Shown here: one piece after another, positions 1 to 64,000 of the stretch
Layout of the letters: the number at the start of each line of letters is the position of its first letter
Numbering within the stretch: the stretch's first letter is position 1
DNA from: an uncultured bacterium
GTDB taxonomy: Bacteria; Bacteroidota; Bacteroidia; Chitinophagales; CAIODY01
Reading direction: 5' to 3'
Length of the DNA: 64,000 bases
Assembly: GCA_903857255.1 (NCBI GenBank)
Contig: CAIODY010000081.1
Span: 1 to 64,000, forward strand
Position numbers and translations under genes: made by a program
The notes under the pieces: model-generated
Databases searched by the model: none
What the model saw: the letters and a program-made list of their open reading frames with translations, nothing else
Told to the model about the DNA's origin: nothing

Positions 1-53
1 ATACTTAATACTTAATACTTAATACTTGATACTTAATACTTAATACTTAATAC
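1..53. repeat. 7-bp tandem repeat (TACTTAA)n, about 7 copies, may extend left of the window
   Basis: Direct reading: tacttaa units with one tacttga variant. Confidence 0.9.
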
Positions 54-252
54 AATAAAAACTTGGGAAGTGTAGCTGCGCTAAAATAATTACCCACGTC
101 AGCACCAAAAGTTTACAAAAAATAATTTCGCCTTATGATACACTATGAAAGATAAAACACATAAATTTGTGTTGGAAATAATAACACACTCAGTCGCACT
201 TAGCCATCCAAAAATGGGTGGATAAGTGCGAAAGAGTTGCCACTATATACAA

Positions 253-259
253 GTTAGTG
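253..259 (+). repeat. 5' boundary recombination core GTTAGTG (attI-like or decayed attC)
   Basis: TTAGTGGC here is complementary to GCCACTAA at the start of attC-1 (1666). Confidence 0.6.
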
Positions 260-307
260 GCAAGGCTATGACGACACCGCACAAACAACAAATACGACAA
301 TTAAAAA

Positions 308-1657
308 ATGAAAATTAAAAAAGTAAAATGGCGAAACCATCCAGTTCTTGGAAATTTAGAGCTTGACTTTATTAATCCTGACACAGGTATCGTTTATGAC
401 ACAATAATACTGGCAGGTGAAAATGGCACTGGTAAAACCACTATCCTTGAAACCATAAGTACATTTCTAAATTTAGGGTCATTTGAAAGTTTTGACTTTA
501 TTGAATACAGTATTGGAGCTGATACTTATAAGGCAAGTCCAACTACTGACGGAACAACGCACAAAAATTTTTACGACATTGTTGACAGTACTGGGACTAT
601 TCAAAAAATCAGAACAGACAGGAGTAACAATTTTCAACAAATCGAGACGAACAACATTGATATAAGGCATTATGGCTGTGTTTTTTCAAAGGCACGAGCC
701 GACTATAAAACCCAGCAGATTACTTCAACAACAACCAAAATTTTAGATGCCGACAAATATGACAATGATAAAGAAGATGATTTCACTTCTTTAAAACAAC
801 TACTTGTTGACATACAAAATCAAGACAATTCAGACTATGTTGAATTAAATAAATCATTAGGTACTAATCCAAAATCTTGGCCTGAATATTATCCATTGTC
901 AAAAATTTATCGTTTCAAGAATGCTTTTGATAAGTTCTTTGATAAGTTGAAGTATGATAGAGTTGTAGACAGTAATAATGAAAAGACATTACTATTCAAT
1001 AAAAATGGCAAAACTGTTTCCATTGATAATTTGAGTACAGGCGAAAAGCAAATTGTTTTTCGTGGGAGTTATTTACTAAAAAACAGTAAGAAACTGAATG
1101 GTGCAGCAATAATGATAGATGAGCCAGAGTTAAGTATGCACCCTAAATGGCAAAAGAACATTCTTAATTATTACAAAGACTTGTTCACCGAAAATTCCCA
1201 ACAAATTGTACAACTCTTTTTGGCAACACACTCTGAATATGTTTTGGAAGATGGATTATCAAACAGGACTAATAATCTAATTATTGTTTTAAATGAAGTT
1301 AATGGCAATATTAAAGTTAGTAAAATTGTTGCACCTTCTGTTTTACCAACAATAACAAGTGCGGAAACAAATTATCTAGCCTTTGACATTGTTTCTAACG
1401 ACTACCACATAGAACTTTATGGTTGGTTACAAAATAAAACGTCAAAAAGTACAGTCAAATCTTGTGACGACTTTATAAAAGCACATACAGCATACGATGC
1501 TACCATTCATAGTAAGCCTTCATCATTTTGTAGTACAAACTACGATTCATTATGTACCTATATTAGAAATGCTATAGACCATCCTGACCCAAGCAAAACT
1601 TATTCAGACAGTGAATTAAGAATATCGACAGAATTATTGATTAAACTATGCAGATAG
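308..1657 (+). CDS. AAA family ATPase with C-terminal HEPN-like motif (cassette 1)
   Basis: Walker A GENGTGKTT, LSTGEKQ signature, Walker B MIDEPELSMHP, ATHSEY; C-terminal YIRNAIDHPDP. Confidence 0.85.
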   Translation: MKIKKVKWRNHPVLGNLELDFINPDTGIVYDTIILAGENGTGKTTILETISTFLNLGSFESFDFIEYSIGADTYKASPTTDGTTHKNFYDIVDSTGTIQKIRTDRSNNFQQIETNNIDIRHYGCVFSKARADYKTQQITSTTTKILDADKYDNDKEDDFTSLKQLLVDIQNQDNSDYVELNKSLGTNPKSWPEYYPLSKIYRFKNAFDKFFDKLKYDRVVDSNNEKTLLFNKNGKTVSIDNLSTGEKQIVFRGSYLLKNSKKLNGAAIMIDEPELSMHPKWQKNILNYYKDLFTENSQQIVQLFLATHSEYVLEDGLSNRTNNLIIVLNEVNGNIKVSKIVAPSVLPTITSAETNYLAFDIVSNDYHIELYGWLQNKTSKSTVKSCDDFIKAHTAYDATIHSKPSSFCSTNYDSLCTYIRNAIDHPDPSKTYSDSELRISTELLIKLCR

Positions 1658-1667
1658 ACAGCCCAGC

Positions 1668-1799
1668 CACTAACAGCACATTGGCAATAGGCGGGGTTTC
1701 GTCTCCGCTTGACAGTTTTGTGGTAGCCGAAAGTTCAGTTCTCCGAACTAACTTTTGTGCTGAAAAGCCCGCCCATCGCCAATCTGCAAAACGTTAGCT
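1668..1799 (+). repeat. attC-1 (subfamily A)
   Basis: CACTAAC...GGCGGGGTTT...AGCCCGCC...AAAACGTTAGCT. Confidence 0.85.
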
Positions 1800-1821
1800 G
1801 TAATTATAAAACGACACGAAT

Positions 1822-2673
1822 ATGATTGAAATAATTTTAATGATTGCTGTTATTGGATGGTTCACGACAACGGCTAAAAGCAAAAACAAGAACAAAATAT
1901 TGTGGGGCATTATAGGTGCTGTAAGTTATTACGTTCCAGTATTGCTTTTTGGACTTTTCATTTTTCCATTAATTACTGTTGGCTGGATAAACAAAGACAA
2001 TGAAACTATTTTTCAAGTAATTGGCTTTTTTCTCAACCTGACAGTTGGAGTAATTGGTGTCCTAATAGCAAAGTGGACTTTGGAAAAATCAGACCTGACA
2101 GCTAAATCAAAGAAATTGTTTTTACTTTCTATTATTGGCGGACTTGTGATTTTATTCGCTGCATTATTTCTCCTAAATTATTACAAAGTTAAATCGGGGA
2201 CATCAATTTATGGATTTGAAAATGTTACAGGACTTCAAAAATTGGACAAAGGTGATTATGTTGGAGCAATTGACGAATTTAATATAGCAATAAAGAGAGA
2301 ACCTAATAAGTCCGCTTTATACTACAATCGTGGACTTGCCTACGAAAAATCAAAAGATTATAATAAAGCAATAAATGATTTTCAGCAATCATTAACAATC
2401 AATAATTTTAAAGAGCAAGCGAAACATACTGGAGCATACTATGAATTAGGCAATTGCTATGGAGCAATGAATGAACTTGACAGTTGTTTAAAATATTATC
2501 AAAAGACAAATGAGTTAGACCCGACAGACAATTTAGTAATACTTAATATTGCATTTCTCTATGACACTAAAGGTGACACAAATCAAGTTTGTAAATATCT
2601 TAAAGACATTAAGAATCTTGACCCTAAATTTCAAGAAACATTTAATAAGCTGAAAGAGAAATGCAAAGAATAA
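1822..2673 (+). CDS. TPR-containing membrane protein (cassette 2)
   Basis: N-terminal TM segments, then TPR-like repeats (ALYYNRGLAYEKSKDYNKAINDFQQSL). Confidence 0.75.
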   Translation: MIEIILMIAVIGWFTTTAKSKNKNKILWGIIGAVSYYVPVLLFGLFIFPLITVGWINKDNETIFQVIGFFLNLTVGVIGVLIAKWTLEKSDLTAKSKKLFLLSIIGGLVILFAALFLLNYYKVKSGTSIYGFENVTGLQKLDKGDYVGAIDEFNIAIKREPNKSALYYNRGLAYEKSKDYNKAINDFQQSLTINNFKEQAKHTGAYYELGNCYGAMNELDSCLKYYQKTNELDPTDNLVILNIAFLYDTKGDTNQVCKYLKDIKNLDPKFQETFNKLKEKCKE

Positions 2674-2677
2674 CTAC

Positions 2678-2809
2678 AGCTAACAGCACATTTGCAATAG
2701 GCGGGGGTTTGTGCTCAGCAGGCAGTTTTGTGGTTGGAGAAGGTACAGTTCTACGAATGGACGTTTGTACTGCAAAGCCCGCCCATCGCAAATCTGCAAA
2801 ACGTTACCT
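2678..2809 (+). repeat. attC-2 (subfamily A)
   Basis: AGCTAACAGCAC...GGCGGGGG...GCCCGCC...GCAAAACGTTACCT. Confidence 0.85.
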
Positions 2810-2846
2810 GCAAGCATAGTAAAACCGAAACATAAAGTGAAATAAT

Positions 2847-3311
2847 ATGAACTGGACAAAATTTAAGAATAGAATTTATAAAATATTTTTTTGGGGAAGC
2901 TTACTGGGGACAATTCTGACTTTACCTGTTTTAGGACTTTGCCAACAACATATTTATGGAACAGGAGAAGGACGAGACTTTTTTTTCTTTGCAAACAAGG
3001 ATTATTGGCAACCAATTGGACTTCTATTTGGACTTTTTTTATTAACACAGTTTTTTGCCTATTTTTTCGACAGTTTTAGATTAATAATCAGAAAAATTAA
3101 AAAACAAAAAATAGAAAACAAGGAATTGATATGCTATGGAGTAGCATTTCTATTTGGACTAATTTGGACTTTTATCGTAATTAGACTAAATGGGAATGGA
3201 CATTGCGACATATTGATTGGCCCTGCGGATACTGGAATGACAATAGCATTAATTGTGGCAAGTGTAATTAATTTTTGGAAACTAAAAATAATTGAACAGA
3301 AAAGAAAATAA
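2847..3311 (+). CDS. Hypothetical membrane protein (cassette 3)
   Basis: Multiple hydrophobic segments. Confidence 0.6.
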   Translation: MNWTKFKNRIYKIFFWGSLLGTILTLPVLGLCQQHIYGTGEGRDFFFFANKDYWQPIGLLFGLFLLTQFFAYFFDSFRLIIRKIKKQKIENKELICYGVAFLFGLIWTFIVIRLNGNGHCDILIGPADTGMTIALIVASVINFWKLKIIEQKRK

Positions 3312-3499
3312 TGGAAACAGTATTTTGGATATGTGTAAAAATTATGCAAGTAATGAGTAATGTTCTTGGCATTACCTATCAGCAGTTAAATGTTCTATTA
3401 TTTGTAATATTACACCCGACAATTACATTAATTTTATTTGTTAAATACAGAAAATATAAGAGACTTTGGAAAGAACAACAAAATATAATGAAGAGTTAA
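3311..3499 (+). CDS. Small hypothetical membrane protein (cassette 3, overlaps upstream stop)
   Basis: TAATGG stop/start overlap; hydrophobic. Confidence 0.5.
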   Translation: METVFWICVKIMQVMSNVLGITYQQLNVLLFVILHPTITLILFVKYRKYKRLWKEQQNIMKS

Positions 3500-3515
3500 A
3501 GACAAGAATGCCAGC

Positions 3516-3648
3516 AGGTAACAGCACCTATAAGAAATTGGCGGTTCAGTGGTTAAATGAACTTTGTGCTTCGTATTAGGTTCAGTGGTGGCAGACAGTT
3601 TTGTGCTTAGAAAACGCCAACTTCTTATAGCTGCAAAACGTTAGCGGT
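3516..3648 (+). repeat. attC-3 (subfamily A, TTGGCGG variant)
   Basis: AGGTAACAGCACC...GCTGCAAAACGTTAGCG; arms TATAAGAAATTGGCG / CGCCAACTTCTTATA. Confidence 0.85.
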
Positions 3649-3723
3649 AATGCTTTTGGACATAACAGACTTCCATTTTAACAATAAAATAATGACGACA
3701 AAACAACTTCACAGAATCAAAAT

Positions 3724-4386
3724 TTGAACAAGGTAATTGCCATATTTATTTTCTCTTTCGTCATGTCAAATTGCTTTGGACAAACAACGAACAAAAGTCT
3801 AAAACTTTTCGACAGCTTGCCAGACAACAGCATCAAGACATTGACAAATCCAAAGCCTCTATCTGACGCTGAATATTTTTCGTTAGACAGTACACATTCA
3901 ACATTGATAAGCACCAAACGAAACCTTGACGAGCAAACATTTCGCCTGACATTGAATAGTAAAACCACTGCTTATTTTTTTTATTACACAGAACAACTCA
4001 ATTCAAAAGACTCTTCATTCAGTCATTTCAATTTTTACTTAAAGCTTAATGACAGCGTTTGTTATTTGTCGCCAAACTTTTCTTATCCGAACTGTTGCTT
4101 TGAAAAAATTTTAGCAGTTTCATTTTCTGACATCAATTCGGACGGCTTCACGGACATCGTTGTGCTTGGACAATTTTACAGAGGTTATGGAAAAATGGAA
4201 CAAAAATATTCACCGCAATATATTTTTGACATCTACTTCGGTTCTAAAAACAAATTCATCACCGACAGAAAAACTATTGACAGATTAGCCATTGACACAG
4301 ACAAACAAATAACAATTGACGACATAAAAAAAGCATACGCAAAGCAATTACAGACATTACACAGACAAGAAAAGCACTACCGCTAA
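3724..4386 (+). CDS. Hypothetical secreted protein (cassette 4)
   Basis: Signal peptide MNKVIAIFIFSFVMSNCFGQ; TTG start. Confidence 0.6.
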   Translation: MNKVIAIFIFSFVMSNCFGQTTNKSLKLFDSLPDNSIKTLTNPKPLSDAEYFSLDSTHSTLISTKRNLDEQTFRLTLNSKTTAYFFYYTEQLNSKDSSFSHFNFYLKLNDSVCYLSPNFSYPNCCFEKILAVSFSDINSDGFTDIVVLGQFYRGYGKMEQKYSPQYIFDIYFGSKNKFITDRKTIDRLAIDTDKQITIDDIKKAYAKQLQTLHRQEKHYR

Positions 4387-4514
4387 CATGGGGTTTGCAT
4401 CACAGCGGCTTGACGGGTAAATTTGTAGTTCGGTTGTTTCTATTATCTTCGTTGCGGTGGGACGATTGACGGCTTTGTAATGCCGCTGCAACGCAAACCC
4501 CAGAAACGTTGGCG
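4381..4514 (+). repeat. attC-4 (subfamily B)
   Basis: CGCTAACATGGGGTTTGC...GCAAACCCCAGAAACGTTGGCG. Confidence 0.87.
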
Positions 4515-4579
4515 GTCATGCTTGGACAGAAATAATTCCAAATAGACTTTGACAAAACAAAGACAAAAAATATTTAGAA

Positions 4580-5146
4580 ATGGCTTCAAACATTCCATCA
4601 ATCAGACAATATACTTGGGAATCACTTCCACCGCAATTATTAATGATTGCTATTTATTCAGTCATAGCACATTTCCTAAAACTTGACGACTATCTTGGGT
4701 TTCATGGTATATTCTCAAATATCATGTACGGTGCTTTCGGACAACTAATTATTTGGTTCATCATACGAAACATTTATGCAAAGCATCATGCACAAGGAAT
4801 GGAATTAGTAAGACAAGAAAAATATGCAGACGCAATTCCATTTTTCATTGACAGCTATCAGACATTCTCAAAACATTCATGGGTTGACAAATACCGATAC
4901 TATCTCGGCAGTAGTTCTAAAATCTCTTACAAAGAAATGGACTTAAACAATATTGCTTTTTGTTACGGACAAATCGGCGACAAGGAAAAATCAATCGAAT
5001 ATTACAGACAGACGCTTTCTGAATTTCCAGACAGCGGTATTGCAAAAACAGCTTTGACATTGATTAACACAATGACCGATAACAAACAAATTGACGACAA
5101 ACTTCAACATGACGAATTACTTGACAACAAAAGCACGAACCGCTAA
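4580..5146 (+). CDS. TPR-like membrane protein (cassette 5)
   Basis: TM segments plus TPR-like helices (NIAFCYGQIGDKEKSIEYYRQTL). Confidence 0.6.
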   Translation: MASNIPSIRQYTWESLPPQLLMIAIYSVIAHFLKLDDYLGFHGIFSNIMYGAFGQLIIWFIIRNIYAKHHAQGMELVRQEKYADAIPFFIDSYQTFSKHSWVDKYRYYLGSSSKISYKEMDLNNIAFCYGQIGDKEKSIEYYRQTLSEFPDSGIAKTALTLINTMTDNKQIDDKLQHDELLDNKSTNR

Positions 5147-5274
5147 CACGGGGCTACTGTTACAGCGGCTTGACGAGCAATTTGAAAGTTCGGTTGTTTC
5201 GGCTACTTTTGTTTTCGTGGGACAGCGGACGGAACACTAAACCGCTGCAACATTACGCCCCGAGAACGTTGGCG
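5141..5274 (+). repeat. attC-5 (subfamily B)
   Basis: CGCTAACACGGGGC...CAGCGG...CCGCTG...GCCCCGAGAACGTTGGCG; ~20-bp imperfect stem with an extrahelical base. Confidence 0.9.
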
Positions 5275-5322
5275 GCAACCCATTACAACCACCAGACGAC
5301 ATAAAAAAACAAACTAATTATT

Positions 5323-6417
5323 ATGACAAGTTCATTTAAATCGAAGCGGATTTATTTTCCATTTTTAGTTATTGGATTAATAATAGTTATTGCTCTCTTT
5401 TTCTTTAACCCTTATTTTGTTAACGGACAATCTTACAAGTTAGAAAAGGAGTGGAATCAATTATTGCAGCAAGGGGATACTTCAATTTGCATTTTGTCTT
5501 CAATTCATTCTGTGTCTGGACCAAAATTTAAATTGAAAGATTTAAAAACACCGATACCGACAGTTAAGCAAGAAAAAAATAAACAGAACAATGACAATAA
5601 TTTAGAGATTATTAAAGAACAGGAACCACAACAGGAGGGTAATAATCAAACTGACGAACCTTTAGACCCGATTACAAAAATTTATTGGAATGAAGATGAT
5701 TTCTACATTTGGATTGGTAAAGACCTATTAACAGCTACAATTGATTTAGAAAAAGAAACTATTGCCCAAATTCGAATCAAAAGCTTTAGCCGTGTTTATG
5801 TTCCAAATTCATCAGAAGCTGAAATAACAATTGTGAATGACTATGAAACAAACCAAATCCTTAAGTATTATTCGACTGACAATAACGTAAGTCCTGAACC
5901 TATTTTAGGCAAAAGGTACATTTATACATCTTGTCCAACATGCAAAGATGTAAATGGCAACGCAGCCGACAAACAAAGTTGCTTTGCATTTGCTCAAAAA
6001 CTTAATACTATCATCTACAATTTAATTCGTAAATACAAGAAATGCGAAAGCCCAGCGTTTGTATTTTCAATAAATAAAGACACTCTTTCAGAAAAAATCA
6101 ATTCAAGAATTAAAAACTTAATTAAAGAACGGTCAGACGATAAAAATTGCAGCAGACTAATTGAATGTTTTAAGAATAAAAAAATGAAAATCGTGTGTAC
6201 AAAAGAAGTTAGTAGAAATGCGGATGGTTTTTATTCTAAAGCTAAAGTGCCATGGATTTCTCCAATTGAAGAAACAATTTTAGAGACATTGGTTACAGAC
6301 GAAGTTAGACACTATGCAAAATCAAACGTAGCATACAAATATGGGATGCCAGCTTATTTGACAAAGACTATCTTGATTACAATTGACAATGGAATTGTTT
6401 CATCAATCAATTACTGA
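5323..6417 (+). CDS. Hypothetical protein with N-terminal TM/signal anchor (cassette 6)
   Basis: Long ORF, hydrophobic N-terminus, no recognised domain. Confidence 0.6.
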   Translation: MTSSFKSKRIYFPFLVIGLIIVIALFFFNPYFVNGQSYKLEKEWNQLLQQGDTSICILSSIHSVSGPKFKLKDLKTPIPTVKQEKNKQNNDNNLEIIKEQEPQQEGNNQTDEPLDPITKIYWNEDDFYIWIGKDLLTATIDLEKETIAQIRIKSFSRVYVPNSSEAEITIVNDYETNQILKYYSTDNNVSPEPILGKRYIYTSCPTCKDVNGNAADKQSCFAFAQKLNTIIYNLIRKYKKCESPAFVFSINKDTLSEKINSRIKNLIKERSDDKNCSRLIECFKNKKMKIVCTKEVSRNADGFYSKAKVPWISPIEETILETLVTDEVRHYAKSNVAYKYGMPAYLTKTILITIDNGIVSSINY

Positions 6418-6459
6418 CAAAACTAATTTTTAAAGACACAACATTGAAGTTTGGGCAGC

Positions 6460-6592
6460 CGCCAACACGGGGCTACTGTTACAGCGGCTTGACGAGCAAT
6501 TTGAAAGTTCAGTTGTTTCTTTTACTTTTGTTTCGTGGGACAGCGGTCGGAACACTAAACCGCTGCAACATTACGCCCCGAGAACGTTGGGC
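6460..6592 (+). repeat. attC-6 (subfamily B, nearly identical to attC-5)
   Basis: CGCCAACACGGGGCTACTGTTACAGCGG...CCGCTGCAACATTACGCCCCGAGAACGTTGGGC. Confidence 0.9.
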
Positions 6593-6687
6593 GCAATAAA
6601 AAGTGGCGGCGCAACTTGCAGACAAATTTTGACAAGACACAGGACACAGTTTTTAAATAATATTCTTTAACTCAACAAAAAATAATT

Positions 6688-7686
6688 ATGAAAAAAGTTT
6701 CTTCACTTCTGTTTTCTGTTTTGTTTTTGACAACATTTGTTAAAGCTCAAGACATTCATTTATCGCAATTCAATGCTGCACCAATAACGCTCAATGCCGC
6801 AAACACAGGCAACTTTGACGGACAATTTAGAGTAACGACAAACTACCGAAATCAATGGGCTTCTGTTTCTGCACCTTATGTAACAGGAATTGTTTCAGCC
6901 GACTTTACACTTCTCAAAAAGAAAAAAAACTTCTTCGGTCTTGGACTTACGGGCATTGACGACAGAAGCGGAACAGGTGAATTGACCAACAGAAAAATTT
7001 ATTGTTCGGCTGCATATCATATTCACATCGGAAAGTCAGACACTCCCAAACACTACATTCATATTGGCATTCAAGGCGGTTACATTAATCGGACAATCAA
7101 CATAAATAAATTGGTTTTTGCCAATCAATATGACCCAACAACACACACTTTTAGCAATGTTTCTGACGAATCGTTTAACGCAAATAGCAATTCAAATTAT
7201 TACGACTTAAATGTTGGCGCAGTTTGGACTTCAACCTTTTCAAAAAAATTTAGTATGCAAGGTGGTGTGAACTTCATGCACATCAACAACCCTAAAGAAA
7301 TGTATTTAGTGTTTAACTCAAAAACTGTTTCAGTTGTTGGCTCTATTGTTCATGCTTTAGCACAAGTGAATTTAAACGACAAAGTTTCTTTATCGCCAAC
7401 AGTTCTTTTAATGAATTATCCAACGTCATCCGAACTAACTTTTGGTTCATCATTGAATTATTCGCTTGACAACTTTTCAATTTATTGTGGTGCTTATTAT
7501 CGTGCAAATGATGCAGTCATAGGACTTTTGGGCTTACAATGCAAAAAAGTTCGTTTAGGTTTTAGTTACGACATCAATGTTTCACCACTTCATGCAGCGA
7601 CAAATTACAATGGAGCATTTGAATTATCATTGGCGTACTGCCCTTATCACTCAACTAGAAAAATAAAGTTTTATCCAAAGGACTAA
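6688..7686 (+). CDS. PorP/SprF family T9SS-associated outer membrane protein (cassette 7)
   Basis: Signal peptide, QDIHLSQFNAAPITLNAANTGNFDGQFRVTTNYRNQWASV motif typical of PorP/SprF. Confidence 0.85.
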   Translation: MKKVSSLLFSVLFLTTFVKAQDIHLSQFNAAPITLNAANTGNFDGQFRVTTNYRNQWASVSAPYVTGIVSADFTLLKKKKNFFGLGLTGIDDRSGTGELTNRKIYCSAAYHIHIGKSDTPKHYIHIGIQGGYINRTININKLVFANQYDPTTHTFSNVSDESFNANSNSNYYDLNVGAVWTSTFSKKFSMQGGVNFMHINNPKEMYLVFNSKTVSVVGSIVHALAQVNLNDKVSLSPTVLLMNYPTSSELTFGSSLNYSLDNFSIYCGAYYRANDAVIGLLGLQCKKVRLGFSYDINVSPLHAATNYNGAFELSLAYCPYHSTRKIKFYPKD

Positions 7687-7725
7687 ACAAACTTGACAGA
7701 TGACGACAAACAAAAGTTTTACTGC

Positions 7726-7857
7726 GCCCAACACGGGGCTTTTGCCATGGCGGTTGACGGGTAACTTTGTAGTTCACTTGTTTCTATTATCTTTGTGGTG
7801 GTGGACTAATGACGGCACATCAATCCGCCACAGCAAAACGCCCCGAGAACGTTAGTG
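7726..7857 (+). repeat. attC-7 (subfamily B)
   Basis: GCCCAACACGGGGCTTTTGCCATGGCGG...CCGCCACAGCAAAACGCCCCGAGAACGTTAGTG. Confidence 0.88.
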
Positions 7858-7863
7858 GTAATG

Positions 7864-8286
7864 CTAAAAATACCACCAAACATCAGGCTTTTCTTCTTCA
7901 CAGTTTTCGTATGTATCGCCTGAATTATCCCATTTTGCTGAAATAAATTCACCGTTATCATCTTCGTTTAAGAAACCAATCCTTACTCCTTTTGGATTGT
8001 AATCTTCGTTTATCCAAGCCTTTGAATGTGCCATAACTTCTACTCCAATAGGCGGTTTAGTTTCTTGAAAGTTAAAGAACTGCCTTTCGTAGTAATACAC
8101 TATGTAAACATTACCATCACCAGTAATTGACACAACGTCTATTGGTCGTTCGTTAATGGCTTCTTCAACTTTAAATCGTGTTGGTCCACAGCAAAATGAT
8201 TTCAATTGCCTAAAAGCACTACCACTAACAGCACCTACCAAAAAGGCGGGGTTCTGTGGTTCATTGATGTTTTTGTTTTCTAACAT
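7864..8286 (-). CDS. Hypothetical protein, antisense in cassette 8; 5' end lies inside attC-8
   Basis: 140-aa ORF filling the cassette; no plus-strand ORF of comparable size. Confidence 0.55.
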   Translation of the reverse strand: MLENKNINEPQNPAFLVGAVSGSAFRQLKSFCCGPTRFKVEEAINERPIDVVSITGDGNVYIVYYYERQFFNFQETKPPIGVEVMAHSKAWINEDYNPKGVRIGFLNEDDNGEFISAKWDNSGDTYENCEEEKPDVWWYF

Positions 8287-8355
8287 AATTTTATTTTAAA
8301 ATTGACAATTTCGTTTTTTAAATCCCGCCCTTCTGGTAGCTGCAAAACGTTAGCT
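8223..8355 (+). repeat. attC-8 (subfamily A)
   Basis: CACTAACAGCACCTACCAaaaaGGCGGG...CCCGCCcttCTGGTAGCTGCAAAACGTTAGCT. Confidence 0.87.
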
Positions 8356-8447
8356 GCCACCCATTGACTGAACGACAACGAAAGTAAAACGGACATGACA
8401 AGACAAAATTCAAATACATTTGGACAAGCCATATTTGCCACTCTTTC

Positions 8448-8511
8448 GCTGCTGCAAAAGAGGCAAATGTTTCTTTTATTTTGTTTTTGCATTTGCCACA
8501 TTTGCAGCAGC
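8448..8511. repeat. Large inverted repeat (22-bp arms, 20/22 matched, 20-nt loop)
   Basis: gctgctgcaaaagaggcaaatg / catttgccacatttgcagcagc. Confidence 0.85.
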
Positions 8512-8593
8512 AGTCTACGCTTTACACTACATCTACTTTCATCGCTTTTATTTGTATCACAGACTTATTCCAAAAGGCGAAAACACAAAAGAC

Positions 8594-8624
8594 AAAAAAA
8601 GCGGTGCTGCGCACCGCACTTTTT
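8594..8624 (+). terminator. Rho-independent terminator-like hairpin
   Basis: aaaaaaaGCGGTGCTGCGCACCGCacttttt. Confidence 0.75.
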
Positions 8625-8738
8625 GGGTTAAATAGTTCTACTCATTTTTTAACACTAATTCTTTCTTTAAATTTTTTTGAATCATCTTTACATATCATGG
8701 TTTAGGAAATAATTTTTAAACAATAAAAATCAATTACA

Positions 8739-11700
8739 ATGAAAAACATTCTTAAAGCTCTTTTGCTTTTTATTTTTATGACTGTGCAACTTTTATATGC
8801 TGCCTCACCTCCTCCAATTCAGTCATGTTTTAACTGTTCGGGTACAGTTTATTTGCCATTGCCAAGCACTGGTGCCGGCGGTAATGTAATCACTTCTACT
8901 TCTGGTAGCCCAAGTAATACTTTTTATATCAATCATGATGTTTTTGTTAATAGCAATGTGGTTTTAAAAAACTGCGAAATTAATGTTGCCAACAATAAAA
9001 AAATAACAGTGCAAAAAGGTGCTACACTTACCCTCATTCATTGTCATATTGCAACTTGCGAACCAATATGGATGTGGCAAGGAATTGAAGTACAACCGTT
9101 TGGTAGTGTATCAGTATTGCAAGGTTCTTTTATTGAAGATGCTAAAGTTGCTATTAATTTTTTAGACCCAGCTGGCACTTTGCCATACTATCCAACTACA
9201 TTATTAGATGTAGAAAGCAGTATTTTCAATCGAAATGATATTTCAATTGAAATGACTGGCTATAATCTTACATCAGGTGGAGGCATTCCTTTACCGCTAC
9301 CAATTACAATCAAAGGCTGTTTATTTACTTGTCGTTATATTGATTATAAACCTTGTACTGGTGTTTGGCCTTCTGTATATGCTGTTACAGCACCTATTTA
9401 CAATTCCAATCAGAATTTTCCATTATCAAGTGAATTTATTAATGACCAAATATATGACCCAGGTTATGTTTATACGCCAAATATTTGGAGTTATTTAGGT
9501 GGCTCTTTTTATGGTACAAATGCCAAACCAACAGCAGGAATTTTATTAAATCATGTTGGGTATTGTTTAATTCAAAATAACCCATCAACAAATTTTGTTA
9601 CCTCATATATTCATCAGGATTTCAACATTGGTGCGGCAAATCCAGATTGGATAAACACCTTTGATAATTTACAAGCAGGTATTAACGCTACAGCATCTTA
9701 TGTTCATGTAGTTAATTCCCTTTTTCAAAATACTATTATCAGTCCTACAAATGCTCGTTCAGGTTATGGATTAGATATTGAAGCAGGTGATATTTATAAA
9801 GGTAATCTAATTGCCACATCACCTACAGGAACAAGTCCTATTGATGGTAACCGTTTTATTGATTGTCATACCGCCATTTATACTACCGATTTAACAACTA
9901 CTCAAGTTAATTATTCCTATATTCGAAGTTCGCAGCAAGCCAATACTTATACGCTATCAAATATTGGGTTTTCTACAGTGCCAATTTCAGGAAGTATTTC
10001 CTATCCAAATCATTTGGGTAAGTTTGCAATATGTATGTTGACTGGTAGGTTATATAATTATGATATTGGCAATAATCAAATTTATAATATTGAAAACGGG
10101 ATTTATCTTTTCCATCGTTGGGTGCCAGGTGGCATGGGAGGCGGTCCTCCAAATGGTCAAATGGGGAGTTATGGTTTTGGAGTTTATTCAGGTCAGTTAG
10201 ATATTTATAACAACACTTTTGATAAAACCACTGTCGGCTCTGCACCAATTCCTCCTAATCAATTTATCTACCAAGCTATTCAAATTGATTATTCTACATT
10301 GATGCCGCCTAACTTATTAACATCTACTCAACCAGTTAATCCGCTACTTTCACCACCTTACAACAGTTTTACTACTTTTGAAATTGGCAGCCAAGGAGCT
10401 AACCAAGCTACTTATGTACCTTTACCCAATATCATCAACCAAGCCTATAATGGTATTGCCATAAATAGTTTAGCTGGTAAAAATGTGCATACTTCCAACA
10501 ATCAAATTAATCTGTTACCCATGCCACCTGCCATGCGCCAAACTGGGTTCATTGGGCAAATGGGTATTCAATATGTAAACACTACCCCACGTTTCACATC
10601 ACCTTCTATAGTTTATCCTTTCAATTTAGTTTGGAATAATCGAGTGACAGCACAAGCACAATTGCCCAACTCCATGCCATCTATGGGGTATTATAGCAAT
10701 AGTGCCAACCATCAACATATCGAATGCAACAACTTTAGCAATACTAATGAAGGCATGGAATTCAACCAAAGCTGTTTATTTACTGTCATTAATAGAAACC
10801 AAATGTATAGCAACTCTGTTCTTCAAGCTGGGTTAGAACTAAATAATGCCGCTAACATTGGCACACAAGGCAGCCCTGGCAACCCTACTGATAATCAATG
10901 GTATGGCACTTGGGGTAGTACAACTGTTCAACCTTTTATGACTTCAACTGTTGCCTCTTCTGCTGTTACACAGAACTTTTTTCTTCGTTCAGTAGCACCC
11001 TATAATCCAAATGGTTTCGGATATACTTCAATAACCCCAGGCGTTACGAACTACTTTAGTCCATCAACATTAAATTACACATCAGGTGCAAGTATAGGTT
11101 GTGGTCCAGGTATGGCATTTGCTCCTTCGCCTATTGCCAATAATACTGCGGCTTTGTACGATATGATTAGTGGTGCTTCGGCTGCTTATAGCCCACACCC
11201 AGCCGAAACCAATTTTATTTTGCAAAATAATTTGTATCGCATGTTGCGTTCGCAGCCCGATTCCACATTAACCGATTCAACTGTTAACGCCTTTTATCAA
11301 GCTAACTTGGCAGGCAGTAGCTATGAAACATTTGTCGAAATAGATTCCTTAATTGCCATCTCCGATTTGATTAATGCACAAACCATGATAAGTGCTTTTA
11401 GCCCCACCAACAACGTGGAGCAAAACTATCAAAACTATTACAATTGGGCATTAAGCTATTTAGACACTACATTAGCTACTGCCGACACATTGGGCATCAG
11501 AGCTTTAGCCATGGGCTGCCCTTATTATGATGGTGATGTGGTCTATTGGGCGCAAACCTTATATAAAATGCTAAATCTAACTGATGTAGTTTCCGAATCT
11601 AACTGCAATACTTCAGATGAAGATGGTGGCGATGGAGAGCGGAAAATTAAAATTAACAAGACTGTTTTGAATCAACAGTTAGCATCTTTAATAACTATCT

Positions 11701-11936
11701 ATCCCAATCCTGCAAACAACAACATCAATATTACTTTACCAACAAACAACGATAGCAATTACAAAATTGAATGTTGTGATATTCAAGGCAAAACAATAAG
11801 TAGTGTTGTTTTGAATTGCAATAGTACAGTTATTAATACTGCTAATTATGCTAATGGTATCTGTATATTATGTATTATCAATTTAGCAAACAACGAAAAA
11901 ATCTACAAAAAAGTAGTTATTCAACATGGAAATTAA
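8739..11936 (+). CDS. T9SS-secreted, right-handed beta-helix/adhesin-like protein (cassette 9)
   Basis: Signal peptide; repetitive N/G-rich body; C-terminal sorting domain ITIYPNPANNNINITLP...KKVVIQ. Confidence 0.75.
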   Translation: MKNILKALLLFIFMTVQLLYAASPPPIQSCFNCSGTVYLPLPSTGAGGNVITSTSGSPSNTFYINHDVFVNSNVVLKNCEINVANNKKITVQKGATLTLIHCHIATCEPIWMWQGIEVQPFGSVSVLQGSFIEDAKVAINFLDPAGTLPYYPTTLLDVESSIFNRNDISIEMTGYNLTSGGGIPLPLPITIKGCLFTCRYIDYKPCTGVWPSVYAVTAPIYNSNQNFPLSSEFINDQIYDPGYVYTPNIWSYLGGSFYGTNAKPTAGILLNHVGYCLIQNNPSTNFVTSYIHQDFNIGAANPDWINTFDNLQAGINATASYVHVVNSLFQNTIISPTNARSGYGLDIEAGDIYKGNLIATSPTGTSPIDGNRFIDCHTAIYTTDLTTTQVNYSYIRSSQQANTYTLSNIGFSTVPISGSISYPNHLGKFAICMLTGRLYNYDIGNNQIYNIENGIYLFHRWVPGGMGGGPPNGQMGSYGFGVYSGQLDIYNNTFDKTTVGSAPIPPNQFIYQAIQIDYSTLMPPNLLTSTQPVNPLLSPPYNSFTTFEIGSQGANQATYVPLPNIINQAYNGIAINSLAGKNVHTSNNQINLLPMPPAMRQTGFIGQMGIQYVNTTPRFTSPSIVYPFNLVWNNRVTAQAQLPNSMPSMGYYSNSANHQHIECNNFSNTNEGMEFNQSCLFTVINRNQMYSNSVLQAGLELNNAANIGTQGSPGNPTDNQWYGTWGSTTVQPFMTSTVASSAVTQNFFLRSVAPYNPNGFGYTSITPGVTNYFSPSTLNYTSGASIGCGPGMAFAPSPIANNTAALYDMISGASAAYSPHPAETNFILQNNLYRMLRSQPDSTLTDSTVNAFYQANLAGSSYETFVEIDSLIAISDLINAQTMISAFSPTNNVEQNYQNYYNWALSYLDTTLATADTLGIRALAMGCPYYDGDVVYWAQTLYKMLNLTDVVSESNCNTSDEDGGDGERKIKINKTVLNQQLASLITIYPNPANNNINITLPTNNDSNYKIECCDIQGKTISSVVLNCNSTVINTANYANGICILCIINLANNEKIYKKVVIQHGN

Positions 11937-13104
11937 TTTTATCATCAACAGCTACAAGTATTTACTTGTAGCTGTTTTATTTTGTTGTAGTTATCAGGCA
12001 AAAGCACAAACTTTCAACCTTGTACCTAATCCTTCATTTGAAGTATACGATACTTGTCCATATTCTAATTTAGGTAGCCAAATATATTTAGCCATACCAT
12101 GGACTGGTCCACAAGTAAATAGCACCGATTATCTTAATGCTTGTTCACCTGTTTTTGGTGTTCCAATTGCTGGTATAAATTATCAATATGCTAGAACTGG
12201 CGTGGCGTACGCTGGAATATGGACAAAAGAAGGTACAAACTATAGAGAATATTTGCAAGCTCTATTATTGGATACTTTAATTGCTGGGCATTGTTATTTT
12301 GTTTCCTTTTATGCTAACTTGATTAATTCTGTTCCTTTCGGCTCAAACAATGTAGCAGCCTATCTTTCTTATCATGCCGATTCTATATGGAATATTCCAT
12401 CATGGATGAGTAAAGTATTAAACTATACGCCCCAAATTGTAAAACCAGGCAATCCTATCATTACCGACACTTTAAATTGGACACAAGTAGCTAGCATTTA
12501 TACCGCCACAGGTGGCGAAAAATATATTACTATTGGCAACTTTTATCCCGACTCTGCTACATTAGGTACAGGTGGTTATTATTATATTGATGATGTAGCG
12601 GTAATAGAAGCCAAAGCTTATGCAGGCAAAGACACTATTATTAATAAGGGCGATAGTGTTTGGTTGGGTTTAGATACTATTACAGGTGTAGCTTGTACTT
12701 GGTATGTGAACAACGATATTATCAAGCAAAACAATGGCGGCTTATGGATAAAACCCACCCAAACCACCACCTACATTTTAAAAACAATCGTTTGCGGCAT
12801 TACTACTTATGATACAGTGGTGGTAAGTGTGAAGGCAACAGGAGTGGAACAATTAAAGAATAGAAGCTCACAAATAATTAGTTATCCAAACCCAACAAGT
12901 AACAGCACTTCAATCATTTTGACAAAATCCGTTACAAACGCAACAATCAAATTAATAAGTGTTATAGGCGAAACACTTTTAGAAAAAATTAACCAAACAG
13001 GCAATCAATTTAATCTTGACATGACACAGCAAACACAAGGCATTTATTTTATCGAAGTACAACAAGACGAGTGTATTTGGCGAACCAAAGTGGTTAAACA
13101 GTAA
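11926..13104 (+). CDS. T9SS-secreted protein with carbohydrate-binding-like N-terminal region (cassette 9)
   Basis: NLVPNPSFEVYDTCP start; C-terminal IISYPNPTSNSTSIIL...WRTKVVKQ sorting domain. Confidence 0.75.
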   Translation: MEINFIINSYKYLLVAVLFCCSYQAKAQTFNLVPNPSFEVYDTCPYSNLGSQIYLAIPWTGPQVNSTDYLNACSPVFGVPIAGINYQYARTGVAYAGIWTKEGTNYREYLQALLLDTLIAGHCYFVSFYANLINSVPFGSNNVAAYLSYHADSIWNIPSWMSKVLNYTPQIVKPGNPIITDTLNWTQVASIYTATGGEKYITIGNFYPDSATLGTGGYYYIDDVAVIEAKAYAGKDTIINKGDSVWLGLDTITGVACTWYVNNDIIKQNNGGLWIKPTQTTTYILKTIVCGITTYDTVVVSVKATGVEQLKNRSSQIISYPNPTSNSTSIILTKSVTNATIKLISVIGETLLEKINQTGNQFNLDMTQQTQGIYFIEVQQDECIWRTKVVKQ

Positions 13105-13118
13105 ACAAGTTCAAGACG

Positions 13119-13474
13119 GCTTTGCAGACGATTTAGACGACTAAACAGAAAGTCGAGAACGCTGAAAAATACATTTAGACCGCTTAACATTCAAGCAAGC
13201 AGACTAAACATTTGGACGAGATAGCTTAACATTCAATTGAGCAGACTAAACATAAGGACGAGAGGGCTGTGCAGTCAATGAAGACAACAAAACACTCGGT
13301 CAAGCGAACAGAACACAAGCCGAAGTATGCACAATTGTCAGTCAAGCGGACATAGCAGCAGATGAAGCTAGCATCGCAGACGATGAAGATAACAGAACAT
13401 TGGGACAAGGGAACAGAACATTGACCGAAGATAACAAAACATTGGGGGAAGACAACAAAACACAAATTGCCCTG
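13119..13474. repeat. Diverged 21-bp-period tandem array (~17 units)
   Basis: Units such as gcttaacattcaagcaagcag / actaaacatttggacgagata / aacagaacattgggacaaggg keep a 21-bp register (one 20-bp unit). Confidence 0.85.
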
Positions 13475-13477
13475 CTG

Positions 13478-13542
13478 TTTCCTACACTTGCAATAGGCGC
13501 ACAAGCCAACGCTGAAACCTAACCTATTGCAAGAGTAGGAAA
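13478..13542. repeat. Inverted repeat, 20-bp arms (19/20 matched)
   Basis: tttcctacacttgcaatagg / cctattgcaagagtaggaaa. Confidence 0.9.
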
Positions 13543-13600
13543 CCCAACGCTTCTTGGCTTCCGTCAGACATCACAGGGACGGAATAACAAAGTGGGCGGC

Positions 13601-13731
13601 AGCTAACATGGGGTTCAAGCTACGGCGGTGGACGGGTAGCTTTTCAGTTCGGTAGTTCCTGTTATCTTTGTGGCGGTGGACGAGTGATGGAACATTAATT
13701 CGCCGCATCTTGAACCCCAGAAACGTTATCG
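13601..13731 (+). repeat. attC-9 (subfamily B; last recognisable attC)
   Basis: AGCTAACATGGGGTTCAAG...CTTGAACCCCAGAAACGTTATCG. Confidence 0.88.
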
Positions 13732-13767
13732 GCAACCCTATGACGACAGTGCTAACTTTAAACGAAA

Positions 13768-16077
13768 GTGAAAAAAATGACAGACCATAAAGAAATAGAA
13801 CAGCAGATTTGGATAACTCTTAACAGACTTAGAAGCGATATGAGTTTTTCAGGTTTTCGCAGCACTAAGTTGCTTGAACTTATCGGCACAACGCAAGGAC
13901 AAGAAAAGTTTGAGCAGATTTTAAATAGCAAAGAACTTATTCGTGCTATAACAAACACAGACGGTTTTACTCCACCACTTTACATTTATGATTTCATCAA
14001 CGAACTTTCAAAGATTGTAAATCCTAAAACGCATCTTGACCCTTGGCTTACGCCTTCTTCTCCTTGCAACTTTTTTGACTTTGGGACAACGACATCTTAT
14101 TGCATCAACCAAACTGCATTTGAAACCATCAAAACGATTTTTGAAAATCCTAAAACCGAAATTCATTTAGGTGATAGTTGGCAATTTCTTGACAGCACAA
14201 AAAACAAGTTTGATTTTATCACTTGCTTTCCACCGTTCGGAATGCGTAAAGAGCCAACAGAAATTAACGGTTTCAAAACTTCAAACGATTTTGGAGCTAC
14301 GCTTTTAATAAAAGCATCAATGCTACTTAACGAAAACGGCAGAGCCGTTTTTCTTATGTCGCCTTCATTTTTATTTGATGATAGAAACAAAGAGTTGCTA
14401 ACCAAACTTGGATTGTTTGCTGATGCAGTTTTCTCAATTCCAAATGGTGCGTTTTTACCACAGACAAACATTGCATCAAATTTTGTTGTCCTTTCAAAGC
14501 AACCGAAAGAAAAAACTTTCATTGCTGAAATTTCAAACGATGAAAAGACAAACAAGACAATAATTGATAACTATAAAAACCGAAGAGCAGGAAAGGCAAT
14601 TCAATTAGGTTCATTCATTGACTTCATGGAATTGAAATCCTTTCAAGGATTGTTATCGCAAAATGAAATGCAAGAATTAGTTAAACGAATTGGCTATCCG
14701 CCAATTCGTTTAACTGATGTTGCAGTTAGCATAAATCTTTTGAAAGCATCTGATGCCGATGAAGTAGAACACCTTTCTAATTCTGTTTATCTTCCGAAGA
14801 TTGGTAACAGCGTAGCAGTTACAATGCCTTCGGAAATGAAAATGAAAAATCCGAAAAACTATTTTCAAATTCAACTTGACGAAACAAAAGCAAATTCAAC
14901 TTTTGTAGCCAACTACTTCAATAGTGTTATTGGAAGAAAACTAAGAGAGAGTTTAGAAGTCGGTGTTACTATTCCAACTATTTCTAAATCTCAATTACAA
15001 ACTTGTGTTCTGCATTTACCAGAGTTAAAAACGCAAATAGAATTGATTAAGATTGACAGCAAGATTGACCAATTTACTTTGCGACTTGAGGAACTAAAAA
15101 GAAATCTTTGGAAACAACCCAAGAGTTACAATTCAATAGAGAAGGAATTAAAGAGCATAAACCAAGAAGAAAAACTTGAACAGTGGATTGATAATTTACC
15201 TTTTCCAATCTCATCAATTCTTTGGCGTTACTATGCAACAAAAGAAAACAGCAAAAAAGTTGAACACCTTTTTCATTTCTTTGAGGCATTGTCAGAATTT
15301 TTCTCAATGATAATTTTGAGTGCATTTGTTCAAGACCAAGAATTCTATAAACAAGAACGACACAATTGGATTGACACAGACGAGAAATTTAAAGAGTGGT
15401 ATTTCAGAGCAACATTTGGAAGTTGGAATATTCTCACTTCCCGACTTTCAAAATCAGTAAGAAGATTTTACACCGATGCAGATAAGAAAGAGTTTTGCAA
15501 AAATCTCTTTGGAAATCCGACAGAGGCATTTATGAAAATGCTTACTGAAAAAGGAATTGTAAATACTCTTTTGACAGTTGCTGAATTACGCAACAAATGG
15601 AAAGGACACGGAGGCATTACGAGTGAAGAAGAAAACAAACAAAGAGTTACAGCACTTGAACAGCAACTAAATGAACTAAGAAAATTTATTGCAGACGGTT
15701 TTGAGGAAACAAGAATTGTTTCTGCAAAACAAGGCGAACTTGACGAAGGCGTTTGGACATTTACAGCGAAAGAACTTATCGGAGCAAAATCACCTTTTAG
15801 AGAAACAGAAATAAAATCATTGGTTGGGCTTGATAAAAAGAAACTTTACTTGACACATACTAATCAATACAAGCCAGTAGAGTTGTTGCCATTCATAAAG
15901 TTTGTTGAACTCTCTGATGCTGTTTATTTTTATACAAGTATTGAAAGCAAAAATGTTCGTTGGGTTTCATATCATTTTGACAAAGACCCCGAACTAAATC
16001 AACCAGCGGACAACGAATTATTCAAAGCGTTTGAATTTCTAAAACACAATGACAACAAGAATTCAAACGGACAGTAA
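13768..16077 (+). CDS. Degenerate N6-adenine methylase-like protein with specificity-like region and HEPN-like C-terminal motif
   Basis: FDFITCFPPFGM at the position of the usual NPPF/Y; SPCNFFDFG where motif I is expected; C-terminal ELRNKWKGHGG. Confidence 0.65.
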   Translation: MKKMTDHKEIEQQIWITLNRLRSDMSFSGFRSTKLLELIGTTQGQEKFEQILNSKELIRAITNTDGFTPPLYIYDFINELSKIVNPKTHLDPWLTPSSPCNFFDFGTTTSYCINQTAFETIKTIFENPKTEIHLGDSWQFLDSTKNKFDFITCFPPFGMRKEPTEINGFKTSNDFGATLLIKASMLLNENGRAVFLMSPSFLFDDRNKELLTKLGLFADAVFSIPNGAFLPQTNIASNFVVLSKQPKEKTFIAEISNDEKTNKTIIDNYKNRRAGKAIQLGSFIDFMELKSFQGLLSQNEMQELVKRIGYPPIRLTDVAVSINLLKASDADEVEHLSNSVYLPKIGNSVAVTMPSEMKMKNPKNYFQIQLDETKANSTFVANYFNSVIGRKLRESLEVGVTIPTISKSQLQTCVLHLPELKTQIELIKIDSKIDQFTLRLEELKRNLWKQPKSYNSIEKELKSINQEEKLEQWIDNLPFPISSILWRYYATKENSKKVEHLFHFFEALSEFFSMIILSAFVQDQEFYKQERHNWIDTDEKFKEWYFRATFGSWNILTSRLSKSVRRFYTDADKKEFCKNLFGNPTEAFMKMLTEKGIVNTLLTVAELRNKWKGHGGITSEEENKQRVTALEQQLNELRKFIADGFEETRIVSAKQGELDEGVWTFTAKELIGAKSPFRETEIKSLVGLDKKKLYLTHTNQYKPVELLPFIKFVELSDAVYFYTSIESKNVRWVSYHFDKDPELNQPADNELFKAFEFLKHNDNKNSNGQ

Positions 16078-16107
16078 AAACAAGCTATGGTATATTTCAC
16101 CGACTTT

Positions 16108-16210
16108 TTCGCCGAGGTTCGTGTCCCCACGAACATCAATTATTTATTCGCCGAGGTTCGTGTCCCCACGAACATCAATTATTTATTTCGGTTAGTGCGG
16201 ACACTAACCG
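16108..16210. repeat. Cluster of three short perfect hairpins (REP-like), first two on a 39-bp direct repeat
   Basis: GTTCGTGTCCCCACGAAC at 16117 and 16156; CGGTTAGTGCGGACACTAACCG at 16189. Confidence 0.85.
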
Positions 16211-16248
16211 AGGCACAGGCATGCCCTCACCTTTGTATCAGCCGATTG

Positions 16249-16458
16249 CAAGTAAAAATCTTCAAGCGGCAAGTTGAAATCTTCAAGCAGCAGGTTGAAA
16301 TCTTGAAGCGGCAAGTTGAAATCTTGAAGCTGCAAGTTGAAATCTTTAAGCTGCAAGTTGAAATCCTCAAGCAGCAAGTTGAAATCTTCAAGCAGCAAGT
16401 TGAAATCTTGAAGGAGTAAGTTGAAATCTTGAAGGAGTAAGTAGGTAGCTTGAAGCAA
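16249..16458. repeat. 21-bp tandem repeat, 10 units
   Basis: caagttgaaatcttcaagcag consensus. Confidence 0.95.
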
Positions 16459-16751
16459 CTCACTTGTAATCGGGAAGAGAGTGTAAACTAAATTGTGTAA
16501 ATGGAATTTAGGTAGTATAAAGAAGATTGTGTAAATGGATTGGCTAAAAAATATTCAGCCACTGTCAAAGTTTGTTCTCAACAACTGAAGCTTAGCCATG
16601 GGTTAATGTGCGTTCGCCCACGATACAGTTGGCGAAGCACAAACTCAACCAACAACCATGTACCATTCAAGCCATTAAAATACAATACTAACCACAGCAA
16701 AAAATAAATTCATTCCAATGTTCATTAAATATTCATCCAAAACGAGCATAT

Positions 16752-17657
16752 TTGCGCTTTCAAAAATCATTGCGTATTTCTTATAAAAATATCGTTTGCC
16801 TGTTGATTGTTTTGTTGCTAAGTCATCACTTGGTGCAAGCAAAACATCGGTCTGTATGGTCAAATCAAGGCAGAAAAATCAGAAAAAATTATTTCGATTT
16901 GGGGGTATGCACTGGGTTGGGTAATTATTACGGCGATATAGTACCAACTTTTTTCTCCTTCCAGCAGTTGCACCCCGATATGGGCATATTTGCTCGATAC
17001 AATGTGGGGCAATACCTTGCATTTCGCACCACCGCCATTTATGGTGCTATTTCAGGCGATGATAAGTATTACAACAACAAGGCTCGAAACCTAAGTTTCC
17101 GTTCTAACATCGAAGAATTTGGATTGACGATGGAAATTAATTTGATGCCTTATCATGCATTTAATAGGCGCAAGAGCGGCTTTGCACCTTATGTGTTTTT
17201 TGGTATTGCTGGGTTTCATTTTAATCCGAAAGCGGAATACAATGGTACATGGTACGAATTGCAACCCTTAGGCACCGAAGGCGAAGGATTGGCAGGCTAT
17301 GCCCCCAAATATTCAACATTTGGTATTTCCCTGCCCATCGGCGGTGGTTTGAAATACAGATTAGAAACCAGCTACAATAATTATATTACAATTGGTGCCG
17401 AATTTGGCATCCGCAAAACATTTACTGATTATTTAGATGATGTAAGCCGGACACAATATGTAAGTTTAGATTCCTTAGGCAAAGGGTCTATGTCGGCTAA
17501 TTTATCATGGCGAGAAGATGAATATTTTGGTTATAAAAAAGGAACTTTTTTTCCTGATATTCGCCGTGGAAATCCAGATAATAAAGATTGGTACTATTTT
17601 GGCAACATAACCGTTAGTTATGTGTTTGGCAATAAAAGAATAAGTTTCGAACATTAA
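16752..17657 (+). CDS. DUF6089-like outer membrane beta-barrel protein
   Basis: GNYYGDI..., PYVFFGIAGFHFNPKAEYNG..LQPLGTEGEGL; paralog of the next gene. Confidence 0.7.
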   Translation: MRFQKSLRISYKNIVCLLIVLLLSHHLVQAKHRSVWSNQGRKIRKNYFDLGVCTGLGNYYGDIVPTFFSFQQLHPDMGIFARYNVGQYLAFRTTAIYGAISGDDKYYNNKARNLSFRSNIEEFGLTMEINLMPYHAFNRRKSGFAPYVFFGIAGFHFNPKAEYNGTWYELQPLGTEGEGLAGYAPKYSTFGISLPIGGGLKYRLETSYNNYITIGAEFGIRKTFTDYLDDVSRTQYVSLDSLGKGSMSANLSWREDEYFGYKKGTFFPDIRRGNPDNKDWYYFGNITVSYVFGNKRISFEH

Positions 17658-17660
17658 ATA

Positions 17661-18539
17661 ATGAAAAGAATTTTAATTGTCTTATTAGTAGTGATAGCTG
17701 CAAATGCAAAAGCACAATTCACCGAATTTGGTTTGCAAATGGGCGAAATGCATTACATCGGTGATTTATCAGCCCATCAATTAGGCGATGCCAAACAGGC
17801 ACACGTGGCATTTGGTGCATTTGTTCGCAACACTTTTGCGAAAGGTTTTTTATCAGTAAGAGCTGGGTTCAATTTAGGAACTATTTCGGGCGATGACAGA
17901 GATTTTCCAACATCCAATAGCTTATACTATCGCAATTTGAATTTCGAATCGTATGTACAAGATTTTCACGGCATTTTGGATGTCAACTTGTTGAGCATTA
18001 ATCCTTGTGAAGGGCATTTTTTTACACCTTACCTAAGCGGTGGCATCTCTGTTTTTCATTTCAATCCATTTGCTCAATATTTTGGTCAAACAGTTTATCT
18101 ACAAACCTTAGGCACCGAAGGGCAAGGTATTGCACAGTTTGGCAACAAACCCAAATATGCATTAACGCAAATCTCATTTCCAGTGGGCGGTGGTTTTAAA
18201 ATATTAGCTCGTGATATTTTTGTTGTATCATTAGAAGTGATGTATCATTTCACTACTACTGATTATTTAGATGATGTAAGCGGCAATTATTACGACCCTG
18301 CCATCATTCAACAATACAACGGAAAAACAGCAGCTTACATGTCAAACCGTTCCAACTACAACATTAAATATGATGCTAATGGTGTAGGCAATATTCTCCG
18401 AGGCAATCCTAACAAAAAAGATGCTTTTGTAGTAAGCTCGATAAGCGTAACCTATTTAATCAGTCGCCGCTGTGGCAGAGGTTTTAAAGGAATGGGCTAT
18501 CGAAAAGGCGGTGCAACAAAATGCTCATCTGATTTCTAA
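17661..18539 (+). CDS. DUF6089-like outer membrane beta-barrel protein
   Basis: Signal peptide; LQTLGTEGQGIAQFGNKPKYALTQISFPVGGG; tandem paralog. Confidence 0.7.
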   Translation: MKRILIVLLVVIAANAKAQFTEFGLQMGEMHYIGDLSAHQLGDAKQAHVAFGAFVRNTFAKGFLSVRAGFNLGTISGDDRDFPTSNSLYYRNLNFESYVQDFHGILDVNLLSINPCEGHFFTPYLSGGISVFHFNPFAQYFGQTVYLQTLGTEGQGIAQFGNKPKYALTQISFPVGGGFKILARDIFVVSLEVMYHFTTTDYLDDVSGNYYDPAIIQQYNGKTAAYMSNRSNYNIKYDANGVGNILRGNPNKKDAFVVSSISVTYLISRRCGRGFKGMGYRKGGATKCSSDF

Positions 18540-18629
18540 TTTCACCAGCTATTTTTCCTTCTTCGCTTTTGTTATGATGAACAATATCTTACTAACTTTG
18601 TTGCACAGCTAATTACATAAGATAATAGC

Positions 18630-18938
18630 ATGACTGAACGTCAAGAAAAATTATTGCATTTACTCACTGAAACCCCCAACGATACTTTCCTATTGTTCGC
18701 CATGGGCTTGGAAATGGTGAAAGAAAATGATGACAATAAAGCGTTGGAATTTTTCAAAAAAATATTAGCGGTGGATGAAAACTATTGTGCCTTGTATTAC
18801 CATCTCGGTAAATTATATGAGCGTCAACAACACGAACAAATTGCTATGAGCGTATATGAAAAAGGTTTAGTGATTTGCAAAAAATTAAATGAGCAACACA
18901 ATTACAACGAGTTGCGAAATGCGCTGGATATGCTTTAA
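18630..18938 (+). CDS. TPR-repeat protein
   Basis: ALEFFKKILAVDENYCALYYHLGKLYERQ. Confidence 0.7.
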   Translation: MTERQEKLLHLLTETPNDTFLLFAMGLEMVKENDDNKALEFFKKILAVDENYCALYYHLGKLYERQQHEQIAMSVYEKGLVICKKLNEQHNYNELRNALDML

Positions 18939-18953
18939 TTTAGCAGCATCCAA

Positions 18954-20303
18954 ATGAAATTATTACCCGAATTTATTGCATTCAATGTTGCTCAAAATTT
19001 ATTTAACAAAGGCAGCAAACTCATTGTAGCTTGCAGTGGTGGCTGCGATTCAGTTGTGCTGGCACATTTACTGCATCAAGCAAATATTCAAATTGTGTTA
19101 GCGCATTGCAATTTCCAACTGCGTGGCGAAGAAGCAAATGAGGATGAAAAATTTGTGAAAGAATTTGCGAAAGCAATGAATATTCCATTTCATGTTATTC
19201 ATTTTGAAACAGAAAAATTTGCTACTGAAAATAAATTATCCATTCAGCAAGCCGCTCGGCAATTGCGTTATGAATGGTTCGAACAATTAAGAATAGAATT
19301 GAAATTTGATGGCATTGCAACGGCTCATCATTTGAATGATAGCATCGAAACTGTTTTCATCAATTTGGTAAGAGGAACTGGCATCGCAGGAATGACGGGC
19401 ATTGCAGCCAAAAATGAAAAAATAATCCGTCCGCTATTATTTGCCAATAGAAATACAATTGAAAATTACGCCGCTGAAAACAATTTGAATTTCCGAACCG
19501 ATAGCAGCAACCATTCAGATGATTATTTGCGAAATAAAATTCGACATCATTTAATACCATTGTTGAACGAAATGAATCCTGCATTCGAAAAAACAATGCA
19601 AAAAAATATTCAACACTTTGAACAAACCGAACAATTGTATCAAACAGAATGGAAGAAAAAATTGAAGAAAATTGTTCAACAAAAAAACGATGAATATTGG
19701 ATAGCTGTAAAACCACTATTGCATTTACCAGCAGCCTCAACTATTTTAACTGAAGCCTTAAAACCCTTTGGATTTAATACTTCACAAGCCGAAGATATTT
19801 TCAATAATCTCGAAGCGCAATCAGGAACAACCTATTTATCACAAGATTTTCGATTAATAAAACACAAAGATTTTTGGATAGTTTCTAACAAAACGGCGCA
19901 GAAAAATAGCATAATAGTAGTTGAGCAAAATCAATCAAAATCAGCAACCACTTTTGGTGATTTTCATTTTGAAATATTGGATTGGAACAACGATTCAAAA
20001 ATTTCTACGGATGCAAATATTGCATTGCTCGATGCAAGAAACATTGCTTTTCCTTTGTGCATTAGGGCTTGGCAACAAGGCGATTATTTTTATCCATTAG
20101 GTATGAAACGAAAAAAGAAAAAACTAAGTGATTTTTTTATTCAACAAAAACTATCACTTCCTCAAAAAGAAAAAGTGCAATTGGTTTGTATGAATGATTA
20201 CATCATTTGGATAGCAGGAATGAGAGTAGATGAGCGTTTCAAGATTACTGCTACCACAAAAAAGATTTTGAAAATTACATTTACCGCAAAAAATATTCGC
20301 TAA
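18954..20303 (+). CDS. tilS: tRNA(Ile)-lysidine synthase
   Basis: PP-loop SGGCDSVVLAHLL; HCNFQLRGEEAN; RNKIRHHLIPLL. Confidence 0.93.
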   Translation: MKLLPEFIAFNVAQNLFNKGSKLIVACSGGCDSVVLAHLLHQANIQIVLAHCNFQLRGEEANEDEKFVKEFAKAMNIPFHVIHFETEKFATENKLSIQQAARQLRYEWFEQLRIELKFDGIATAHHLNDSIETVFINLVRGTGIAGMTGIAAKNEKIIRPLLFANRNTIENYAAENNLNFRTDSSNHSDDYLRNKIRHHLIPLLNEMNPAFEKTMQKNIQHFEQTEQLYQTEWKKKLKKIVQQKNDEYWIAVKPLLHLPAASTILTEALKPFGFNTSQAEDIFNNLEAQSGTTYLSQDFRLIKHKDFWIVSNKTAQKNSIIVVEQNQSKSATTFGDFHFEILDWNNDSKISTDANIALLDARNIAFPLCIRAWQQGDYFYPLGMKRKKKKLSDFFIQQKLSLPQKEKVQLVCMNDYIIWIAGMRVDERFKITATTKKILKITFTAKNIR

Positions 20304-20370
20304 ATAGAATGGTAAAACCATTTTAATTTCAAGAAATAAAAATTAGTTTTGGCATGAAAATAAAAACAAG

Positions 20371-20832
20371 TTGGTAAAATATTTGCTTCTATTTATTGTT
20401 GTTGGCTCTATCTTTTTTGGTTGTAAAAAAGATGCTCAAACTACTGCATTACCTACTACTTCGGTGATTCCAGCTATTCAATTAATCAGCATCACTCCTA
20501 CTTCGGTTCATCAATTTACTGACTCGATAAAATTTGATATCCAATATATAGATGGCGATGGAAATGTAGGTGATTATAGTGCCGATTCTACCTCGTTAAT
20601 TATTATTGATAATCGAAATAGTGCACTGGTCAATAAATTTCATATTCCACCTGTAACACCACAAGGTAGCAGCATTGAGGTGCAAGGCGAATTTATTGCG
20701 GTGTTAAAATCAATTATTTTGTTGAATAGTTCATCGAGCAGCGAAGCAACAACTTTTTCCATCAAACTAAAAGACAGAGCTGGCAATTGGAGTAATGTTA
20801 TCACCACTCCAACAGTTACGATTACGCCATAA
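20371..20832 (+). CDS. Hypothetical lipoprotein
   Basis: Lipobox-like VVGSIFFGC; TTG start. Confidence 0.6.
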   Translation: MVKYLLLFIVVGSIFFGCKKDAQTTALPTTSVIPAIQLISITPTSVHQFTDSIKFDIQYIDGDGNVGDYSADSTSLIIIDNRNSALVNKFHIPPVTPQGSSIEVQGEFIAVLKSIILLNSSSSSEATTFSIKLKDRAGNWSNVITTPTVTITP

Positions 20833-20850
20833 CAAAATCAATCGCATCAT

Positions 20851-21999
20851 TTGAAACACATAGCAATTCTTGGAAGCAGCGGCAGCATTGGAACACAAGC
20901 ATTAGAGGTAGTTGAAGCTCATCCTGATGAATTTTGTGTTGAAGTTTTAACTGTCAATTCCAACGCCGAATTATTGATTGCTCAAGCAAAAAAATTTAAG
21001 CCCAATGCAGTTGTAATTGTTGATGAATCAAAATATCAATTGGTTAAAGATGCTTTGCAAAACGACATGATAAAAGTGTTTGCTGGCGAAGCAGCTTTGG
21101 AACAAATTGTTCAAATGGATTCCATCAATATTGTTTTAACTGCTTTAGTTGGTTATGCAGGCTTGAAGCCCACGATAGCAGCCATTAAAGCAAAAAAAAT
21201 GATTGCTTTGGCAAACAAAGAAACATTGGTGGTGGCTGGAAAATTGATTACACAATTAGCACAAGAAAATGGGGTAAATATTTACCCAGTTGATAGTGAA
21301 CACTCTGCCATTTTTCAATGCTTAGCTGGTGAATGGGAAAATAAAATTGAGAAGATTTATTTAACTGCAAGTGGCGGTCCTTTTTTGGGTAAAGATGTTG
21401 AATTTTTAAAGTCAGTAAAAAAAGAACAAGCACTCAAACATCCAAATTGGACAATGGGCGCAAAAATCACAATTGACTCTGCAACATTGATGAATAAGGG
21501 ATTAGAGGTGATTGAAGCCAAATGGTTATTCAATTTAAAAGCCGAACAAGTGGAGGTTATTGTTCATCCACAAAGTATCATTCATAGCTTGGTTCAATTT
21601 GAAGATGGCAGCATGAAAGCACAAATGGGTTTGCCTGATATGAAACTACCCATTCAATATGCATTAGGTTATCCGCAACGCTTAAAAAGTATTTTTCCTC
21701 GTTTCGATTTTACTAAATATCCGCAATTAACTTTTTCACAACCCGACACCAAAACATTTCGCAATCTGGCTTTAGCATACGATGCCATGCGGCTTTGCGG
21801 CAATATGCCGTGTGTGATGAATGCAGCCAACGAAATTGCAGTAGATGCTTTTTTGCATGATAAAATTGGATTTATAGAAATCACTAAATTGATTGAAAAC
21901 AGCATGAATTCTATCACTCACATCAAAAATCCATCGTTGAATGATTACATTGAAACCGATAAAGAGAGCAGAATTAAAGCGTTAGAAATGCTTGGTTAA
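20851..21999 (+). CDS. dxr: 1-deoxy-D-xylulose-5-phosphate reductoisomerase
   Basis: KHIAILGSSGSIGTQALEV; ALANKETLVVAG; PVDSEHSAIFQ; TTG start. Confidence 0.95.
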   Translation: MKHIAILGSSGSIGTQALEVVEAHPDEFCVEVLTVNSNAELLIAQAKKFKPNAVVIVDESKYQLVKDALQNDMIKVFAGEAALEQIVQMDSINIVLTALVGYAGLKPTIAAIKAKKMIALANKETLVVAGKLITQLAQENGVNIYPVDSEHSAIFQCLAGEWENKIEKIYLTASGGPFLGKDVEFLKSVKKEQALKHPNWTMGAKITIDSATLMNKGLEVIEAKWLFNLKAEQVEVIVHPQSIIHSLVQFEDGSMKAQMGLPDMKLPIQYALGYPQRLKSIFPRFDFTKYPQLTFSQPDTKTFRNLALAYDAMRLCGNMPCVMNAANEIAVDAFLHDKIGFIEITKLIENSMNSITHIKNPSLNDYIETDKESRIKALEMLG

Positions 22000-23316
22000 T
22001 GTTTCTTTCCAATAAAAAATCACAACGCCAATTAAAATCATTGCGGCTGCGCCTGCGATATATTTTACATCCGAAGTGCAAAATACAAACAACCAAATCA
22101 GCATAGAAAGAAGCACGGGTAAGGGAAACAACGGCATTTTAAATGGAAACAATTTTCGAGTTCCATTTTTATTCAACCAAATTAATCCAACTGATTGACT
22201 TAAAAATTGCGTTAAAATTCTTACAACAACAATCGCACTCAGCACATCTGTTAATTTAAACAACAAGCTGAAACCTGCGCCAGCAATGGCTAACCAAAGC
22301 AATGCCATTTTCGGGATTTTCTTTTTCGCATCAATTTCTGAAAACAGTTTAATGAAATTTCCATCGGCTGATGCGGCATACAAAACCCTCGAATAGCCTA
22401 ACATCACTGCAAAAAGCGATGATAAGGCTACCCATAAAATTAACAACGTAAACCATTTTGCCACATTTTCGCCCAACCATTTTTGCATCAAAGTGCTGAA
22501 TACAAATGGAGAATTTGCAGCCACATCATTGCTCAAATTCCCCAACACAACAGTTTGCAAAAGCAAGTACAGCAGCGCAATTCCAAGCACCGACAGCAAC
22601 ATACTCATCGGAATATTTCGTTTCGGATTTTTTATTTCAGCACCCAAATGACAAACATTGTAATAGCCCAAATAACAGTAAATGCTTTTCACAGTTGCTT
22701 GTCCTAAAACCATCCAAGCACCAAACGACAGAAAATCGAAAGTAATTTTTGGTTGTTGATGAAAAATATTTTTGTCGAAATGAAAAATGCCCATTCCGAT
22801 AATGATAAACAATATCGCCAAAACACCTAACCACAAAGCCTTTGACAATTTTCCTGTGGAAACAATATTTCTGTTCAACAAAAAATAAAGTGCCGCAATT
22901 AATAAAACACAAACCAATTTTTGTTGCCACCAAAATGGCATCGGCACTAAATATTGAAAGTATTGCGAAAAGCCAATTGCACCCGAAGCTACTACCAATG
23001 GGGCTTGTATGGCGGTTTGCCAAGTGTAAAGAAATGAAAATAATCGTCCGAATTTTTTACCAAAAATAATTTTCAAAAATTGATAACTACCACCAGCTTC
23101 GGGATAAGCTGCGCCCAATTCGCTCCAAACCAAACTATCTAAAATGGCTAACAATGCGCCCAAAAGCCAAGCCAGCAAAGCGTTTTTGCCAGGCATCGAT
23201 TGCATAATTAATGGCAAAGTTACAAACGGACCGATGCCCACCATATCAATCATATTCAATGATACAGCTTCTGATAAGCCGAGCTTGCGTTGCAGTGTTG
23301 GTGAGGTTTCGGGCAA
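21982..23316 (-). CDS. APC-family amino acid permease
   Basis: 12-TM pattern; LGLSEAVSLNMIDMVGIGPFVTLP. Confidence 0.85.
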   Translation of the reverse strand: MPETSPTLQRKLGLSEAVSLNMIDMVGIGPFVTLPLIMQSMPGKNALLAWLLGALLAILDSLVWSELGAAYPEAGGSYQFLKIIFGKKFGRLFSFLYTWQTAIQAPLVVASGAIGFSQYFQYLVPMPFWWQQKLVCVLLIAALYFLLNRNIVSTGKLSKALWLGVLAILFIIIGMGIFHFDKNIFHQQPKITFDFLSFGAWMVLGQATVKSIYCYLGYYNVCHLGAEIKNPKRNIPMSMLLSVLGIALLYLLLQTVVLGNLSNDVAANSPFVFSTLMQKWLGENVAKWFTLLILWVALSSLFAVMLGYSRVLYAASADGNFIKLFSEIDAKKKIPKMALLWLAIAGAGFSLLFKLTDVLSAIVVVRILTQFLSQSVGLIWLNKNGTRKLFPFKMPLFPLPVLLSMLIWLFVFCTSDVKYIAGAAAMILIGVVIFYWKETLTKHF

Positions 23317-23323
23317 TTTGAAA

Positions 23324-24229
23324 TTAATATTTTAGCACAGGATAATGATTGATTTTTAGCAATCGAAACAGCTCGTTGGTTTTTAAAATTCCATTGGTAT
23401 TATTCAAATCGAAATAATTAAAAAGCTCTAAATCGCCTTTGCCTGCTGCTAATTGCATGGTGCCTTGCGATTTGTGTTCGGCAATTTCCCAGTTGGCTAT
23501 GATGTGATAATCTAACGAATTTTTGAAACCAAATTTTTGATTTCGGTTGAATTGAAATGGCGTAATATTTTCTTTCAATTTTGTTTCAGGATAATTTTCT
23601 AACACTGCAAATTTCTGTTTGGTGGTATCATTTTCATTGCGAACATCCATACCCAAAATAATTGGTTTTTTATTTTCTGGCAAATCTTTAATCGTTCGTA
23701 AAGCCATAATGGTAGCAGCTTTGTGATGTGCATGTGTAGCAGGCACAGGCAATAAACAAAAAACAAAATCGTAAGTTTCGCGGCTCATAATTTCCGTTAA
23801 TCGAGTTTTTACGATTAAGATATTCCAAAATGTATCGAGCGGCGCTTTTGGATTTAAGCCATATTTATCATCCAATTGGTCTAAGAAAAAAAAGTTGCGA
23901 ATGCCCAACATTTTTCCTGCGCTCATTAATTCACGTTTGCGAATAGCTGGCAAATATTGTCTGCCAATTTTTGGGTCAGTTAATTCGATGCCATAAAATT
24001 CGTTGCCCAAAGTAGAATATTTATAACCGCCTTCGCCATTGGTGATGCACACCAAATCTACCTTTGCTTTATAATCATGGGTGAGCTTGTAAACCGCACC
24101 AGCACAGCCCGTTTCATCATCGGGATGTGCAATTACAATTAATACTTTGATGTTGGTGGAATCTAAATTTTGTGCAGAAATTGTAGAGAAAAAAAACAAA
24201 CTGAATGCAAAAAGTAAAATGTACTTCAT
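23324..24229 (-). CDS. PIG-L family deacetylase, secreted
   Basis: VLIVIAHPDDETGCAGAVYKL; signal peptide. Confidence 0.88.
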   Translation of the reverse strand: MKYILLFAFSLFFFSTISAQNLDSTNIKVLIVIAHPDDETGCAGAVYKLTHDYKAKVDLVCITNGEGGYKYSTLGNEFYGIELTDPKIGRQYLPAIRKRELMSAGKMLGIRNFFFLDQLDDKYGLNPKAPLDTFWNILIVKTRLTEIMSRETYDFVFCLLPVPATHAHHKAATIMALRTIKDLPENKKPIILGMDVRNENDTTKQKFAVLENYPETKLKENITPFQFNRNQKFGFKNSLDYHIIANWEIAEHKSQGTMQLAAGKGDLELFNYFDLNNTNGILKTNELFRLLKINHYPVLKY

Positions 24230-24380
24230 TGAGAAAAAAGATTGAATCGGTTTTACAAATTAAATGAAAAAAGTTGAGTTAAATGAGTTAAACGAATGAG
24301 GATGGATAATGTTTAAATTTTGGTCGGCGTTAGTCTGTCAATTTTTTTTTTGCTATCTATGCAATGAAATTTTAAAAAGA

Positions 24381-26537
24381 ATGAAATACACGATTATTGT
24401 TTGTCTCGGTTTTTTTTTACTCCATTTTTCTGCATCAGCACAATCAAAAAAATTAACTATTGAAGATTGTGTTTTAAAAGGCAAAAACATTTTAGCCCCC
24501 GAAAAAATAAATCAACCGCAATGGATAGAAGGTAGAACTGCCTTGGTTTACAGCCGAAAATTAAATGGTGTTGATTGCTTAATAAAATACGATTGGCGAA
24601 AAAAACCATCACAAGTTTCGTGGACAGTTGGCAAATTGAATCAGGCTTTTAGAAGATTGAAATTAGATACTTTAACCAAGCTGCCAAATGTTATCAGAAC
24701 TGGGATGGATGGCTTTGTTTTTTTCAACAACAACAATTTGATTAAATACGATTACCGATTTGACAGCATTACTTTTCATTTAACTTTAGATAAAAAAGCT
24801 GAAAACATGGATGTGGCGAAATATACTACCCATGTGGCTTATACGGTTGACAACAATTTATTTGTATTGATGAACAACGGCACTGTTCAACCCATTTCGA
24901 ATGATGGTAATGCTGGATTGGTGTATGGTAAAAGCGTTCATCGTGATGAATATGGGATTAGTAAAGGCACCTATTGGAGCCCGAAAGGCAATCTGCTGGC
25001 TTATTACCGAATGGACCAAAGCATGGTAACTGATTATCCGATAATGGATTTAGATGAACATCCAGCTAAAGAACACAACATAAAATATCCGATGGCTGGC
25101 ATGAAAAGCCATGAAGTAAAAGTTGGTGTTTATAACACTGCTACCCAAAAATCTGTTTACTTAAAAATTAATGGACCAGCTGACCAATATCTTACCAACA
25201 TTGCATGGAGCAACGATGAGAGAAATGTTTTTGTAGTGGTTTTAAACAGAGCTACTGACCATTTGTGGTTGAATGAATACGATGCCAACACAGGCGATTT
25301 TGTAAAAACAATTTTAGAAGAACAAAATAATGACTGGCTTGAACCTACCATCCTTATTCAGTTTCTGCCCAACAACAATAATTTGTTTGTGTGGCAAAGC
25401 CAACGCACAGGACACAACCATCTTTATTTGTACGACTTGAATGGCACTATGCAAAAAGAATTGACGCATGGCGATTGGGATGTTATCAATGTATCAGGTA
25501 TTTCTTTTGGCAAAAACAAAATTTATTTTACAGGCACTACCACTTCCCCACTCGACCAACAAATTTGTTGTGTAGATGCAACTACTGGCGAAATGCAGCA
25601 ACTGACGAAAGATAAAGGCATCCATAGTTTATATTTGAATGAATACACGGGTGATTATTTAGATGTTTTTAGTAGTTATCAAATTCCGAAAGTAGTTTCC
25701 ATCTATGACCGCCGAGGCAAATTGCGAAGCAATATTTTATTGGCTGAAAATCCTTTGAAAGATTACAAATTGGGGCAAACAAAAATATTCAACATCACGG
25801 CGGCTGATAATAAAACAGCATTGTATTGCCGAATGATTTTGCCACCCAATTTTGATAGCACAAAAAAATATCCTTGCATCACTTATACTTACAATGGACC
25901 CCATGTGCAATTAGTTACCAATGGTTGGCTGAATGGCGCTGATTTATGGTTTCATTATTTAGCACAAGAAGGCTTTATTGTTTTTACTGTTGATGGCAGA
26001 GGCAGCGGCAACCGAGGTTTTGATTTTGAAAAATGTATTCATCGCCAATTAGGCACTTGCGAAATTGCCGACCAAATGAAAGGCAACGATTATTTGCGCC
26101 ACTTGAAATATATTGATACTGCTCGATTAGGCATACACGGTTGGAGTTTTGGTGGGTTTATGACTACTTCACTTATGACAAGAACACCAGGTAAATATAA
26201 AGTTGGTGTTTGTGGTGGTCCTGTGATTGATTGGAGTTATTATGAAGTGATGTACACCGAACGCTACATGGATACACCAGCTGAAAACCCTGAAGGTTAT
26301 AAAAAATCAGCATTGACTAATTACATTGATAATCTTCGTGGCAAATTGTTGATGATTCATGGCACCAGCGATGATGTGGTGGTTTGGCAACAATCATTGA
26401 TGTACATAAAAAAATGTGTGGAGAAAGATAAACCGATTGATTACTTCGTTTACCCAGGACACTTGCACAATGTGCAAGGCAAAGACCGCATACATTTACT
26501 GCAAAAAATCACTGATTATTTCAAGCAAAATTTGTAA
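24381..26537 (+). CDS. S9 family (dipeptidyl peptidase IV-like) peptidase
   Basis: GWSFGGFMTTSLMTR nucleophile elbow; signal peptide MKYTIIVCLGFFLLHFSASAQ (start 24381 preferred over 24309). Confidence 0.9.
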   Translation: MKYTIIVCLGFFLLHFSASAQSKKLTIEDCVLKGKNILAPEKINQPQWIEGRTALVYSRKLNGVDCLIKYDWRKKPSQVSWTVGKLNQAFRRLKLDTLTKLPNVIRTGMDGFVFFNNNNLIKYDYRFDSITFHLTLDKKAENMDVAKYTTHVAYTVDNNLFVLMNNGTVQPISNDGNAGLVYGKSVHRDEYGISKGTYWSPKGNLLAYYRMDQSMVTDYPIMDLDEHPAKEHNIKYPMAGMKSHEVKVGVYNTATQKSVYLKINGPADQYLTNIAWSNDERNVFVVVLNRATDHLWLNEYDANTGDFVKTILEEQNNDWLEPTILIQFLPNNNNLFVWQSQRTGHNHLYLYDLNGTMQKELTHGDWDVINVSGISFGKNKIYFTGTTTSPLDQQICCVDATTGEMQQLTKDKGIHSLYLNEYTGDYLDVFSSYQIPKVVSIYDRRGKLRSNILLAENPLKDYKLGQTKIFNITAADNKTALYCRMILPPNFDSTKKYPCITYTYNGPHVQLVTNGWLNGADLWFHYLAQEGFIVFTVDGRGSGNRGFDFEKCIHRQLGTCEIADQMKGNDYLRHLKYIDTARLGIHGWSFGGFMTTSLMTRTPGKYKVGVCGGPVIDWSYYEVMYTERYMDTPAENPEGYKKSALTNYIDNLRGKLLMIHGTSDDVVVWQQSLMYIKKCVEKDKPIDYFVYPGHLHNVQGKDRIHLLQKITDYFKQNL

Positions 26538-26558
26538 AATAAAGTAGCTTAACAACTC

Positions 26559-26595
26559 ACAAAAAAGGCGATGAAATTTTATCGCCTTTTTTGTG
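26559..26595. terminator. Bidirectional rho-independent terminator
   Basis: cacaaaaaaggcgatgaaattttatcgccttttttgtg. Confidence 0.85.
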
Positions 26596-26613
26596 CTTAT
26601 TATGTTGCTATAC

Positions 26614-26647
26614 AATTGGTATTCGATTGGATTATCGAATACCAATT
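26614..26647. repeat. Perfect 14-bp inverted repeat, 6-nt loop
   Basis: AATTGGTATTCGAT tggatt ATCGAATACCAATT. Confidence 0.9.
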
Positions 26648-26761
26648 TCGTTGCCTATAATTTTTATTAGACAATACACTATTTTTCAGTTCGTAATTAT
26701 TTCTGTTGATGCCAAAAACAATCATCATTTAAAAAGAGTTTTGTGAATCGCATCTTTTAAC

Positions 26762-27565
26762 ATGAAAATCAACAAACCTTTAATAAAAAAAATATTCATC
26801 AGCCTACTTTGGATGGTATTGGGGATTGGATTTTTTACGCTCTGGGCATTTTCATCTATCGAACGAAAAAAATTGCGTTGCGAAAAAATCAACATCAAAA
26901 TTGATGAAGGCGATAACAAATTTTTTGTTGACAAATCGGCCATTTTAAAAATCATCAAAGAAAAAAACAAAGACACTTTATTTCAACAAAAAATTAACGC
27001 TGTCAATTGGATAGGCTTAGAATCAGCCATTGAAGCCAATCCATGGATAGCAAATACCGAAATTTATTCCAACCGAAATGGTGATGTGGTGATTGATGTG
27101 CAGCAACGTTGTCCAATAATGCGGATAATTAACAACGAGCATTTATCTTTTTACATTGATGAAAATGGTAAACCGATGAACTGGAGTTCTACATTTACAG
27201 CACGTGTTCTGATAGTTACTGGAAATGTTTCATTAACTGATTTCAATTACTCCCATCCAGAACAATCGAAGCGAAATGATTTAGTGCAATTGGTAAAGTT
27301 TATAAACAAGAATGAATTTTGGAAAGCACAAATTGCACAAATTGAAATAAAGAAAAACGAAGATTTTGTTTTGTATCCGTTGCAAGGCGAACATGAAATT
27401 GAATTGGGTGATGCAACTGATTGCAAAGAAAAATTTGACCGACTAAAAATATTTTACCTCGAAGGCTTGAATAAAGTGGGCTGGAGCAAATACAAAAAAG
27501 TAAGTGTGAAATACAAAGGGGAAGTGGTAGCAACAAAAAATAATTCAACTATTCAAAAAAAATAA
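26762..27565 (+). CDS. ftsQ: Cell division protein FtsQ
   Basis: Single TM, POTRA-like region, directly upstream of ftsA-ftsZ. Confidence 0.85.
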   Translation: MKINKPLIKKIFISLLWMVLGIGFFTLWAFSSIERKKLRCEKINIKIDEGDNKFFVDKSAILKIIKEKNKDTLFQQKINAVNWIGLESAIEANPWIANTEIYSNRNGDVVIDVQQRCPIMRIINNEHLSFYIDENGKPMNWSSTFTARVLIVTGNVSLTDFNYSHPEQSKRNDLVQLVKFINKNEFWKAQIAQIEIKKNEDFVLYPLQGEHEIELGDATDCKEKFDRLKIFYLEGLNKVGWSKYKKVSVKYKGEVVATKNNSTIQKK

Positions 27566-27569
27566 ACCA

Positions 27570-28961
27570 ATGTTAGACAACAAAAACGATATCGTAGTAG
27601 GCTTGGATATTGGCACTACAAAAATTTGCGCCATTGTTGGCAGACGAAATGAAAATAACAAAATCGAAATTCTCGGCATGGGAAAAGCTGATTCTGTTGG
27701 TATTGACAAAAATGAAGGCGTTGTAAATGTTGAGCAAACCGTTGCTGCTATTCGCAAAGCGGTGGATGAAGCTCGTGAGCAATCGCAAGTAGAAATAAAA
27801 TCGGTGTATGTGGGCATTGCTGGGCAACATATCAAAAGTTCACAACACACAGGCATTATCACTCGTCAGAATATTGATGAAACTATTAAGAATGCTGACA
27901 TTCAACGCTTAGTGGATGATATGTTTAAATTGCAAGTTGACCCAGGCGAACAAATCATTAATGTTATTCCGCAAGAATTTTCAGTAGATAATTCCCGAGG
28001 AATAAGAGACCCAAGAGGAACGCTGGGAACCAGATTAGCTGCTAATTTTCATGTGATTACTGCAAAAGTAAATGCAGTGAAAGTTTTGCAACGTTGTATA
28101 AAAGATGCAGGATTAATTGAAGCTGGAATTACTTTAGAACCATTGGCTTCATCAGCATCAGTATTGAGTGAAGAAGAAATGGATGCAGGTGTTGCATTGG
28201 TTGATATTGGTGGCGGCACAACTGATGTTGCCATTTTTAAAGATGGAATTATTCGCCACACTGGCGTATTCGGATACGGTGGAAATATCATCACTGAAGA
28301 TATTAAAGAAGGCTTAGGCGTAATGACCAAACATGCTGAAATGTTGAAAGTGAAATTTGGTTATGCCATGTCAGGAAGTGTTGATAAAAGCCAAAACGTA
28401 ACAATCAAAGGCATGAAGTGGAGAGATGCAACTGAAATTTCGTTGTACAATCTTTCTTTAATTATTCAAGCCCGAATGGAAGATATTATTGGCTCGGTAA
28501 AATCACAAATTATTAATGCAGGTTTCGACCATCGCAAATTAATTGCTGGTGTAGTATTAACTGGTGGCGGTTCGCAATTGCAATATTTGAAACAATTATT
28601 CGAATATCATTTAGGCATCAACACTCGTATTGGTCAGCCTTTGGAATACATCGCCAATAGCGATTTGAGTATTTATGCTAATCCATCCTACTCAACTGGT
28701 ATAGGTTTGGTTCGTAAAGGATTTGAAGACCCTGAACGCCGACCATTCCAAAACTTAGAAGTAAGCGAAGCACAACAAGCCGAAGAAGAATTTGCCCGAT
28801 TGGAAGCTGAAAAATTAGAAGCTGCAAAACGATTAGAAATTTTATCACAACAAACAATGGTGGTGGAAGAAACTCATAAAAAACATGGAATGAGTTTTTG
28901 GGGTAACATTTTAAAAACCACTACCAAAATTTTTGAAAGCGAAGAAGACACTAATTTTTAA
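27570..28961 (+). CDS. ftsA: Cell division protein FtsA
   Basis: VVGLDIGTTKICAIVG; VDIGGGTTDVAIF; VVLTGGGSQL. Confidence 0.96.
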   Translation: MLDNKNDIVVGLDIGTTKICAIVGRRNENNKIEILGMGKADSVGIDKNEGVVNVEQTVAAIRKAVDEAREQSQVEIKSVYVGIAGQHIKSSQHTGIITRQNIDETIKNADIQRLVDDMFKLQVDPGEQIINVIPQEFSVDNSRGIRDPRGTLGTRLAANFHVITAKVNAVKVLQRCIKDAGLIEAGITLEPLASSASVLSEEEMDAGVALVDIGGGTTDVAIFKDGIIRHTGVFGYGGNIITEDIKEGLGVMTKHAEMLKVKFGYAMSGSVDKSQNVTIKGMKWRDATEISLYNLSLIIQARMEDIIGSVKSQIINAGFDHRKLIAGVVLTGGGSQLQYLKQLFEYHLGINTRIGQPLEYIANSDLSIYANPSYSTGIGLVRKGFEDPERRPFQNLEVSEAQQAEEEFARLEAEKLEAAKRLEILSQQTMVVEETHKKHGMSFWGNILKTTTKIFESEEDTNF

Positions 28962-29009
28962 ATCACACACAAACCATAACTATCAACCAAAACAAACCAA
29001 CTTACCATC

Positions 29010-30590
29010 ATGCTTGAATTTAATATGCCAAAAAATCGCAGCTCAAAAATAAAAGTTATCGGTGTGGGCGGCGGCGGCACCAATGCCGTAAACCACATGC
29101 ATCGTCTGGGAATTAAAGACGTTGACTTAGTAGTAGCAAATACAGATATGCAATCTTTAGATGCCAGCCCCGTTTTAGTTAAAATACAATTAGGCGAAAA
29201 TTTAACCGAAGGTTTAGGGGCAGGCACTAATCCTGAACGTGGCAAAGCTGCTGCCGAAGAGAGTTTGAGCAACATCAACGAATTATTGAGTGTGAATACA
29301 AAAATGTTGTTTATCACTTGCGGAATGGGCGGTGGCACTGGAACTGGCGCTGCACCTGTAATTGCAGAAGCTGCTCGTGCCATGGGGATTTTAACTGTTG
29401 GCATTGCAACTACACCTTTTGATTTTGAAGGACCAAAAACTAAACGCCGTGCATTAGAAGGCTTAGAAGAATTGAAAAAACACGTTGATTCAACCATCGT
29501 GATTTCAAATGAAACTTTACGTGAAGTGTATGGCAACATGGATATTGATAATGCTTATTCAAAAGCAGATGATATTTTAGCCATCGCTGCAAAAAGTATT
29601 GCTGATTGTATCACTACTGTTGGAACAAAAAATGTGGATTTTGAAGATGTGCGTACAGCCTTAGCAAACAGCGGTGTTGCGATTATTGGTAATGGGATGG
29701 CTGCTGGCAAAGACAGAGCTTTGTGCGCTGCTGAACAAGCATTAGAATCGAAATTGTTATACGATAGAGATATTCGTGGCGCAAAATTTATTTTGATTAA
29801 CGTAACGTATGGTAATCAAAAAATCACTTTGGATGAGATGAATGAAATTGCAATGTTCATTTATGATAGAGCTGGTGAAGACGCTCAAATCAAACAAGGA
29901 CACGTATTTGATGAAACCTTAGACGATAAAATTTCCGTTTCTATCATTGCAGCAGGATTTGGAAATGGCGAAAGCAAAGTGAGTGCTTACATTAATAACA
30001 GAACAAATAATTCCAACGCACCACAAATGGTTTTAGAACACAATTTGCCTTTATCAACTCCATCAAACATGGTTGATTTTCAAATTGATTTTTCATCCAG
30101 CGATATTGAAATCACTAATCAACACGAACCTTTGATGAGTGCACAACCACAACAATTGTTTTTAGATTTATCGGCTGATGCTGAAAATAATTTTGATGCA
30201 CAAGAACAAAATATCAATGTAGTTGAGTTGCCGAAAATGGAATTGCCACAAGCTCCCATTGAATTGAACAATGTGCAATTTGAAGTTTCAAACACTAATC
30301 AAATTGATATTTATTCAACCGCTAACAAAGCTGTTATCAGTGCAGAAGCTGCATTAGAATTAGAAAAAATACGCAAAGCCAATGAAGAACGTGAATTAAG
30401 AAAGAAGGCTTTGAAAAGTATGAACTATCAATTTACACAACACAAAACAAGTTTTTCGGAAAAAGGAATGGAATTAGAACAAACGCCGCATTCATCGGAA
30501 AACAATATTAGTGAATATGCTTTTCGCCAAAACTCCAGTGGCGATTTTGAACTGAAAAAAAATCCGTTTCTACATGACAATGTAGATTAA
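29010..30590 (+). CDS. ftsZ: Cell division protein FtsZ
   Basis: GVGGGGTNAVNHM; GMGGGTGTGAAPVIA tubulin signature. Confidence 0.97.
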   Translation: MLEFNMPKNRSSKIKVIGVGGGGTNAVNHMHRLGIKDVDLVVANTDMQSLDASPVLVKIQLGENLTEGLGAGTNPERGKAAAEESLSNINELLSVNTKMLFITCGMGGGTGTGAAPVIAEAARAMGILTVGIATTPFDFEGPKTKRRALEGLEELKKHVDSTIVISNETLREVYGNMDIDNAYSKADDILAIAAKSIADCITTVGTKNVDFEDVRTALANSGVAIIGNGMAAGKDRALCAAEQALESKLLYDRDIRGAKFILINVTYGNQKITLDEMNEIAMFIYDRAGEDAQIKQGHVFDETLDDKISVSIIAAGFGNGESKVSAYINNRTNNSNAPQMVLEHNLPLSTPSNMVDFQIDFSSSDIEITNQHEPLMSAQPQQLFLDLSADAENNFDAQEQNINVVELPKMELPQAPIELNNVQFEVSNTNQIDIYSTANKAVISAEAALELEKIRKANEERELRKKALKSMNYQFTQHKTSFSEKGMELEQTPHSSENNISEYAFRQNSSGDFELKKNPFLHDNVD

Positions 30591-30612
30591 ATGAAAAAAT
30601 CGAAGTACCAAA

Positions 30613-30654
30613 AAACAAAAAGCTGTTAGAAATTTCTAACAGCTTTTTTGTTTA
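30613..30654. terminator. Bidirectional terminator between ftsZ and pth
   Basis: aaacaaaaagctgttagaaatttctaacagcttttttgttt. Confidence 0.88.
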
Positions 30655-30690
30655 ATCATTCGTAACAAATAATATATTCTACCTGATTTA

Positions 30691-31278
30691 TTACTCATTC
30701 ATTTTTGTCATCGTCAGTTCTATGCCAATAGTTCCAAAATTAAAAATCATGTCGGTGGCTTTTTTCATTTTGGGTTGCAGTTGGGTCAATTCATCTTTGG
30801 TAAATTTCCCCAGCACATAATTAACTTGCCTGCCTTTTGAAAATTCATTACCAATGCCAAATCGCAATCGAGGATAATTGTTTCCTTGTAATTCCAAATC
30901 AATATTTTTCAAGCCATTATGCCCGCCATCACTACCTTTGGGTTTCATTCGCAAAGTGCCTAAAGGCAAGGCTAAATCATCTAATACCACCAAACAATTG
31001 GCTTTGTCAATTTTCAATTCTTGCAAATAATAACGCACCGCTTTGCCACTCAAATTCATAAAAGTGGTAGGTTTAATAAAATAAAAAGTTCTGCCTTTGT
31101 GTTTTATTTCAGTAGTAAAAGCCAAGCGATGATTTTCAAATCGGAGTTTGTTTTCAGCAGCAATTTGGTCGAGCAGCATAAAACCAATGTTGTGCCTCGT
31201 GTTGTGATATTCATCACCCATATTTCCTAAACCTACAATTAAGTATTTCAATTTTAAAAAGATTAAATAGTGCTGCAA
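30691..31278 (-). CDS. pth: Peptidyl-tRNA hydrolase
   Basis: YLIVGLGNMGDEYHNTRHNIGFMLLD; KPTTFMNLSGKAV; GGHNGLKNI. Confidence 0.95.
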   Translation of the reverse strand: MQHYLIFLKLKYLIVGLGNMGDEYHNTRHNIGFMLLDQIAAENKLRFENHRLAFTTEIKHKGRTFYFIKPTTFMNLSGKAVRYYLQELKIDKANCLVVLDDLALPLGTLRMKPKGSDGGHNGLKNIDLELQGNNYPRLRFGIGNEFSKGRQVNYVLGKFTKDELTQLQPKMKKATDMIFNFGTIGIELTMTKMNE

Positions 31279-31518
31279 TCAAGTTGCCAAGCGTATTTAC
31301 AAAGCTTTGCAATTTTTTTCAAAAATAGTTAAAAAGCTGAAATGCAAAGCCGTAAGATTTTGATGAATGTTAAAAACAGCATTCTAATTAATTGTTCAAT
31401 AATAAAAAGATGGTGGTAAAAGAAATAGCCAATAGCCTTTCCAATTATTTTTAAGTGCATAAATTTATACGTTGAACCACGTATAGAAAATCAGAAAAAG
31501 AAAATTCAATTTTCAAAC

Positions 31519-33489
31519 ATGAAAGTTACTACACGACTAACACTTATCATTTCGGCATTGCTACTGCTTTTGGTGGCTGGCACTATTGTGTTTCAGCAAT
31601 CAATCAATCACAGCAGTTATAAATTAGCCGAAAATAAAAAAGCAGAAATTCATCAGCAAATGGAGCGATTATTAAATGCTGATGACAACAATAATTTAGC
31701 GCATTATTTTTCGAAATCGGAAAATAAAATAGAAGAAAATTTTGTTGAAAATAATTCTTCTGTAAAAAACAATGCGGCAGAAAATAAAATCGTTTCTACA
31801 AAAATTTGCGACACTGCTTTTTGCCAACATCTTTCCAAATTTATTGACAATTCTACCATTCAATTAACCAACAATTTTGGCAAAGATACTTTTGATGTTG
31901 CCTCATCAACCATCACTGTTTTTTATCCGTTGCTCAATGAAAAAAAAGAAGCCGTTGCTTATTTGCAAACTACTGTTCAACAGCCCGTATTTGCTGCATT
32001 TGCAACGTTTTTAAGCAAATACAATATCTTCTTTATTGCCTTCACTTTGGCTATTTTAGCACTCCTCATTTTAGCCATCACTTCTTATATCAACATGCCA
32101 CTGAATGGTATTTTCAATGCTATGAGTACGGGCAAAGAAAAATATTTAGAAAACATGGAAAAACGCACTGATGAATTTGGGCAATTATCGCGTTTGATTG
32201 CATTATCATTTAGCCAAAAAAGAAGATTGATGGATGAGGTAGATGAAAGAAAACAAACCGAAGAATCATTGCGTAAAGTGATTAAAGAATTGGAACTCAC
32301 CAGCGGTGAAAAAGAAAAAGCCGAACGTGCTGACCAAGCCAAATCTGAATTTATTTCCAACATCAGTCATGAACTGCGGACACCTATGAATGCAGTGGTT
32401 TCTATCAGTAGTATGTTGGCTTTAGAAAAATTAGATGACAAACAATCGAACTTGGTAAAGGTGTTGAATTTTTCAGCCCGTCAGCTTACTTCGTTAGTGT
32501 CGGATATTTTAGATTTTTCAAAAATTGAAGATGGTACTTTAGAAATTGACGAAGAACCATTTAATTTGTTTGCGGTGTGTACTGAAATAGTGCAAATGCA
32601 CAGTTTCAAGGCAAATGAAAATGAGCTGAAATTATTTTTTGATGAAGATGAATCGTTGAAACGCATGATAATTGGCGACCCACATCGGTTGAATCAAGTG
32701 TTGGTGAATCTTTTATCAAACGCTGTGAAGTTCACTGAAAAAGGGCAGGTTCATTTTTCTTATAATATCATCAATCAAGAAGATGATATTGCTGCTATTA
32801 AATTCATTGTAAAAGACAGTGGAATTGGCATTGCAAAAAATGATTTGGATAGAATATTCGAACGCTTCAATCAAGCTAATTCTGAAATTCATAAGAAATA
32901 TGGTGGCACTGGCTTGGGCTTAACTTTGAGTAAAAAATTAGTGGAGTTAATGGGTGGAAAATTAGAAGTGGAAAGTGAGTTGGGTAAAGGCTCTACGTTC
33001 TTCTTTACTTTAAAATTCCCAATGGCAAAAGTGGTTGACAGAACTGAAGAAAATAGATTAAAAACTGCATCGGGAACATTAGAAGGCTTGAAAGTATTGG
33101 TAGCAGAAGACCATGAAATCAACGCATTTGTTTTGAAACAATTTTTCAAACAATGGAAAGTAGATGCAGTGTTTGCTGAAAATGGAAAATTAGCATTAGA
33201 TGAATTGGTGAAAACCGATTTTGATGTGGTGTTGATGGATTTGCAAATGCCTATCATGGATGGCTTTGAAGCCGTTCAACGCATTCGCAATCATGCTGAC
33301 CCTAAATATAAAAAACTGGCAATTGTTGCGCTGACAGCCAATGCAGCCAAAGAAACAAGAGAGCATTTATTGAAAAATGGTTTCGATTTATTTATTTCAA
33401 AACCATTCGACCCCTCTAATCTGCATCAGATTTTGTACAACGTGAAAAAATATTACGTTGAATCGAAGCCCGATACATCAACGATGTAA
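31519..33489 (+). CDS. Hybrid sensor histidine kinase/response regulator
   Basis: FISNISHELRTPMNAV, DSGIGIAKNDLDRIFERF, GGTGLGLTLSKKLVELMGG, receiver VLMDLQMPIMDGFEA. Confidence 0.93.
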   Translation: MKVTTRLTLIISALLLLLVAGTIVFQQSINHSSYKLAENKKAEIHQQMERLLNADDNNNLAHYFSKSENKIEENFVENNSSVKNNAAENKIVSTKICDTAFCQHLSKFIDNSTIQLTNNFGKDTFDVASSTITVFYPLLNEKKEAVAYLQTTVQQPVFAAFATFLSKYNIFFIAFTLAILALLILAITSYINMPLNGIFNAMSTGKEKYLENMEKRTDEFGQLSRLIALSFSQKRRLMDEVDERKQTEESLRKVIKELELTSGEKEKAERADQAKSEFISNISHELRTPMNAVVSISSMLALEKLDDKQSNLVKVLNFSARQLTSLVSDILDFSKIEDGTLEIDEEPFNLFAVCTEIVQMHSFKANENELKLFFDEDESLKRMIIGDPHRLNQVLVNLLSNAVKFTEKGQVHFSYNIINQEDDIAAIKFIVKDSGIGIAKNDLDRIFERFNQANSEIHKKYGGTGLGLTLSKKLVELMGGKLEVESELGKGSTFFFTLKFPMAKVVDRTEENRLKTASGTLEGLKVLVAEDHEINAFVLKQFFKQWKVDAVFAENGKLALDELVKTDFDVVLMDLQMPIMDGFEAVQRIRNHADPKYKKLAIVALTANAAKETREHLLKNGFDLFISKPFDPSNLHQILYNVKKYYVESKPDTSTM

Positions 33490-33565
33490 GCCGATTGTAA
33501 AACCTACTAACTTCAACCTTCGATTAATCAATTCGTCTATCTTTGCGCCTCAAAATTTTTGAACA

Positions 33566-35155
33566 TTGAAGTACGCAGAAGAAATAAGTAAACGCCGAAC
33601 ATTCGCCATTATCAGCCATCCTGATGCTGGTAAAACTACACTCACCGAAAAATTTTTATTGTTTGGTGGAGCCATTCAAGTGGCTGGTGCGGTGAAATCG
33701 AACAAGATTAAAAAACATGCTACCAGCGATTTTATGGAGATTGAAAAGCAACGTGGAATTTCGGTGGCAACATCCGTTATGTGTTTTGAATACAATGGCA
33801 TTAACGTAAATTTATTAGATACGCCAGGGCATAAAGATTTTGCTGAAGATACTTATAGAACCTTAACCGCTGTTGATTCTGTTATCTTGGTGGTGGATTG
33901 TGTGAAAGGTGTGGAAGAGCAAACCGAGCGATTGATGGAAGTGTGCAGAATGCGAAATACACCTGTGATTATTTTCATCAATAAAATGGATAGAGATGGA
34001 AAAAATGCTTTCGATTTATTGGATGAATTGGAAGCAAAATTGAAAATAAAAGTTCGCCCATTAAGCTGGCCAATCAATATTGGTAGCACTTTCAAGGGTG
34101 TTTATAATTTGTATGACAAGACGTTGCAATTGTTTCAGGCAAAGCAAAAAGACGATGAAAAAATTACGATTGAAAATTTAGCAGACAAAAATTTAGATAA
34201 AGAAGTTGGCGAAACCGATGCTAATCAATTGCGCAGCGATGTAGAATTGATTGAAGGTGTGTATCATAATTTTGATGTGCAAGAATATTTAGGTGGGCAT
34301 ATTGCGCCAGTTTTTTTTGGCAGTGCGATGAATAATTTTGGTGTAAGAGAATTGTTGGAAACCTTTATCCAAATAGCTCCCAAGCCTTTGGCTCGACCAA
34401 CAGATAAACGTGAAGTATCGCCCGATGAAGATAAATTTACTGGATTTATTTTTAAAATTCATGCCAACCTAGACCCACGACACAGAGATAGAATTGCATT
34501 CCTTCGGGTTTGCAGTGGTAAGTTTGAAAGAAATAAATTCTTCCATCATGTGCGATTAGATAAGGATGTGCGTTTTAGCAGTCCGTTTAGTTTTATGGCT
34601 CGGAGCAAAAATGTGTTGGATGATGCTTTCCCTGGTGATGTGGTGGGATTGTTTGATACGGGTAATTTTAAAATTGGCGATACTTTAACCGAGGGCGAAA
34701 ACGTACTATTCACAGGCATTCCGAGTTTCTCACCCGAAATATTTAAAGAAGTGGTAAACAAAGACCCACTTAAAACTAAGCAATTGGAAAAAGGATTACA
34801 ACAATTAACCGATGAAGGTGTGGCGCAATTGTTTACCCAAAATATGGGGCACAAAAAAATCATTGGCACTGTGGGTGAATTGCAATTTGAAGTGATTCAA
34901 TATCGTTTATTGCATGAATACGGAGCAACAGTTAGTTTCGTTACATTGCCATATTACAAAGCCTGTTGGATAACTTGTGATGATGCACAAAAGTTGGAAG
35001 ATTTTTGCAAATTCAAAAATCAATTTTTAGCAAATGATAAAGATGGACGCTTGGTCTATTTAGCGCAAAGCAGTTGGTATTTAGATACCGAAAGAAAAAA
35101 TAATCCTGATATTCATTTTCATTTTACAAGTGAATTTATGAATGATGAAGGTTGA
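33566..35155 (+). CDS. prfC: Peptide chain release factor 3
   Basis: [49 protein letters not shown] start. Confidence 0.95.
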
Positions 35156-35257
35156 GTAAACTTTCTTTTGAACCTTTTAAAAATAAAAAAGCGACTTACT
35201 AATAAAATTGTAAATAGCTTTTTACTAAATTCCTTTACAAACTTTATGAACTGAATT

Positions 35258-36019
35258 TTATTCAGCTAAAAAACTTGCCTTCACGTATTCTCTGTTCAAT
35301 CTTGCAATATTGGTTAATGAAATTTCTTTCGGACATTCAGCTTCGCAAGCACCAGTGTTGGTGCAGCTTCCAAAGCCTTCTTTATCCATCTGAGCCACCA
35401 TATTTAAAACACGGCTTGTTCTTTCAGGCTGACCTTGTGGTAGCAATGCAAACTGAGAAACTTTTGCTGATACAAACAACATTGCACTTGAATTTTTACA
35501 AGCTGCAACGCAAGCTCCACAGCCAATACAAGAAGCTGCTGCAAATGATAAATCAGCATCATCTTTTGGAACAGGCAAACAATTCGCATCCTGCGCATTG
35601 CCTGTATTTACTGATACGAAACCACCTGCTTGTTGAATTCTATCGAATGCACTACGGTCAACAACCAAATCACGAATAACTGGAAAAGCCGCAGCCCTCC
35701 AAGGTTCTACGGTGATGGTATCGCCATCTTTAAATGCTCTCATGTGCAATTGGCAAGTAGTTGTGGCATCCCAAGGTCCGTGTGCACGACCATTGATGTG
35801 CATGCTGCACATACCACAAATACCTTCGCGGCAATCATGGTCAAACGCAATAGGTTCGCCATTTTCAGCAACTAATTGTTCATTCAATACATCAATCATT
35901 TCCAGAAAACTCATTTCACTGGAAATATTTTTTACTTGATAATTTTCAAAATTTCCTTGTGCTGTTGCGTTTTTTTGACGCCAAACTTTCAAGGTTAAAT
36001 TCATGTTGTAATGTTCCAT
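35258..36019 (-). CDS. sdhB: Succinate dehydrogenase/fumarate reductase iron-sulfur subunit
   Basis: [31 protein letters not shown]. Confidence 0.95.
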
Positions 36020-36021
36020 CG

Positions 36022-36474
36022 TTATATTTTTTCTTTCAAAAAATTATTTGTCTTTATTGTTATTCTGTCTTTCGAATCAACAAGTTTAAGCAATTTCAAA
36101 TAGCTAGGTTCTGATTGAATTTTTGGAACTCCACTTGAACCAACTATTTTGCATTCCAAATTATTCATTGCCACTTCGTGTTTCAAAAACAAGATTGACT
36201 CATAAATTTGTTTTACTCCATTTAAAATTTTACCTCCTTTCAACTCTATAAAAATGGACTTATCTAAAACAAAATCATTTTTCACTTTTCTATTTATTTG
36301 CAACAAGAAGTCACATCGTTTTTCACCTTCTTTTTGCGCTACACATTTATCAACTATTACAACTGCTATCTTAGCTCCTTTCTCATTTTCTAAATGATAT
36401 TTCTTGCCATTTTCTTCCACAACAACTTGCTGACGAACATCTTCTGACCTTATACAATTTGCAATTAAACTCAT
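36022..36474 (-). CDS. PD-(D/E)XK-like putative nuclease, overlapping the ATPase gene
   Basis: [10 protein letters not shown]...[15 protein letters not shown] overlap with upstream ORF. Confidence 0.6.
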
Positions 36475-37595
36475 TTCTCACTAATCCTTTCTATTTCAAA
36501 CAAATCATTAAATTCCTTATTCATAATATCCGAAACGCCATCAATTCTGTTAGCCTCAATCAATCCGGTTTCTTTATCAATAATACTCTCCGCTTTTCCA
36601 TTGCTCAAATAATAAGCACTCACATCATCTGGATTCAACCAATATTTTTCATCAATAATTTTCTTTGTAGCCGTTTTGTTTTTTTGCCCAACTTGATATG
36701 CGTACATCAAATTGTTTAATGCAGTTAAGATGTATGGGCTATGAGTACAGTACATTACAGAATTTGATGTTCGATTTATAACCTCTGAAATAAACTTAAC
36801 CAATTCGTATTGCGTCTTTGGGAACAGATTTAATTCTGGTTCTTCTATTAAATGAAAACAGAACTGTTTATCTACATTCTCTTTGCTCTTATTTAGTAAT
36901 ACTAACAATAAGGGCAGCACACTCTGGAAGCCACTTGCAGACTTTTTTAGTTCAATTGTAAAATCATTTTCAAACGTAACAAAATCCTCCTCTCCCGAAA
37001 ATTCATAAGAGATTCCAAGAAAATCGAAATTATATTTTTGAACTCCAAATCGAGAATACTGATAAGCAGTTCCAAATTTTCTTAAGGATTGGTTTATCAC
37101 TAATTCCTTTGAACCCATGAAGGAAAATGAATTATTATTAACCAAGTGAACCAATATTCTTTCTGCTGGGTAATAAGTTTTTTGAGTTACTAATTTTAAA
37201 ATATCAATGAAAAGCAAAGCTTTTTTACTGTATCCATTTTCTGAAATATATTCCTCTTCACTTGTTAAATTGAATAAATCAATTTGCTTTTTCAATTTTG
37301 GCGAAAATTCTTTTGTTGCTTTTAATTTCACAAAATGAAATTGATAATTTTCAGAATGAAATTCAATAATTGAATTTTCTGAAACAAGTTTTTCAAGACC
37401 TTCATTCACTAATTCATTTCTAAAATTTCTACTTTCGCTTACAATATAAGAAACGTCATTTATGATGGCTAACAACTTCGCCACAGTACTTTTGCCAGTT
37501 CCCTGTTCACCAATAAGAACATTAACCCTCTTAAAATTAAAAGTGGTTTCCTCTCTAAAAGGTCCAAAGTTTTTTATGGTTAATGTTTCTTTCAA
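36471..37595 (-). CDS. AAA family (ABC/SMC-like) ATPase
   Basis: Walker A IGEQGTGKSTVAK; SASGFQSVLPLLLVLL; HLIEEPELNLFPKTQ; CTHSPYILTALNNL. Confidence 0.9.
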   Translation of the reverse strand: MKETLTIKNFGPFREETTFNFKRVNVLIGEQGTGKSTVAKLLAIINDVSYIVSESRNFRNELVNEGLEKLVSENSIIEFHSENYQFHFVKLKATKEFSPKLKKQIDLFNLTSEEEYISENGYSKKALLFIDILKLVTQKTYYPAERILVHLVNNNSFSFMGSKELVINQSLRKFGTAYQYSRFGVQKYNFDFLGISYEFSGEEDFVTFENDFTIELKKSASGFQSVLPLLLVLLNKSKENVDKQFCFHLIEEPELNLFPKTQYELVKFISEVINRTSNSVMYCTHSPYILTALNNLMYAYQVGQKNKTATKKIIDEKYWLNPDDVSAYYLSNGKAESIIDKETGLIEANRIDGVSDIMNKEFNDLFEIERISEK

Positions 37596-37610
37596 TTTGT
37601 AATTCTAAAA

Positions 37611-39587
37611 TTATTTGTAGTTTCTCGAAGAAGGTTTAATCACTTCATATTTCAAGTCTTCTTTGTTCAAATCCCATTTGCAATCGCCAACCATTTCCCA
37701 TGCAGCTACATACATGTAATGTGCATCATCACGTAATGCTTCACCATCTTCTGTTTGTGATTCTTCACGGAAATGTCCGCCGCAACTTTCTTTTCTATCC
37801 AATGCATCCATGCACATCAATTCGCCCAACTCGATGAAATCAGCCACCCGATTGGCTTTATCCAATTCCGGATTGAAAGATTCAATTTCACCTGGAATAC
37901 GAACATTGCTCCAAAATTCTTTTCTCAATTGTTGAATTTCAAGAATTGCTTCTTGTAATCCTTTTTCATTTCGTGCCATTCCGCATTTATCCCACATAAT
38001 TTTTCCCAATCGCTTGTGAAAACTTTCCACACTTTTAGTGCCTTTAATGCTCATCAATTTATTGATTCTTTCAGCAACTTCTTTTTCAGTTTTTTCAAAT
38101 GCTTCGTGTGTGGTTGGAATGGCTTTCACACTGATTTCATCAGCTAAATAGTTTCCAATTGTGTAAGGAATTACGAAATAACCATCCGCCAAACCTTGCA
38201 TCAAAGCTGATGCTCCAAGTCGATTAGCTCCATGGTCACTAAAGTTGGCTTCACCTAATGCATATAAACCTTTAACTGAAGTCATCAATTCATAATCAAC
38301 CCATAATCCACCCATTGTATAGTGAACCGCAGGATAAATTCTCATCGGCACTTCGTACGGATTTTCACCAGTAATTTTGGCGTACATATCAAACAGGTTT
38401 CCGTATTTTTCTTTCACCACTTCTTTTCCTAAAGCCAACATGGTTGCATCATCGGGGTGATGATTGCCTTGTTTTGATGCTTCTGTTTTCCCATAACGCA
38501 TCATGTTGAATTTGAAATCCAAGTACACCGCTTGCTTGCTTGCACCAACGCCGAAACCTGCATCACAGCGTTCTTTTGCAGCTCTTGAGGCAACATCACG
38601 TGGCACTAAATTTCCAAACGCAGGATATCTTCTTTCTAAATAATAATCACGTTCTTCTTCTGGAATTTCGTTTGGTTTACGAGTATCGCCTTGTTTTTTC
38701 GGCACCCAGATTCTTCCATCATTACGCAATGATTCACTCATCAAAGTCAATTTACTTTGATGGTCACCACTTACCGGAATACAAGTTGGGTGAATTTGTG
38801 TGAAGCAAGGATTTCCAAATGCAGCGCCGCGGCGATGAGCCTTCCAAGCCGCTGTAACATTGCTGCCCATTGCATTTGTAGATAAATAAAATACGTTGCC
38901 ATAACCACCAGTACACAACAAAACGGCATGACCAAAATGACGTTCCAATTTTCCAGTTACCAAATCACGAGCAATGATGCCACGAGCTTTGCCATCAATC
39001 ATCACCACATCCAACATTTCATGGCGTTCAAAATTTTCAACTGTTCCTAATCCCACTTGACGATTCAATGCAGAATATGCACCCAACAAAAGTTGCTGAC
39101 CAGTTTGTCCAGCAGCGTAGAATGTGCGCTGCACCTGCGTTCCACCAAATGAACGATTGCTCAACATACCACCATATTCACGGGCAAACGGAACCCCTTG
39201 TGCCACACATTGGTCGATAATTGCCGAACTCACTTCCGCCAAGCGATGTACATTTCCTTCACGGGCTCTGTAATCGCCACCTTTAATGGTATCGTAAAAT
39301 AAACGGAACACAGAATCACCATCATTCTGATAATTTTTTGCAGCATTGATGCCACCTTGCGCTGCTATCGAATGCGCTCTTCGAGCAGAATCTTGGAAAC
39401 AAAATGTTTTCACTTTGTAACCTAATTCAGCCAACGAAGCAGCCGCAGATGCGCCAGCCAAGCCAGTTCCGACCACAATTATTTCTAAATTTCTTTTGTT
39501 GGCAGGGTTCACCAATTTGCAATGACCTTTGTAATCAGTCCATTTTTTTTCAAGTTCTCCTGCTGGAATTTTAGCGTCTAAATTCAT
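37611..39587 (-). CDS. sdhA: Succinate dehydrogenase/fumarate reductase flavoprotein subunit
   Basis: [47 protein letters not shown]. Confidence 0.95.
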
Positions 39588-39603
39588 CTGTTTAATTTTT
39601 TTT

Positions 39604-39682
39604 GAACGCAGATTTTTATGATGATTAAGATGAGTTAAGATTTATCTGCGAAAATTATAACTATCATAATTAATCAGCGTTC
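39604..39682. repeat. Palindromic intergenic element between sdhC and sdhA
   Basis: gaacgcagatttttatgat...atcataattaatcagcgttc outer arms; inner cgcagat...atctgcg. Confidence 0.75.
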
Positions 39683-40347
39683 TATTTTGTCAAGAAAAAG
39701 TATATCGGCATTGCTGCAAAAATCAATGGAACAATTACTGAAAAAGCCACACCCAACATTTTAATTATCGGTGTATATTTTTTGTGATTCAATCCTAAAG
39801 TCTGAAATGCGCTGCTGAAGCCATGTAACAAATGCCAGCCCAAAGAAATTACTCCCAACACATAAACTATTACCACCCATAATTGTGAAAATGTTTCTTT
39901 CACTTCTTCGTACGAATTTGTTGGCGCATCATTTTTAGCGTACAAATTTATTTTTGTTTCTACCCAAAAATGCGAAAGATGAATCACCAAAAACATCAAC
40001 AACAACGAGCCTAAAATCCCCATCGAGCGGCTGTACCACTTGCTGGTGGCGTTGCCTGCGCTTACTGCATATTTTGTTGGGCGTTTTGAATTGTTTTGTT
40101 TTGTCAAAATTAATCCTTGCACTGTGTGTGCAATCAAGCCTGCAAACAACACTATTTCCATTATTCTAATCAAAATATTATGGCTCATAAAATGCGCTGC
40201 GGTGTTGAATGAATCGCCATTATCATGCAAAAACAATAATGAATTTACGGAAACATGAACCATTAAAAATGAAATCAGAAACAAGCCTGTGATGCCCATT
40301 ATCAGTTTTTTACCGATTGACGAAGTGAAAGATTTTGCTAAACTCAT
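39682..40347 (-). CDS. sdhC: Succinate dehydrogenase cytochrome b subunit
   Basis: 5-TM cytochrome b558-type; upstream of sdhA. Confidence 0.9.
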   Translation of the reverse strand: MSLAKSFTSSIGKKLIMGITGLFLISFLMVHVSVNSLLFLHDNGDSFNTAAHFMSHNILIRIMEIVLFAGLIAHTVQGLILTKQNNSKRPTKYAVSAGNATSKWYSRSMGILGSLLLMFLVIHLSHFWVETKINLYAKNDAPTNSYEEVKETFSQLWVVIVYVLGVISLGWHLLHGFSSAFQTLGLNHKKYTPIIKMLGVAFSVIVPLIFAAMPIYFFLTK

Positions 40348-40452
40348 TTTATAAAAGAGGAATTAAAATTTGGAGTGGAAAATGCAAAGGTAAAATCTGA
40401 ATGTTGTTTTACAAAGCACATTTATCAGTAGTTGTGAAAATAAAAATGTGGA

Positions 40453-40944
40453 TTAATTTTTTGAAGAAATTTTCTCCAACAACACCACTGCATAAGCAGC
40501 CACACCTTCTTCCCTGCCCACAAAGCCAAGTTTTTCAGAAGTTGTGGCTTTGATAGAAATATTTTCAACCGATGTTTTTAAAATTTCGGCAATCGTTTTT
40601 TGCATGGCAAAAATATGCGGCGCAATTTTCGGTTTCTCCAAAGTTAAGGTGCAATCAATGTTTCCGATGATGAAATTATTTTGTTGCATGATTTCAAAAA
40701 CTTTTCGGAGCAAAATTTTGCTGTCGATATTTTTGAATTGCTTATCCGTATCAGGAAAATGTTTTCCAATATCTCCCACATTCATTGCTCCTAAAATGGC
40801 ATCGCAAAGCGCATGTAAAATCACATCGGCATCGCTGTGTCCTAATGCACCTTTGCTGTGTTCTATTTTTACACCACCCAGCCACAACTCACGTCCTTCG
40901 ACCATTTGATGCACATCATAACCAAAACCTATTTTGAAATTCAT
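40453..40944 (-). CDS. ispF: 2-C-methyl-D-erythritol 2,4-cyclodiphosphate synthase
   Basis: GFGYDVHQMVEGRELWLGGVKIEHSKGALGHSDADVILHALCDA. Confidence 0.96.
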   Translation of the reverse strand: MNFKIGFGYDVHQMVEGRELWLGGVKIEHSKGALGHSDADVILHALCDAILGAMNVGDIGKHFPDTDKQFKNIDSKILLRKVFEIMQQNNFIIGNIDCTLTLEKPKIAPHIFAMQKTIAEILKTSVENISIKATTSEKLGFVGREEGVAAYAVVLLEKISSKN

Positions 40945-40993
40945 GGAAAATTATTTTTAAATTTTTTAGAAAAATGAAGCAACATTATTTTCA

Positions 40994-41037
40994 AAAAAAA
41001 AGTTCAACAAACTTTTTTAGTGGGTTGAACTTTTTTC
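40994..41037 (-). terminator. Terminator downstream of porV
   Basis: aaaaaagttcaac...gttgaactttttt. Confidence 0.7.
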
Positions 41038-41058
41038 TTTTTTTTAGTGAAAAAAATT

Positions 41059-42264
41059 TTACATCGTTGCTGGTTTTTCATTTTTTGCATCAGTTTTTAA
41101 TGCATCAAAATCAAACAACAATCCAAAGCGTAAAGTATTATCTAATGGACTTCTTGTTAAGTTAGTATTAGAGTGGAATGCAGGAACTAAATAAGAAAAA
41201 TTGATACCGAAAACACTGTATTTAACACCGATACCAGTGGTCATGTAAAATCTTCCGCCTTTGTCGGGGTTTTCATAAAACACACCTGTACGAACTGAAA
41301 ATTGTTTGTCGTACCAATATTCAGCACCGAATGAATAATAAAACTCTTTTAGTTTTTCTTTGAATCCACCTGGTGCATCAGTCAATGATTTGATGGCACC
41401 TTCTAATGGTGAATAACTTTTCCAAGCTTGTGTTGAATCTAATGAAACTGGATAAGGCGTTGGCACTAATAATTTGTTGATATCTAAAGCTAATTCTAAA
41501 GTATTGAATTTATCTAAATCCATTTTTAATGCAGTTCCAATTCCGATGTTTGCAGGCAAATAATCTTTGTTGGATGCCGATGAGGTGTAAGAAATTTTAG
41601 TTCCTAAATTTGAAATATTCAAACCCATAGCCCATAAGCCTTTCATGTCTTTACTCAATTTTACATTCTTCTTGTAATACATGCCCATATCAACTGCGCC
41701 GCCATTGGCTGCATTGATTTGAACTTGCGAAACTGAAAAACCTGCTGCTAAATTGGAGTAAATATATCTGCCACTTACTGCCACAGAAAAATGTTCAGAT
41801 AATTTCCGAGCATAAGATACATCCCATGCAAATTCTTTCGGATTAAAATTAGAAAGTGTTGCGCCATTAGCATCAGTAAATGTGATAGAACCCAATGAAA
41901 AATAACGCAATGAGGTTGCTATAGTTTGGTTCTTATCAATTCTTTTATAAAAACTCAAATTGGCTAAATAAATATCGTTCACTAATTGTTTCAACCAAGG
42001 TGTGTAGGTGATTGATGCGCCCATATCTTTATCCATGAAAGCTAATTTTGCAGCATTCCAATAAGTGCTGCTGGCATCGGGTGTAAGCGCAATGCCTACA
42101 TCGCCCATTGCACCCGAACGGGCATCAGGAGATATTCTTAGAAACGGAACTGCTGTGTTGATGGTGTTGATTGCACTTGCATCACCTTGCTTAATGCTCA
42201 CCTGCGAAAAGCCTGCTGCAATGCTTAAAACTGAAATGGAGGTTGTCAATAAAATCTTCTTCAC
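41059..42264 (-). CDS. porV: T9SS outer membrane protein PorV
   Basis: FLRISPDARSGAMGDVGIALTPDASSTYWNAAKLAFMD. Confidence 0.93.
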   Translation of the reverse strand: MKKILLTTSISVLSIAAGFSQVSIKQGDASAINTINTAVPFLRISPDARSGAMGDVGIALTPDASSTYWNAAKLAFMDKDMGASITYTPWLKQLVNDIYLANLSFYKRIDKNQTIATSLRYFSLGSITFTDANGATLSNFNPKEFAWDVSYARKLSEHFSVAVSGRYIYSNLAAGFSVSQVQINAANGGAVDMGMYYKKNVKLSKDMKGLWAMGLNISNLGTKISYTSSASNKDYLPANIGIGTALKMDLDKFNTLELALDINKLLVPTPYPVSLDSTQAWKSYSPLEGAIKSLTDAPGGFKEKLKEFYYSFGAEYWYDKQFSVRTGVFYENPDKGGRFYMTTGIGVKYSVFGINFSYLVPAFHSNTNLTRSPLDNTLRFGLLFDFDALKTDAKNEKPATM

Positions 42265-42350
42265 TTTATTTTTCTTATTTTGATTGTGGTTATTGAACGG
42301 CGAAAATACTATTTTATTTTATTAAAGAAGTTGAATGGAAAATAATTGTA

Positions 42351-42384
42351 AAAAAAGCAAGTTGCCTTCTCCACAACTTGCTTT
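42351..42384 (-). terminator. Terminator-like hairpin downstream of the CHU_C-type gene
   Basis: aaagcaagttgccttctccacaacttgcttt. Confidence 0.7.
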
Positions 42385-42409
42385 AACAAAATATAAACCA
42401 TGAAAAAAA

Positions 42410-42811
42410 TTACCTAATTAATGTTACATCTCCTTTTTTATAAACTTTTTGCCCAGTGATTTTATCTAAAACAATGGCACAATAAACATAAGTTTCCATC
42501 GGTTGCGGCACACCATTTAAGTTACCATCCCAACCAACATTTTTATTGCTAATCCAAACTGGATTTCCCCAACGATTGAATACTCTGAAATCAATTACTT
42601 CAGCATTTTCATCAATTATCAAATTGAAAACATCATCAACACCATCGCCATTTGGTGTGAATGCATTGGGGATTAAAATCGTTGCAGTGGTAGCATCAGA
42701 GCCATTATTAATAGCTTGTGCTTTTGCATTCATGATACCTAATGACAAAACGAAAACAAAAAATAATTTCGTTATCATTTTAAATACTGAAATACTGTGT
42801 GTCATAATCAT
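42410..42811 (-). CDS. Short protein consisting of signal peptide plus gliding-motility (CHU_C/T9SS type B) C-terminal domain
   Basis: IPNAFTPNGDGVDDVFNL...FRVFNRWGNPVW...GWDGNLNG. Confidence 0.88.
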   Translation of the reverse strand: MIMTHSISVFKMITKLFFVFVLSLGIMNAKAQAINNGSDATTATILIPNAFTPNGDGVDDVFNLIIDENAEVIDFRVFNRWGNPVWISNKNVGWDGNLNGVPQPMETYVYCAIVLDKITGQKVYKKGDVTLIR

Positions 42812-42898
42812 TTAGTTTTGATGACACAAAGAACGCAGCAATAACAGCCACTTTTTTTAGGTAAATCAACCTAAAACCTTCGGTAAAAAAATTGATTT

Positions 42899-43783
42899 TT
42901 AAAATGATTTACAGCCACCCACATCATTTTGCCTGTGATTTTCACTAAAACAATTATAATAAATTGCATAGCCTATTTGCAATGTGAAAAAGCAATACCA
43001 ATCTTTGTTTTGAGGATTCCCTCTGATTTGATTGGTAGGGTCGTTGTTAGGATATTTATAAAAACTTGGGTTCGATGCTTTCACAGCCACCTCTCCTTTT
43101 TCCGCCAATAAAACAGCAGGCGAAGGATAATAGCCACTGACATCATCTAAATAATCAGTAAAAGTTTTTCGCAAGCCCAATTCAGCACCAATTATTAATC
43201 GCTTGAGCGGAATAAATTTGATGCCAATTCCTAATGGAATACTTACTTGCGTCAATGAATAAATTTTTGAGTTGGGATATTCAGGTAAGCCTTCACCTTC
43301 GGTCGATAACGACCGCAAATCGCCGAAGCCAGCGGCTTGCGGTTGAAATTTGAAAACAGCTACACCTGCTGTAATGTATGGCGACCAATTATATTGCCTA
43401 CATGCTGAAAAGCCTGGGTACATATATTCTATCATCAATGCACCTTCTTGCAACGGCGAAAAAAATCTTAAATTTCTAAGTTTCAAAGAAGCTGAATTAT
43501 ATGCATCATCGCCTGATAATTTCCCTTTGTTGTAGGTGATTTTTACCGCCCAATTTCTACCACGTTGATAACGTAAAAATGCGCCGTAATCATTGTGTAA
43601 ATTTTTGTGCTGAAAAATTCCTTTTGAAAGGTCGCCATAGTAGTGGCTTTCGCCCAATATGCCACCAATTTCAAAGGAAGAATAATGTTTGGAAGGTTTG
43701 TGTGTTTTTATTAAATCACTTTTTTGAGCGAATACATTTGCAACAAATACAAATGCTATCAAACAGAAAAATTGTTTTTTCAT
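42899..43783 (-). CDS. DUF6089-like outer membrane protein
   Basis: Paralog of 16752 and 17661: SHYYGDLSKG, LRSLSTEGEGLPEY. Confidence 0.7.
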   Translation of the reverse strand: MKKQFFCLIAFVFVANVFAQKSDLIKTHKPSKHYSSFEIGGILGESHYYGDLSKGIFQHKNLHNDYGAFLRYQRGRNWAVKITYNKGKLSGDDAYNSASLKLRNLRFFSPLQEGALMIEYMYPGFSACRQYNWSPYITAGVAVFKFQPQAAGFGDLRSLSTEGEGLPEYPNSKIYSLTQVSIPLGIGIKFIPLKRLIIGAELGLRKTFTDYLDDVSGYYPSPAVLLAEKGEVAVKASNPSFYKYPNNDPTNQIRGNPQNKDWYCFFTLQIGYAIYYNCFSENHRQNDVGGCKSF

Positions 43784-43864
43784 TGTTCAAAATTAAATGA
43801 ACTTTATCAACTGCAAGTATCATTCCTTTTTTTTGTAGAAATGAAAAAAATGGAATGAAAAAAT

Positions 43865-45229
43865 CTACTTAAAGAAATGACGATAAATATCATTGCCATT
43901 GGCATATACCATCAAAGCCAATAACAGAGCCATTCCTACGTATTGAGCGTATTCTAAAACTTTCACACTTGGTTTGCGGCGGAAAATCATTTCGTACAAA
44001 CAGAACACTACATGACCACCATCCAAAGCAGGAATCGGCAACATATTCATGAATGCTAAAACTAATGATAAAATTCCTGTTAACGTCCAAAATCCATACC
44101 AGTCGCCCCATTCAGCTGGCATCATTTTTCCCATGCTGATAAATCCACCAACATTTTCACTGGCTTTCACTTCGCTTTTACCAAAGAAAGATTTGAAAAT
44201 TTGATTCAAGCCTTTGATATAATTCCCTAAAATTTCAAACGAACGATTGATGCCTGCTGGCACAGCAGCCACCACCGAATATTTTTTCATGTTGTATTTT
44301 AAGTCAGAGGTATCACCCAACACAACGCCCAATGTGCCTGATTCAGAAACAGCTACATCTTTTTTAATGATTTCGCCTTTTCTATCTACATTGATATGGA
44401 TAGTTTGTGCTTTGTGGCTTTTCAAAAAAGGAGCAACTTGGTCGTAGAAACAGATATTGCTATCGTTGATGCCAACAACTTTATCCATTGGCTGCAAACC
44501 TGCTTTGGCTGCGCCACTTCCAGCTGCAATATCTGTTACAATAAATTTTTTACGAGGCTCAATAAAACCTTGATTTTTGCTGGTTGATAATTTTGAAATC
44601 ATTCCTTTCGGGATAGTGATTTCCATTTTTTGTGAATCGCGAATAATTTGAATAGTAGAAGAGTTATTTAAAATAATTTCACCTGCGATGGCATTAAAAT
44701 TTTCAACTGTTTTGTTATCAACACTTACAATTTTATCACCAGTTTTCAAACCCATTTGAGTACCTAATGAATCGGCATAAATACCATATTTCAAATTTGC
44801 AGTTGGGATATATACTTCGCCCCATTTCGCCATGATGAAACTAAAAATCACAAATCCTAAAAGTAAATTGACAACAACTCCGCCAATCATCACAATCAAT
44901 CTTTGCCAAGCTGGCTTGCTCCGAAACTCCCATGGTTGCTCGGGTTGAGCCATTGTTTCTTTATCCATGCTTTCATCCACCATGCCACTTATCTGCACAT
45001 AACCGCCCATGGGAAACCATCCTAAGCCCCATTCGGTATCACCAATTTGTTTTTTAAATAAAGAGAATTTTAAAACATTGGGTAATGGAAAAAGAAAGTC
45101 GAAGAATAAATAAAATTTATCCACTTTTATTTTGAACCAACGTGCAGCAATGAAATGTCCCATCTCGTGCAGAAACACCAACAACGACAACGACATAATG
45201 AGATAAACTATCTTTATAAGTACAACCAT
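43865..45229 (-). CDS. rseP: RIP metalloprotease (S2P family)
   Basis: LHEMGHFIAARWFKIKVDKF; PDZ domains; NMLPIPALDGGH. Confidence 0.95.
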   Translation of the reverse strand: MVVLIKIVYLIMSLSLLVFLHEMGHFIAARWFKIKVDKFYLFFDFLFPLPNVLKFSLFKKQIGDTEWGLGWFPMGGYVQISGMVDESMDKETMAQPEQPWEFRSKPAWQRLIVMIGGVVVNLLLGFVIFSFIMAKWGEVYIPTANLKYGIYADSLGTQMGLKTGDKIVSVDNKTVENFNAIAGEIILNNSSTIQIIRDSQKMEITIPKGMISKLSTSKNQGFIEPRKKFIVTDIAAGSGAAKAGLQPMDKVVGINDSNICFYDQVAPFLKSHKAQTIHINVDRKGEIIKKDVAVSESGTLGVVLGDTSDLKYNMKKYSVVAAVPAGINRSFEILGNYIKGLNQIFKSFFGKSEVKASENVGGFISMGKMMPAEWGDWYGFWTLTGILSLVLAFMNMLPIPALDGGHVVFCLYEMIFRRKPSVKVLEYAQYVGMALLLALMVYANGNDIYRHFFK

Positions 45230-45326
45230 TTTTTGAATTATTAATTAATAACTTTTGTAAATTATTAATTGGATTAAGGGCGCAAAGGTAGAGAAAGAAA
45301 CTGCATTTCGATTTTTGAAATAATAA

Positions 45327-46133
45327 TTATTGGTTAAAAGCATCCACAGCTTTTTTTACGCTGCCCTTTTCTAATAACAGTTGCTTGGCGGTTTCATAAT
45401 TTAATGACGTTTTTTCCATCAACATTTTCACACCACGGTCAACTAATTTTTCGTTGCTCAATTGCATGTTCACCATTTTATTGTCTTCTACTCTGCCTAA
45501 TTTTATCATCACACAAGTTGAAATCATATTCAACACCAATTTCTGTGCTGTACCGCTTTTCATTCGTGTGCTGCCTGTTACAAACTCAGGTCCAACTACT
45601 ACTTCAATTGGAAAATTAGCTTGTGCTGCTACCAATGAATTTTCATTACAACAAATACAACCTGTGCTGATTTTATTTGCTCTGCAAATTTTCATTGCGC
45701 CTGCAACATAAGGCGTAGAGCCACTTGCAGCAATACCAATCACAAAATCTTTTTCCGAAATTTGATGCGCTTGCAAATCTTTCCAACCTTGTTCGGTATC
45801 ATCTTCGGCAAATTCAACAGCTTTTCTAATGGCTGCATCACCGCCTGCAATTAATCCAATTACTAAACCATGCGGAACGCCAAATGTAGGCGGACATTCG
45901 CTTGCGTCAACAATTCCTAATCGTCCGCTGGTGCCTGCACCGATGTAAAACAATCTTCCGCCTGCTAATAATTTATCGGTAACAGCATCAATTAATTTTT
46001 CAATAGCTGGCAAAACCTTGCTAATGGCTTGCGGAACTTTTGCATCCTCTTCATTAATGAGCTGCAACAATTCGACAGTCGATTTTTTTTCAAGATGCCG
46101 ATGTAGTGAAGTTTGTTCAGTTATTTTTTGCAT
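45327..46133 (-). CDS. murQ: N-acetylmuramic acid 6-phosphate etherase
   Basis: GRLFYIGAGTSGRLGIVDASECPPTFG; GIAASGSTPYVAGA. Confidence 0.95.
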   Translation of the reverse strand: MQKITEQTSLHRHLEKKSTVELLQLINEEDAKVPQAISKVLPAIEKLIDAVTDKLLAGGRLFYIGAGTSGRLGIVDASECPPTFGVPHGLVIGLIAGGDAAIRKAVEFAEDDTEQGWKDLQAHQISEKDFVIGIAASGSTPYVAGAMKICRANKISTGCICCNENSLVAAQANFPIEVVVGPEFVTGSTRMKSGTAQKLVLNMISTCVMIKLGRVEDNKMVNMQLSNEKLVDRGVKMLMEKTSLNYETAKQLLLEKGSVKKAVDAFNQ

Positions 46134-46149
46134 GATTTGATTTTAAGAT

Positions 46150-49100
46150 TTACACCACCACATTAATCATTCTGCCTTTTACAAAAATGAATTTCTTCAT
46201 AGGTTTGCCTTCCATAAATTTCTGAATAGTAGCATCCGCTAATACAGTAGTTTCTATATCTTTTGCATCAGCATCTAACGCAAACTCCATATTGATACGC
46301 GTTTTGCCGTTGATAGCAATGGGATAACTGAATGAATTTTCAACCAAATATTTTTCATCGTGGGTTGGAAATGGCGCATCAATCACACTGTTTTTGTTGC
46401 CGATTTCCTTCCACAAATATTCAGTGATGAATGGCGCAAATGGATTTAATAAAACGAGCAAAGGCTCTAAAATGCTGCGTTTGTTGCATTTCATCGCTTG
46501 CAATTCGTTTACACAAATCATAAACTGACTAACGCAAGTATTGTAAGCCAACTTCTGAATATCGGCATCAATTTTTTTGATGGTTTGGTGCAAGATTTTT
46601 AATTCTTCGTTCGTTGGTTCTGCATCGCTCAAAGTCAATTTATCTTCGGTAAAAAATAAATTCCAAAACTTGCGTAAGAAGCGACTTACGCCTTCAATGC
46701 CTTTGGTATCCCAAGGTTTGCTTAATTCTATTGGGCCTAAAAACATTTCATACATACGGAAAGTATCAGCACCGTATTGAGCAATCATGTCATCTGGATT
46801 GACAACATTGTATTTCGATTTGCTCATTTTTTCGACAACTGGAAGTAATTCAACTTTGTCTTCTGAAATTTCAAAGGCTTCAATTCCTAACTTTGAACAA
46901 ATTTCTTTCGTTAGAAAATTGACATTACCAAATCTTGGATGCGTATTCTTTAACTCCTGTAATTTTTCTTTTGTCAAATAATACTTACCTCCATTAAATT
47001 CAGCAAAATCAATTGGAATATGAATTAGAATATCATCTACTGGCAATTTTTCCAAGAATCCTTTATCGATAAATACAGAAATTATATTTTCAACTTTATT
47101 TGAATCAGGATTATAAATACCTCCATCAAAACTAATACTAGGTATGTTACGAACCATCATACTAATCCCTTGTATCATCCCCTGATTCACCATTTTCTTA
47201 AATGGCTCATCGAAATTGATGAAACCTAAGTCGTGCAATACTTTCGTCCACATACGGCTGTACAACAAATGCCCAACTGCATGTTCGCTACCTCCATTAT
47301 AAAAATCAACAGCACCCCAGTATTTCATCGCTTCTTCATTCACAAATGCTTTGTCTTCTTGCGGACTCATATAACGCAAGAAATACCAACTGCTGCCAGC
47401 ATAACCAGGCATGGTGTTGGTTTCTAAGTTTTTGTCCGTCCATTCTTTTATGTTTGCTAAAGGTCCTTGTCCTTCGGGGCCAGGCGAATACGAAGCCACA
47501 TGTGGCAAGGCTAAAGGTAATTCATTTTCGGGTAAAGTTTTCGCAATTCCGTTTTCATAATAAATTGGGAAAGGCTCACCCCAATAGCGTTGGCGGCTGA
47601 ATCCTGCATCTCTCATGCGGAAATTTATTTTTCGTTGCCCAATATTTTTTGCTTTAATTTCTTGCAATATTTTTTGTGTGGCAGTTTTGTAATCCATGCC
47701 ATTTAAAAAATCGCTGTTGCACAATGTTGCTGTTTTTTCTTCGTAACATTTTTCAGCAATATCGATGCCTTCAAAAATATTAGGTTTGTCAATTTCAAAA
47801 TGAGTAGCAAAAGCATAATCACGGCTATCGCCAGCCGGCACCGCCATGATAGCGCCTGTACCATAACCATTCAACACATATTCGCTAACATAGATGGGAA
47901 GCGGTTTTTGAGTGAATGGATGCAAAGCAAAAGCACCCGTAAAACAACCTGTAATTTTCTTTTCAGCCATGCGTTCCAAATCGCTGCGGCTTTTTACATA
48001 AGCCACATATTTTTCGATTTCAGCTTTTTGTTCGGCAGTTGTAATTTGATTGACCAAATCATTTTCGGGCGCAACAACCATGAACGAACAACCGAAAATT
48101 GTATCAGGACGGGTTGTGAAAACTTCTACTGACCTCACCCCATTGGAAAGATTGAAACTTGTGCCAGCCTCATTTGACCTCACCCCCTGCCCCCTCTCCA
48201 AAGGAGAGGGGGTGGTTGCCTCCGATTGTAATGCTGTTTTTATTTTTTGAATTACGACTTGTAAATTATTTTTTACTTCCTCATTTGTAAATCGAATAAC
48301 CTTGAAACCAGCCAAATTCAAGGCTTCTGTTCTGATTGCATCTTCCTCTTTTTGTTTGAGGTGAACTTCTCCATCAATTTCTATCACTAATTTTTTCTCA
48401 ATGCAAACAAAGTCAACAATGAATTTTTCAATGGCATGTTGCCTGCGAATTTTAAAACCCAACTGATTATTTCTAACAGCTTCCCAAATTATTTCTTCGG
48501 TTTCAGTTTGATTTTTTCTCAACTCACGAGCAATTGGTTTTAATGCTTCAAATGTTTTAGCATCTGTAGTTTCATAACCATAAGGTTCAGTATTTGAAGG
48601 CGATTGTATTGCCCCCTCTCCTTTGGAGAGGGTTGGGGTGAGGTCAAAACGAATTGATGCTCCTTCACTTCTTCCAATCCAATTGCGTTGCATTTCTTTC
48701 ATAGGTTCGCTCCAGTCAAGCGTTTCAAGTCCTTGTAATAATCTATCGGCATATTCAGTAATTCTTAAAAACCACTGACGCATTTTCTTTTTCACCACAG
48801 GATGTCCGCCACGTTCGCTAACACCATTCACCACTTCATCATTCGCCAACACAGTTCCTAAAGCTTCACACCAATTCACTTCCGCATCAGCCAGATAAGC
48901 CAGACGGAATTGCATTAAAATATCAGCTTGTTGCTTTTCTGAAAATGATTTCCATTCAGCTGCTGAAAAACTATTTTCGATTTTTGATTTTTGATTTTTG
49001 ATTGAACAGCCAATAGTTTCAAACTTTGAAATCAAAGTAGAAATATGTTCTGCTTTGTTGGTTTCTGGATTGTACCATGAATTAAAAATTTGTAAGAAAA

Positions 49101-49512
49101 TCCACTGTGTCCATTTGTAATATTTTGGGTCGGAAGTTTTGAATTCACGGCTCCAATCGTAACTCAAACCAATTTTATCTAACTGCTCACGATAACGGGC
49201 AATATTTTTTTCGGTTGTAACCGCAGGATGCTGACCAGTTTCAATAGCATATTGTTCGGCAGGTAATCCAAAGGCATCATAACCCATTGGGTGCAATACA
49301 TTGAAGCCTTTATGGCGCTTGTATCGAGCATAAATATCAGAAGCAATGTAGCCCAGTGGATGCCCTACGTGCAAGCCTGCGCCGCTTGGATAAGGAAACA
49401 TTTCGAGCACATAATATTTGGGTTTATCGCTTTTGTTTTCAACACGATAAATATTTTTTACAGCCCAAAGCTTTTTTACTTCTTGTTCAATATTTGCAAA
49501 ATTCAATTTCAT
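46150..49512 (-). CDS. leuS: Leucyl-tRNA synthetase with in-frame DUF559 insertion
   Basis: PYPSGAGLHVGHPLGYIASDIYARYKRHKGFNVLHPMGYDAFGLPAEQ; VEKMSKSKYNVV; 1120 aa. Confidence 0.95.
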   Translation of the reverse strand: MKLNFANIEQEVKKLWAVKNIYRVENKSDKPKYYVLEMFPYPSGAGLHVGHPLGYIASDIYARYKRHKGFNVLHPMGYDAFGLPAEQYAIETGQHPAVTTEKNIARYREQLDKIGLSYDWSREFKTSDPKYYKWTQWIFLQIFNSWYNPETNKAEHISTLISKFETIGCSIKNQKSKIENSFSAAEWKSFSEKQQADILMQFRLAYLADAEVNWCEALGTVLANDEVVNGVSERGGHPVVKKKMRQWFLRITEYADRLLQGLETLDWSEPMKEMQRNWIGRSEGASIRFDLTPTLSKGEGAIQSPSNTEPYGYETTDAKTFEALKPIARELRKNQTETEEIIWEAVRNNQLGFKIRRQHAIEKFIVDFVCIEKKLVIEIDGEVHLKQKEEDAIRTEALNLAGFKVIRFTNEEVKNNLQVVIQKIKTALQSEATTPSPLERGQGVRSNEAGTSFNLSNGVRSVEVFTTRPDTIFGCSFMVVAPENDLVNQITTAEQKAEIEKYVAYVKSRSDLERMAEKKITGCFTGAFALHPFTQKPLPIYVSEYVLNGYGTGAIMAVPAGDSRDYAFATHFEIDKPNIFEGIDIAEKCYEEKTATLCNSDFLNGMDYKTATQKILQEIKAKNIGQRKINFRMRDAGFSRQRYWGEPFPIYYENGIAKTLPENELPLALPHVASYSPGPEGQGPLANIKEWTDKNLETNTMPGYAGSSWYFLRYMSPQEDKAFVNEEAMKYWGAVDFYNGGSEHAVGHLLYSRMWTKVLHDLGFINFDEPFKKMVNQGMIQGISMMVRNIPSISFDGGIYNPDSNKVENIISVFIDKGFLEKLPVDDILIHIPIDFAEFNGGKYYLTKEKLQELKNTHPRFGNVNFLTKEICSKLGIEAFEISEDKVELLPVVEKMSKSKYNVVNPDDMIAQYGADTFRMYEMFLGPIELSKPWDTKGIEGVSRFLRKFWNLFFTEDKLTLSDAEPTNEELKILHQTIKKIDADIQKLAYNTCVSQFMICVNELQAMKCNKRSILEPLLVLLNPFAPFITEYLWKEIGNKNSVIDAPFPTHDEKYLVENSFSYPIAINGKTRINMEFALDADAKDIETTVLADATIQKFMEGKPMKKFIFVKGRMINVVV
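48173..48648 (-). mobile_element. In-frame DUF559-encoding palindrome-flanked insertion in leuS
   Basis: Inverted ends tttgacctcacccc (48173) / ggggtgaggtcaaa (48635), each with nested palindrome CCCTCTCC-AAA-GGAGAGGG; encodes ARELRKNQTETEEIIWEAVRNNQLGFKIRRQHAIEKFIVDFVCIEKKLVIEIDGEVH. Confidence 0.85.
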
Positions 49513-49571
49513 TAGTGTTCAATAAATTTTTGCGAAGATAAAAAAATGAAAGCACAAGACGAGCGCAGATT

Positions 49572-50552
49572 TTACTCTATCAACTCATAATTTTTCAGCA
49601 CTCTCCAACCATAAATTCCGTTGGCAAATGTGAATTTAATTTTGCTGTAAGGTCTTGTCCTATCAGGGTCGGGGAAGAAACGGATGAAAGTAAATTCATC
49701 GTAAGCATTGTTTGCTAATTGCATCATCGAGCCACGTTGCATGGTAAATTCATATTGTTCATCTACAGCATTAAAACTGATGTAAAAATTAGTTACAAAA
49801 AGTGCGTTCGCTAATAATGGTGCAATGCCAACCAACAAAAGCAACAACGAAATTTTCACTTTTTGCTTAAAATAAAATTGCCATAATGCGCCGCAAATAC
49901 TAATGGATAGTACATAAAATAGCAAAATGAATTTCATGTCAATCATCGTAACTAATGCGTAATTCCAAAATAAAAACAGATTAATTGCTGATAGCCAAAA
50001 CAATTTAAAGTGTTCAAATTTGTTCAAAAAAGAAAATGAAATCTTGAATCGTTCCCAATGCAATTTTTTTCGTAGCGACCAACCAATGAATAAATACGGC
50101 GAAAAAAACAGCAACAAAATTGCCGCAGGAATCAATGCCGGCAAGCCATACCATTTGAAAAAGAAAATCGGGATGGCGATGGGTAAAAAAATTGAAACAA
50201 AAAATCCGAAATGGTCGAGCAAAATATTCATCGAATTCAAATAGCGATAATCATCTGAATTGATGTATTCTTCATAACGCATTTGTGCTTGCCTCTCGGC
50301 TTCTGCATTGGCTTTCCGCTTTTCTTCTTGCATCCAATTTTCATAAGAAGAATTATTAAATGCTGACGGATTTTTTTTGTGCTTGATTAAAATTTGATAG
50401 GCTTCATTCAGCAAAATAAAATGCTGATGTGCATCAGGGTGCGAATTAATGTCAGGATGGAATTGTTTGGCTTTGATGCGATAAGCTTTGGTGATTTGCT
50501 CAATGGTAGCAGATTCTGAAAGCTCTAATATTTTGTAGTATTGATGCAGCAA
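49572..50552 (-). CDS. J-domain (DnaJ-like) membrane protein
   Basis: YYKILELSESATIEQITKAYRIKAKQFHPDINSHPDA; TM segments. Confidence 0.88.
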   Translation of the reverse strand: MLHQYYKILELSESATIEQITKAYRIKAKQFHPDINSHPDAHQHFILLNEAYQILIKHKKNPSAFNNSSYENWMQEEKRKANAEAERQAQMRYEEYINSDDYRYLNSMNILLDHFGFFVSIFLPIAIPIFFFKWYGLPALIPAAILLLFFSPYLFIGWSLRKKLHWERFKISFSFLNKFEHFKLFWLSAINLFLFWNYALVTMIDMKFILLFYVLSISICGALWQFYFKQKVKISLLLLLVGIAPLLANALFVTNFYISFNAVDEQYEFTMQRGSMMQLANNAYDEFTFIRFFPDPDRTRPYSKIKFTFANGIYGWRVLKNYELIE

Positions 50553-50561
50553 AGCGATGAA

Positions 50562-51701
50562 TTATTTCTGCAAACCATCTAATTGTTGTTGTGCTTCGGT
50601 TTTGTATTTTCCATTTTCCGAAACAATTTGCTCAAACAAATTTTTTGCTGTGAGTTCATCTTCAATTTTTAAATGCGATAATGCTTTTTGATAACGAGCA
50701 TCATCAAACCAATCCTGATTGTTGCTAAGCATAATGGCATCAAATTGTTTGATGGCTTCAATGTACTTGCCAGCTTGCATGTAGCTCATTCCCAAATAAT
50801 ATTTTGCTTGAAAATTTGTAGGTTCTTTAGCCACCACATTATTCAATGATGAAATTGCTTTCACAAAATTTTTAGCATTGTATTGCTTCAAACCTTCAGT
50901 TTCATCAGGGTTTTGAGGTATTGCGATTTTTTTTGCTGCCACATTTTCATTATTCACATTGTTGTAGTTCGCCGATGGAATAGATGCAGATGGCGATGAC
51001 AACGATTTCATTTTTGATGTAGATTTTAATTCTTCATCAGCACTTATCGCTACTTCATTTTTTGAATTTGCTGCTACATTATTTTTCGATAAAACTTCCG
51101 CAGCATCTTTGTCTAATGCAGCAACGGTTTGTTCTTCAGGCTTTTTTGTAGAGTCTATTTCAGCGTTAGCAGATTCAGAAAGTGGCGTAATATCTTCAGT
51201 GGCAGTGGCTGTTGATGAATAAATATTATCGGCATTTTTTTCTTTGATAATCGTAATGGTATCTTTCCTTTCATCTTTTTTCAGCATCGCTAAATTGCTC
51301 ACTTTCGAACTTAAATCTTGAATATTTTTTGCTACATTCTCAAATCGAGTATGCAAAAACCAATCGAAATAAATTCCTGAAAGCAAAATTAAAAATAACA
51401 CCGAAGCCGCCACAGCAATGATTTTCCAAGGCGAATAAAAAATATGTTTGCGGCTATTATATTTTACTCTACGTTTGATTTGACGATTTAAAATTGCTAC
51501 TTCATTTTGATATTCAGCAAAATTGGCTTGCTTCAATCCTTCCACTGCATCGCTACAAAACTCACATTCCAACAAATGATTTTCAACATTTCGTTTTTCA
51601 ATTGGCGACAAAACATTTTGCACATACAGTTTCATTTGCTCGGGTGTTAAGCATTTGCCACTGTCGTTAAACAAATTTTCATATTTTATTTCGTTTGCCA
51701 T
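50562..51701 (-). CDS. Anti-sigma-factor-like zinc-finger membrane protein with TPR domain
   Basis: N-terminal HLLECEFCSDAV; one TM; C-terminal TPR. Confidence 0.75.
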   Translation of the reverse strand: MANEIKYENLFNDSGKCLTPEQMKLYVQNVLSPIEKRNVENHLLECEFCSDAVEGLKQANFAEYQNEVAILNRQIKRRVKYNSRKHIFYSPWKIIAVAASVLFLILLSGIYFDWFLHTRFENVAKNIQDLSSKVSNLAMLKKDERKDTITIIKEKNADNIYSSTATATEDITPLSESANAEIDSTKKPEEQTVAALDKDAAEVLSKNNVAANSKNEVAISADEELKSTSKMKSLSSPSASIPSANYNNVNNENVAAKKIAIPQNPDETEGLKQYNAKNFVKAISSLNNVVAKEPTNFQAKYYLGMSYMQAGKYIEAIKQFDAIMLSNNQDWFDDARYQKALSHLKIEDELTAKNLFEQIVSENGKYKTEAQQQLDGLQK

Positions 51702-51702
51702 T

Positions 51703-52302
51703 TTATTTGAATCGTTCGCCTGCTTTACTTTGATTTTTTTCTAAAATAATTTTCAAATTTCGTTTACCATTTTGAATATAACTTTTCACCTGCATCATTG
51801 TAAATCCAGTAGCATCAACAATTTCCTGGTAGCATTTATTTTTTAGATAAAATAATTCAACACAAGTTTTTTGTTGTTCATTCAATTCATTTAATGCAGT
51901 GTACAATTCTTTTTCTTCATTTTCCGATTGCGTATAAAGATGAATTGCTTCGTCATTTTCCACAAAATTATCGCTGATGGGTTTCAGCAAATCTAAAGGC
52001 ACATGATTTTCATTTTTCTTGCGAAGCTGCATCAGGCAATGGTTTTTGGTAACCATATACAACCACGATTTGAAATATTGCACTTCATGTTTTCGCAAAT
52101 CAATCAACAATTTTTCAAAAATATCCATTACCGCATCGCGGCTTTCGGCTTCATTTTTCAAATATTTGAAACAAGTACCTAACACAAGATGGGTGTAGCG
52201 TTGATACAATTCGGCAAAGAAAACGTGGTCGCCTGTACTTTTATATTGCAGCACCAATTCAATGTCGCTTAGTTGTTCGATATGAATGTGATGATTGGGC
52301 AA
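51703..52302 (-). CDS. ECF-type RNA polymerase sigma factor
   Basis: Sigma70 region 2/4 pattern (AVMDIFEKLLIDLRKHEVQYFKSWLYMVTKNHCLMQLRKK). Confidence 0.9.
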   Translation of the reverse strand: MPNHHIHIEQLSDIELVLQYKSTGDHVFFAELYQRYTHLVLGTCFKYLKNEAESRDAVMDIFEKLLIDLRKHEVQYFKSWLYMVTKNHCLMQLRKKNENHVPLDLLKPISDNFVENDEAIHLYTQSENEEKELYTALNELNEQQKTCVELFYLKNKCYQEIVDATGFTMMQVKSYIQNGKRNLKIILEKNQSKAGERFK

Positions 52303-52554
52303 TGAATAGTTTTGTGCAAATGTAATTGGAAAAATCTAATGACCATTTGCAAACATACTTAATTAAATATTAAAACACATAGACACATAGGATTGAAACA
52401 GTTGCTGGTAGCTCGTTTCTTGTTGTTAGTTGATACAGCTATGTTTAAAAATTTATTTTTCTGAGTCCCTCTTACTTTTATCCAAGATTAACTTTAGTGC
52501 AACAATAGTCAATGCTTCGCATTGTATGCTATTGTGCCTATGTGTTGAAAAAAA

Positions 52555-53259
52555 TCAGATGTCGCCCAAAGTTGGTCGCAACACAATATCTTCAACTAAG
52601 GATGAATCGGACAATTGATAAGCATTGAATACAACCGAAGCTACATCACTTGTCATAATAAATCTTTCTTTCAGCAAATCAGTTCCTTTCCACGAATCGG
52701 TTAAAACCGCGCCTGGATAAATGGTGGTTACTCTGATGCCTTTATCTTTCAATTCTTCTCTTAAATTTTTTGAAAATCCGGTGAGTGCAAATTTAGTAAT
52801 GCTATAACTTCCACCATTTTCATAAGCCTGCAAACCTGCTACACTACTCATGTTGAAGATATAACCAGATTTTTGTTGTAGCATATTTGGCAAAAAATAA
52901 CGAGTGATTTCGTAAGCACTTAGCACATTGGTTTGCCATAAAAATTCTAATCTTCCTTCGGGTTCATCAGCAATATTTCCGGGTAAAAATGTACCAGCAT
53001 TGTTTACTAAAACGTCAATTGTTTTGAAATGATTTAAAACTTTTTTGCAAAAATTTTCTCTCTCATTTTTATTACTCACATCAGCTGAAACACACAGCAC
53101 ATCAATAGTTGCATTGATTTTTAATAAATCATTTTTGGTTTGTTGCAATTCATTTTCATTTCTGGCGCAAATAGCCAAATTAAAATTTTCTTTGGCAAAT
53201 TTTTCGGCGATAGCTTTTCCAATTCCTTTTGAAGCCCCAGTAATAACGGCAGTTTTCAT
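52555..53259 (-). CDS. SDR family oxidoreductase
   Basis: VITGASKGIGKAIAEKF; NNAG; SITKFALTG. Confidence 0.92.
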   Translation of the reverse strand: MKTAVITGASKGIGKAIAEKFAKENFNLAICARNENELQQTKNDLLKINATIDVLCVSADVSNKNERENFCKKVLNHFKTIDVLVNNAGTFLPGNIADEPEGRLEFLWQTNVLSAYEITRYFLPNMLQQKSGYIFNMSSVAGLQAYENGGSYSITKFALTGFSKNLREELKDKGIRVTTIYPGAVLTDSWKGTDLLKERFIMTSDVASVVFNAYQLSDSSLVEDIVLRPTLGDI

Positions 53260-53274
53260 GCTAAATTTTATCTT

Positions 53275-53874
53275 TTAAATCAAATTTAATCTTCCTAATT
53301 CACTCATCAATTTACTCACTGGTAAGCCCATCACATTGTAAAAACAACCATTGATTTTTTCTATTCCAATTAAACCAATCCATTCTTGGATGGCGTAAGA
53401 ACCAGCTTTATCAAAGGGTTTGAACTGTGTGATATAAAACTGAATCTGTTCGGGAGTTAATCGTTTGAAAAAAACTTCAGTTTGTTCATTAAAAATACTT
53501 AAAGGCTTTTTTGATTTTGCATCATAAATGCAAACACCAGTAATCACATTGTGTTTGTTGCCCGATAATTTTCGCAACATCTCAAAAGCATGTTGCGCAT
53601 CAGTTGGTTTGCCGATGATTTCACCATTTAATAAAACAATCGTATCTGCACCAATCACAATAGTTTCAGCCTGATTTAAATCAGCCGATGCAATAGCTTT
53701 TTCTTTGGCTAAAGTTTCAGGTATCCAACTTTTTTCCATTTCATGGCGTTGCAACAATTGTTGTGTAATGCCGTCTTCATCCACATTTGCCACTTGAATT
53801 TTAAAATTCAAACCCACTTCTTTCAATAATTGTTGTCGCCTTGGTGAGCCACTTGCTAAAATAAAATCTATCAT
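53275..53874 (-). CDS. maf: Maf-like nucleotide pyrophosphatase
   Basis: ILASGSPRRQQLLKEVG; GADTIVLLNGEIIGKP. Confidence 0.94.
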   Translation of the reverse strand: MIDFILASGSPRRQQLLKEVGLNFKIQVANVDEDGITQQLLQRHEMEKSWIPETLAKEKAIASADLNQAETIVIGADTIVLLNGEIIGKPTDAQHAFEMLRKLSGNKHNVITGVCIYDAKSKKPLSIFNEQTEVFFKRLTPEQIQFYITQFKPFDKAGSYAIQEWIGLIGIEKINGCFYNVMGLPVSKLMSELGRLNLI

Positions 53875-53877
53875 TTT

Positions 53878-54852
53878 TTAATTGAAATAATTTTGAAACC
53901 ACTGTTGAATAAAAAACATCGAAACAATTCCTGCCAACATCACCACTTTCATCACTGTGCTTAAAACCTTATACTGTTGTGGCTTTTCAGCTTTCCATAA
54001 ACTCAATAAAACAAACAACAAAGGTAATTGCAGCAAAATAGAAACGTAAATATTCCAAGTGTTGAACAGCGAATAAAACATCCGTTGCCGATAAAAATGA
54101 AATTGAAACCAAGCAATGCAACACATTGTAACTGCTATTAAAATCGTAATTAAAAATTTTGCAGCATTCACTGAAAGCCATATTGGCAAAGTGTTACAGC
54201 CAGTTGCTTTATCGCCTTCTATATCCTGTAAATCTTTTAATAATTCTCTTATCCATTGGGTTAAAAATGCAAAAGCAGCAAAAACTAATGTTGCCAATAA
54301 AATAATTTGAACCACCACATCAAACTCGGGTTGACTATTGTAAAAAACAATTGGTTCAAAAAAAATCGGCATCAGCAATGCAATGGCTGAAAGTAAAGCC
54401 ACTGCTATATTTCCGACAATCGGTCGCTTTTTTAATTGCATAGCATACAGCCACAATAAGCCAGCAGCAGCTATTTGCAACGATGCCAAATGCAAACTTC
54501 GGAGTTGATAGGCTACTAAAGTTCCTAAAATTATTCCAATAATATTGATGCTGTAATAAAATTTTGAAGCTTGCGAAAAGCTGATAGTTTGGCTTATGTA
54601 AACCTTATTTGGCTTGTTTATTTTATCAGTTTCTACATCGCAAAAATCGTTGATAATATAACCTGCAGCATTGATGCAGAGCACACTTACCACCAATATC
54701 AAAAACCAAAACTCATTTAGATAAGGCGACAAATGTCCTTCGCCAATCACACAATTTTTCAGCAACGGAATGATAATAAACCATCGTACAGCGTACATGG
54801 CAAAAGCTGTGAGCAATAAATTAATGGGGCGAATCAGTTTTAAATAATTCAT
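53878..54852 (-). CDS. UbiA-family prenyltransferase (geranylgeranylglycerol-phosphate geranylgeranyltransferase-like)
   Basis: NDFCDVETDKINKPNK; RELLKDLQDIEGDKATGCNTLP; MNYLKL start preferred over 54909. Confidence 0.88.
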   Translation of the reverse strand: MNYLKLIRPINLLLTAFAMYAVRWFIIIPLLKNCVIGEGHLSPYLNEFWFLILVVSVLCINAAGYIINDFCDVETDKINKPNKVYISQTISFSQASKFYYSINIIGIILGTLVAYQLRSLHLASLQIAAAGLLWLYAMQLKKRPIVGNIAVALLSAIALLMPIFFEPIVFYNSQPEFDVVVQIILLATLVFAAFAFLTQWIRELLKDLQDIEGDKATGCNTLPIWLSVNAAKFLITILIAVTMCCIAWFQFHFYRQRMFYSLFNTWNIYVSILLQLPLLFVLLSLWKAEKPQQYKVLSTVMKVVMLAGIVSMFFIQQWFQNYFN

Positions 54853-54902
54853 AGCGCAATAATACAACTGAAATTTTAGTGTTGAAATTGTAAGTTTGCA
54901 AA

Positions 54903-55595
54903 ATGACAAAAGAAGCTATCATTTTAGCAGGCGGTTTGGGTACACGATTGCAGTCGGTTGTAAGCGATGTGCCAAAGGCATTAGCGCCAGTTGCAGGTCA
55001 GCCATTTTTATACTTTTTATTGAAACAATTGAAGCAGCAAGGCTTTCAGCGATTAGTTTTTTCATTAGGTTATAAACACGAATTGATTGAAGAATATTTG
55101 TGGGAATGGAAAGAAGATTTTGATATGGCTTTTGCCATTGAAGAAGAGCCATTGGGAACTGGCGGTGGCATTAGAAATGCGGTGTTAAGTACGAAAGAAA
55201 AAACAAGTTTTATTTTAAATGCTGATACTTTTTTTGATGTAAACTTGATGGATATGTTTCAGTTTCATCAGGCTCAAAATGCTGATTTGACAATTGCTTT
55301 GAAGCCATTAACAAATTTCAACCGCTATGGAATTGTATTACTGGATGAAGAAAAAAATATTGTTGGTTTTAAAGAAAAACAACCTACTGAAAGCGGATTG
55401 ATTAACGGTGGTATTTATTTATTGACCAATCAATTGCTTACAGATTTTACTTTCCCACAAAAATTCAGTTTTGAAAAAGATTTTTTAGAAACCCATTTAC
55501 ACTTTCATCATTTCAAAGGTTATGTTTCTGATGGCTATTTTATTGACATTGGTGTGCCTGAAGATTTTGCAAAGGCGAATGTAGATTTGAAATAG
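54903..55595 (+). CDS. Sugar-phosphate nucleotidyltransferase
   Basis: EAIILAGGLGTRLQSVVSDVPKALAPVAGQPFL. Confidence 0.92.
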   Translation: MTKEAIILAGGLGTRLQSVVSDVPKALAPVAGQPFLYFLLKQLKQQGFQRLVFSLGYKHELIEEYLWEWKEDFDMAFAIEEEPLGTGGGIRNAVLSTKEKTSFILNADTFFDVNLMDMFQFHQAQNADLTIALKPLTNFNRYGIVLLDEEKNIVGFKEKQPTESGLINGGIYLLTNQLLTDFTFPQKFSFEKDFLETHLHFHHFKGYVSDGYFIDIGVPEDFAKANVDLK

Positions 55596-55607
55596 TTTAG
55601 CTTTACC

Positions 55608-56195
55608 TTAAATAAATTCAGCCACTGCACACACTTCCCATTTTTTATGTGCATGAATATTGATGGCAATTTTAGTATAGTTTTTGTCTAAGCAAATATC
55701 ACGATGTCCGCAAGAAGGCACATCATGGTCAATCAACCATTGCATGGCAATATCCAAGCCTGTTTCCATGCCATACGAACAACATTCAGCAAAATTATTT
55801 TCTTTACAATTTTGTCTTTTATGCCCTATCTCGCCACTGTTGCCCATTTCATTAGCATAACATTTTGCATCAGCATACAGTCGTTCATCATACACATAAG
55901 CTGGCAAAGCATTTTGCCGATTCAACTGGTTGATTAATGATTTTTTAAACGTCGAATTTTGCAAATAGTTGCCATATTTTTTAGGTGCCTCATATTTCAA
56001 CAACTCGATTTGAACAAATTGCTTAGGATACAATCGGGCTAAATTGATATACATAATCGCATCTCTCTCTGGTTGCGTCAAATAACTGATTTCATTAGCA
56101 GTACTGGCAGTTTTAATTTGCTCTGGCGTCCAATTGGCAGCATTAGATTGATAAAATGCCAAACAATAAAAAAGAAAGAAAAGAAATGCTTTCAT
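55608..56195 (-). CDS. Secreted CAP/SCP-domain protein
   Basis: Signal peptide; INLARLYPKQF; WLIDHDVPSCGHRDICLDKNYTKIAI. Confidence 0.75.
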   Translation of the reverse strand: MKAFLFFLFYCLAFYQSNAANWTPEQIKTASTANEISYLTQPERDAIMYINLARLYPKQFVQIELLKYEAPKKYGNYLQNSTFKKSLINQLNRQNALPAYVYDERLYADAKCYANEMGNSGEIGHKRQNCKENNFAECCSYGMETGLDIAMQWLIDHDVPSCGHRDICLDKNYTKIAINIHAHKKWEVCAVAEFI

Positions 56196-56386
56196 AACAT
56201 TTGATTTAGTTGAGTGTTATACGACAGCAACAAAAAAACGTTTCAAAAAAATATACGTTGGCTTCTGTTTGCTTAAATGAAAAGCAAGCCTCAACTTAGC
56301 GGATTCTAAAAATTCAAAAGGCACAAATGCACGAATATTTTTTTTAAAAAAACTTCGTGTTCTTTGTGCCTTTGTGAGCAACTATT

Positions 56387-59254
56387 ATGGCAAAAAAGAA
56401 ACTTCCTGCAATCAGCGAATACGAAATAGAGCATTTAAGTGTGTATGGCGCAAGGGTACACAATCTGAAAAATATTGATGTGCATTTGCCACGAAATAAA
56501 ATGGTTGTGATTACAGGCATTAGTGGCAGCGGCAAATCATCGTTAGCCTTTGATACTATTTATGCCGAAGGTCAACGCCGCTACATGGAAAGTTTTTCGG
56601 CCTATGCAAGGCAATTTATTGGCGCACTCGAAAGACCTGATGTAGATAAGGTTACAGGGCTTTCACCGGTGATTGCGATTGAACAAAAAACTACGAATAA
56701 AAATCCACGGAGCACAGTTGGTACAGTAACAGAAATTTATGATTTCGTTCGTTTGTTGTATGCTCGTGTAGGTGAAGCATACAGCTATGCCACAGGAAAA
56801 AAAATGGTTCGTTATTCTGAAGAACAAATCATTGAACATATTTTAACTAACTACGCCGAAAAGAAAATTGGCATTCTTACACCTTTGGTAAAAGGCAGAA
56901 AAGGACATTATCGCGAATTGTTTGAACAGTTGCGAAAGCAAGGCTACACCAAGGTTCGCATTGATGGTGAAATTGAAAACATCACTGATAAAATGCAGGT
57001 GGACAGATTTAAAATCCACGACATTGAACTCATCATTGACAGATTAGAAGTAGGCGAAGAAGATTTAGCACGAATAAAATCATCATCGCTTTTAGCCATG
57101 AATATGGGCAAAGGCGAAATGATGGTGCTCGATTTTGAAACCAACAAAGTTGAGCGATTGAGCAAAACTCTGATGTGTGCCGATACTGGCATTTCTTACG
57201 AAGAACCATCGCCCAATTCATTTTCATTCAACTCACCTTATGGTGCTTGTCCGTTTTGCAAAGGGCTTGGAACAATTTACCGAGTGAATGAAAAATTAGT
57301 CATTCCAGATGAAAAGAAATCTATCCAACAAGGCGGCATTGCTGCATTAGGCGAATACAAAGAAAATTTTGTGTTCATGCAAATACGGGCGTTGGCAAAA
57401 AAATATAAGTTTGAATTAACCGATGCCATCAACACTTTGCCTGTGGAAGCAAAACACATCATCATGTATGGCAATGGCGAAGGTCGCATCAGCACTGATT
57501 ATTCGGCTGGTGCAAATTTTGGCAAGGCTAATTACGATTTAACTTTTGAAGGCATTATGCCCATGCTCGAAAGATATTTCAATGATACACAAAGCGAAAG
57601 TGTTCGCAAATGGGCAGAAGGTTTTATGGAATTGAAAGAGTGTGAAAGTTGCCATGGAAGCCGCCTGAAACAGGAGGCTTTATATTTTAAAATCAACGAA
57701 AAAAATATTGCTGAATTATCAGCTATGGACATCAGCGATTTGTATAATTGGTTTGAGCATTTATACGAACGATTAAATGACAAACAACAATTGATTGCAA
57801 AAGAATTGTTGAAAGAAATTTCTACCCGAATAAAATTCTTGCTGGATGTTGGTTTGAATTATCTAAATCTGAACCGCCCAAGTAGAAGCCTTAGTGGTGG
57901 TGAATCACAGCGGATTAGATTAGCAACTCAAATTGGTTCGCAACTCACGGGCATCACTTATATTTTAGATGAACCCAGCATTGGTTTGCATCAACGCGAT
58001 AATCAAAAACTGATTGCATCATTAAGAAACTTAACTGAAATCGGTAACACCGTTTTGATTGTAGAACACGATGAAGAAATTATGCAAGCCGCAGATTACA
58101 TTGTTGACATCGGACCCAAAGCTGGCGAACATGGCGGCAGAGTGATGGCGCAAGGCACTTATGCTGAGATTTTAAAACAGTCATCGCTCACAACAAATTA
58201 TTTGGGTGGTCATCAGCAAATACCAATTCCGAAAAAAAGAAGAGAAGGTAGCGGCGAACAGATTGTGCTGACTGGTTGCAAAGGAAACAATCTGAAAAAT
58301 GTTTCAGTTTCGTTTCCATTGGGCAAAATGACTGTTGTTACTGGTGTTTCAGGCAGTGGTAAATCAACTATTGTGAATGAAACTTTGTATCCATTGTTGA
58401 TGCAACATTGCTTCAACAGCAAAATGAAAGTATTGCCTTATGATAAAATTGAAGGCTTAAAGCATATTGATAAAGTGATTGAAATTGACCAATCGCCCAT
58501 TGGTCGCAGCCCACGAAGTAATCCAGCTACTTACATCAATGTATTTGCCGACATCCGAAATTTATTTGCGATGTTGCCCGAAGCAAAAATAAGAGGTTAT
58601 AAAGCTGGCAGATTTTCATTCAATGTAAAAGGCGGACGTTGCGAAACCTGCGAAGGTGGCGGTATGAAGCAAATTGAAATGAATTTTTTACCCGATGTAG
58701 AAGTGTTGTGTGAAAAATGTTTTGGTAAAAGATTTAACAGAGAAACGCTCGAAATCCGCTACCGTGGCAAATCTATCAGCGATGTGCTGGACATGACGGT
58801 GGAAGATGCTGTAAATTTATTTGAAAATATTCCGAACATTCATCGCCGAATAAAAACTTTACAAGATGTTGGCTTGGGTTATATCCGTTTAGGGCAATCG
58901 GCTACAACCTTGAGTGGTGGCGAAGCACAACGTGTGAAGTTAGCCACTGAATTATCGAAAATAGATACTGGCAACACGTTTTATATTTTAGATGAACCTA
59001 CCACAGGTTTGCATTTTGAAGACATCAGAGTGTTGATGGAAGTGATTGGGAAATTGGTAGAAAAGAAAAACACAGTACTCATCATCGAACACAATTTAGA
59101 TGTCATAAAATTAGCCGACCATGTGATTGATATTGGACCTGAAGGTGGCAATGCTGGCGGACAAGTATTGTTTACAGGCACTCCCGAAGAATTAGCAAAA
59201 TCAGGCGTTGGTTACACTTCTAAATTTTTGAAGCCTTTGTTTGCAAAGAAATAA
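56387..59254 (+). CDS. uvrA: Excinuclease ABC subunit UvrA
   Basis: ITGISGSGKSSLAFDTIYAEGQRRYMESFSAYARQF; two ABC modules and Zn motifs. Confidence 0.97.
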   Translation: MAKKKLPAISEYEIEHLSVYGARVHNLKNIDVHLPRNKMVVITGISGSGKSSLAFDTIYAEGQRRYMESFSAYARQFIGALERPDVDKVTGLSPVIAIEQKTTNKNPRSTVGTVTEIYDFVRLLYARVGEAYSYATGKKMVRYSEEQIIEHILTNYAEKKIGILTPLVKGRKGHYRELFEQLRKQGYTKVRIDGEIENITDKMQVDRFKIHDIELIIDRLEVGEEDLARIKSSSLLAMNMGKGEMMVLDFETNKVERLSKTLMCADTGISYEEPSPNSFSFNSPYGACPFCKGLGTIYRVNEKLVIPDEKKSIQQGGIAALGEYKENFVFMQIRALAKKYKFELTDAINTLPVEAKHIIMYGNGEGRISTDYSAGANFGKANYDLTFEGIMPMLERYFNDTQSESVRKWAEGFMELKECESCHGSRLKQEALYFKINEKNIAELSAMDISDLYNWFEHLYERLNDKQQLIAKELLKEISTRIKFLLDVGLNYLNLNRPSRSLSGGESQRIRLATQIGSQLTGITYILDEPSIGLHQRDNQKLIASLRNLTEIGNTVLIVEHDEEIMQAADYIVDIGPKAGEHGGRVMAQGTYAEILKQSSLTTNYLGGHQQIPIPKKRREGSGEQIVLTGCKGNNLKNVSVSFPLGKMTVVTGVSGSGKSTIVNETLYPLLMQHCFNSKMKVLPYDKIEGLKHIDKVIEIDQSPIGRSPRSNPATYINVFADIRNLFAMLPEAKIRGYKAGRFSFNVKGGRCETCEGGGMKQIEMNFLPDVEVLCEKCFGKRFNRETLEIRYRGKSISDVLDMTVEDAVNLFENIPNIHRRIKTLQDVGLGYIRLGQSATTLSGGEAQRVKLATELSKIDTGNTFYILDEPTTGLHFEDIRVLMEVIGKLVEKKNTVLIIEHNLDVIKLADHVIDIGPEGGNAGGQVLFTGTPEELAKSGVGYTSKFLKPLFAKK

Positions 59255-59362
59255 GAATGGTTATTTATTGAAATAGTTTTCTACTTTTGGGTAAACATAT
59301 TTCTTGAAAAAAGCCATATTCATTTTTGCGTTTTTTTTTGCGCTTCGCTAACGCATGCACAA

Positions 59363-60802
59363 GTGCATAAACTAACCTATGGCGAAACATTCAACTTTAA
59401 TGTAGGTGATGAAATCTATTGGACACTTTACAGTGCTTATTGTTATATACCAACCTATAATAATCAGAATTACAAAAAAGTAATTTCAAAAACCTACTCT
59501 GCTTTACACGATACCATTTTTTATCAGTTCAGCAACATTCAGTTAATCAATGAGCAAGACCCTCCGTATAATTTAAAATCACAATCGCTAAGTAAATTCA
59601 ATAGTTCATTTGTTGTAACGAATTTAAACGATACTATTTTTATTTTGAATGGAACAGATTCTACTAATCTCAATATTACAGCAACACATTATTTAGACAC
59701 TGTTCGCTATTGCAATAAATATGTTTCGAGTTTGCAAAATCATGATTTCGAACATTGGTCTGATACTTTATGTATTGAAGGATTAGGATGGTTCTTTACT
59801 GAATCTGCTGCTTGCGGAAGCAACGGAAGTTATTACGAAGAACAACTTGCTGGCTACAAAAAAGGAACGGACTCTTGTGGCAACATCCCAGCACAATTAA
59901 AATCAGCTATTAATTATGTTACCAATTGTTTGACTGCCCGTGAAATGTATGATGCTCAAATTGGCGATGAATATATTTTTGAAAGAACAATAGAAGGTAA
60001 ACCTACTGAAACTATCTATCGGCAAGTGGTTGCGTTGAATTATTACAACAACAATAAAAGTTTGAAAATTGATTGGAAAGAAAAAAATATGAAAGCCGCC
60101 ACACAATTCAATTGTGTAGCTTGTATGAATGATACTATTACAACAATAGATATTACAAATCTGGATACTTGTTATATTGTAAACGATTTTCCTTTCGATT
60201 ACGATATGGCAAACCATTATAAAGAAATCACTTCTGCAATCCCTTGTAACATTTCACATCCGCAATATTATTTTAACCGACAGAAATTAGATTATAAAAG
60301 TTGTCCAGCGGAGTTTCTTATTACTTGTGATGTTTACCATGACTATTATAAAGGTATTGGATTTTTGCAAAAGATAAATTTTGGAGCGGTAATGCCATTT
60401 GCTTACCAATATAGCGATAGTTGCAAACCTAATACAACCAATAATAGGGACACCACCGAAACTTTGTTGTACGTTAAAAACAAATTTTACAATTGCGGTT
60501 CAGTGCCTTCTATTTTTAATACTGAATTTAAGAATGAAACAGCGCATTATATCAATATCATGCCCAATCCGATTAAAAGTGGTGATGATGTAATTGCTTA
60601 TAAAACAAACTCATCTGAATTATCTAAAGTTGCTTTTGTTGATGAAGTAGGAAGATTTTACAGCACCATTCAAAACCCTATTTGCGAAAAAGCAAACAGC
60701 ACTTTTATTATTCCACATGATTATTTTCATATAGGCTTAAACATCATTGCTTTTGAATTTGCTGATGGGCATCGTGAAATAACAAAAGTAGTAGTGTATT
60801 GA
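59363..60802 (+). CDS. T9SS-sorted hypothetical protein; signal peptide out of frame upstream (59304-59350)
   Basis: C-terminal INIMPNPIKSGDDV...ITKVVVY; upstream LKKAIFIFAFFF and CASLTHAQ separated by a 9-T run. Confidence 0.7.
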   Translation: MHKLTYGETFNFNVGDEIYWTLYSAYCYIPTYNNQNYKKVISKTYSALHDTIFYQFSNIQLINEQDPPYNLKSQSLSKFNSSFVVTNLNDTIFILNGTDSTNLNITATHYLDTVRYCNKYVSSLQNHDFEHWSDTLCIEGLGWFFTESAACGSNGSYYEEQLAGYKKGTDSCGNIPAQLKSAINYVTNCLTAREMYDAQIGDEYIFERTIEGKPTETIYRQVVALNYYNNNKSLKIDWKEKNMKAATQFNCVACMNDTITTIDITNLDTCYIVNDFPFDYDMANHYKEITSAIPCNISHPQYYFNRQKLDYKSCPAEFLITCDVYHDYYKGIGFLQKINFGAVMPFAYQYSDSCKPNTTNNRDTTETLLYVKNKFYNCGSVPSIFNTEFKNETAHYINIMPNPIKSGDDVIAYKTNSSELSKVAFVDEVGRFYSTIQNPICEKANSTFIIPHDYFHIGLNIIAFEFADGHREITKVVVY

Positions 60803-60886
60803 TTTTTTTCAAACATCAATTTCCCCAAAGATACTCCTATCTTGCAGCAAGCCCTTTAAATAACTTGATACAAGTGAGTTATCTTT

Positions 60887-61390
60887 TCAGCTTAAAAAAG
60901 CAATCGGCTCATTTACTTCTATTCCGATTTTTACATAAATCATTTCTTGCAACGTAGTAGAAACTGAAATGCCAATATAATCAGGTGTTATTGCAAATTT
61001 TTTGTGTTGTCGTTCTACCAAAACTGACACTTGTAGTTTTTTCAAATTGATGTTCATTAAGGGTTGTAAGGCATAAAATAAAGTTTTACCCGAATTACTT
61101 ACATCATCTACAACAATCACTGCTTTATTTTCTAAATCAACATCGCAGTTTAATTCAATTGGTTTTTTCAATTGATTTTCTTTATCAATTTTTATTGAAC
61201 CTACTTGCACTTTTAATGAATTTTCTTTCCGAATTTCTTCTGCTAAAAATTCGGCGATAAACAACCCCCTATCAACAATTCCCAGCAATACAATTTCTTT
61301 TTCTTGAAAATTATTTTCAAAAATTTCAATAGCAATTCGTTTCAATTTGCTTTTGATTTCGCTGGCAGATAAAATTATCGTTTCACTCAT
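60887..61390 (-). CDS. Phosphoribosyltransferase (PyrR-like)
   Basis: PRPP loop KAVIVVDDVSNSGKTLFYAL. Confidence 0.85.
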   Translation of the reverse strand: MSETIILSASEIKSKLKRIAIEIFENNFQEKEIVLLGIVDRGLFIAEFLAEEIRKENSLKVQVGSIKIDKENQLKKPIELNCDVDLENKAVIVVDDVSNSGKTLFYALQPLMNINLKKLQVSVLVERQHKKFAITPDYIGISVSTTLQEMIYVKIGIEVNEPIAFLS

Positions 61391-61400
61391 TTTTTTAATA

Positions 61401-62792
61401 TTAATAGCCTAAAATTTTCATCATGCTTTCAGCAGTTTGTTCACGGCGAAATAATTTATCGGTGATGTTTCCATCTTCATCCATTTGTATCAAAATATGC
61501 TTCGGAGCCGGCACTAAGCAGTGTTTTATTCCGCCATATCCGCTTAATGATTCTTGATAAGCACCTGTATGAAAGAAGCCAATATACAAGGGTTCTTTGT
61601 TGTAAATTTTTGGTAAATAAATTTGCGAAACATGCACTTCACTATTATAATAATCATGACTATCGCAAGTTAATCCCCCTAAATTTACGCGATGATATTC
61701 ATGGTCCCAACCATTCACGGGCAGCATGATAAATTTTTGTCCAATGCCCCAAGTATCAGGTAATGTAGTGATGAATGAGGAATCAATCATGTACCATAAC
61801 TCTTGGTCATTTTGCCATTTTTGTGAAAGCACTTTATAAATAGCTGCACCACTTTCACCTACTGTATAACTACCAAACTCGGTATAGATATGGGGTACAG
61901 GCACTTTAGCTTTTTTGCAAGCATTTTTTATTTGCAACACAATTTCGCTAATCATGTATTCATAATCATAATTGAATGAAAGCGAATTACGAATTGGGAA
62001 ACCGCCGCCAATATTGATAGAATCTAAATCAGCACATTCTTTTTTCAATTCGCAATACACATTTAATGCTTTGTTTAATTCGCTCCAATAATATGCATCA
62101 TCTTTAATTCCTGTATTGATAAAGAAATGCAACATCTTCAATTTGAACTTTGGATTCTCTGCAATTTTATCGCGATAAAAGCTCTGAATATCGCGACTTC
62201 TGATGCCCAAGCGGCTGGTGTAAAATTGAAATTGCGGCTCCTCTTCGGCTGCTATTCTAATACCGATATTGCACGATTCGGTTTTAACCAATTTCTCATA
62301 ATCTTTTATTTCATCTTTATTATCTAAAATAGGTGTTACATTGAAACCCTCATTAATCAAGGTACTCAGCTTTCTCGTGTAAGTTTTTGTTTTAAAACCA
62401 TTGCTAATGATTTTAGTGGTTTTATCAATTTTTTTTCTTTTGTAGAGGCGTTGAATAATTTCAATATCAGTAGCAAATGATGTTTCTAAATGGATATTAT
62501 TTTTTAAGGCTTCTTCCAAAATAAAACTAAAATGACTGCTTTTGGTGCAATAGCAATAATTGTAATCAGCTTTGTAACCATGTTGTTTAAAAGCCTTTGC
62601 AAACATGCGTTTGGCTTCTTGTATTTGCTCTGATATCTTGGGTAAATAAGATAATTTTAATGGCGTACCATATTTTTTTATCAAGTGCGATAAATCAATA
62701 TCATTAAAAAAAAGTTTGTTGTCTTTTAATTTAAATCCTTGTTGAGGAAAGTCGAAAGTTTGGTGAATGAGGTCGCTATAGCGGTTGTTCAT
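61401..62792 (-). CDS. Arginine decarboxylase-like PLP enzyme
   Basis: Fold III decarboxylase; SINIGGGFPIRNS; YCYCTKSSHF. Confidence 0.85.
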   Translation of the reverse strand: MNNRYSDLIHQTFDFPQQGFKLKDNKLFFNDIDLSHLIKKYGTPLKLSYLPKISEQIQEAKRMFAKAFKQHGYKADYNYCYCTKSSHFSFILEEALKNNIHLETSFATDIEIIQRLYKRKKIDKTTKIISNGFKTKTYTRKLSTLINEGFNVTPILDNKDEIKDYEKLVKTESCNIGIRIAAEEEPQFQFYTSRLGIRSRDIQSFYRDKIAENPKFKLKMLHFFINTGIKDDAYYWSELNKALNVYCELKKECADLDSINIGGGFPIRNSLSFNYDYEYMISEIVLQIKNACKKAKVPVPHIYTEFGSYTVGESGAAIYKVLSQKWQNDQELWYMIDSSFITTLPDTWGIGQKFIMLPVNGWDHEYHRVNLGGLTCDSHDYYNSEVHVSQIYLPKIYNKEPLYIGFFHTGAYQESLSGYGGIKHCLVPAPKHILIQMDEDGNITDKLFRREQTAESMMKILGY

Positions 62793-62974
62793 TGATGGTT
62801 TTAAAATTTGAAAATAATACTACAAAAAACTTCGGGTTAAATGTAAAAATGAATTTTGTTTTTTGAAGAACTTTCGATGTGATTTTTGTAATATTTTTTG
62901 TAGGATTTCACAGTGTTGAACACTGCTAATCTTTTAAGCTAATTTTTAGAGAATGTACACAGCTATCTTTTTTT

Positions 62975-64000
62975 TCACTTCCAAACTTTTCCATTCAACA
63001 CCATTTTAGCAATCACACTTTTACTAAAGGAATAAGGAATCACAGCATAACTGCTGATGGGTTGTGTAATGAAAAGATTTGCAATTTTCCCTACTGCAAT
63101 TGTTCCCAAATTTTCTTCTAATTGCAAAGCGTGCGCCGCATTGATAGTGCAAGCATTGATAGCTTCTTCGGGCAACATGCCCATTTGTGTACAAGCCAAA
63201 CTCATCACAAAATTCATATTGCCTGATGGACAACTGCCCGGATTATAATCGCTGGCTAACACCACTGACAAACCTGCTGCTATTATTTTTTTTGCAGGCT
63301 GATAAGGCAATTGCAAAAAGAAAGCCGCCGCAGGAAGCAGCACAGGCAAGGTATCGGAGTTTTTCAACGCTTCAATTTCTTTATCGCCAACACATTCCAA
63401 ATGGTCAACTGAAATGGCTTTGTTTTTTACACCTACTTCTACCCCACCCGAATGATTGAGTTGATTGGCATGAATTTTTGCTGGCAAATTATACTTCATT
63501 GCAGCCTGCAACAGTTCATCAGTTTCAGTTACACTAAAAAATCCTTCTTCGCAAAACACATCAAAATAATCAGCTAATTTTTCTTTAGCAACTATGGGCA
63601 ATAATTCATTTTTAATTAAGTCTAAATAGCCCCGATGATTTTCTCGGTATGCCAATGGATAAGCATGTGCCGCCAGCAAAGTAGCTTTGATTGGGATGGG
63701 CGATTTCTCTTTCAATCGTTTAATTACTCGAAGTATTTTCAATTCGCTATCTACACTTAAACCATAACCACTTTTTATCTCGATAGCAACTGTGCCCAAG
63801 GCAATCACCTCCATCAATCGTTGCCATGCGCTGGCAAATAATTCATCTTCTGTGGCTGCTTTTAATTTTTTAGCAGAGTTTAAAATGCCTCCACCTCGTT
63901 GAGCAATTTCGGCGTAGCTTAAACCATTGATTCTATCAACAAATTCTGCTTCACGAGTAGCAGCAAAAACTAAATGTGTATGACTATCTATCCAACCCGG
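62975..64000 (-). CDS. hutI: Imidazolonepropionase, 5' end beyond the window
   Basis: ORF stays open past 63817 to the edge: PGWIDSHTHLVFAATREAEFVDRINGLSYAEIAQRGGGI; EIKSGYGLSVDSELKILRVI. Confidence 0.94.
   Translation of the reverse strand, partial: PGWIDSHTHLVFAATREAEFVDRINGLSYAEIAQRGGGILNSAKKLKAATEDELFASAWQRLMEVIALGTVAIEIKSGYGLSVDSELKILRVIKRLKEKSPIPIKATLLAAHAYPLAYRENHRGYLDLIKNELLPIVAKEKLADYFDVFCEEGFFSVTETDELLQAAMKYNLPAKIHANQLNHSGGVEVGVKNKAISVDHLECVGDKEIEALKNSDTLPVLLPAAAFFLQLPYQPAKKIIAAGLSVVLASDYNPGSCPSGNMNFVMSLACTQMGMLPEEAINACTINAAHALQLEENLGTIAVGKIANLFITQPISSYAVIPYSFSKSVIAKMVLNGKVWK

Follow-up and report, generated by a model that had tools for sequence, protein, structure and literature searches.

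What is an endonuclease-like domain doing in the middle of an aminoacyl-tRNA synthetase, and how did it get there? The question is posed by a leuS gene in the genome of an uncultured Chitinophagales bacterium, of which 64,000 nucleotides (hereafter the window) were analyzed. Comparison with related genomes, protein domain and fold searches, and phylogenetic trees give good support to the view that leuS has been entered by a mobile, palindrome-framed nuclease cassette which lies in frame with the synthetase.

A nuclease cassette within leucyl-tRNA synthetase

The leuS gene occupies positions 46150-49512 on the reverse strand and forms a single open frame of 1120 aa, insert included. A Pfam scan of the encoded leucyl-tRNA synthetase (LeuRS, LeuS) recovers tRNA-synt_1, the LeuRS editing domain and Anticodon_1, together with a DUF559 domain situated between the catalytic and editing domains (aa 325-428, E 1.3e-34). 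The only other match is a single sub-threshold REase family. The HIGH motif (as HVGH, aa 48-51) and KMSKS are both intact, and among the matches listed for this 97%-complete genome there is no second strong LeuS. LeuRS activity is presumed to be retained with the insert in place.

The extent of the insert was defined against the empty LeuS loops of relatives. It lies at the tip of the beta-hairpin leading into the editing domain. From the W of WIG[RK]S to the P of TTRP, the loop measures 192 aa in the window and 28 aa in most empty relatives, and excision of aa 292-455 (164 aa, ~492 bp; 48148-48639, reverse strand) gives back exactly the 28-aa loop. The original prediction had called for such an alignment and had placed the element at 48129-48650. 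Its location was right, while its borders were too wide because they took in native codons and a third copy of the tail repeat.

Both ends of the cassette are palindromes consisting of a hairpin and a tail. In gene orientation, the 5′ palindrome (48612-48648) is composed of the tail TTTGACCTCACCCC followed by the hairpin CCCTCTCCAAAGGAGAGGG, with the tail pointing outward, and the 3′ palindrome (48173-48212) is its inverted copy, hairpin then tail. The 21-nt hairpin repeats, CCCTCTCCAAAGGAGAGGGGG (48192-48212) and CCCCCTCTCCTTTGGAGAGGG (48612-48632), are 100% complementary, and the 14-nt tails TTTGACCTCACCCC and GGGGTGAGGTCAAA are exact inverted copies located at 48173-48186 and 48635-48648. 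These exact repeats and the Pfam assignment confirm that an in-frame DUF559 insert with inverted palindromic ends resides within the 1120-aa leuS, as first proposed. Repeat comparison also locates the predicted third tail copy, TGACCTCACCCC(A) or GGGGTGAGGTC, at 48130-48142, where it is read GVRS and is probably a remnant. Within 48130-48190, the insert's right-hand remnant EAGTSFNLSN, which lies between the native strand and the 3′ palindrome, reads like a second copy of the native hairpin strand. The third tail copy comes next to it, and the two together are possibly a duplication or a remnant of the insertion.

The nuclease domain itself (48229-48540, reverse strand) is identified by Pfam, by fold search and by its conserved residues E339, D367, E378, D380 and H384. 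It is joined to LeuRS by two linkers that contain the palindromes, both of which are open in the frame of the nuclease. The N-terminal linker (48541-48639, reverse strand) comprises the 5′ palindrome and the sequence that follows it, with disorder predicted for aa 294-321; the C-terminal linker (48148-48228, reverse strand) comprises the 3′ palindrome and neighboring sequence, with disorder predicted for aa 435-459. In AlphaFold models DUF559 folds compactly (core pLDDT above 90) and is tethered by the two disordered linkers, the full-length LeuS model being of modest quality (pLDDT 68). A sequence search for solved relatives of DUF559 returns 3hrl alone. Foldseek also ranks 3hrl first, followed by the homing endonuclease I-Bth0305I (3r3p; TM 0.76 by target length), with Vsr lower.

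The acidic active-site residues E, D and E-x-D are kept in all in-host DUF559 copies scored. For the computable pairs among the first twelve, dN/dS is 0.03-0.10, similar to the range of the hosts, these ratios being approximate because some synonymous distances are saturated. In-host DUF559 domains have an intact active site under purifying selection, which could also signal a benefit to the host.

Whether the insert is translated or removed was left undecided by the original prediction. The reading frame is compatible with translation, which is the better half of that alternative, and we infer that the insert is translated; removal finds no support. An intein or an intron-like element, excised from protein or RNA, would account for a nuclease lying in frame in a conserved gene. 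Nevertheless, the Pfam scan of LeuS shows no intein splicing (Hint) domain, no Rfam family (group I/II intron etc.) reaches its gathering threshold within 47000-50000, and the segments beside DUF559 are short and predicted to be disordered. The original prediction had likewise recognized no self-splicing motifs, and an intein or intron is rejected as hardly credible.

Recurrence at one site and horizontal turnover

The search for DUF559 covered 199 related genomes as well as named genomes. The loops of LeuS are empty in congeners G001 and G002 and in confamilial G003-G005, contrary to the idea that all relatives carry the domain. In G001, leuS occurs in two differing versions, one on contig C20 (L179) and one on C62 (L041); both have empty loops, and the assembly is probably a mixture of strains. 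The loci retrieved contain 135 DUF559 domains, of which ~80 are found within long host frames. LeuS is the commonest host, with 33 loci at the identical hairpin tip in Bacteroidota and three Nomurabacteria, and 3 further loci at a second leuS site. A chimeric assembly, which would have explained the insert as an artifact, is rejected given dozens of in-frame copies at the same point in other genomes.

Similar cassettes have also entered about twenty other genes, among them genes for unrelated proteins. In-frame DUF559 domains occur in IleS (11 loci), RecG (5), HsdR (4), MetH (3) and a DEXH helicase (3); two of the MetH loci, L212 and L220, were assigned by similarity to L204, on which alone the domain scan was run. 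Hosts represented by a single locus include UvrA, MnmE, PriA, TsaB, HsdM, HemE, RecQ, MiaA, MmeI, an Eco57I methylase and an amino-acid kinase. In some hosts, e.g., HemE, MiaA and RecQ, the domain lies near a terminus. The IleS of locus L154 is a 1367-aa frame with two separate DUF559 domains.

The favored site in leuS is not reserved for DUF559. In G029, a different nuclease-like domain, PBECR3 (L046:2320-2952, E 1.7e-18), occupies the same hairpin tip, and no inverted repeats are present at the ends of that insert. Since an unrelated domain has settled there, tolerance may suffice to explain why this site is favored, and recurrence in leuS could reflect tolerance instead of targeting.

The histories of cassette and host are discordant. 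On a LeuS tree built with insert columns left out, insert presence at the tip requires 12 changes, at least 9 of them forced by starred branches. The window LeuS is placed within its own family among five LeuS that have empty sites (100*), while its DUF559 clusters with the inserts of ten Cytophagales LeuS (95*). The host topology is rejected by the DUF559 alignment (AU p=7e-5), as is the DUF559 topology by the host data; deep branches of the DUF559 tree are weak because it is built on 117 columns only. The loci L088 and L197 provide a direct example of turnover: the hosts are 96% identical and flanking DNA is 88-95% identical on both sides, yet the inserts share 46% identity. Patchy occupation of the site, conflicting trees and empty congeners uphold the proposal of a mobile palindromic cassette that landed in frame in an essential gene.

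The same observations bear on a single ancient fusion of DUF559 to leuS, handed down by vertical descent with many later losses. Such a history would fit the single position of the inserts at the tip and the clustering of many leuS DUF559 domains. It would also demand repeated precise losses, given the exact 28-aa loop at most empty sites, and it conflicts with the disagreement between DUF559 and LeuS trees and with the very different inserts found in near-identical LeuS proteins. With trees in conflict and host and insert identities so unequal, ancient fusion is rejected as very improbable.

Palindromes with and without a nuclease

For each DUF559 copy the two flanks were compared and their best inverted repeat was scored, with a cut-off of at least 14. 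By this measure 90 of 134 DUF559 copies are framed by inverted repeats (58/80 in-host and 32/54 standalone), compared with 0.34% of 2621 control placements at the same loci; at a third of copies, a Chloroflexota clade included, none were detected. The palindromes vary by lineage and share a common layout of hairpin plus tail, the tail mostly pointing outward. No exact direct flank repeat of at least 5 bp, as a target duplication would leave, was found at the 90 cassettes scored.

Palindromes of the window type are also found without a nuclease. Searches of the genome, as the original prediction had suggested, recovered more copies dispersed through it, with 13 exact hairpins and some diverged copies. 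Five copies fall inside open frames of 420-836 aa (L009, L010, L011, L015 and L018), including those of a helicase, a GH92 glycosidase and GcpE, and are always read PSPLERxGVR. In the helicase, comparison with the 90%-identical protein of G001 reveals that the palindrome takes the place of ~13 other codons with length nearly unchanged, so that this copy appears to have substituted for native sequence instead of simply being added to it. Several genomes (G079, G147, G108 and G181) contain many palindromes and no DUF559. Among all 199 genomes, DUF559 is present in 23 of the 27 with five or more palindromes versus 64 of the remaining 172 (Fisher p=4e-6, uncorrected for kinship).

A multi-copy form of the DUF559 unit is found in two Legionella genomes (L281-L303). 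In full form it measures ~650 bp, with common inverted ends of ~125 bp. Several units adjoin GC-rich palindromes, many copies are shortened, and some of the DUF559 copies are decayed. Direct repeats of 8 bp flank five of the elements, with 7 or 8 of 8 bases identical. In L. moravica, the end pairs listed are under 1 kb apart, so close that no space for a further transposase was apparent. More than one mechanism may be needed for the two groups, since Legionella elements show target duplications and none of at least 5 bp was found at the scored cassettes.

Movement of the cassette and its known counterparts

The explanation favored here, a nuclease cassette that is left unspliced, spreads in a homing-like manner and is tolerated by LeuRS, is given a probability of about two in three as a whole. 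The cassette would be a Vsr/EDxHD-fold (DUF559) endonuclease frame set between two inverted hairpin-plus-tail palindromes. The ribosome would read through it with no splicing, and the nuclease would hang off the beta-hairpin tip by two disordered, palindrome-encoded linkers, an arrangement that LeuRS would tolerate. Movement among leuS alleles and into other genes would begin with a cut by the nuclease, made either in the palindromes themselves or at a site that is empty or holds a different insert; repair would then copy in the cassette at the expense of a few native codons. The driver of mobility would thus be DUF559 cutting and subsequent repair. Survivors would be in-frame landings at tolerant loops, with the leuS tip as the commonest harbor, and the bare palindromes of the window genome would represent non-autonomous relatives of the cassette.

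Alternatively, it could be the palindromes that are mobile, with another enzyme such as a REP-associated tyrosine transposase moving them and DUF559 as a passenger. This explanation accommodates the genomes that have palindromes without DUF559, and the tail GGGGTGAG matches the GGGGWSAS motif of inverted repeats beside some tyrosine transposases (PMC3733652). In an evolution experiment with L. pneumophila, DUF559 segments were recombination hot spots, and a transposase was described in the same segment (PMC12308824), which keeps the passenger explanation alive. On the other hand, the Y1 transposases of the same genomes are flanked mostly by other hairpins, and in G001, G005 and the window genome no CTCACCCC/GGGGTGAG or CTCTCC hairpin lies close to a Y1 gene. 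The enrichment of DUF559 in palindrome-rich genomes and the closely spaced L. moravica ends likewise speak against a different transposase. Mobilization by a tyrosine transposase, which might nonetheless act in trans, is therefore disfavored, and a passenger role for DUF559 is considered unlikely. Less probable again is that LeuRS carries DUF559 to the benefit of the host, as a domain for defense or DNA repair that was fused to an abundant protein and is exchanged by ordinary recombination. The in-host copies have the low dN/dS and intact active site expected of such a domain, restriction-modification genes are among the hosts, and VsrA of Caulobacter, a DUF559 protein, is responsible for the SOS response in cells without cytosine methyltransferase (PMC12907096). 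A mobile element nevertheless fits better with the unrelated hosts, the patchy distribution among congeners, the palindromic ends and the multi-copy units of Legionella.

The homing-like nuclease cassette shares features with several known systems. Rickettsia palindromic elements (RPEs) and other protein-coding palindromes are short, are scattered through a genome and interrupt unrelated conserved proteins in frame, where they are translated and not removed (PMC10969869, PMC2229807), and the bare window palindrome is similarly dispersed and in frame in unrelated proteins. However, RPEs are ~100-150 bp long with no nuclease described, whereas the window cassette carries its own. CGTC-tagged REPs, RPE-4 and RPE-6 included, have no known dedicated transposase (PMC3733652); the CGTC tag is reported for R. 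conorii RPE sequences, while the window tail, by inspection, is GGGGTGAGGTC. Similarity is also evident to EDxHD/Vsr-like homing endonucleases such as I-Bth0305I, in the fold and conserved active site of DUF559 as well as in its patchy presence at one homologous site with conflicting trees, indicative of horizontal invasion. A DUF559 gene had been assigned earlier to the EDxHD/Vsr-like family (PMC9403480). Homing endonucleases are known as free-standing proteins or within self-splicing introns and inteins (PMC3943268), whereas the window nuclease is part of the host protein, framed by palindromes and without a splicing element. Inteins likewise reside in frame in essential conserved genes, at one recurrent site and with a homing-type nuclease, but the window insert has no splicing domain and sits at a tolerant loop instead of an active site.

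Transposable elements offer two further comparisons. Like a REPtron (RAYT plus inverted REPs), the cassette has a small nuclease gene between inverted hairpin-plus-tail repeats that are also dispersed. Unlike a REPtron, it has a Vsr-like fold and not that of an HUH tyrosine transposase, DUF559 being alone between the window repeats; it has no GTAG tag, and DUF559 cassettes are commonly in frame in essential genes. Terminal inverted repeats are shared with IS and MITE-type elements. As for target duplications, 8-bp ones were seen at the five Legionella elements and none of at least 5 bp at the 90 cassettes scored.

The repeated entry of DUF559 cassettes into one spot of leuS and into other genes points to a little-recognized kind of mobile DNA able to reside unspliced inside proteins. 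Targeted searches of open-access journals, and the DUF559 papers examined, gave no description of palindromic ends or of in-frame insertion in synthetases for DUF559. More tentatively, and at somewhat less than even odds, the cassettes may form a mobile-element class of their own, with a small Vsr-fold nuclease as the sole mobility enzyme, palindromic ends that double as linkers, dispersed palindromes as non-autonomous offspring, and the ability to persist unspliced inside essential proteins. For more than two decades it has been an open question by what means RPEs and similar protein-coding palindromes move, and a palindrome-framed nuclease with empty congener sites offers a concrete candidate mover for at least one palindrome class. 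If the proposal is true, homing-type elements can occupy essential genes without self-splicing, a tolerant loop being sufficient, and many oversized LeuS, IleS, RecG and similar database proteins are occupied alleles. Cassette sites also offer places, tried out many times in nature, at which domains can be added to essential enzymes.

Standalone DUF559 genes display variations on the same architecture. The window genome encodes a second DUF559 gene (L006:1430-1920, on contig C102 of G000), which is standalone and has at either end, in inverted orientation, another palindrome, TCCCCCTTGCAAAGGGGGTTAGGGGGATTT, whose tails point inward. In Prevotellaceae (L135-L164), a standalone DUF559 clade lies between inverted palindromes at seemingly one conserved spot, where the right-hand repeat is followed by what, judged by eye, is an argC-like start.
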